Assembly: GCA_008933015.1 (NCBI GenBank)
Contig: WBXH01000006.1
Coordinates: forward strand, 1 to 38,847
DNA: 38,847 nucleotides
DNA from: Verrucomicrobiota bacterium
Lineage (GTDB): Bacteria > Verrucomicrobiota > Verrucomicrobiia > Chthoniobacterales > UBA6821
Reading direction: 5' to 3'
Shown: positions 1-38,847 of the stretch, in pieces
Numbering within the stretch: position 1 is the first letter of the stretch
How the letters are laid out: each line of letters starts with the position of its first letter
Translations under genes and position numbers: made by a program
The notes under the pieces: model-generated
What the model was told of the DNA's origin: nothing
Databases searched by the model: none
What the model saw: only the letters and a program-made list of their open reading frames with translations

Positions 1-332
1 CGGATTTTATGATCCTGAACAAAGATGAGGATTAATACCCCGTTGGAGGTTTTTTTCTGGCCGATTTTCCACGCCGAATAGATCTGCTGCGTGTAATCCT
101 CCAGCGAAGCTCCCTCGGGTAGCTTGGGATAGAGTACCGCTACAATCTGACTAGAGGTCTGCTTTTCAAATGCCGCAAGACGCTGGTTGAGTTGCGCAAG
201 AAGTCGCGGCGTAATCACCCCCGCTTTATCGGTTACATACTGATCCGGTGCTGGCGGGAGAGTCTCCGCCGAGAGCTTTACGCCGCTCATCCCAAGCAGG
301 ATCAGCAGGATCAGCAAAAGGCGTCGCAGCAT
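1..332 (-). CDS. TPM-domain (YgcG-like) secreted/membrane protein, partial: C-terminus lies beyond the left edge
   Basis: My reverse-strand translation from ATG at 332: MLRRLLLILLILLGMSGVKLSAETLPPAPDQYVTDKAGVITPRLLAQLNQRLAAFEKQTSSQIVVAVLYPKLPEGASLEDYTQQIYSAWKIGQKKTSNGVLILVQDHKI. Signal peptide followed by a typical TPM start; lies next to lemA. Missing from the ORF track because it runs off the window. Confidence 0.85.
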   Translation of the reverse strand, partial: MLRRLLLILLILLGMSGVKLSAETLPPAPDQYVTDKAGVITPRLLAQLNQRLAAFEKQTSSQIVAVLYPKLPEGASLEDYTQQIYSAWKIGQKKTSNGVLILIFVQDHKI

Positions 333-350
333 TTGAATCGGCGTGGAGCT

Positions 351-968
351 TTACTTAGCCGGGTTTGGAGCGGCACCAAAGTCAAATTTCACCGCGGGAG
401 CCGTATCGGCTCCGGCCATTGCTTGAAAGTAGGGCTTCTGCTGGAACCCGAGCAGGCCAGCAAAGAAAACCGTCGGAAGGGTGCGAATCTTTGTGTTGTA
501 GGCCTGCACCGTTGTGTTGAAACGCCCACGCTCCACGGAGATCCGATTCTCCGTTCCCTCGAGCTGGGCCTGCAGATCGCGGAAGTTGGCCGTAGCTTTT
601 AGATCAGGGTAGTTCTCCGACACCATCAGGAGTCTTGAGAGGGCCGTGCCGAGTTGGCCTTGAGCCTGCTGAAACTGGGCTAGTTGCGCAGCATCCGTAG
701 GAGCCTGGTTCTGGTTGATGTTCATCCTGCCGACCGAGGCCCGTGCCTCAGTGACTTGAACGATCGTTGACTTCTCAAAGTTGGCGGCTCCCTGAACGGT
801 CTGAACCAGATTCGGGATCAGATCCGCGCGGCGCTGGTAGACATTCTGAACCTGAGCCCAGGAGGCATCGACAGCCTGGGAGCTGCCAACGAGGCCGTTA
901 TAGCTGCTAACGGCTGCAAGAATCAAAATAACGATGACACCGAGGATGATGAGGAGTGTTTTATTCAT
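351..968 (-). CDS. lemA: LemA family protein
   Basis: 205 aa; N-terminal TM helix, then YNGLVGSSQAVDASWAQVQNVYQRRADLIPNLVQTVQGAANFE, characteristic of LemA. Confidence 0.95.
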   Translation of the reverse strand: MNKTLLIILGVIVILILAAVSSYNGLVGSSQAVDASWAQVQNVYQRRADLIPNLVQTVQGAANFEKSTIVQVTEARASVGRMNINQNQAPTDAAQLAQFQQAQGQLGTALSRLLMVSENYPDLKATANFRDLQAQLEGTENRISVERGRFNTTVQAYNTKIRTLPTVFFAGLLGFQQKPYFQAMAGADTAPAVKFDFGAAPNPAK

Positions 969-1036
969 GGGATGATAGACTAGGGGTGATTGGGAATGGA
1001 TGATAAGGAAAGCAGAAATGAGTCAGTTTTTAGGTT

Positions 1037-2608
1037 TCAGACGCGGGGCATCTCAATACCTGGAGCAGTTTGCTGCATGAGAAGAACGCGGTTAATCGCA
1101 TTCACGTAGGCCCGTGCGGAGGCCTCGATGACGTCGGTGGAGGCCCCTTTTCCAGTGATCAGCCTTCCATCACCGAAGTCAACCTTCAGGGTAACCTCAC
1201 CGAGTGCATCCTGTCCTTCGGTGACTGCCTCAACGAGGTAAACGGCCAGATGACCGGTCTTCTTCACGATCCGGTCGATCGCCTTCATGGCTGCATCGAC
1301 TGCTCCGTTACCGGGGCTCGATTCCTCAATAATCTCTCCGCCATGTCTTAGTTTTACGGTAGCAGTGGGAACGGTGCTCCCGCCGCATACGACCTGCAGC
1401 GACTCCAGTGCATAAGCACCGGTTTCACCGGCAACAGCATCACCAGCGAGGGCAACCAGATCATCGTCGTAGACGAATTTTTTCTTGTCACCAAGCTCCT
1501 TGAATCGGGTGAAGATCGGTGCGATCTCAGCTTCCGTAAGAGTAAGTCCCAACTGCTCAAGACGGGCCACCATGGCATGTCGACCGCTGTGCTTTGTCAA
1601 TGGTAGGTCGGTCCCCCCCCAACCCACGTCGCGGGGATCCATGATTTCATAAGTCTCTCTCATCTTCAGGATGCCATCCTGATGAATGCCAGACCCATGA
1701 GCAAAAGCGTTCTCGCCGATGATGGCCTTGCTACGCGCGACCTGAAGGCCGCTCAGGCGGCTGATTAGGCGAGAGGTCTTCAGGATCTCCTTGGTGGCGA
1801 TTCCGGTGGAAAGTCCTGCAAAGACATCAGGGCGGGTCTTGATCGCCATCACGACTTCTTCAAGCGCGGCGTTTCCGGCCCGCTCACCGATACCATTGAA
1901 AGTCCCCTCGACCTGACGAGCACCGGCTTGGACGGCGGCAAGCGAGTTAGCAACAGCCATGCCGAGATCGTCGTGGCAGTGGACGCTGATCACCGCATTC
2001 TTGATGTCGCGGACATGCTTGCGGAGATAGGTGATCAGATCGGCGTACTGGCCGGGCATGGCATAGCCGACGGTGTCGGGAATATTGACCGTTGTGGCGC
2101 CCGCCTCGATTGCAGCCTGCACGACCTCGGCCAGGAACTCAGGCTCGGTGCGGGAGGCATCCTCTGGGGAGAACTCAACATCCACAGTCATGGACTTGGC
2201 CTGACGTACACCCTCGACAGCCAAGCGGAGAATCTCTTCGTTGGCTTTCTTGAGCTTATGCTCTCGGTGGATCTTGGAGGTCGCTAGGAAGACATGGATG
2301 CGGGCACGCTCACCGGCGGGGAGCAGGGCGCGGCCAGCAGCCTCGATGTCCTTGGGGACGCAGCGCGCGAGGCCGGCAATCACGGGGCCGGTAATCTCGC
2401 GGGCGATCGTCTGCACGGCTTCAAAGTCCCCGTCGCTAATGACAGGAAATCCCGCCTCAATGATATCGACATTGAGGCGAGCAAGTTGCCGGGCGATCTC
2501 GAGTTTTTCACGCAGATTCATCGAGGCACCGGGGCACTGCTCTCCGTCACGCAGAGTCGTATCAAAGATCAGAACCTTATCGGAGTTGATGCCGGTGTCT
2601 GAAATCAT
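1037..2608 (-). CDS. leuA: 2-isopropylmalate synthase
   Basis: 523 aa; LIFDTTLRDGEQCPGASMN, HCHDDLGMAVANSLAAVQAGARQVEGTFNGIGERAGNAALEE and a C-terminal regulatory domain. Confidence 0.96.
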   Translation of the reverse strand: MISDTGINSDKVLIFDTTLRDGEQCPGASMNLREKLEIARQLARLNVDIIEAGFPVISDGDFEAVQTIAREITGPVIAGLARCVPKDIEAAGRALLPAGERARIHVFLATSKIHREHKLKKANEEILRLAVEGVRQAKSMTVDVEFSPEDASRTEPEFLAEVVQAAIEAGATTVNIPDTVGYAMPGQYADLITYLRKHVRDIKNAVISVHCHDDLGMAVANSLAAVQAGARQVEGTFNGIGERAGNAALEEVVMAIKTRPDVFAGLSTGIATKEILKTSRLISRLSGLQVARSKAIIGENAFAHGSGIHQDGILKMRETYEIMDPRDVGWGGTDLPLTKHSGRHAMVARLEQLGLTLTEAEIAPIFTRFKELGDKKKFVYDDDLVALAGDAVAGETGAYALESLQVVCGGSTVPTATVKLRHGGEIIEESSPGNGAVDAAMKAIDRIVKKTGHLAVYLVEAVTEGQDALGEVTLKVDFGDGRLITGKGASTDVIEASARAYVNAINRVLLMQQTAPGIEMPRV

Positions 2609-2640
2609 AGGTCTAGGTATTTTAGAAATCGTGGAGCATG

Positions 2641-2655
2641 CCCGTCATGGACGGG
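2641..2655 (-). promoter_or_regulatory. Stem-loop in leuA leader (CCCGTC-CAT-GACGGG), possible attenuator/sequester hairpin
   Basis: Perfect 6-bp inverted repeat with a 3-nt loop between the candidate leader peptide and leuA. No clear downstream U-tract. Confidence 0.45.
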
Positions 2656-2666
2656 TCAAGACGTTA

Positions 2667-2685
2667 CCCTGTTTAGGAAACAAGG
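2667..2685 (-). promoter_or_regulatory. Stem-loop overlapping the end of the leader ORF (CCUUGUUU-CCU-AAACAGGG)
   Basis: 8-bp stem with one G-U pair and a 3-nt loop. Its 5' arm includes the last Leu codons. Confidence 0.45.
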
Positions 2686-2738
2686 AGAAGAAGGCCGCTG
2701 GCGCGAAGTTCGCAGGCTTTGTCAGCGGCTTGTTTCAT
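2673..2738 (-). CDS. Candidate leucine-rich leader peptide (attenuator) upstream of leuA: MKQAADKACELRASGLLLLVS*
   Basis: ATG at 2738-2736, TAA at 2675-2673. Codons ...GGC CTT CTT CTC CTT GTT TCC TAA give four consecutive Leu, then Val. Lies in the 230-nt leuA 5' region, same strand, and overlaps competing hairpins. Confidence 0.6.
   Translation of the reverse strand: MKQAADKACELRASGLLLLVS
2694..2729 (-). promoter_or_regulatory. Stem-loop inside the leader ORF (GCCGCTG...CAGCGGC)
   Basis: Perfect 7-bp inverted repeat spanning leader codons 4-15, with an inner GCGA/TCGC stem. The 3' arm ends one base into the Gly codon-plus-Leu run junction, just before the Leu codons. Confidence 0.5.
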
Positions 2739-2838
2739 AAACCTAAAATTGCCACAGACCGCACCTACTGGCAACTAATCTCAGGCAGATTGAGTAGGAC
2801 AGCCCCTCCTAAAGGGTTACTGGAGTGGCGGACGGACA

Positions 2839-5064
2839 TTACCCCTCCATTAATGAAGGGATGGTCTTCTCAAAGGTGTCATTGAGATCCCTGACCGGCC
2901 AAGTGTAGACCGAGGCCCCTGTTGTGATCGAGAGATCCGGAACCGCTGTCACGGTGCCAATGAAACGGAAGGAAACGCCACTACTCTTCAACTCAGACTC
3001 AACAAGACTTCTATTTGAAGGAGAAACTGAAATAACGATCCTTCCCTGAGACTCATTAAAGAGATCCACGTCAGCTCTCTGACCGGTCTCTCCAAGATCA
3101 ATGGAGGCCCCGAACTCCGTTCCAAAGCAACTTTCGGCAAGAGCAACAGCAAGTCCACCCTCGGAACAATCATGAGCACTGCAGACAAGTCCCTTGCGGA
3201 TGACGCCTAGCAGGGCGTGATGAATGGCTATTTCCTTTTCAAAATGGAGGACTGGTGGAGCTCCTTCCTTCCGGCCATGGATGGCGAGCAGGTAGTGGGA
3301 TCCACCAAGTTCAGAACCAGTCTCACCGATCAGGATGATCTGATCCCCCTGCCCCTTGAAGGCCTGAGTCGTGAGATGCGCCGCATCATCGATGCGCCCA
3401 ACCATCGAGATGGTCGGAGTCGGATCGATCGCACCAGCGGGACTCTCATTATAGAGGCTGACGTTGCCCCCTGTAACAGGGACGTTGAAGGCACGGCATC
3501 CCTCGGAAATACCCTCCACGGCTGCACGGAGTTGGTAGAAGTTCTCGGGCTTGTGGGGATTGCCAAAGTTGAGGTTGTCGGTGACACCGATCGGTACGGC
3601 TCCTGAGCAGGCTAAGTTACGGGCGCACTCAGCCACCGCGATACGGGCACCGACTAAGGGATCCAGCTTGCAGTAAATGGCGTTACAGTCGGTGGAGGCC
3701 GCAAGAATCTTGTTGGCTTCGCGAACGATAAAGACGGCCGCATCGGAGCCTGGAAGCACAGCAGTTCCCGTGCGGACCATGTGGTCGTACTGGCGCCAGA
3801 CCCAGCGCTTGCTAGCTATGCTTGGGTGAGCAAGGAGGGAAGGGAGTGCCTTCAGCGGATCGGCCTGAGGAACGGATGCCAAATCAAGCGGAGCGGGTGG
3901 GGTGAAGGGCGCCGCCTCACGGCTGTAGAGTGGCCCGTCATCAGCAAGGGCACGGGCGGGAACGTCGACAACAACCTCGTCGCCATTACGCACGCGCATC
4001 TGGCCGTCATCGGTCACAACACCGATCTCGGCATAAGGGAGGTCCCACTTCTCGAAGATCTGCTTGACCGTATCCTCCTGTCCCTTCTTGACGATCACAA
4101 GCATGCGCTCCTGCGACTCGCTAAGGAGAACCTCATAAGGGGTTTGGCCCTTTGCACGCTGGGGCACGAGTTGTATGTCGATCTCAACACCAGTGCCGCC
4201 ACGGCTGGCCGTCTCGCAAGTCGAGCAGGTAAGTCCGGCCGCGCCCATGTCCTGGATGCCGGCAACGCAATCGGTGGCCAAAAGCTCAAGACAGGCCTCA
4301 AGAAGAAGCTTCTCACGGAATGGATCTCCCACCTGAACGGCGGGACGATCTGCTTTCGATTCTTCGGTCAGCTCACGGGAGGCGAATGCGGCACCGGCAA
4401 GACCATCTCGGCCCGTCTCGGCACCGACATAGAAGACCGGGTTGCCAACACCTTCAGCTGCACCGCGCGCGATCTGCTCATGGCGGAGGATACCAAGGCA
4501 GAAGGCGTTCACCAGCGGATTGCCGCTGTAGCTCTCATCAAAATATACTTCGCCGGCGATCGTCGGCAGACCAATGCAGTTTCCGTAGTGGGCGATACCA
4601 GCGACCACTCCCGCGAAGAGTCGGCGGTTGGTCTTGGCTTGCTTGCTGTCACCCTCGATGGATCCGAAGCGAAGGGAATCCATGAGGAATACCGGGCGCG
4701 CTCCCATCGTGAAGATGTCACGGATAATACCACCAACACCTGTGGCCGCTCCCTGAAAAGGTTCCACGGCGCTCGGGTGATTATGGCTCTCGATCTTGAA
4801 GGCCACGGCCCATCCGTCGCCAATATCGATAACCCCGGCATTCTCCTCACCCGCCTTGACCAAGACGCTGGGTCCGGTGGTCGGGAATTTGCGGAGCTCG
4901 GGACGCGAGTTTTTATAAGAACAGTGCTCGCTCCACATGACCGAGAAGACACCGAGCTCCTCAAAGCTCGGCTCGCGGCCCAGTATGGAGAGAACTTTCT
5001 CGTACTCTTCAGGGGAGAGTCCGTGCTTGGCAATGAGTTCGGGAGTGATCTTAGGATTGGCCAT
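2839..5064 (-). CDS. purL: Phosphoribosylformylglycinamidine synthase subunit PurL
   Basis: Starts [25 protein letters not shown]; contains [40 protein letters not shown] and [19 protein letters not shown]. The ORF track starts at 5112; ATG at 5064 is more likely. Confidence 0.96.
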
Positions 5065-5081
5065 GTAAGTAAAATTCGGGG

Positions 5082-5789
5082 TTACTTCTTGGCGTCGTGC
5101 GAAGCCGTCCACTCGATCATCGACTGGAAGATACCGCGACCATCGGTACCACCGAGGATAGGATCACAGACACGCTCGGGATGCGGCATGAGTCCGAAGA
5201 CATTGCGGCCGTGGCTGCAGATACCGGCGATGTTACCCAGCGAACCATTCGGATTCGCTTCCAGAGTCACGTTGCCTGAAGCGTCGCAGTAACGGACAAG
5301 GATCTGAGCATTGGCCTCCAACTGCTTCATGGTCTCAGGATCCGCAAAATAGTTTCCCTCGCCGTGGGCGATCGGGATGTCGAGGACCTGTCCTTCGTGA
5401 AGAACAGAAGTAAAGGGGGCGTCGGTGTTCTCGACGCGAAGTTGGAGATTCTCGCAGCGGAACAGCAGACCGTTATTGCGCAACAGTGTGCCGGGAAGGA
5501 GACCAGCTTCGCAAAGAATCTGAAATCCGTTGCAGATACCGAGCACGAGAACACCGGAATCAGCCGCAGTTCGGACGGCTCCCATGATGGGGGAGAATCG
5601 TGCTATCGATCCGCATCGCAGGTAATCACCGTAGGAGAACCCACCAGGAAGGACGATGGCATCATAGCCGGTAAGGGAGGTCTCCTTGTGCCAGACAATC
5701 TCGGCCATCACACCGGGAAAAGAAGCCAAGGCTGCCTGGCAATCGGTGTCGCAATTCGAACCGGGAAATTGAATGACAGCAACACGCAT
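5082..5789 (-). CDS. purQ: Phosphoribosylformylglycinamidine synthase subunit PurQ (glutaminase)
   Basis: [21 protein letters not shown]...[23 protein letters not shown]...[19 protein letters not shown]. The track's 317-aa ORF overextends the N-terminus into purS. Confidence 0.95.
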
Positions 5790-5814
5790 GACGGTGGACT
5801 TAGTCGCAACCACC

Positions 5815-6045
5815 TTAGGAAAGAATCCTGAGCGTGTAATCCTCGACCACCGGATTGGAGAGGAGATCGTGACAGATCTCGTGAAGTTGCTTCTCATCGG
5901 CTCCATCGACCTCGATCTCAATCGATTTGCCGATACGGACGGAACGCACTTTTTTGAGGCCAAGATGCTCCATGGCTCGTCCGGCTGCCACACCGGCAGG
6001 GTCAAGGATGGCGGGTTTAGGCATGACGGTGACAACGGCTTTCAT
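5815..6045 (-). CDS. purS: Phosphoribosylformylglycinamidine synthase subunit PurS
   Basis: 76 aa [46 protein letters not shown], PurS-like; immediately precedes purQ-purL. Confidence 0.93.
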
Positions 6046-6181
6046 GAAGAGTGGAAAATCGGGCTTCAGGGGAAAAGGGACAAGGGCAAAATCAAAAAAA
6101 TGAGAGGATCCCCAATCACTAGTAATGAATTCGTTTCGGAAAACTCACACTGAGACTTGAAAATCGGGGGCTTCCCATGAT

Positions 6182-6216
6182 CTACGCACGATTTCTCGGG
6201 AGAATCCTTATCGTAG
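6182..6216 (+). promoter_or_regulatory. Nested inverted repeat in the valS 5' region
   Basis: CTACG...CGTAG enclosing GATTTCTC-GG-GAGAATC, about 60 nt before the valS start; function unknown. Confidence 0.3.
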
Positions 6217-6278
6217 GGGCTCTGCGAACTTGTTTTTCCCTCCATGGAGATGTTTTCTAATATGCTCTCCGATTTTTT

Positions 6279-8939
6279 ATGTCAGAACTCTCCAAAGCCT
6301 ACGCACCAACAGACGTCGAAACCGAATGGTATGATCGCTGGTGTTCATCGGGTTGCTTCACTGCAGACCCAAATTCCCCTGCACCTCCTTATTCGATTGT
6401 CATCCCTCCCCCCAATGTCACCGGCATCTTGACTCTGGGCCATGTCCTAAATAATACGCTCCAAGACATCCTTGCCCGCAGGGCACGCCAGACCGGGCAC
6501 GAGGTCCTCTGGCTACCGGGCACTGACCACGCAGGCATCGCCACACAGACAGTCGTTGAGCGCCAACTCCGCAAGGAATTGAAAAAAAACCGTCATGACC
6601 TGGGACGGGAGGCCTTCCTTGCAAAAGTCTGGGAGTGGAAGGAGAAGCACGGTGGCATCATTATCGGTCAACTCAAGAAGCTCGGATGCTCCTGCGACTG
6701 GTCACGGGAACGCTTCACCATGGACGAAGCTTATGCCCGCAAGGTGCAGGAGGTCTTCATCGACCTTTATCGGAAAGGGCTGATTTACCGTGGCAAGCGC
6801 ATGGTCAATTGGTGCCCCGTCTCGCTGACGGCCTTAAGCGACGAGGAGGTCGTCCAAAAAAAACAAAAGGGCTACCTCTACCACTTCAAACTGGAGATCG
6901 TGGAATCACCCGGCACCTGGCTTGAAATCGCCACCACCCGCCCCGAAACCATCATGGGCGACACAGCCATTGCCGTGAATCCCAAGGACGAACGCTATGC
7001 ACACCTGATCGGAAAGCACGTGCGTCGCCCCCTTCCCCTCGACTCCCTGGTGGAGCTTCCGATCATCGGTGATGATGCCGTGGATTTTGAGTTCGGCACT
7101 GGCGTCCTCAAGGTGACGCCAGCCCATGACAAAGCTGACTACGAGATCGGACTGAGGCACAATCTACCCATCATCGATATCATGAATGCTGATGGTACCC
7201 TCAATGATCTTGCCGGCGAAGGATTTGCCGGGCTTGACCGATTTGAGGCACGCATCGAGGCGGTGGAACGCCTGAAGGAACTGGGACTCCTAACCAAGGA
7301 GGAACCTCACGAGAACAACGTCGGCTTCAGTGAACGAGCGGACGTTCCGGTCGAACCTCGCCTCAGCGAGCAGTGGTTCCTGAAATATCCAAAAACCATC
7401 GAGGCACGTGATGCTGTCCGTAACGGCCTGATCCGATTCTCCCCCACTCGTTGGGAAAAGGTCTACGACCATTGGCTTGAGAACATTCAGGACTGGTGCA
7501 TCAGTAGACAACTCTGGTGGGGACACCGCATACCGGTCTGGTACGCCCCTGAGGGAAACTCCGAGGCGCCACGAGTCCAGATGGAATCACCAGGCGAGGG
7601 ATGGAAACAGGATAGCGATGTTCTTGACACCTGGTTTTCTTCATGGCTCTGGGCGCATGACACCATGGACGATGCTATCCGCTCGAAATTTTACCCCACG
7701 AGCGTTCTCGTCACGGGCCCGGACATCATCTTTTTCTGGGTTGCACGCATGATCATGGCCGGACTCGAATACACTGGAAAAATCCCATTCAGGGATGTCT
7801 ACTTCACTGGCATTATCCGCGATAAAGCGGGCCGTAAGATGTCCAAAAGCCTTGGCAACTCACCGGATCCACTCGATCTGATTGCCAAATACGGCGCCGA
7901 TGGCCTGCGCTTCGGAATCATCCGTGTTGCCCCTCAGGGTCAGGACATCAAGTTCGACGAGAAGCAGATTGAGGAGGGGAGGAACTTCGCCAACAAGCTC
8001 TGGAATGCTGTCCGCTTCCGCGAAATGCAGGGACCGACCTCACCCGAAACGGATCTTGCAGGACTAGATCTTCCCGACATAGCGATTCACTTGCTTGAGC
8101 GTTTCGACACGATGCACGCCTCCTTGCGTGCAGCGTATCGTGAGTATCGCTTTCATGAAGTGGCGGGCCTTCTTTACGATTTCTTCTGGGGAGACTACTG
8201 CGACTGGTTTGTAGAGGCGGCGAAGCCGATCCTCTACTCGGAGCAAAACAAGGAGTCATCCGCGAGGGTAGCGATCCTTGCCACGATGGATGTCGTGCTC
8301 CCGGGAATACTCAGGCTTCTTCACCCTCTCATGCCTCATTTGACAGAGGAACTCTGGAGACATCTTGGATGCATAGCTCCAGCATCGGCATCGGCATCAG
8401 GAGAGCGCAAAGGCTTCCTTCTCTATACACAGCCGCCCTGCGAGAATCATCTCGAAAGAATTGCTGACGGAAAGATATCAGAGGCAGGAAAGCAGACAAC
8501 GGCCCTCTACAGCGCCATCCACGCCGTGCGCAATCTTCGTGCGGAGTTAAAGATCCCCTCCAAACAGCAGGTTCGTTTTTTACTGGCAGAGAAGGGCGAG
8601 TTTTCTCCCATCCGCTCCTCCATCTTCGCGGCGCTCACCAGAGCCTCCGAAGTTGATGTGATAGAGGGGAATGCCCCGGCTGGCACCCCAAGCGTGGTCA
8701 CCGACATCGGTACCGTGTTCATGCCGCTTGAGGGACTCCTAGACCTTGAGGCAGAAAGGGCGCGCATCACGACTGAAATCGCAAAAGCTGAAGCAGAATT
8801 GGCCAAGGTGAATGCAAAGCTTGCCGACCAGACCTTTGTGGACAAGGTGCCTGCTGCCGTTCTTGAGGATCACCGCCAACGACAGGCTCGCTGGAGCGAG
8901 AAACTCGTCACATTGAAGAGTACGCTCTCCACATTCTAA
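6279..8939 (+). CDS. valS: Valyl-tRNA synthetase
   Basis: 886 aa; class I aaRS signatures PPPNVTGILTLGHVLNNTLQD (HIGH-like) and GRKMSKSLGNSPDPLDLI (KMSKS); C-terminal coiled coil. Confidence 0.97.
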   Translation: MSELSKAYAPTDVETEWYDRWCSSGCFTADPNSPAPPYSIVIPPPNVTGILTLGHVLNNTLQDILARRARQTGHEVLWLPGTDHAGIATQTVVERQLRKELKKNRHDLGREAFLAKVWEWKEKHGGIIIGQLKKLGCSCDWSRERFTMDEAYARKVQEVFIDLYRKGLIYRGKRMVNWCPVSLTALSDEEVVQKKQKGYLYHFKLEIVESPGTWLEIATTRPETIMGDTAIAVNPKDERYAHLIGKHVRRPLPLDSLVELPIIGDDAVDFEFGTGVLKVTPAHDKADYEIGLRHNLPIIDIMNADGTLNDLAGEGFAGLDRFEARIEAVERLKELGLLTKEEPHENNVGFSERADVPVEPRLSEQWFLKYPKTIEARDAVRNGLIRFSPTRWEKVYDHWLENIQDWCISRQLWWGHRIPVWYAPEGNSEAPRVQMESPGEGWKQDSDVLDTWFSSWLWAHDTMDDAIRSKFYPTSVLVTGPDIIFFWVARMIMAGLEYTGKIPFRDVYFTGIIRDKAGRKMSKSLGNSPDPLDLIAKYGADGLRFGIIRVAPQGQDIKFDEKQIEEGRNFANKLWNAVRFREMQGPTSPETDLAGLDLPDIAIHLLERFDTMHASLRAAYREYRFHEVAGLLYDFFWGDYCDWFVEAAKPILYSEQNKESSARVAILATMDVVLPGILRLLHPLMPHLTEELWRHLGCIAPASASASGERKGFLLYTQPPCENHLERIADGKISEAGKQTTALYSAIHAVRNLRAELKIPSKQQVRFLLAEKGEFSPIRSSIFAALTRASEVDVIEGNAPAGTPSVVTDIGTVFMPLEGLLDLEAERARITTEIAKAEAELAKVNAKLADQTFVDKVPAAVLEDHRQRQARWSEKLVTLKSTLSTF

Positions 8940-8942
8940 GAA

Positions 8943-10049
8943 ATGAGATCGAACTCTACAACACCCTCAGCGCTCGACCGTCTGTATGTTTTTATTATGG
9001 CTGGAGGAAGTGGGGAGCGTTTTTGGCCGGCCAGTCGCACCTCCACCCCGAAGCACCTGCTACGCCTGCTTGGTGAACAGTCGCTGCTGGAGCAAACGAT
9101 CCGTCGCTTCACGGGAAGCGATACCCAGAAGATCGGAAGCATGATCCCTCCCGAGCAGGTTTTCATCCTTACAAACAGGGCTCAGGTAGAATCCACCCAG
9201 GCCGCCATTCCCTTTTTCCCACGTTCCAATATCATTGCCGAACCAGCCAAGCGTGACACGGCTCCAGCAGCGGCATTGGCAACGGCCATCGCCCGTTCGA
9301 AAAACAAGGATGCCATCGTTGCTCTCTTTCCAGCCGATGCGATGATTCATGATGTTGCGACTTTTCAACGTCAGCTTTCCGAGGCCACAGAATTTGTAGC
9401 CGAGCATCCCTCGATTGTTACTTTTTCGATCACACCCACACATGCCTCGACAGGATTCGGATATCTCCAGTTGGGACACCCCATCCCCAGCAAGTATTCT
9501 TCGAGTTTCGTGACCGTGGAACGCTTTGTGGAAAAACCTGATGCACCGCGGGCCGCGGAATTTTTCGAAGGGAAAAAACATGGTTGGAATGCGGGCATGT
9601 TCCTCTGGCAGGCTGGGACTTTTGTTGAGGAATGTCGGAAATACCAACCGGAGTTGGAACATTTTATCTTGGAATTCCCCTTGGACGGGTCAACCGAGAA
9701 TTATCTGGGTGAAGTCTTTCCGAAGCTTCCAAAGATCTCCGTCGATTTTGCGATCATGGAAAAAGCAGCAAGCGTGGTGGCTGCCATCGCTGAATACGAC
9801 TGGGATGATGTCGGCTCTTGGTCTGCTCTTCCCGCCCACTTGGGCAAGGACTCCTTGGAAAACACTTTTTCAGGAAGGGTTATCACCCTTGATGCTCATC
9901 ACAATATCGTGGTGGGCGGCAAGCGCACCGTCGCTCTCTGTGGAGTCAGCGATCTTGTGGTTGTAGCAACGGAGGATGCAATCCTTGTCTGTCACAGGGA
10001 CGCCGTTCAACAAATCAAGAACTTGCCGGTCCCCGACGAATTAAAGTGA
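8943..10049 (+). CDS. manC: Mannose-1-phosphate guanylyltransferase (nucleotidyltransferase domain only)
   Basis: FIMAGGSGERFWPASRTSTPKHLLRLLG; VEKPDAPRAAEFFEGKKHGWNAGMFLWQ; EYDWDDVGSWSAL. 3 nt after the valS stop; actual start may be slightly downstream. Confidence 0.9.
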   Translation: MRSNSTTPSALDRLYVFIMAGGSGERFWPASRTSTPKHLLRLLGEQSLLEQTIRRFTGSDTQKIGSMIPPEQVFILTNRAQVESTQAAIPFFPRSNIIAEPAKRDTAPAAALATAIARSKNKDAIVALFPADAMIHDVATFQRQLSEATEFVAEHPSIVTFSITPTHASTGFGYLQLGHPIPSKYSSSFVTVERFVEKPDAPRAAEFFEGKKHGWNAGMFLWQAGTFVEECRKYQPELEHFILEFPLDGSTENYLGEVFPKLPKISVDFAIMEKAASVVAAIAEYDWDDVGSWSALPAHLGKDSLENTFSGRVITLDAHHNIVVGGKRTVALCGVSDLVVVATEDAILVCHRDAVQQIKNLPVPDELK

Positions 10050-10057
10050 GGGGATGA

Positions 10058-11602
10058 TCATGCCTTCGCGTCGTCTTTCCGACGACCATAAGCGATGCGC
10101 GAGTGCATCATGCTTCCCAAGCTTGAAACTAGTGTTGCAGCAATCTCCTGCAACTGGCATAGGGTCACCGGGGCCTCATCATATTGGCCGTCATTGATAC
10201 GATCCTGCAGTAGATCGTGAACCAAGTCATCCAATCGTTGCGGCGTGGGACGTTCAAGGCTTCTTGAAGCACTCTCAGCAGCATCGGCTAGCCCCAGAAT
10301 AACGGCCTCAAGAGACTGCGGCTTGGGTCCCGGATACCGGTAGCTCTCTTCGCTTACCCTTGGGATATCCTCAGGATTGGCATTGATCAGACCGCCGCCG
10401 GATTGGGCATCCCTCTCCTGTCGGCAAGCGCGCTGGTAGAAAAATTCGACAAGTGTTGTCCCATGATGCTGTTGGATACCGTCAATGACCCTGCCGTTGA
10501 GTTTATGACGCAGTCCGAGATCAACCCCATCTTTCACATGGGAGACAATGACCAACGAACTCATGGTGGGGGTAAGCTCGTCATGGGGGTTCTCCCCCGT
10601 AGGCATATTTTCGGTGAAGTACTCTGGTTTAGCCAGCTTTCCTATATCGTGAAAATAAGCACTGACTCGGCATAGCGAGGAGTTGGCTCCGACTTTTTCA
10701 GCACAAGCCTCTGCAAGATTTGCCATGGCTAGGGAGTGATGGTAAGTACCGGGAGCCTCCAAGCTGAGGCGGCGTAGGAGCGGGTGGTTCAGGTCAGCCA
10801 TCTCCATCAATGAGATATCCGTTGTAATACCAAACATCCTTTCAACAAGCGGAAGGGAACCGCTGATGACAACACCGGTAAAAAGCCCTATCCCTACGGC
10901 ATAGGTGAAACAGAGTCCAGCCTGAACCCATGGAAATGAGAGGGGCATGGGGCAACCGCCTTGAATGAAAGGGAGGGAACTCCAAATCAGGGAAAGGAAA
11001 GCAATAGAAATACCGGAATACAACCCGGCGCGAAGCAATCGTGAACGGCGTCGAACCTTTAAGGTGGAAAGAATCCCCGTAAGTCCACCAGCAAGGACCA
11101 GTAAGAGAGAACCGGGATCACCCTTCTGCTGAAGCACCAACCACCACAGAGCACCTGTCACGCAGGCAAAAATTGCTGTCGGAGCACCGAGCATGACGGA
11201 GATCGATATCGGGGCCAACGCATAAGGTATCAATATCTGTGAAAGCCCAACATCACTCTGTCCTTGGATCAGCTTTCCCAAGCCCAGTTGTAAAAGAATC
11301 AGAAAGAGAAAGAGCGTGAGACGTGAGTTCTTAACGAGCGGGGAGTCTTTGCTCACCAACGGCAGTGTGACGGCTAGTACAAGGACCATCAACGAAAGGA
11401 AAAATTGTGTCAAAGCATCCTGCGACCCGCTCAAAAAACAGAGGCTGGCCAGTATCACTGAGGTCGTAAGGATGATCACTCCCTTCATTAGGGTGTTTTC
11501 TTCAAGCCGTTCAAAGAACCTGTTGCCGGACTTGGAAAGACGGGTCTTTCCACAACTCATTCCCTTGGCCTCAAGGCGTCTTTTTTTGAGAAATCGGAAC
11601 AT
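10058..11602 (-). CDS. 7TM-HD family phosphohydrolase (PgpH/YqfF-like, predicted cyclic dinucleotide phosphodiesterase)
   Basis: Multi-TM N-terminus, then HD domain HHSLAMANLAEACAEKVGANSSLCRVSAYFHDIGKLAKPEYFTENMPTGENPHDEL...IIDGIQQHHGTTLVEFFY-like region; directly downstream of phoH. Confidence 0.9.
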   Translation of the reverse strand: MFRFLKKRRLEAKGMSCGKTRLSKSGNRFFERLEENTLMKGVIILTTSVILASLCFLSGSQDALTQFFLSLMVLVLAVTLPLVSKDSPLVKNSRLTLFLFLILLQLGLGKLIQGQSDVGLSQILIPYALAPISISVMLGAPTAIFACVTGALWWLVLQQKGDPGSLLLVLAGGLTGILSTLKVRRRSRLLRAGLYSGISIAFLSLIWSSLPFIQGGCPMPLSFPWVQAGLCFTYAVGIGLFTGVVISGSLPLVERMFGITTDISLMEMADLNHPLLRRLSLEAPGTYHHSLAMANLAEACAEKVGANSSLCRVSAYFHDIGKLAKPEYFTENMPTGENPHDELTPTMSSLVIVSHVKDGVDLGLRHKLNGRVIDGIQQHHGTTLVEFFYQRACRQERDAQSGGGLINANPEDIPRVSEESYRYPGPKPQSLEAVILGLADAAESASRSLERPTPQRLDDLVHDLLQDRINDGQYDEAPVTLCQLQEIAATLVSSLGSMMHSRIAYGRRKDDAKA

Positions 11603-11643
11603 TGCAGATGATGGTTTTCTTACGGGATTCTTTGAATAGTTTG

Positions 11644-12735
11644 CTAAAATCTGCTGTCTTTCGTTCCCCTATGCTCTTTGTAAGCCTCCAGGATGGCTCG
11701 AACGAGCGGGTGACGAACCACATCCTTTTCTCCAAAAAAATGAAACGAGATTTCGGAGGTAGTTTTGAGCGCCCCCACGGCCTCAATAAGGCCGCTTGGT
11801 TTGTTTTTGGGAAGATCAATCTGGGTGCGATCACCCGTGATCACACACCTGGAACCCATCCCGATCCGCGTGAGAAACATGAACATTTGTTCGGTTGTTG
11901 TGTTCTGCGCCTCATCAAGAATGATGAAGGCCTTGTTGAGGGTTCGCCCGCGCATGTAGGCAAGAGGAGCGATCTCAATGATTTTCTTTTCGATGGCACG
12001 CTGGATCTCCTCCGGTTCCATCATGTCATGAAGCGCGTCGTAAAGAGGCCGCAGGTAAGGCAGAATCTTTTCCTGCAGCTCTCCAGGTAAAAATCCCAAT
12101 GCCTCACCTGCCTCGACTGCTGGACGGGTAAGGATGATCCGGTTGACGCTTTCCGATCGGAGCGCCGCAACGGCCTTGGCCACGGCAAGATAGGTCTTGC
12201 CAGTTCCTGCCGGTCCGATCCCAAAGGTGATATCATGGGAATCGATGGCCCTGAGATAATCCCTCTGTGAAATACTCTTGGGTACTACGGGAGGCTTGCG
12301 TGCGGAGCACTGGATTCTCTCAGAGTAGAGTCCTTCGAGCGACTCATTGCGATGACGGATATCCACACTTCCTTCACCCGATGCCTTCTTGGCTGGGACA
12401 GACTGAGTCGTTTCATGACCGAGGGCGAAAAGAAACTCATCACGTCCAATCAGTGCACCTTTTGCACTCACCTTTTCGAGCTGGGAAAATATTTTTTGCG
12501 CCCTGTCTACGGCTTCTTTAGGGCCATCAATTTTCATCCAACCATCGCGGCATGTCAGACGAATGCCGAGACGCCCTTCCATCATTCTGAGCAATCCCTC
12601 ATCGCCTCCATAAAGCGACACAAGAACACGGCCGTTGGCAAATTCCATCTTAACAGAGAACGTCTCACCGCTTACATTCTCGACAATCCCCCGATTGGGA
12701 TTACGGGTGGTCTTTCGCAGGGCCTTTGTCTTCAA
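11644..12735 (-). CDS. phoH: PhoH family ATPase (YbeZ-like)
   Basis: 363 aa; DITFGIGPAGTGKTYLAVAKAVAAL (Walker A), NKAFIILDEAQNTTTEQM (Walker B), GSRCVITGDRTQIDLP. Confidence 0.95.
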   Translation of the reverse strand: MKTKALRKTTRNPNRGIVENVSGETFSVKMEFANGRVLVSLYGGDEGLLRMMEGRLGIRLTCRDGWMKIDGPKEAVDRAQKIFSQLEKVSAKGALIGRDEFLFALGHETTQSVPAKKASGEGSVDIRHRNESLEGLYSERIQCSARKPPVVPKSISQRDYLRAIDSHDITFGIGPAGTGKTYLAVAKAVAALRSESVNRIILTRPAVEAGEALGFLPGELQEKILPYLRPLYDALHDMMEPEEIQRAIEKKIIEIAPLAYMRGRTLNKAFIILDEAQNTTTEQMFMFLTRIGMGSRCVITGDRTQIDLPKNKPSGLIEAVGALKTTSEISFHFFGEKDVVRHPLVRAILEAYKEHRGTKDSRF

Positions 12736-12744
12736 CTAAGAAGG

Positions 12745-13209
12745 CTATTTATAGCCGTAAACCAACGCCCACGGAGTCCGATCCTCGGGCGACTTGAGGA
12801 TTTGAACGATGGCAAAAAATGTTCCCGTTGACTTGGGGGAGACTCTGGCGCCGGCAAAGCGGCCCTTTTGCCAGCTTTCTGCATCAACCAGATTGCCCTT
12901 GTCATCGTAGATGTGAACCGAGAGGGAGGCACCTTTCAGATCTGTGGCCATGAGAAACCAGTAGTCGTTTCCTTTGAAGAGTTGTGAACTCACCGCTTTT
13001 TTATCACGGACGGCAAGATCGCCTCCCCAGGCATCCTTTCTGATGGAGAAGCCCTGCTTGTAGTAAGGAAGAGCAGCCTCGTAAGCGAAGGAAAGTGCGT
13101 CATCAACGGTTGCCAAGAGTTGTACTGGTGAGGCCACCGTTACTATGGTGACAGCCATTATGAATACCAGATATCTGGGTCGATTGAGGCAAGTGGCGGA
13201 GAATTTCAT
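12745..13209 (-). CDS. Secreted protein of unknown function
   Basis: 154 aa; hydrophobic N-terminal signal segment and a C-terminal half that looks beta-rich; 9 nt upstream of phoH in the same orientation. Confidence 0.75.
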   Translation of the reverse strand: MKFSATCLNRPRYLVFIMAVTIVTVASPVQLLATVDDALSFAYEAALPYYKQGFSIRKDAWGGDLAVRDKKAVSSQLFKGNDYWFLMATDLKGASLSVHIYDDKGNLVDAESWQKGRFAGARVSPKSTGTFFAIVQILKSPEDRTPWALVYGYK

Positions 13210-13211
13210 GG

Positions 13212-14015
13212 TCAGTTGACGCCGTTGACAACCTGCTGATTTACCCCGTGGGTGAAATCATGAATGATCTTAGCCTGGTCAATCGAGATGTTTTCCCCAC
13301 CTTGATTGACAATAGGGCCGATTTTCCGAAGAACATCTCGAATTTCGGAGACCAAGAGGTTTTTACGAAGACGAGATCCCATGGAACCGATACACCGATC
13401 GAAGTAATTCACCAGTTCCGGCTGATGAAGTAATTCAGCTCCATCCCTGGAAAAGCCGTTCTGGACAATAGAAGTGAGTACCTCGGTTCCCCGGAGCCAC
13501 CCTCCGAGACTGACAAGCTGCGACAGGTCCTGATCATTAAGTTCCTGCATGGCACCTCTCACATCCTGAAGCGCTCCGTCGAATTCTGCTCGAACCCCCT
13601 TCCAATCGCGTTGGTCGGCCTTGTCGGTAATGCTCTTACTACGAGCGATGACTGATTTACGGACATTGATAGCCTCGGCAAGCGTAAGAACCTGACGGCC
13701 GAGTTCTTTGACTCGTTCGGAATCCTCCGCCTCAACGGCCACGAAACCCTCGGCAATCACATTGCCTAAAAGAAGTGCAGTGCGTGCACGGTCTTCGGGA
13801 GTTTGGGCTTTTCCATCACGCAATTGGGACTTCCAGTTGGGATTACCCAACTTATCCAAGACGGCAAAAATCTCACTGGGGACTGGCACAACCACATCTT
13901 GGACGGCCGCTGCGGGAAAATCAGAGATGGCGATCTTCTTCGGCGGTGTGTCGGCAAGGAGGGCCGTCACACCCGAAACCGAGACAAGCAGAGTAAGGAG
14001 TGAAATTTGTTTCAT
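13212..14015 (-). CDS. Secreted protein of unknown function, helical
   Basis: Likely start MKQISLLTLLVSVSGVTALLADTPPKK (signal peptide) at 14015 rather than 14084; stop only 2 nt from the next gene. Confidence 0.75.
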   Translation of the reverse strand: MKQISLLTLLVSVSGVTALLADTPPKKIAISDFPAAAVQDVVVPVPSEIFAVLDKLGNPNWKSQLRDGKAQTPEDRARTALLLGNVIAEGFVAVEAEDSERVKELGRQVLTLAEAINVRKSVIARSKSITDKADQRDWKGVRAEFDGALQDVRGAMQELNDQDLSQLVSLGGWLRGTEVLTSIVQNGFSRDGAELLHQPELVNYFDRCIGSMGSRLRKNLLVSEIRDVLRKIGPIVNQGGENISIDQAKIIHDFTHGVNQQVVNGVN

Positions 14016-14110
14016 CGAAAATCCGGAAAAAATACCCTCGCCGCGGAGGGATTTGCCGTGGAGCATTGGGGACTCGTAGTTCACAGGCTGTTTGTTAAGT
14101 TCAATCTGTA

Positions 14111-15118
14111 ATGGACCTTAAAAGATTACAACACATTCTTGATGCCGCATCCGCCAAACGGTTGCTTGTCATCGGTGACCTGATGCTGGACGAGTTCGTC
14201 TGGGGAAACGTCAGTAGGATTTCTCCTGAAGCACCTGTTCCAGTCGTGGAGGTTGAGAGGGAATCAAGTTATCCGGGTGGAGCCGCAAATGTTGCCAGAA
14301 ATCTAAGGGGTTTCACCAACTCGGTGACCATGCTTGGTGTCATCGGAGCCGATCAGGCGGGAGAAAAGCTGACCAAGCTCCTTCAAGAAGAGGGTATCTC
14401 GCCGGAAGGTCTCTTCACCGACCCTAATGTCTCTACCATTGTAAAGACACGTATCATTGCCCAGCGGCAGCAAGTCGTCCGATTCGATCGCGATCACAGG
14501 GCAGCGCCGGGTTCGGGTAGAAGCGATATTGTCACGAGGGCAAGGAAACTGGTGCAAGAAGCGGATGCCGTTCTCATCGAGGACTATGGCAAGGGATTCC
14601 TTGATCAACTTCTTGTCGATGAGGTGATCCGGGCCGCTAAGGAAAGCGGAACGATCGTGACTTGTGATCCGAATCCCAAAAATCCTCTCGAGTGGACGGG
14701 AGTCGACACGATCAAGCCGAACCGTTCCGAAGCATTTGCGGCCGCGGGCATCCCCCTCACACCTCCGGTGCATCCCGTTGAAAAGGACAAGGCACTGATG
14801 GAAGTGGGAAGACTTCTTTTACAACGCTGGCAAGCCGGCGCCCTCCTCATCACCCTGAGCGAGCAGGGAATGATGCTTTTCCGCCCGGAAGACCCACCCT
14901 ACCACACGCCTACCAGAGCCCGGGAAATTTTTGATGTCTCGGGAGCAGGAGACACATCTATTTCCCTCTATACACTGGGCATCGCCTCGGGAGCCGAACC
15001 TGACGAAGCTGCAGAATTGGCCAACCATGCCGCGGGGATTGTTGTCGGTAAGTTGGGAACGGCCACCTGTTCCAAGGGGGAGTTGGTGGAAAGCTTCCGT
15101 AACAACGCTGGTCTATGA
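14111..15118 (+). CDS. rfaE1: D-glycero-beta-D-manno-heptose-7-phosphate kinase (PfkB family, stand-alone HldE kinase domain)
   Basis: LLVIGDLMLDEFVWGNVSRISPEAPVPVVEVERESSYPGGAANVARNL; VSGAGDTSISLYTLGIASG. Confidence 0.93.
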   Translation: MDLKRLQHILDAASAKRLLVIGDLMLDEFVWGNVSRISPEAPVPVVEVERESSYPGGAANVARNLRGFTNSVTMLGVIGADQAGEKLTKLLQEEGISPEGLFTDPNVSTIVKTRIIAQRQQVVRFDRDHRAAPGSGRSDIVTRARKLVQEADAVLIEDYGKGFLDQLLVDEVIRAAKESGTIVTCDPNPKNPLEWTGVDTIKPNRSEAFAAAGIPLTPPVHPVEKDKALMEVGRLLLQRWQAGALLITLSEQGMMLFRPEDPPYHTPTRAREIFDVSGAGDTSISLYTLGIASGAEPDEAAELANHAAGIVVGKLGTATCSKGELVESFRNNAGL

Positions 15119-15663
15119 GCGGCAAAATAGGGTTGCGCCCGGCGCTTTTCATCGACCGTGACGGCACCTTGATGGAGGAGGTGGATCACTGCCACGATCC
15201 GACGCTTGTCCGTGCTTATCCTGGGGCGGCCACGGAGCTCGAGCGCGCCCGCTCCCTGGGATGGGCAATCATCATCATCACCAACCAGAGCGGCATTGGC
15301 AGGGGATATTTCACAGTGGAGCAGTTCCAATCGGTCCAGAATGAACTCATCCGTCAACTTGGCGGAACAATTGATGCGACTTACATGTCACCCGATCTTC
15401 CCGAAACCGGATCATTGCGTCGCAAGCCTGCTCCGGGAATGATCCTTGAGGCAGCTTCAGAGCATGGAATCGACCTGAGTCGATCATTCATGATAGGGGA
15501 CAAAAAACTCGATGTCGAATGCGGACGCCAGGCCGGAGTCTTTACCATTCTGGTCGAGACTGGCTATGGACGTGACTACGGTGACTGCTTTCCCGATCAC
15601 AGGGTTCCGACCGTTACCGAGGCAATACGCATAGCCTTGGACGGGAGTCCAATGGAACGCTGA
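15115..15663 (+). CDS. gmhB: D-glycero-D-manno-heptose 1,7-bisphosphate phosphatase (HAD family)
   Basis: ALFIDRDGTLMEEVDHCHDPTLVRAYPGA; IIITNQSGIGRGYFT; FMIGDKKLDVECGRQAG. Overlaps rfaE1 by 4 nt (ATGA). Confidence 0.92.
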   Translation: MSGKIGLRPALFIDRDGTLMEEVDHCHDPTLVRAYPGAATELERARSLGWAIIIITNQSGIGRGYFTVEQFQSVQNELIRQLGGTIDATYMSPDLPETGSLRRKPAPGMILEAASEHGIDLSRSFMIGDKKLDVECGRQAGVFTILVETGYGRDYGDCFPDHRVPTVTEAIRIALDGSPMER

Positions 15664-15669
15664 CCCTCG

Positions 15670-16482
15670 ATGAAAAAATCCGGGAAATCAGCTCCCAAGC
15701 TGACTTGTAAAAATCATGGTCCAGCAATTGCCCTAGTCATACCAGCACGTTGGGGGTCCACCCGATTTCCCGGCAAATGCCTTCACATGATCGCTGGAAA
15801 ACCGCTTGTCCAGCACGTCTGGGAGCGATCACTTCTTGCAAAGAACATTTCACGGGTCCTGATCGCCACCGATGACAAGAGGATTGCCGATACATCCCTT
15901 CAATTCGGTGCGGAAGTCGTGATGACATCGCCAACCCATCCGAGCGGTACAGATCGCATTGCCGAAGTTGCCACCAGACTCCGAGGCATTACCCATTTCA
16001 TTAATGTTCAGGGGGATGAGCCGATGATCAATCCTCTCCTGATTGGCATGCTTGCCAAAGCAATGATTCAGGATCCAGAAATCGGCATGATCACGGCGGC
16101 GACTCCTTTTGAAGATCCACGGGAAGTTGATGACCCAAACTGCGTGAAAGTAATCGCTGGCAAGAATGGCAACGCCCTCTATTTTTCACGGGGAAGAATT
16201 CCATTCCAGCGAGATGCTCATGATCAGGAGAGCGCAATGACACCGCTGCTCCATCTGGGCATCTACGGATACAGCCGGGATATCCTAAAAAAACTTGTCA
16301 AACTTCCCCCCTCCCCGTTGGAGCTTTGCGAGAAACTCGAGCAACTGAGAGCCTTGGAACATGGCATCCCGATTAGGCTTGTCAGAACATCCCACCGAGG
16401 CGTGGGAGTCGACACCCCGGCAGACGCCCTCCTTGTGGAACGAATGATCCTTGGGATCAATGACCGTAAAAAAAACAGGTAG
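15670..16482 (+). CDS. kdsB: 3-deoxy-manno-octulosonate cytidylyltransferase
   Basis: ALVIPARWGSTRFPGKCLHMIAGKPLVQHVWERS; HFINVQGDEPMINP; HLGIYGYSRDIL. Confidence 0.95.
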   Translation: MKKSGKSAPKLTCKNHGPAIALVIPARWGSTRFPGKCLHMIAGKPLVQHVWERSLLAKNISRVLIATDDKRIADTSLQFGAEVVMTSPTHPSGTDRIAEVATRLRGITHFINVQGDEPMINPLLIGMLAKAMIQDPEIGMITAATPFEDPREVDDPNCVKVIAGKNGNALYFSRGRIPFQRDAHDQESAMTPLLHLGIYGYSRDILKKLVKLPPSPLELCEKLEQLRALEHGIPIRLVRTSHRGVGVDTPADALLVERMILGINDRKKNR

Positions 16483-17737
16483 CGATCACGAAAGATGCAG
16501 TGACGCCGAGAACGGTTACCACCTCTCGGATCAAGCCGGGCGAACCAAAAAAAACGGCTATAGAGGCCTTCATCGCCGTATTGGCAAGAATCGCTAGCAA
16601 GATGCCCTTAATCACGATTGCAGTAGCAAGGCTGCCGCTTTGTGTCATTTGAGAAAGGGAGAGCGTGATAGCATCAAGATCAATCAACCCGGAAAGACCA
16701 CTCACCAAAAGCAACTCGTTATTCCCCGTCACCGCCATGGTCGCTCTCACGCCCAGCACAATGACGGCGTAGAGGGCGCCGAACTGAAAAGCCACACGAA
16801 GTCGGAGCGGGTTCCCATATCTGGTGGGATCGGGTGAGGTTCCACTCCCAGCTCCACCTTGGAGCAAGCGCCAGAGGCACCAGACCACCCCCGGCATCGA
16901 AGCAATCAACAAGACACCCGAAGCAAGAACCAGCAAGCGTGGGTTTACAAAAGCAAGCAAGAGACCGACCCTCAACGGCATGATTGTACAAGCCAGCAGA
17001 ATGGCTAGCGCACAATCAGCAGATTCAGAAGGTCTTTCCCGGCTTTGTCGGCTCATGGCAAGCGTCGTTGCAGTACTCGAGGCGATTCCTCCGAGGAGTC
17101 CAGTGAGGGCGATCCCGTTGCGCTGCCCAAGGACGCGAACGGCAAGATAACCAGCGAATCCGATTCCGGAAACAAGCACGACCATTAACCAGATCGTATG
17201 GGGGTTGAAGGCCTGATAAGGCCCGAAGGTTTCATCGGGCACAAGAGGAAGTATAACTCCCGTCACAGCTGCAAACTTCAATGCGGCACGGACATCCTCC
17301 AGCGTGATACCACGGGTAAAACGATGGAGCGTGGGCTTGATGGCGAGAAGGATGATCACACACACTGCGAGAACGATGGCCACACGTTCCTGCTCCCAGA
17401 AAACAAGACCTCCGATGAGGAAGGAAATCATCCCCGCAGCACCAGTCGTGAATCCTGGATCCCCTCCACCACGGTTGCGGCTTTGGAGAAAGAGGGTCAA
17501 CCAGACACCCATGGCGGCAAATCCGGCAATGAAGAAAAGGGGGTGTACGGTCTGTGTGAACCAGGCACAAAGATCTCCAAAGATCGCCCACAGCGTGAAC
17601 GTACGGAGTCCCGCAAGAACCCTTGAACGGTGATGACGGAACTGATCATCCCATTGCCGTTCCAGTCCGATGAGAGCTCCCAAGCTGGCACTTAAGAGAA
17701 GACTCCGCAGGAGGTGATTAGTTTCAGTGGGGAACAT
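16457..17737 (-). CDS. MgtC/DUF4010-family multi-pass membrane protein
   Basis: 426 aa; LRSLLLSASLGALIGLERQWDDQFRHHRSRVLAGLRTFTLWAIFGDL (MgtC-like N-terminus) and DUF4010-like C-terminus with many TM segments. Confidence 0.85.
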   Translation of the reverse strand: MFPTETNHLLRSLLLSASLGALIGLERQWDDQFRHHRSRVLAGLRTFTLWAIFGDLCAWFTQTVHPLFFIAGFAAMGVWLTLFLQSRNRGGGDPGFTTGAAGMISFLIGGLVFWEQERVAIVLAVCVIILLAIKPTLHRFTRGITLEDVRAALKFAAVTGVILPLVPDETFGPYQAFNPHTIWLMVVLVSGIGFAGYLAVRVLGQRNGIALTGLLGGIASSTATTLAMSRQSRERPSESADCALAILLACTIMPLRVGLLLAFVNPRLLVLASGVLLIASMPGVVWCLWRLLQGGAGSGTSPDPTRYGNPLRLRVAFQFGALYAVIVLGVRATMAVTGNNELLLVSGLSGLIDLDAITLSLSQMTQSGSLATAIVIKGILLAILANTAMKASIAVFFGSPGLIREVVTVLGVTASFVIATCFFYGH

Positions 17738-17801
17738 TCAATGAAATCTTCAGATCAGAGTAGCATGAACAAAACTGAGTCGTAACAGGTTGAAAATCTC
17801 A

Positions 17802-18779
17802 TCAAAGACTGAACTCCAATTGGTTTCCACCCGTGAGTGACCAGGCCTCCATCCCTTTACGCCTGAGATCTGAGGCAAATTCCTCAGCGTACCCATGAAG
17901 GGTAAACACACGCCGAGGGTTCACCAGTTCTACCATCTCCATTAACTCTGCATAATCTGCGTGATCAGACAAAGGAAACACTGCATCACATCCAAAACGA
18001 TACACAGCTCGCTCATTGATCCCCCAACCCGTGATCATGGCAATCCGCTTCTCGGGGATATTTTCCAAGATTGCTGATCTGGCTACTGCAGGGGGGAAAA
18101 GAAGTACATGACCGGGTACATCCGATGCCTCGAATCGAGAATACGGTGGAAAAACGGCCCCCATCTCCTCGTAGAGCCGAGTCATTTGCCAGATCGATCC
18201 ATGGACCATCACGGGAAGTTCAGTTCCCGCCAAGGCAGCAAGAATTTCCTGCGCCTTGCCAAGTGAGTACCCCAGAAGGATAGGGACCGCACCCGCAGCA
18301 AGTGACTCACGGCAAAACGTAATGATCTTCGCGATTGTTTTGACTGAGGGCGGGAAGCTGAAGTGGGGAAGTCCGAATGTTGTTTCCATGATCAGGGTAT
18401 CGGCCCTTACACTCTCGGCCTGCTCGGATGAAAGGCCTGGGCGCAGTTTAAAGTCACCCGTGTAGAGCAGTCTTTCCCCACCTTGCTCAATAAGGATCTG
18501 CGCGGAACCGAGCACATGCCCAGCAGGCAAGCAGGTCGCCCGAAAGCTTCCGAAGTCGCGTCCCTCCCCGTAACGAAGAACATGCTGAACCTTGCCACTC
18601 GCCCCCATGCGGGACCTCATGAAGCGTGCCGTCGGCTCTGTAAGAATAGTACGGAGATGGTTTCCCATATGATCTGCATGGGCATGGGAGACAAAGGCAA
18701 ACGGACGATTTCCACGCGGATCAAGCCATAGATCGCAGGAGGGAAGGTAGACCCCGCGCTCATAGAGAACCTTCATCAT
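17802..18779 (-). CDS. MBL-fold protein of the beta-CASP/exonuclease-like class
   Basis: Likely start MMKVLYERGVYLPSCDLWLDPRG; HxHxDH motif SHAHADHMGNH; LPAGHVLGSAQILIEQGGERLLYTGDF; DHADYAELMEMV. Start overlaps the lgt stop (TGATG). Confidence 0.85.
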   Translation of the reverse strand: MMKVLYERGVYLPSCDLWLDPRGNRPFAFVSHAHADHMGNHLRTILTEPTARFMRSRMGASGKVQHVLRYGEGRDFGSFRATCLPAGHVLGSAQILIEQGGERLLYTGDFKLRPGLSSEQAESVRADTLIMETTFGLPHFSFPPSVKTIAKIITFCRESLAAGAVPILLGYSLGKAQEILAALAGTELPVMVHGSIWQMTRLYEEMGAVFPPYSRFEASDVPGHVLLFPPAVARSAILENIPEKRIAMITGWGINERAVYRFGCDAVFPLSDHADYAELMEMVELVNPRRVFTLHGYAEEFASDLRRKGMEAWSLTGGNQLEFSL

Positions 18780-19729
18780 CAACTGCCTTCCCTCAAGGCA
18801 ACCCGATATCTGGGCCTCATCCAAGCCCATATCAAGAAGAGTAGTCCGACCAAAATCATAAACAGGGAAAGAAACTGACCCCTCGTGAAACTTCCGGTAA
18901 GCGGCGCATCCGGCTCTCGAAAACACTCACCAAAAATCCTAACCAAGGCATAACTGATAAAAAAAACTCCGGTGAGGACACCATCGGAAACCCTACACTT
19001 CGTCCGCATAAACCAAAGCAGTGAAAAAAGGAGCACTCCCTCCAAAGATGCCTCGATAAGTTGAGAGGGATATCGGGGTGCTATCTCGCCGGAAAGAAGG
19101 ACTCGCAGGGGCTCTGATTGAGCAACTCCGTTAAGAATAGCATCAGGGGAATTAAACTTGGGATCAAGGTCCGAAGTCCGGGAGATCAATCGCTCCAGGC
19201 TCTCGGGGGGATAAAGAAACATTTCCTTAGGAAATTGAACTGCCCAAGCGACATCCGTGATGCGTCCATACAACTCACCGTTGATGAAATTTGCACAACG
19301 CCCGAAAAAAAGACCGATTGGGGCAACCACCACGAGGTTATCTCCCAGATTCCTAAAAGAAAGACGATGCCGTCTGGCATACCAGAACGTGTAGAGCGCG
19401 AATCCGATAATGCCACCATGGCTTGCCATACCACCCTCCCAAACACGAAAGAAGATCAGGGGATCATGCAAAAATCGATCTGCATCATAGAACAGCAGGT
19501 AGCCAAGGCGACCTCCCAAGAGCACTCCAAACAAAGCGCCCATGGTTATAAAATCAACCACTTGGTCGGGCTTCAGATCCGAATACCCCTTTGCTGCCAA
19601 GCGTCTGTAAAGCAGAATACCCACAAGGAATCCGGCCAAATAAGAAAGACCATACCAACGAATTCCAATTTCTCCGCTGAAGCGGATTAAAAAAGGACTC
19701 AAATCATGGACATAGTATGCCAGAATCAT
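18779..19729 (-). CDS. lgt: Prolipoprotein diacylglyceryl transferase
   Basis: 316 aa; IRWYGLSYLAGFLVGILLYRR, GRCANFINGELYGRITDVAWAVQFP, RYPSQLIEASLEG, GECFREPDAPL. Confidence 0.95.
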   Translation of the reverse strand: MILAYYVHDLSPFLIRFSGEIGIRWYGLSYLAGFLVGILLYRRLAAKGYSDLKPDQVVDFITMGALFGVLLGGRLGYLLFYDADRFLHDPLIFFRVWEGGMASHGGIIGFALYTFWYARRHRLSFRNLGDNLVVVAPIGLFFGRCANFINGELYGRITDVAWAVQFPKEMFLYPPESLERLISRTSDLDPKFNSPDAILNGVAQSEPLRVLLSGEIAPRYPSQLIEASLEGVLLFSLLWFMRTKCRVSDGVLTGVFFISYALVRIFGECFREPDAPLTGSFTRGQFLSLFMILVGLLFLIWAWMRPRYRVALREGS

Positions 19730-19811
19730 GCTTTCTTATCCTCTCCGAGAAGAGGAATATCGGCAATTTCTTTGACACGGAAAGAGGCAGCTCGGATATG
19801 ATCAAGAAACT

Positions 19812-20048
19812 ATGAACTTACCCTCCACCCCCCGCATGTACGGGCACCTTTTCCTGCTTTGTTTTTCGCTCTGCCTCATTTCCTGCACAACACTCGAAAA
19901 CAGGAGGGATCTCTATTTCCCACAAAGAGTCCTTGGCCCTTACACCCGGGTGTTGAATCACGGCATCCCCAAGTGCAAACCGCCCCAAGTTAATGAGCAA
20001 AACCAACATCATTCCTCCGGCAAGGCGGTAATTCCGCAGCAGAGTTGA
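19812..20048 (+). CDS. Small putative lipoprotein
   Basis: 78 aa with signal peptide and lipobox-like LISC: MNLPSTPRMYGHLFLLCFSLCLISCTTLENRRDLYFPQRVLGPYTRVLNHGIPK; divergent from lgt. Confidence 0.5.
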   Translation: MNLPSTPRMYGHLFLLCFSLCLISCTTLENRRDLYFPQRVLGPYTRVLNHGIPKCKPPQVNEQNQHHSSGKAVIPQQS

Positions 20049-20069
20049 GAAGTCGTCGCTACCCGCCCC

Positions 20070-20849
20070 TTACGGGATAGGAGAAGAAGTTGACAATGAC
20101 GAACCCTTGGACACCTCACCTGAGCTGACCTTTTCCAAGATTGGTTGAATCGAGGGATCCACCTTTATCATAGCTTCGTTGAGGGTCTTACGGAGTACAT
20201 CGACCGCCGATTGATGATCCTGCGGATTTACAGAATGTTTAACACCATCCCGGGCGCTTGCCACCTTGGGGTCATCTTTCACTTTATCACGCGTTGCTGC
20301 CAGATGTGACCTTTCATCCGGAGTCAGGCTTGCAATGCTAGGTCTCGGATCATGGGGAGATTTCTTTCCTCCCCCTGAAATAGGTTTTTTCTGGGACTCG
20401 TGAGGCACGGGGGAGTGGTGAAAAGAAGATCCTTTGTGCTGAGCATTCATGGACTTGTCGGCTTCCTCCCCCTTTTTATGCTGCAGCATTTTATTCAGTA
20501 GTGGCTCGACGGAGGGGTCGGCTTGAATCATCGCCGCCCTGAGGGCCTTTAGTACTTCTTCCCGCTGTCTCTTTAACTCATCCAACTTCTGAGTTAGCAC
20601 CGGGTCTTTTTGGAGTGCCGCATCATGAGCGGCCTTCACCTGCTTCCTTTCCGCTCGTGTGAGCAGATCCAAAGGCTGCGGCGGGGGCTGTTGCGGCCCT
20701 TTAGGAACAATGACCGGAGCGTTTGTTTTCTCGAAGACATTCGTTGTCGTGGACTGACTACGAACATTCCATGAAAACAAGAACCCAGAGAAAAGGATCA
20801 GGAGCACATTCTTTAACGCATTGTTCATTGTGAGTTTTTTAAAAAACAT
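20070..20849 (-). CDS. Secreted protein with two internally duplicated helical repeats
   Basis: 259 aa; signal peptide; repeat units LTRAERKQVKAAHDAALQKDP...AAMIQADPSVEPLLNKM and LTPDERSHLAATRDKVKDDP...EAMIKVDPSIQPILEKV. Confidence 0.75.
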   Translation of the reverse strand: MFFKKLTMNNALKNVLLILFSGFLFSWNVRSQSTTTNVFEKTNAPVIVPKGPQQPPPQPLDLLTRAERKQVKAAHDAALQKDPVLTQKLDELKRQREEVLKALRAAMIQADPSVEPLLNKMLQHKKGEEADKSMNAQHKGSSFHHSPVPHESQKKPISGGGKKSPHDPRPSIASLTPDERSHLAATRDKVKDDPKVASARDGVKHSVNPQDHQSAVDVLRKTLNEAMIKVDPSIQPILEKVSSGEVSKGSSLSTSSPIP

Positions 20850-21032
20850 GTTCAGGAGGTCTGTGTGATAGGAAACCAGCTTTTGCGTTTATCTTCTGTA
20901 AGGAGAACACCACAGTTCTGGGGAAGTTGCAGAAACCTCGTGGTAGTCTTTTTTGGAAGCAGCCTGCTTATAGATTCCGGCAACTTCGATACCTAGGGCA
21001 ATACTTCGTTCCCCAACTAAAACCATCATGAA

Positions 21033-22274
21033 CTAAAGAGTCTCGGGCTTACCTAGCAGTTCAGCCACGCGTTGAAGAAGTCTGCCAGCGGCACCCCCAT
21101 CCAGCACTCGGTGATCAAAACTGAGTGTGAATTGAGCCTCCGTCACAGGCACAAAGGTTTGTTTTTCCGAATCCCAAAAAGGCGTCACGCGTCCAGCTCC
21201 CATACCGAGCAGAATACTCTGTTCAGGAAGGGGAATAGGGGTTGCCATCGTAAGTCCAAAGACTCCGTAATTCGTGATTGTTGCGATTGAACCTCCTGTG
21301 TCCGACCCTGGCAGACGGCGAGCGCGTGCCAGTTCGACAAGACGATTGTACCGCTCTACGAGATCCGCAAGAGGAAACTGATCGGCGTGGCGGATAACCG
21401 GGACAAGAACCCCGTCCTCGGCTTCAACCGCAAAACCAATATCCACGGAGCGGGGGTGGATCACGCGGTCGCCGATGAGTCGCCCCGCTGTCGCCGGCAT
21501 TTCCGAAAGTGCTATGGAAAGCGCCCTGAGGGCATAGAGAGCGGGACCAGCCTTGATGGTCTGCTTTTTGCGGTGAGCCAGCAGGATGTCGAGTTGAATG
21601 GGAAGGACAACAGTGGCCAGAGGTCTGGTCCAACTTCGACGCATCGCATCAGCAACAGCGACACGCATTGATGATGCAGGGGAAATTGTATTTCGCTCCA
21701 GATCCTGAAGAAAGCGCTCCAGATCATCAATGGTGACGCGGCCACCGGCTCCGCTCCCAGCCACTCCGGCCAAATCCGCGGCATGAAGTCCCAATTCTGC
21801 CATACGGGCCTTCATGCGAGGTGAGAGGAAACTAGCACCCCCGGCGTGAGCGGGAACGGGGAGTCCACTGACGGTTGGTTCGACGGTTTTACCAAGTGCT
21901 TTTGTCTTGGCTACAACTTCACCCTTTTTTAAGTCGGTCTCTTTTTTCTTCTTGGGTTTTTCGACGGGAGGCGGAGGAACGTCATTCAGTCCCAGTCTTT
22001 CCGCATCATCGTCGCTGATCTCAAGGTATCCCAGAGTCGCGCCGACGGCATAACTTTCCCCGACAACCGCGATGAGTTCCTTCAAAATTCCCCCACATGG
22101 GGCGGTGACTCCCATCACTGCCTTGTTGGTCTCTACTTCTAGGAGGTCCGTGTCAGCCTCCACGCGCTCCCCAACTTTGAATGCAGCGCTCACGATGGTC
22201 GCCTCCGCGATGGATTCCCCGAGTTGGGGCATGATAATCGGAAGGAGATGCATGGAGTCGGGTGATGGAAACAT
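21033..22274 (-). CDS. pdhC: Dihydrolipoamide acetyltransferase (E2 of pyruvate dehydrogenase complex)
   Basis: IIMPQLGESIAEATIVSAAFKVGERVEADTDLLEVETNKAVMGV (lipoyl domain), E3-binding region FLSPRMKARMAELGLHAADLAGVAGSGAGGRVTIDDL, SFDHRVLDGGAAGRLL. ATG at 22274 is more plausible than 22355, which lies inside the E1-beta gene. Confidence 0.92.
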   Translation of the reverse strand: MFPSPDSMHLLPIIMPQLGESIAEATIVSAAFKVGERVEADTDLLEVETNKAVMGVTAPCGGILKELIAVVGESYAVGATLGYLEISDDDAERLGLNDVPPPPVEKPKKKKETDLKKGEVVAKTKALGKTVEPTVSGLPVPAHAGGASFLSPRMKARMAELGLHAADLAGVAGSGAGGRVTIDDLERFLQDLERNTISPASSMRVAVADAMRRSWTRPLATVVLPIQLDILLAHRKKQTIKAGPALYALRALSIALSEMPATAGRLIGDRVIHPRSVDIGFAVEAEDGVLVPVIRHADQFPLADLVERYNRLVELARARRLPGSDTGGSIATITNYGVFGLTMATPIPLPEQSILLGMGAGRVTPFWDSEKQTFVPVTEAQFTLSFDHRVLDGGAAGRLLQRVAELLGKPETL

Positions 22275-22288
22275 GGTATCGTCTTGGT

Positions 22289-23257
22289 TTAGAGTTCCAA
22301 AAGTTGTCGCAGGGAGTTGGCAACCGAAGAAGCTGTCGGGCGATGTGTTCCCCACAGCGCGGGGTGATATGGCACAGGGGTTTCCTTGGCGTTAAGACGT
22401 TGAGGCGGGGCATCCAGCAACCCGAATCCCTCCGTGGCAACTCGCGCAATCACCTCGGCTGCAACTCCTCCCCATGGCCAAGCCTCCCCCACAACCAGCA
22501 ACCTTCCCGTCCGGGCAACGGATGCCAGAATCGTGTCGGTGTCGATGGGTCTTACCGTACGAAGATCGACCACCTCGATGTCATAGCCATCATGAGTCAA
22601 TTCCTCCGCAGCGGCCAGGGCTTCATGAACCATCGCGCTGTAGGCGACGACCGTGGCGTCCCTGCCTTGGCGTGCAATCTTGGCCTTTCCGAAGGGCAAC
22701 ACCGTCTCTGGCAATTTGTCTGCCTTGAGATGGTAATAGAGAAATTTATGCTCACAGAAAATCACAGGATCATCCAAGGCCACAGCTTCGAGAAGCATTG
22801 TGTAAGCATCCTCGACGGTTGCGGGCGTCATGACGATGAGGCCAGGGTAATGTGCATAGATCGCCTCCATGCTCTGACTGTGGAAAGGACCGCCTCCCGG
22901 AGTTCCTCCGCTCGGAAGACGCACAACCAAGGGGCAAGGAGTTCCGGTACGGTAGTGCAGCGTGGCTGCCTGATTGACGATCTGGTTAAATCCGCACGTG
23001 GAGAAGTCAGCGAACTGCATCTCAATGATCGGTCGCATCCCCTCAACCGCGGCACCGATCGCCAGTCCAACCATGGCGTCCTCGCTGATTGGTGAGTCAA
23101 GGACGCGTCCCGGGAATTCCTTGGCAAGATTCTTTGTTGCTTTGAAAGCGCCACCGAATCCCCCGATATCCTGACCGTAAATAAAGACACGGGGATCATC
23201 CTGCAGGGCTTTTTGTTGAGCCAATCTTATTGCTTCGAGATAGGTGATGGCGCTCAT
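22289..23257 (-). CDS. pdhB: Pyruvate dehydrogenase E1 component, beta subunit
   Basis: 322 aa; ITYLEAIRLAQQKALQDDPRVFIYGQDIGGFGGAFKATKNLAKEFPGRVLDSPISEDAMVGLAIGAA. Confidence 0.94.
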   Translation of the reverse strand: MSAITYLEAIRLAQQKALQDDPRVFIYGQDIGGFGGAFKATKNLAKEFPGRVLDSPISEDAMVGLAIGAAVEGMRPIIEMQFADFSTCGFNQIVNQAATLHYRTGTPCPLVVRLPSGGTPGGGPFHSQSMEAIYAHYPGLIVMTPATVEDAYTMLLEAVALDDPVIFCEHKFLYYHLKADKLPETVLPFGKAKIARQGRDATVVAYSAMVHEALAAAEELTHDGYDIEVVDLRTVRPIDTDTILASVARTGRLLVVGEAWPWGGVAAEVIARVATEGFGLLDAPPQRLNAKETPVPYHPALWGTHRPTASSVANSLRQLLEL

Positions 23258-24315
23258 TGCCGTTCTTCCGGATACCGGGAGTTCTGTTGACTATCCAAGC
23301 AGGAAAATGCGTTCCAATCCTCTTCGGAGGGATCAGGTGAGGGCTCCCTCAAAACCTTGGAAGACGTTTCCTCAACTTCCTTTTCGACGATCTTTTGCCA
23401 ATCCGCTGCCTCCTCCCCAGTAAGCCAACCTTTTTCCAGAAGCGTGGTGCGGGCCAGATCCAAGCAGTCCCCACCCAAAGAACTTTCTTTCATCGCCGCA
23501 GGAATATAGGAGGCATCATCGTGCTCTCCATGACCCACAAGCCTTAGAAGATCTGCGACCACAAGCTGTGGACCCTCTCCGGATCGGGCGGCCGAGACAG
23601 CTTCTCCGATCACACTGAGGCAGTCCATCAGATCGTTACCCACGGCCCGTCGCCCCCTCACACCATACCCCTCGGCTCGGACGAGAAGATCATTGCAGGC
23701 GAATTGACGGTCATTCGGAGTGGAGTAGGAAAACTGATTATTAGCGACCACAACGACGATCGGGAGTTTTTCAACACCGGCAAGGTTCATCCCCTCGTGG
23801 AAACTCCCTGTGGAAGTTCCACCTTCACCAATACAGGTCCCCCCAACTGCGCCCGTCTCACCACGGAAGCGCTTGGCCATCAAGCCGCCACAAACCGTCG
23901 AGACCATTGCTCCCAAGTGACTGATCATCGCGTGATATCCTTCCGAAGGACGTCCCCGATGAATGTTTCCATCCCTCCCCCTCATCGAGCCGAGTGATGA
24001 TCCAAGGTAGGTGCGCATCGTGTCCAGAATCGTATCTCCGAAGGCCATCCTGCCTGCTTGATCGCGAATAAGCGGGGCATAGACATCACCACGGCGCAGG
24101 TGAATGCCAAGGGAGACACTCAAGGCCTCTTGTCCCCGGCCAAGGAATACGCCGCCGACAATTTTTCCCGATCTGTAGAGAACGGCCAACTTCTCTTCAA
24201 GGATCCGTGCCTCCAGCATAATCCGGTAAGCTCGGCGTGCATTTTCCCGCGTGACCTCAGGAGAGTGCTTCGTGGCACGCGGGCCATCGGAGTCTGAAGC
24301 TTTACCCAAAGTCAT
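23254..24315 (-). CDS. pdhA: Pyruvate dehydrogenase E1 component, alpha subunit
   Basis: 353 aa; MLEARILEEKLAVLYRSGKIVGGVFLGRGQEALSVSLG; ThDP-binding GGTCIGEGGTSTGSFHEGMNLAGVEKLPIVVVVANNQ. Overlaps pdhB by 4 nt. Confidence 0.94.
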   Translation of the reverse strand: MTLGKASDSDGPRATKHSPEVTRENARRAYRIMLEARILEEKLAVLYRSGKIVGGVFLGRGQEALSVSLGIHLRRGDVYAPLIRDQAGRMAFGDTILDTMRTYLGSSLGSMRGRDGNIHRGRPSEGYHAMISHLGAMVSTVCGGLMAKRFRGETGAVGGTCIGEGGTSTGSFHEGMNLAGVEKLPIVVVVANNQFSYSTPNDRQFACNDLLVRAEGYGVRGRRAVGNDLMDCLSVIGEAVSAARSGEGPQLVVADLLRLVGHGEHDDASYIPAAMKESSLGGDCLDLARTTLLEKGWLTGEEAADWQKIVEKEVEETSSKVLREPSPDPSEEDWNAFSCLDSQQNSRYPEERQ

Positions 24316-24485
24316 TGGTTTATATTAGGGTAACTCCCTGAAAATAAGGAGCATTTTGTTAGATGGTAAGGAGCGCTCTGAAGTTCGGAAGAACGTTTCG
24401 CTAGGAACGTATTCCGGTCGGAAAGACAAAAATTCCCGTGATGACAGAATGATGAAACCAAGCCCAAAAAATTCAGAGAAAAGTG

Positions 24486-24896
24486 TCAGGGAAGAGATTT
24501 CCAGAGCAACACCATGATCATGGCTAGCACAGCGCAAAGCAGGAGAAACTGGAGCCTTGCCGAGCGCTCCTCAGGCTTGGTCATACGGCGGCTTCCTGTA
24601 GAACTTGTTGAGGGACTATGGCGCTTGTCACGTGGCCGGCTAAGACCATCGGCATACGTGGCTGTCGCAATCGCTCGGAGCTTGATCATCTCCTCTTGTC
24701 TGCGTGCTTTCTCAGCCACCTCTTTGGGCAGATCTTCTACGCGTTGCTTCATCTTCTCCTCAAGCTTCCTCAGTTCGAGTTCACGCTTACGGAGATCTTC
24801 CAAATCCCGGTCGAGACGGGAACGGCTCTCGGCGTGTGTCGAGGCCGATGTCACAGGGCGTGATCCCCTGTGGTTACTAGGTGAGCGAAAAGCCAT
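24486..24896 (-). CDS. Hypothetical coiled-coil protein with C-terminal TM segment
   Basis: 136 aa; heptad-like DRDLEDLRKRELELRKLEEKMKQRVEDLPKEVAEKARRQEEMIKL, basic linker, C-terminal FLLLCAVLAMIMVLLWKSLP. Confidence 0.7.
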   Translation of the reverse strand: MAFRSPSNHRGSRPVTSASTHAESRSRLDRDLEDLRKRELELRKLEEKMKQRVEDLPKEVAEKARRQEEMIKLRAIATATYADGLSRPRDKRHSPSTSSTGSRRMTKPEERSARLQFLLLCAVLAMIMVLLWKSLP

Positions 24897-24915
24897 ATTC
24901 CTAATCTTAAAAAGA

Positions 24916-25551
24916 TTATCTTGGAGCGGCAGTCATCAGATGCCAGATCCAAACAATGAGAGCAATCGTTCCAAGAACGAGGAGAGGCAATGTGAATGCA
25001 AGACCATTCCTCAACCAGTGGGAAAAACCCTGATCTCCAATGTCGGGGAAGAGTGAACCTCCCGATCCTTCTTCGTAAGGCATACCATCGTCCTGGTTTG
25101 ATATCGGAGTGATTTTGGCATGAAGTCGCGCATAGGCTGACCTTGCCTCGTCAACAATACCAAGCGAACGGGTCAACTCGCGTGAGAGATCACGACCACC
25201 CCATGACTTTGGATCTATTCCCTCAAGATTATGCAGGTGCTCCGCGAAGATATCCTGAATATTGTTGAGTTGCTCAAGGCGGCGTTGAGTTTCCTCCGTC
25301 TCTCGTTGGACAAGAATAATGGATCGCCCCAATTTGTCGGCCATCTCATTGCGTCCGCGTTCCAGATCGTCTTGCCTGCGGGTGAGCTCCTCAAGGCGAA
25401 GCTTTTCTTTCTCAATGAGGTCCTGCCTCTGCCTCAACTCCAGAAGCTCTGATTGGGCGCGTTTTACCTGATTCTGAAGTTCTTCTGCCGATGGGGTCTC
25501 TTCGAGATCCAACAGCTCATCGTGGGTGTCTTGAAAGTCGGACATGACCAC
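24916..25551 (-). CDS. Hypothetical coiled-coil protein with C-terminal TM segment
   Basis: 211 aa; long Glu/Arg/Leu-rich coiled coil, then C-terminal HWLRNGLAFTLPLLVLGTIALIVWIWHLM; 19 nt upstream of the 136-aa gene. Confidence 0.75.
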   Translation of the reverse strand: MVMSDFQDTHDELLDLEETPSAEELQNQVKRAQSELLELRQRQDLIEKEKLRLEELTRRQDDLERGRNEMADKLGRSIILVQRETEETQRRLEQLNNIQDIFAEHLHNLEGIDPKSWGGRDLSRELTRSLGIVDEARSAYARLHAKITPISNQDDGMPYEEGSGGSLFPDIGDQGFSHWLRNGLAFTLPLLVLGTIALIVWIWHLMTAAPR

Positions 25552-25622
25552 AATATGTAGCGTAACTGAACTTTTTTGGCTCTAAAAATCTTCCATTAGG
25601 GGGATTATTTATCCCTTCTTAC

Positions 25623-26303
25623 TCATCCAAATATAGCCGACCCGACCCTGCAAAGGGTCGCCCCCTCCTCCACCGCCACCTCGAAATCCCCGCTCATTCC
25701 CATGGAGAGAGCGGACAGGGGAATTCCGGTCTGTTTCGCAAGGCGATCCCGCAGTTCACGTAATCCGGAAAAATAACGCCGTGAAAATTCCGCCTCAGCG
25801 GAAAGAGGGGCCATTGTCATGAGACCTTCAACCTGCAGGCGAGGCATCGTCAGGAGATCCCCGATGATCGCTTCGAGATTCTGGGGTTCAAAGCCCTGCT
25901 TACTTCCCTCCCCCGAGACGTTCACCTCAAGAAGCACCCTTGGAAACAATCCCAATTCGGCTCCGATCCTGTCGATATCACGTGCGGTGCCAAGTTTATC
26001 AACGCCATGGATAAGTTCAAAAAGAGGAAGTATCTTGCGCACCTTGTTGGACTGGAGATGGCCTATGAAATGCCAGCGCAACCGCGCAGGCAGAAGAGGT
26101 ATCTTTAGTATAGCCTCCTGGATACGACTTTCCCCGAAGATCTCCTGCCCAGACTCGGAGGCCTCCCGTATGAGTTCCGGAGGGTAGGTTTTTGAGACAG
26201 CCACCAATTCGATCTCAGCCGGATCGCGTCCGGACCTGAGAGCAGCTCCAGCGATGCGTTCACGGACTTGCTGAAGTTTTGATGCAATGACAGGGTTGAT
26301 CAT
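25623..26303 (-). CDS. YggS family pyridoxal phosphate-binding protein
   Basis: LVAVSKTYPPELIREASESGQEIFGESRIQEAILK, RWHFIGHLQSNKVRKILPLFELIHGVDK, LSMGMSGDFEVAVEEGATLCRVGSAIFG; likely start MINPVIASKL at 26303. Confidence 0.93.
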   Translation of the reverse strand: MINPVIASKLQQVRERIAGAALRSGRDPAEIELVAVSKTYPPELIREASESGQEIFGESRIQEAILKIPLLPARLRWHFIGHLQSNKVRKILPLFELIHGVDKLGTARDIDRIGAELGLFPRVLLEVNVSGEGSKQGFEPQNLEAIIGDLLTMPRLQVEGLMTMAPLSAEAEFSRRYFSGLRELRDRLAKQTGIPLSALSMGMSGDFEVAVEEGATLCRVGSAIFG

Positions 26304-26365
26304 GGTTGAGAAATGATGGTTTTTTTCTTGGAGTGCCGAGCGAGTCTGCATACAGATTCTGATTC

Positions 26366-27265
26366 ATGCAACTTGAGGGCTTCAAGGTCTTCTGTGACCT
26401 TTGTGACACAGGCAGCTTCTCACGTGCGGCGGAAGCAAGCGGCATCACTCAAAGTGCGGTAAGCCAACAGATCCGCGCGGTTGAAAAACGTTTTGGAGTT
26501 CCCTTGATCGACAGAAACAGTGGCAACTTCATGCTGACTCCCGAAGGATACGTCTATCTAGAGGCCTGCCGCGATATTCTAGCCCGCCTGGATAGCTTGG
26601 GGACCCGCTTCAGGATTGCCCGCGGCGAGTTGGGTGGACGACTCCGTGTCGCAAGCGTCATCAGCATCGCGCTCCACAATCTTCCCCCGCTGCTCAAGCA
26701 GTTCCGCAAAGCCCATCCCGGAGTTGAGGTCTTGGTCGACTATCGCAAGGCAGAGGAGATTTATGATGCCGTGGGGGATGGTCGCGCCGACCTTGGATTA
26801 GTGGCCTACCCAAAAGCCCGCCTAGGCTTACGGGCCATGACCCTCTGGAGGGAGAGGATGGTCTTGATCATGCCTCCCGACCATCAGTTGAAGGGAAAAC
26901 GTCCGGTCGAACTTTCACAACTGGAGGGCCGACGCTTTGTTGGACTGACTCCTGATATTCCCACACGTCAACACCTTGACAAGGTCTTCAAAAAAGCAGG
27001 AGTGAAGATCACCTACCTGGCCGAATTCGAAAACATCGAAACCGTCAAAGCGGCGGTAGAAGCGGAGCAGGCCCTCGCCATTATTCCTGAGACCTCCGTT
27101 CGTCAGGAAATCAAGCAAGGGGCACTCTCCTCTCGCCAGATCCATGCCGAGCGACTCTGGCGACCTATGGGAGCGATCACCAGAAGGCCAATCCCAGAGA
27201 AACCATCACTCCTGGAATTTCTCAGCCTGCTTTCTCCCAGAGCGAAGGCACTGATTCAGGAATAA
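26366..27265 (+). CDS. LysR-family transcriptional regulator
   Basis: N-terminal HTH MQLEGFKVFCDLCDTGSFSRAAEASGITQSAVSQQIRAVEKRFGVPLIDR; C-terminal substrate-binding-like domain. Confidence 0.95.
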   Translation: MQLEGFKVFCDLCDTGSFSRAAEASGITQSAVSQQIRAVEKRFGVPLIDRNSGNFMLTPEGYVYLEACRDILARLDSLGTRFRIARGELGGRLRVASVISIALHNLPPLLKQFRKAHPGVEVLVDYRKAEEIYDAVGDGRADLGLVAYPKARLGLRAMTLWRERMVLIMPPDHQLKGKRPVELSQLEGRRFVGLTPDIPTRQHLDKVFKKAGVKITYLAEFENIETVKAAVEAEQALAIIPETSVRQEIKQGALSSRQIHAERLWRPMGAITRRPIPEKPSLLEFLSLLSPRAKALIQE

Positions 27266-27407
27266 CGTTCGCTCTCAAAGAGGAAGGTGAGACAGAGGAG
27301 GGCTCCTCCAAGCCCATTCATCTCATCATCCACTCGGCTTCAAGGATTCCCATCGTTTTTTCCATGATCTCTGACGTGCATCTTTTGGAATTTCTGTCAG
27401 GTTCTAA

Positions 27408-28415
27408 ATGATCATGTTCCGAAGACTTTACATCCGCTGTTTGACCTCTCTTCCGCTTGTCACGATTGTCCTATTTCTAGTCTTGGGAATACTGCCCGGT
27501 GTTGCAGCCGAAGTGCTCACCAACGGATCCATTCAGGCACCTACTCCACTCGCTACTACATCCGTCATTTCTGGCAATCAGGTTGGAGCCCTCACTAATA
27601 CCGCTGCAACCAACCCCACAGCCACCTCTTCAGCACCGGCATCGGTTGCGCAACAAGCCATGGCGATGCAGACACCGAGTTCCTTGAACAATTCCGCAGG
27701 GGGGCGAAGCAGTTATTCCTCCATACATGTTGACGGTCCATACATCGCCATGACTTTTGATGACGGACCGGACGCAACCCTGACTCCCCACTTGCTCGAC
27801 ATCCTCAAGGAGCGCCATATACATGCGACCTTCTTCGTTCTTGGTCAACGGGTTCAGGAACACCCCGAAATCATGGTGCGTGCCGTGGCGGAGGGCCATC
27901 AGATAGGGAACCATAGCTGGGATCACCCTCCGCTCAACAAGTTGGCCGAAGGAGGACTAAGGCACCAACTGGCGGATACTTCAGATCTCATCAAACAGAC
28001 AATCGGCAAAGCTCCAGACATCATGCGTCCGCCCTATGGGGCCACCAGCCCGAGACTGAGTCGCGCCATCGAGAAGGAATATGGCATGAAGGTGATCCTC
28101 TGGTCCGTCGACCCCTTCGACTGGAAGAATCCCGGCTCCAAGGTTGTTACAGAAAGAATTCTCTCGGGATGGAAGGGGAGCAGTGGGGCCAAACCGGGCG
28201 CCATCATCCTCTCCCATGACATTCACAAGGGAACCATCGACGCAATGCCCGCCACACTCGATGCCCTCCTCGCAAAGGGATACAAGTTTGTGACCGTGGA
28301 TGAATTACTCGCCTTGGAGACCAAAAGTCCGGTTGCAACTCCGAGTGCATCGGCTGCATCCCCTGCCCCTTCTCCGCATAAGACCAAAAGGTCGAGGAAT
28401 AAAACTTCTCAATAA
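27408..28415 (+). CDS. Polysaccharide deacetylase (NodB homology domain), secreted
   Basis: Signal peptide, Ala/Thr/Ser-rich linker, then YIAMTFDDGPDATLTPHLLDILKERHIHATFFVLGQRV, GNHSWDHPPLNKL, RPPYGATSPRLSRAI. Confidence 0.95.
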   Translation: MIMFRRLYIRCLTSLPLVTIVLFLVLGILPGVAAEVLTNGSIQAPTPLATTSVISGNQVGALTNTAATNPTATSSAPASVAQQAMAMQTPSSLNNSAGGRSSYSSIHVDGPYIAMTFDDGPDATLTPHLLDILKERHIHATFFVLGQRVQEHPEIMVRAVAEGHQIGNHSWDHPPLNKLAEGGLRHQLADTSDLIKQTIGKAPDIMRPPYGATSPRLSRAIEKEYGMKVILWSVDPFDWKNPGSKVVTERILSGWKGSSGAKPGAIILSHDIHKGTIDAMPATLDALLAKGYKFVTVDELLALETKSPVATPSASAASPAPSPHKTKRSRNKTSQ

Positions 28416-28525
28416 AAGTTTTTATTCCCCTGATAGAAGGCTCAAGCGAGCTTCATACTTATGCTAGGGCAAACATAGGCAAATAACGCCCAAGCTAGAA
28501 GAACCCAACTCACCGAGCTTATTTC

Positions 28526-29650
28526 TTAGTCGAGGAACAAGCGCACAGGATTCTCGAGCGCTTCCTTGACCTTGATCAGGAAGGTCACGGCCTCCTTCCC
28601 ATCCACGACGCGGTGGTCATAGGAAAGCGCCAGATACATCATCGGGCGGATGACCACCTTGCCATCGATGGCAACGGGGCGCTCTTGGATCTTATGCATG
28701 CCAAGAATACCACTCTGAGGGGGATTGAGGATCGGTGTACTCAGGAGTGATCCGTAAACTCCCCCGTTGGAAATGGTGAAGCAACCGCCTCGGAGGTCAG
28801 AGAGGCCTATCTTTCCCTCACGGGCTTTGACCGCAAAACCAAGAAGCTCCTTCTCGATTCCGGCAAGGGAGTGCCTCTCGCAATCGCGCAGGACGGGAAC
28901 CATGAGCCCCTTCTCGGTGCCGACAGCAACGCCTATGTCGTAGTAGTGATTCTCAATGAGTTCGTCCCCCTCGAGTTGGGCATTGATCTGGGGAATGGCT
29001 TTGAGGGCCTCCACAACGGCTTTGACGAAAAAGGACATGAAGCCAAGCTTCACTCCATACTTGGCCTGAAAACCCTCTTGAACTTCCTTACGGATGCCCA
29101 TGATGGCGCTCATGTCGACCTCATTAAAGGTCGTAAGGATTGCCGCTGTCTGCTGGGCGTTGACCAACTGAAGGGCGATCTTGCGGCGAAGAGGAGTCAA
29201 CTTGCGACGGGTCACGCGACCTTCGGGAAGGGATCGTGATGAGGGAGGGTCACTCGGGATAGATGTAGCCTTGGGTGCGGGAATCCCGATTTTGGGTAAA
29301 GGAGCATCGGTTTTCGGGGTGGGAGCTTCATGCTTCCCTATCTCCACTTTAGTCTCGGTCTTTTGCTCAGCTACTTCAGCCTTCAGCCTTTGGTCTTCAG
29401 CTTTTTTAGGTGCCGCGGCCGTATCAATCTCGGCGACGGTGGAACCGATCGGCACCTCTGCACCTTCGGCGACCTTGATCTTCAGGACGCCTGCCTCAAG
29501 AGCCGTGACTTCCGAGGAAACCTTGTCCGTGTCGAGGGTGAAAAGAAGATCTCCCATAACGACATGATCGCCCTCTTTTTTGTGCCATGCGGAGAGGACT
29601 CCGGAGGTAATGGATTCTCCGACGGCAGGTACAATGACGGCAACGCTCAT
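28526..29650 (-). CDS. sucB: Dihydrolipoamide succinyltransferase (E2 of 2-oxoglutarate dehydrogenase)
   Basis: [48 protein letters not shown] (lipoyl domain), [31 protein letters not shown] at 29650; the track start at 29809 is inside sucA. Confidence 0.94.
29374..29401 (-). repeat. Four contiguous 7-nt repeat units within the sucB linker coding region
   Basis: + strand reads CTTCAGC CTTCAGC CTTTGGT CTTCAGC (three identical units and one variant). Confidence 0.7.
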
Positions 29651-29693
29651 AATGAAAATGTGTGGATGATGAAGAGAGTTTTCTTGTTTATTT

Positions 29694-32477
29694 TTAAGCT
29701 CCGAAAGCCTGTGCAATGAGTGCAGCCTGCTCGTTCTTATGAGCTGCGGTTGTACCCACGGCAGTACTCGCATCCTGCTCACGTCCCGCGTAGCTGATCG
29801 CACGTCCATAGAACTTCATCAACTTGGGGAGGAGGTGATGCCAGGAACCCATGTTCTCCGGCTCTTCCTGACACCAGACGATCTCCTTGGCATGGGCATA
29901 GGGAGCGGTGACCTTACGGAGTTCCTCTTCGTTAAGCGGATAAATCTGCTCCAGTCGCACGATTGCCGAGCGGTCGTTCCAACCGTTCTTTTCGCGATAG
30001 GACTGAAGGTCGTAGTAGACCTTGCCTGTGCAAAGAATAAGTCGCTCAACCTTTACAGAATCAGCCGCCTTTGGACCCTCGAGAATCTCGTGAAATTCAC
30101 CCTCCGTGAAATCTTTGGTAGTTGAAACGGCGGCTTCGGATCGGAGGAGGCTCTTCGGCGTCATGATGATGAGCGGCTTGCGGAAATCACGGAGCATCTG
30201 CCGGCGCAGGACGTGGAAGTATTGGGCTGGAGTGGTCAGATTGCAGACCTCCATGTTCTCGTCAGCGCAAAGTTGCAGGAAGCGTTCCAGTCGGGCGCTA
30301 GAATGCTCGGGCCCCTGCCCCTCATAGCCGTGGGGAAGCAGCATGACAAGCGAGCTGGGTCTCAGCCACTTGGTCTCTCCCGAGGCGATGAACTGGTCGA
30401 TAATGACCTGGGCCCCGTTGGTAAAATCGCCGAACTGAGCCTCCCACATGCAGAGCATCTTCGGATAATCCATTGAATATCCGTAGTCGAATCCCAACAC
30501 AGCGGCCTCCGAGAGCGGGCTATTGTAGACACAGAAGCGTGCCTGATCCGGTGCGAGGTGCTGTAGCGGTATGTAACGCTCACGGTTTACTTCGTCGTAG
30601 AAGACAGAGTGGCGGTGACTGAAGGTGCCCCTGCGACTATCCTGACCCGAGAGGCGGATCGGGATCCCCTGAAGCATGAGCGATCCGAAGGCAAGAGCCT
30701 CGCCGAACGCCCAGTCATAGGGACCGGATTTTTCGAAGACCTCTCGCCTCCGTTCGAGGATGGTCTTGCGGACTTTTGGTAGAATGCGAAAATCAGAAGG
30801 CACTGTCGTGAGGCCATCAACGATAGTCTTGAGGATCTTTTCGTTGATCGCGGTTTTGACCGGCTTGAAGGAGTAGGGAGGCTGAAAGACTGCCGTGGAA
30901 CCGACAAAGGCCTTCTGATTGGCCTTCACGTCGGTGTCGATCCCCATTTTCATCTCGGCCAGAGCAGCCTCAAGTTGGGACTGTGATTTCTTCCAACTGG
31001 TATCGAACTCCTCTTGAGTCAGGGTTCCAATCTCAATCGCCCGATTCAGAAAGATCTCGCTCGGACGCTTGTGGGCTCGGATTACCTTGTAAAGATCGGG
31101 TTGGGTGAAGAGCGGCTCGTCACCCTCGTTGTGGCCGTAGCGTCGGTAGCAGACGATATCAACGACGACATCGCGACCGAACTCCTGCCTGAAGGCCAGC
31201 GCGATGCGCGCGGCTTCGGCGACAGCGATCGGATCGTCCCCATTCACGTGAAAAACAGGGGCCTCGACGGTCTTTGCAATCTCGGTGCAGTAAAGGGTGG
31301 AGCGGGAATCGGCGGGAAGTGTCGTGAAACCAATCTGGTTATTCACGATGAGGTGAACTGTTCCTCCGACCTTGTATCCGGGAAGTTGGGAGAGGTTGAA
31401 GCACTCAGCTACGATGCCCTGCCCCGGGAACGCCGCATCGCCGTGGATTAGGATAGGCACGACCTTGCGTCGCTCGATCGTGTCTTCGAGGATCCTCTGG
31501 CGAGCCCTGGCCTTACCAAGGACAACGGGATCAACAGCCTCAAGGTGGCTCGGGTTGGCGGCGAGGTAAACCTCCACCTCCTCCCCCTTCTCGTTACGCC
31601 GCGTGGTCTGGTATCCGAGGTGATACTTCCCGTCGCCACTCGCTTCCCCGAGGTCGGGATCATACTTGTCACTGAATTCATTGAAAAGTATGGCAAACGG
31701 CTTCTTCAGGAAGTTGGTCAGGACATTCAGGCGACCCCGGTGGGCCATTCCAAGGACGATCTCCTTCACTCCCTGCTCTGGCGAGCGGTGCAGTATCTCG
31801 GAGAGGGCAACAAGCATCGACTCACCCCCTTCAATGGAGAACCGCTTACTACCGACATAGGTAGTGTGGAGAAAGTTCTCAAAGCTCTCGGCCTTATGAA
31901 GGGTACGTAGGATGCGATAGTGGGGAGTGGCTGTATCCACCTTCCCAGCACGGGACTCGACTTGCTCCCTGACCCAATGGCGGATACGAGGGTTCTGGAT
32001 ATGCATGTACTCCACACCAAGCGTGCTGCAGTAAATCGACTTCAGTTCGGCAATAATCTCGCGAAGCAACAACGGGGTTCCCTCCCTGTAGGATCGGGAA
32101 CTCACCGTCTCATTAAGATCAGCATCGGCAAGGCCGAATTCCTTCAGTTCCAAAAGTGGTTGGTAAGGAATCTCAACACTCAGTGGATTCAGTCGGGCGA
32201 GTGTGTGCCCCAGCGTGCGGTAAGTATAGATCAGGGCCTCCACGCGGCTTTCTAGACTCCTGGAACTTGATGATCGAGGAGATCCCGTAGTAGCAGATCC
32301 GGCAACTTCTCCTTCCGAGCCCTTGACCGGAATCTTCAGATAACGGGCAAAACCGAGCTCGAAACCTTCAAAAAAAGAGGCCCATTCAGTAGAGACAGAA
32401 GAAGCGTCCTTGCGCCATTTTTCGTAATTTTCATCGATGGCCGCCTCGTTCCAGCGCGCCGTGAAAGATGTGCTCAT
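29694..32477 (-). CDS. sucA: 2-oxoglutarate dehydrogenase E1 component
   Basis: 927 aa; [95 protein letters not shown]. Confidence 0.97.
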
Positions 32478-32504
32478 GAAGATTGGTTGAAATCATTACT
32501 CCTG

Positions 32505-32539
32505 AGTGTGGCCTGCCTTACGGCGTGCTTAACCACACT
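32505..32539. promoter_or_regulatory. Inverted repeat AGTGTGG-N21-CCACACT in the sucA/ABC-cluster divergent intergenic region
   Basis: Perfect 7-bp inverted repeat between the sucA start (32477) and the ABC ATPase start (32659). Confidence 0.3.
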
Positions 32540-32658
32540 GGAAAAGAACTTCATTCTTTAGCAGATCATGCTCGCTCGGCAAGCTGGCAATTAACTCTGA
32601 AGGGGTCTCCTTGCGCCGTTGGGGCATTAAGGGTAGGGTCAAAACCCAGCCATCGCCC

Positions 32659-33654
32659 ATGATCACCGTCCAAGGACTCACCAAAAGCTACGGCCCGGCC
32701 GATGCGATTCGTGACCTCTCCTTCTCCGTGGATCAGGGTGAGGTGGTGGGATTTCTTGGCCCCAACGGCGCGGGAAAAAGCACCACGATGAAGATTCTTT
32801 CCGGCTACCTTCCTGCCGATTCCGGTGAAGTGAGGATCGCGGGTTTTGATATCTTCAGTGAGTCACTCAAAGCCCGATCCCGCATCGGCTACCTCCCCGA
32901 AAACGTGCCTCTTTACCCCGAAATGAGGGTTGGAGAGTACCTTGCTTATCGCGCCTCGCTGAAAGGGGTCCGCTCCCGGCGCATCAAAGAGAAGGTTGAA
33001 GACGCCGTTCAGCTCTGTGGACTGAGACACGTCCAAAAGCAGCTCGTGGGTACGCTTTCCAAGGGATACCGCCAGCGAGTAGGGCTGGCTGACGCACTTG
33101 TCAATGAACCTGACATCCTGATCCTTGACGAGCCGACCATCGGACTCGATCCCAACCAGATCAGGGATGTTCGTGCGCTCATCAAGGGTCTTGCGGCACG
33201 CCACACCATCCTTCTCTCAAGCCACATCCTGAGCGAAGTCGAGGCCACCTGTTCACGCATCCTGATCATTAACAAAGGTAGGATTGTCGCGACTGGCACT
33301 CCTACGGAGTTACGCCAGCGTGCTGGAGTTCCCCTTTCCGGAGCCGTCAGGCTTGAGATGTCCACGGAAAGCCCTTTAGTTACCCTCCAAGAATTAAACT
33401 CCCTTCCCTACATCAGCAAAGCCACAACGCTCAGAGAATCTGAGGGCTGGGTCACTTACGAGATCGTCCCCAGGGTAGAAGATCCTCGTACACTTCTCTA
33501 TGAGGAAGCGGTAAGGCGAGGATGGAAGCTTCGTGAACTCTCCGCTCGGGAAGTTCCGCTGGAGGAAATCTTCTCTTCTTTCGTGCCAACCTCGCCCGAT
33601 CAGTCAGCAAGTGGGCTGCCGGCTGGGGATCATCAACCAGAAAGAAGGTCATGA
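32659..33654 (+). CDS. ABC transporter ATP-binding protein (GldA-like)
   Basis: MITVQGLTKSYGPADAIRDLSFSVDQGEVVGFLGPNGAGKSTTMKILSGYLPADSGEV; LSKGYRQRVGLADALVNEPDILILDEPTIGLDPNQ. Start at 32659 preferred to 32611. Confidence 0.95.
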   Translation: MITVQGLTKSYGPADAIRDLSFSVDQGEVVGFLGPNGAGKSTTMKILSGYLPADSGEVRIAGFDIFSESLKARSRIGYLPENVPLYPEMRVGEYLAYRASLKGVRSRRIKEKVEDAVQLCGLRHVQKQLVGTLSKGYRQRVGLADALVNEPDILILDEPTIGLDPNQIRDVRALIKGLAARHTILLSSHILSEVEATCSRILIINKGRIVATGTPTELRQRAGVPLSGAVRLEMSTESPLVTLQELNSLPYISKATTLRESEGWVTYEIVPRVEDPRTLLYEEAVRRGWKLRELSAREVPLEEIFSSFVPTSPDQSASGLPAGDHQPERRS

Positions 33655-34406
33655 GGGTTTTTTGGACACTTCTAAAAAGAGAAATCAGTTCGGCATTCCT
33701 GACGCCGATGGCTTGGGTTCTTCTTTTTTTTCTCCTGCTTCTCACGGGTTTTAATTTTTATGCTGGTGTCTCTTCGCTAAACCACGGACCCACCGAGGTC
33801 ACAGTCGTGGAATCTTTTTTTAATACGGTCTTTTTTTGGTTTTCTTTTCTGCTGCTCTTCCCGCTGCTGACGATGCGCCTCTTTTCCGAAGAGTACCGCA
33901 CGGGAACAATTGAGCTACTCATGACGGCACCTGTCCGGGACTCTCAGGTGGTCCTTGCCAAGTTCTTTGGGGCGCTCGTTCTCTACTCGGCGCTTTGGCT
34001 CCCCACGGGCCTTTATTTTCTGATCTTCTGGTGGCAGACCCACCTGCAAGCGGCTGGTGCCATGGGAGCATATTTCGGAGCTTACGGACTCCTTTTCCTC
34101 ATGGGGATGTTTTATCTCTCGCTCGGCTGCCTCTGCTCGTCATTGACCCGGCATCAGATTTCCGCAGCGGTGATGACCTTCTGTCTGGTGGCTTTGTTTT
34201 TCTTCACGGGACTTCTGACCTTCCTGTCCGGTCAGATCGGCACATTCATGAAGGGCGTCACGGTCACCTTCTCGCCGATCGATCAGATGACTCAGTTCTC
34301 AAGAGGGCTTTACGACACCAGGGCCGTTGTCTGGTACCTGGTAATGACCGCCCTCTGCCTCTTTCTCACACTCCAGTCGCTTCAAGCACGCCGTTGGCGC
34401 GGTTAA
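33651..34406 (+). CDS. ABC-2 type transporter permease (GldF-like)
   Basis: 251 aa multi-pass; FWTLLKREISSAFLTPMAWVLLFFLLLLTGFNFY; RLFSEEYRTGTIELLMTAPVRDSQVVLAKFFGALVLY. 4-nt overlap with the upstream gene. Confidence 0.93.
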   Translation: MRVFWTLLKREISSAFLTPMAWVLLFFLLLLTGFNFYAGVSSLNHGPTEVTVVESFFNTVFFWFSFLLLFPLLTMRLFSEEYRTGTIELLMTAPVRDSQVVLAKFFGALVLYSALWLPTGLYFLIFWWQTHLQAAGAMGAYFGAYGLLFLMGMFYLSLGCLCSSLTRHQISAAVMTFCLVALFFFTGLLTFLSGQIGTFMKGVTVTFSPIDQMTQFSRGLYDTRAVVWYLVMTALCLFLTLQSLQARRWRG

Positions 34407-34418
34407 TTCACCGGGCAT

Positions 34419-35921
34419 ATGAGAACTCCACGCTCGCAACGACCCGCCAGACTAAGGACCGTACGCCTTCGCGTCGTCATGCAAATACTTGCGGCTCTGG
34501 TAATGACCCTGACCGTTCTTTGCTGGTCGCTGGGGCACTACCAGCGGTTTGACTGCAGCCGTTCCCACAAATTCGAACTCTCCAATCAGTCGAAGGAGAC
34601 GATGTGGAACCTCACCTCACCGGTGAAGATCACCGTCTATTTTTCACCCTCCTCTCTCGCCACAGGCTCGGAACTCTACGGTGACATCATGGCTATGCTG
34701 AGGGAGTTCCAATTTTATGCCCACTACTACCGGAATCTAGCCGTCGAGCGGATCGATCCTCTTAAAGATCCTGCAGCCGCCAAGGAAATTCAGGCGCGCT
34801 ACAAGTTCTCCGGGGAGGAGAATGTGCTGATCGTGGAGTATGGCGGCCGAAGCAGCGTGATTCCGGTCCCCGAGATGGGAGAATACGATGCGGCTCCCAC
34901 CAATTATGGTGATCCACCACGATTGATCGCTTTCCGTGGCGAGCAGGTGCTGACCTCCGCTCTGATCGGTCTGATCGAGCCAAAACTTAACAAAAAGGTC
35001 TACTTCCTCCAGGGGCATGGGGAAGGGTTACCCGGGCTACCACCTCTGGAACTTGTGGGCCAGAATCTGAAACGACAAAACATCTCCGTCGCACCGCTGA
35101 ATCTGGCCCAACTGGCACAGGGACTTCCCTCCATCCCCAACGATGCCGCCATAGTCGTGATCGCTGGGGCTCATTTTGACCTTTCTGCAACCGAGTTACA
35201 GGCCCTGCAGAACTACTGGAACAGCGGCGGGCACCTCATGGTCCTGCTCGACCCAACGGGTGAGACCCCTACCCTTGACTCCTTCCTAAGCACCGCTGGC
35301 ATCACGCCACGCAACGACAGGGTTCTGCGTCTGATCAATCTGGGTAACAGCATGGGCATCCTTAGGGATGTCACTGGGGAATTTTTTGCAGATTCCGAGA
35401 TCACTTCCCGTCTCGTAGGTCTGAACGTTCTCTTTGCCGGCAACACCAGATCTCTTGCCCAGCGCATCTCACCTGAAAATCCGAGGTCCACACGCCCGCT
35501 GATCCGGGCCGTTCACGGGTTTCGCGGGTGTTCCGACTACTTGAATACGGATGGCGGCGGGGTGCACTTCGATCCTGTGAAGGACAACTTTTTTCCCGTG
35601 ATCATCGCGGCGATGACCGATCTGGGCGGCGTCCATGACGATAGAATCTCCATGGGTGCCTCCCGCATGGTCGTGGTAGGCAACTCTGAATTCCTGAAAG
35701 ACAAGTTCCTTGGCGGCACGGGACTCGATTTTTTCTCGAGCGCGGTGAATATGCTGATCGACCGCACACGTCTTGTAGGAAGCACTCCCAAAACCAAGGA
35801 ATTCTTCACGCTAAATCTGGATGACCAACAGGTCCGCTTCCTCGCTCTCTGGACCATGGTCGTTGTTCCCCTGACAGCAGCTCTACTTGGAGGAGTGATA
35901 CTGTGGAGGCGGAGGCGATGA
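34419..35921 (+). CDS. GldG-family auxiliary ABC-transport protein
   Basis: 500 aa; N-terminal TM, extracytoplasmic SPVKITVYFSPSSLATGSELYGDIMAMLREFQFYAHYYRNLAVERIDPLKDP, FLQGHGEGLP, C-terminal TM then WRRRR. Confidence 0.88.
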   Translation: MRTPRSQRPARLRTVRLRVVMQILAALVMTLTVLCWSLGHYQRFDCSRSHKFELSNQSKETMWNLTSPVKITVYFSPSSLATGSELYGDIMAMLREFQFYAHYYRNLAVERIDPLKDPAAAKEIQARYKFSGEENVLIVEYGGRSSVIPVPEMGEYDAAPTNYGDPPRLIAFRGEQVLTSALIGLIEPKLNKKVYFLQGHGEGLPGLPPLELVGQNLKRQNISVAPLNLAQLAQGLPSIPNDAAIVVIAGAHFDLSATELQALQNYWNSGGHLMVLLDPTGETPTLDSFLSTAGITPRNDRVLRLINLGNSMGILRDVTGEFFADSEITSRLVGLNVLFAGNTRSLAQRISPENPRSTRPLIRAVHGFRGCSDYLNTDGGGVHFDPVKDNFFPVIIAAMTDLGGVHDDRISMGASRMVVVGNSEFLKDKFLGGTGLDFFSSAVNMLIDRTRLVGSTPKTKEFFTLNLDDQQVRFLALWTMVVVPLTAALLGGVILWRRRR

Positions 35922-37339
35922 GTTGGAAAGGTACTTTTGGTCTGATTATCGTTGCGGCACTGTCCATCGGACTCCTCTTTTTTTCCTCTCACAGACAGAC
36001 CCGTTCATCACGGGAGCCACTTCTCTCCCTCGATCCAAGTCAGGCCGAAAAGATCTTCATACGCGAGGGAAGCTCAACCGTGACGCTCCTGAAAAAGGAG
36101 GGTGTCTGGTTTCTTGGAGAGGAGCTGGTGGACCGGGCCGACCAGCATCTGATCCGATCCCTGCTGCAGTCAGCCTCCTCAACAACTCCGACCGATATTC
36201 TGAAAGTAAGCGAGCTCAAAGGTCCGGTAAGCCTCGCCTCACTTGACCTTAACCAACCGAAACGATCTCTCACGATCGTGGGCAAGGTTCGGGAGAGCAT
36301 TGATTTCGGTAGCGAGGGCGCGGCCCCTCGATCCCTCTATGCGCGTCTCGGCGACGGGGATGTCTACCTGATTTCCGATGAACTCCCAAAGTTGGCCTTC
36401 CGATCAGTTCAGGATTTCCATGATCCCCACTTGACCTCTCTGAATACCGAACACCTGCAGGAGATTTCCCTCACCAAAGGAGGTGCTATCCAACAACTGG
36501 TGCTTAGAAAAGGGAGCCGAGGCTGGAATCTTGAACGCCCCCTTTCGGCAAAAGTTGATCAAAGCGCCCTCTCCTCCTGGATCACCCCACTTATTTCCGC
36601 CCAGATCCAGCAGTGGATGCCGGCAGGAACTGATCCCTCCACCTGTGGCTTCGAGTCCCCTCGAGGAGTTTTTGCTATCACCCAGGAGGGAGAGATAAAT
36701 CCGCTGACCATCGCTATCGGGGATCCAGTGCTCTCCTCTCCAGAGAGTTCTTATGTCCGATGCAGTGATCGCTCAGGGATCTTCATCGTTAAGGGTCTCT
36801 CGGCAACTCTCGACGTAATGCCCCAATCACTCCGCTCCCACACGCTTCAACCGGTCGATTATGACACCGTGGATCGCATTGCTATTTCGGGAAATGGAAC
36901 TGGAGAGCCTCCTGTGATTCTCACCAGGAAGCCAGAAAGTGAGGATTGGACGATCAAGGCCCATTTTGGAACCGGTCAATCAATCCTGCCGGGTGAGAAG
37001 GTCAGGGCATGGTTTGATCAACTCAGCAGCATCAAAGCCCAGAGCTTCGTCCCGGCCACACCCGACCAGATGAAACTTCACGGCATGGATCAGCCTTCGT
37101 GCTCCATCCGCTACAGCGCCCACCTTTCCGAGAACACGGCTGAGGAGAGTGCCGGTGAATTCCTACTTGCCTCGTATACATTCGGCCAGGCCTCCAACGG
37201 AGTTATTGCCCTTCGCGAAGGAGACTCGAGTGATCTGATGATCCTCCCGGAGCATCCTCTGGAAGTGATACTCTCGGAGTTTCTTCAGCCCGACCTTCCG
37301 ATTACTCAACCCTCGCTCGACGACTCAAAGGCGAAATAA
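35918..37339 (+). CDS. DUF4340-type protein
   Basis: MSWKGTFGLIIVAALSIGLLFFSSH (TM anchor), LSLDPSQAEKIFIREGSSTVTLLKKEGVWFLGEELVDRADQHLIRSLLQS; the ATGA overlap with the GldG-like gene supports start 35918. Confidence 0.85.
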   Translation: MSWKGTFGLIIVAALSIGLLFFSSHRQTRSSREPLLSLDPSQAEKIFIREGSSTVTLLKKEGVWFLGEELVDRADQHLIRSLLQSASSTTPTDILKVSELKGPVSLASLDLNQPKRSLTIVGKVRESIDFGSEGAAPRSLYARLGDGDVYLISDELPKLAFRSVQDFHDPHLTSLNTEHLQEISLTKGGAIQQLVLRKGSRGWNLERPLSAKVDQSALSSWITPLISAQIQQWMPAGTDPSTCGFESPRGVFAITQEGEINPLTIAIGDPVLSSPESSYVRCSDRSGIFIVKGLSATLDVMPQSLRSHTLQPVDYDTVDRIAISGNGTGEPPVILTRKPESEDWTIKAHFGTGQSILPGEKVRAWFDQLSSIKAQSFVPATPDQMKLHGMDQPSCSIRYSAHLSENTAEESAGEFLLASYTFGQASNGVIALREGDSSDLMILPEHPLEVILSEFLQPDLPITQPSLDDSKAK

Positions 37340-37402
37340 CTGAGAATCCCCCCTCCTTCAACTGTCGACACACGGTACTTTTAACCGCTAATTTTTCACC
37401 CC

Positions 37403-38847
<1,445 letters not shown>

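Follow-up and report, generated by a model that had tools for sequence, protein, structure and literature searches.

A candidate leucine leader-peptide attenuator ahead of leuA in Verrucomicrobiota, diverged or decaying in the copy described here

We analyzed a 38,847-nt stretch of DNA from a Verrucomicrobiota bacterium (contig WBXH01000006.1 of assembly GCA_008933015.1), referred to below as the window, and conclude that the region between its purL and leuA genes is probably a leucine leader-peptide attenuator of leuA, belonging to a leader family that is conserved in the order and present in other Verrucomicrobiota. We put the probability of this reading at about 0.72. Judged from sequence, the small ORF in this region appears to be a leucine-responsive leader that is diverged or decaying in the window copy.

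A leucine-rich ORF in the purL-leuA gap

The two genes are separated by 230 nt, and the leader lies on the minus strand within this gap (Table 1). An initial annotation had described a 21-codon ORF here with several successive Leu codons towards its end, and a fresh reading of the minus strand returned the ORF, the codons and their positions as stated. Codons 16-20 are CTT CTT CTC CTT GTT. Dinucleotide shuffles of the 230-nt intergenic region were searched for ORFs of 10-45 codons that begin with ATG and encode four Leu residues in a row; 18 of 5000 shuffles contained one. In Table 1 and below, RNA segments are numbered as proposed for close relatives, where segment 1 would comprise the Leu codons, segment 2 the post-stop sequence, and segments 3 and 4 the arms of the last hairpin.

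Table 1. Features of the leuA leader region (window coordinates; MFE, minimum free energy)
Feature	Position	Strand	Basis and remarks
purL	2839..5112	minus	TIGR01736, 915.5 bits
-35 box TTGCCA of predicted leuA leader promoter	2769..2774	minus	Sequence; TTGCNN with 17-nt spacer recurs in genus members examined
-10 box CAATTT	2746..2751	minus	7 nt upstream of leader ATG; TGTGG before it, as in relatives
Leader peptide ORF MKQAADKACELRASGLLLLVS	2673..2738	minus	Sequence; ATG at 2738..2736, stop TAA ending at 2673; homologous to genus leaders ending RAGGLLLLAL
Hairpin 0:1, GCCGCTG (2729..2723)/CAGCGGC (2700..2694), 7 bp	2694..2729	minus	Inside ORF; in MFE fold
Control codons CTT CTT CTC CTT (Leu16-19)	2682..2693	minus	Sequence; matching columns 6-8 are Leu in 37/39 in relatives
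Hairpin 1:2, CCTTGTTT (2685..2678), loop CCT, AAACAGGG (2674..2667), 8 bp	2667..2685	minus	MFE fold
Hairpin 3:4, CCCGTC (2655..2650), loop CAT, GACGGG (2646..2641), 6 bp	2641..2655	minus	MFE fold; without U-tract
leuA, 2-isopropylmalate synthase	1037..2608	minus	TIGR00973, 701.8 bits

The predicted promoter, whose two boxes are 17 nt apart in the window, stands close to the leader. With the -10 box 7 nt from the ATG, a start 6-8 nt after that box would make the leader transcript leaderless, a geometry that appears common to the leader set: in 44 of 59 distinct leaders (51 of 66 with duplicates) the end of the best sigma-70-like site is 5-10 nt away from the leader ATG, where 18% would be expected and at most 32% was reached in 300 sets of shuffled upstream sequences. 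Shine-Dalgarno-like motifs precede only a few ORFs in the window; none was found at the leuA ATG of the window, and none was seen at leuA in the genus alignment. A published survey of such motifs lists Spartobacteria at 10% (PMC10783764). A predicted leaderless leader would fit this style of translation. We also considered, and rejected, an arrangement in which an AGGAG Shine-Dalgarno box of leuA is hidden by pairing with the Leu codons, as the segment in question is too far from the ATG and Shine-Dalgarno motifs are rare among the window's genes.

Conservation of the leader within the genus

To the genus belong 16 genomes, that of the window (G000) included, which are near deposited Spartobacteria MAGs. 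All 16 carry leuA, and the LeuA proteins of the other 15 are 88-96% identical to that of the window. Three or more successive Leu codons close ahead of the leader stop are present in 12 of the 16 (the window, G001, G002, G003, G004, G006, G007, G008, G010, G013, G014 and G015), and the consensus tail of the genus leaders is RAGGLLLLAL; tails without such a run include GGFLVLAL in G011 and GGVSLLPV in G012. Thirteen relatives were compared pairwise over the last 11 leader codons: in the leader frame 145 of 352 codon differences are synonymous, compared with 61 of 343 and 30 of 362 when the other two frames are read. Leader columns 6-8 encode Leu in 37 of 39 cases in these 13 relatives, with codons varying among CTC, CTT and CTG, and exact matches to the leader motif in the genus occur only at leuA. 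The proposal of a Leu leader peptide ahead of leuA is therefore upheld by homologous leaders in relatives and by synonymous change concentrated in the reading frame, and a search of related genomes recovered Leu-rich ORFs in this genus, in other families and in other orders.

Alternative RNA helices in close relatives

For the post-stop segment GGAGCGGCC, the main clade of the genus offers two pairing partners: the Leu codons, giving 1:2, and GGTCGTTCC, giving 2:3. The second of these helices shares bases with each arm of the last hairpin, GATCCGG-TCGTT-CCGGATC (3:4). Across nine close relatives, 97.5% of cells are paired in 2:3 and 100% in 3:4; when the partners are slid by up to 3 columns, these values fall to 24-53% and 13-71%, respectively. 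Formal covariation analysis of the same nine, the closest relatives, gave no pair with changes on both sides, because the sequences are too alike. The initial annotation had suggested looking for preserved and covarying stems; the nine relatives thus supply the preservation and not the covariation. In the more diverged G015 and G011, a 2:3 helix and a 3:4 hairpin (CCCGG/CCGGG) are retained in different letters.

The relative stability of the helices was compared with each helix enforced. Masking the Leu-codon segment, to mimic a ribosome stalled there, made 2:3 the more stable of the two helices 2:3 and 3:4 in 10 of 11 relatives; with segment 1 left unmasked, the MFE fold of 8 of the 11 contained 3:4. 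The 1:2 stem between the control-codon and post-stop segments is also found in relatives, and analogues of hairpin 0:1 were seen by eye in several, for example GTGCCA/TGGCAC in G010. As predicted from these sequences, the alternative helices of the relatives follow classical attenuator logic. Hairpin 3:4 of the main clade ends about 8-12 nt before the leuA ATG, and in most close relatives it is followed by a short C-U tract (CTTTTTTATG in G003, CTTTTTTACATG in G004) that ends right before that ATG; these hairpins pass a loose terminator scan. Intrinsic termination is therefore likely to be the ancestral output.

We propose a mechanism on the basis of stem conservation, alternative helices and energetics, which were computed, and of translation, stalling and an output by termination or start-site block, which we infer. 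Going by the promoter spacing, transcription would start at or a few nucleotides from the leader ATG, and the leader would be translated as a leaderless ORF. When leucine is plentiful, the ribosome would finish the leader, segment 1 would pair with segment 2, and 3:4 would form just before leuA and lower its expression. It would do so by acting as a short terminator, with the C-U tract behind it, or by drawing the leuA start, which has no Shine-Dalgarno motif, into structure. When leucine is scarce, a ribosome sitting on the Leu codons would allow 2 to pair with 3, and 3:4 would be prevented.

The window copy and its subclade

The three hairpins reported in the initial annotation are located where it placed them, and all of them form in the MFE fold of the predicted transcript, taken from the leader ATG as far as leuA. 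This fold has an energy of -35.3 kcal/mol, against -27.0 +/- 3.1 in shuffles (z -2.65; as good in 4 of 200 shuffles). The whole 230-nt intergenic region gives a z of only -1.5, for a span that includes promoter DNA and does not equal the predicted transcript. Hairpin 1:2 pairs the last Leu codons with the post-stop segment and encloses the stop codon. Hairpin 3:4, which ends 32 nt upstream of the leuA ATG, is the counterpart of the relatives' GATCCGG-NCGTT-CCGGATC and differs from it, as aligned by eye, by two paired changes, T-A to C-G and G-C to T-A.

The three hairpins had also been described as competing. They occupy separate bases and coexist in the MFE fold, and so are not mutually exclusive and do not compete with one another. 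A competing 2:3 helix is absent from the window, where the best pairing is a 4-bp GGGT/ACCC remnant, 3.7 kcal/mol worse than 3:4; the idea of a switch between competing helices is thus not supported for the window copy, whereas 11 relatives have a 2:3 helix that excludes 3:4. A terminator scan of the window found no terminator-like site and no U-tract after 3:4 between the leader and leuA. The earlier remark that the third hairpin lacks an obvious U-tract is accordingly correct for the window, and it is most close relatives that have the short C-U tract.

The purL-leuA gene order is found only in the window's genome, G005 and G009, and promoter spacing is intact in all three. The 1:2 stem persists in this subclade with changed letters, as CCTTGTTT/AAACAGGG in the window and as a perfect 9-bp GGTTATCCT/AGGATAACC in G009. 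The leader of G009 (L157), read from a second contig overlapping the leuA contig, is MKQAFPHVREINYGEHVVIL, with the tail GEHVVIL and hence Val, Val, Ile and Leu codons at its end. That of G005 (L159), MKKSRLKRLRSSFEAAFFSSFF, lacks a Leu run when read from the ATG, and no clear 3:4 hairpin comes after it. The subclade genomes are MAGs in which single-base errors are possible; a single upstream indel would not restore the Leu frame of G005, because a TGA directly precedes it. Between these sister species the sensed amino acid may have changed or been lost.

As the window keeps the ORF, 1:2 and 3:4 and is without 2:3 and the U-tract, its copy is probably a weakened or altered descendant of the switch seen in relatives. 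Should it still regulate, it would more probably do so through Rho or at the level of translation than by intrinsic termination.

Leucine leaders beyond the genus

Leu-rich leaders stand ahead of leuA in six further groups of the order (families f4, f5, f6, f7, f10 and f13), with peptides that include one ending RLGLLPSRLTLLS as well as MRPLLTSRLTLLHGCPL and MRRNGQLLGLALLLLGSGAPNLLLLS; no Leu leader precedes leuA in some members of the order, for example L103, L130, L137 and L142. Other Verrucomicrobiota (L014, L023, L025 and L026) have textbook versions with terminators of 12-14 bp followed by T-tracts, such as GAACCCCACTGCCG-CAACTA-CGGCAGTGGGGTTT plus a T-tract in L014.

Several observations stand beside this survey. 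Loci of families f7 and f10 (L098-L101, L105, L112-L116 and L118) share a conserved element after the leader, GGCATAACTGCG...GGCGTGGTGGGTGCC, in which CCGGCG recurs as CGCCGG near leuA and which looks like a pseudoknot or nested switch; Rfam gave no match for it where tested (L006, L125). Leu-rich ORFs with terminator-like hairpins also precede leuA at L028, L068 and L079, labeled Planctomycetota/Pirellulales/Rubripirellula, and on this sequence evidence Leu attenuators may extend beyond Verrucomicrobiota. In the sister genus g2 of the same family (G016-G021), a leuA match was found in 0 of 6 genomes versus 16 of 16 in the window's genus, making leucine auxotrophy probable there.

Discussion

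Four other explanations bear on the leucine attenuator reading. It is highly improbable that the region is a chance Leu-rich ORF with ordinary hairpins. Short hairpins are common and the intergenic region as a whole folds with a z of -1.5, but the Leu run recurs in 12 of 16 congeners, the exact motif occurs only at leuA, synonymous change is biased to the frame and an LLLL ORF arose in just 18 of 5000 shuffles; conservation of the leader already contradicts this explanation. A decaying relic, which we consider possible though doubtful, is a more serious contender. Here the switch of the subclade would have lost 2:3 and the U-tract, leaving an ORF and hairpins that no longer regulate, with leuA downstream of purL. 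The absence of both elements from the window, the missing Leu run and 3:4 hairpin of G005 and the confinement of the purL-leuA order to three genomes all speak for it. Against decay, the window has an intact ORF with four Leu codons, an 8-bp stem at the stop codon, a 6-bp hairpin and a fold at z -2.65, G009 has its perfect 9-bp stem at the stop together with Val, Val, Ile and Leu codons, and the promoter spacing survives in every subclade member.

The remaining two explanations concern the output. Translational control, in which 3:4 or a longer-range pairing would structure the leuA start and block initiation, as proposed for the actinobacterial LEU element, we regard as unlikely. The position of 3:4 so near the ATG in the main clade speaks for it, and with Shine-Dalgarno motifs rare in the window and at 10% in Spartobacteria (PMC10783764) start-site structure could matter; in the window, however, 3:4 ends 32 nt from the ATG, and leuA has no Shine-Dalgarno motif to sequester. 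A little less probable again is Rho-dependent attenuation, which needs no intrinsic terminator: a ribosome on the Leu codons would cover a Rho loading site or bar Rho from RNA polymerase. The window's missing U-tract is consistent with this, most genus genomes carry two Rho-like genes, and terminator-free leader peptides are known at actinobacterial cys operons and leuA (PMC1262725, PMC8079986), whereas a Rho utilisation site is not recognisable from the window sequence and the hairpin with C-U tract in most close relatives points to ancestral intrinsic termination. Rho homologues are present in 16 of 16 genus genomes; the two Rho-like genes (G000:C34, G000:C1 and their congeners) both score below the TIGR00767 curated cut-off. 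For the window copy, leucine regulation is likely but weakened, with Rho-dependent or translational output and plain decay as live rivals.

Like the classical leu and trp attenuators of Enterobacteria, the leader has a Leu run near the end of a short ORF ahead of a biosynthetic gene, the window has an 8-bp 1:2 stem, and relatives show alternative 1:2/3:4 and 2:3 pairing. The enterobacterial leader ORF has its own ribosome-binding site; the window ORF is instead predicted to be leaderless, and its copy has neither a 2:3 antiterminator nor a terminator U-tract. Actinobacterial leuA leaders are leaderless and often terminator-free (PMC8079986), an example being S. lividans LeuL1, MRFGLLLLSCRGEGL (PMC8079986), and Rho has been suggested for the cys operon leaders of that phylum (PMC1262725, PMC8079986). 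The window resembles them in that its Leu-rich leader stands ahead of leuA, is predicted to be leaderless and is followed by no obvious intrinsic terminator. The base stem of the LEU element joins the Leu codons to the Shine-Dalgarno box of leuA, and the element is able to form a pseudoknot (Seliverstov 2005, PMC1262725). In the window, too, the Leu codons are paired with RNA downstream of them; unlike in the LEU element, leuA has no Shine-Dalgarno motif and hence no such base stem, and the pairing partner comes immediately after the leader stop codon. The mycobacterial leaderless polycysteine uORF attenuators (Canestrari 2020, cited in PMC13236596) are likewise reported to use a leaderless control ORF as an amino-acid sensor, for a different amino acid and different operons.

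Rfam leader families and T-boxes gave no match at gathering score in the window, nothing relevant at E values up to 5 in positions 2400-3000 and nothing relevant at E values up to 0.5 in 20 related leuA loci. According to a 2010 survey, leader-peptide attenuators had been known in no phyla but Proteobacteria and Actinobacteria, and the survey itself contributed a case in Firmicutes (PMC2965389). Our literature search, with subscription journals mostly outside its coverage, found no paper on leader-peptide attenuation in Verrucomicrobiota. The leader is a known kind of control in a new phylum, not a new kind of device.

On a wider reading, which we hold tentatively and at somewhat under even odds, leaderless Leu leaders would control leuA across the phylum, with an output repeatedly rewired among strong terminators, weak terminators overlapping the leuA start and terminator-free forms, and the window's subclade would be caught in the course of changing its sensor, with Leu4 in the window, Val-Val-Ile-Leu in G009 and none in G005. 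The finding provides a leader family with many natural variants in one order of Shine-Dalgarno-poor bacteria, built on a predicted leaderless control ORF, and with it a graded set of natural cases in which to study how attenuators decay or come to alter their output.
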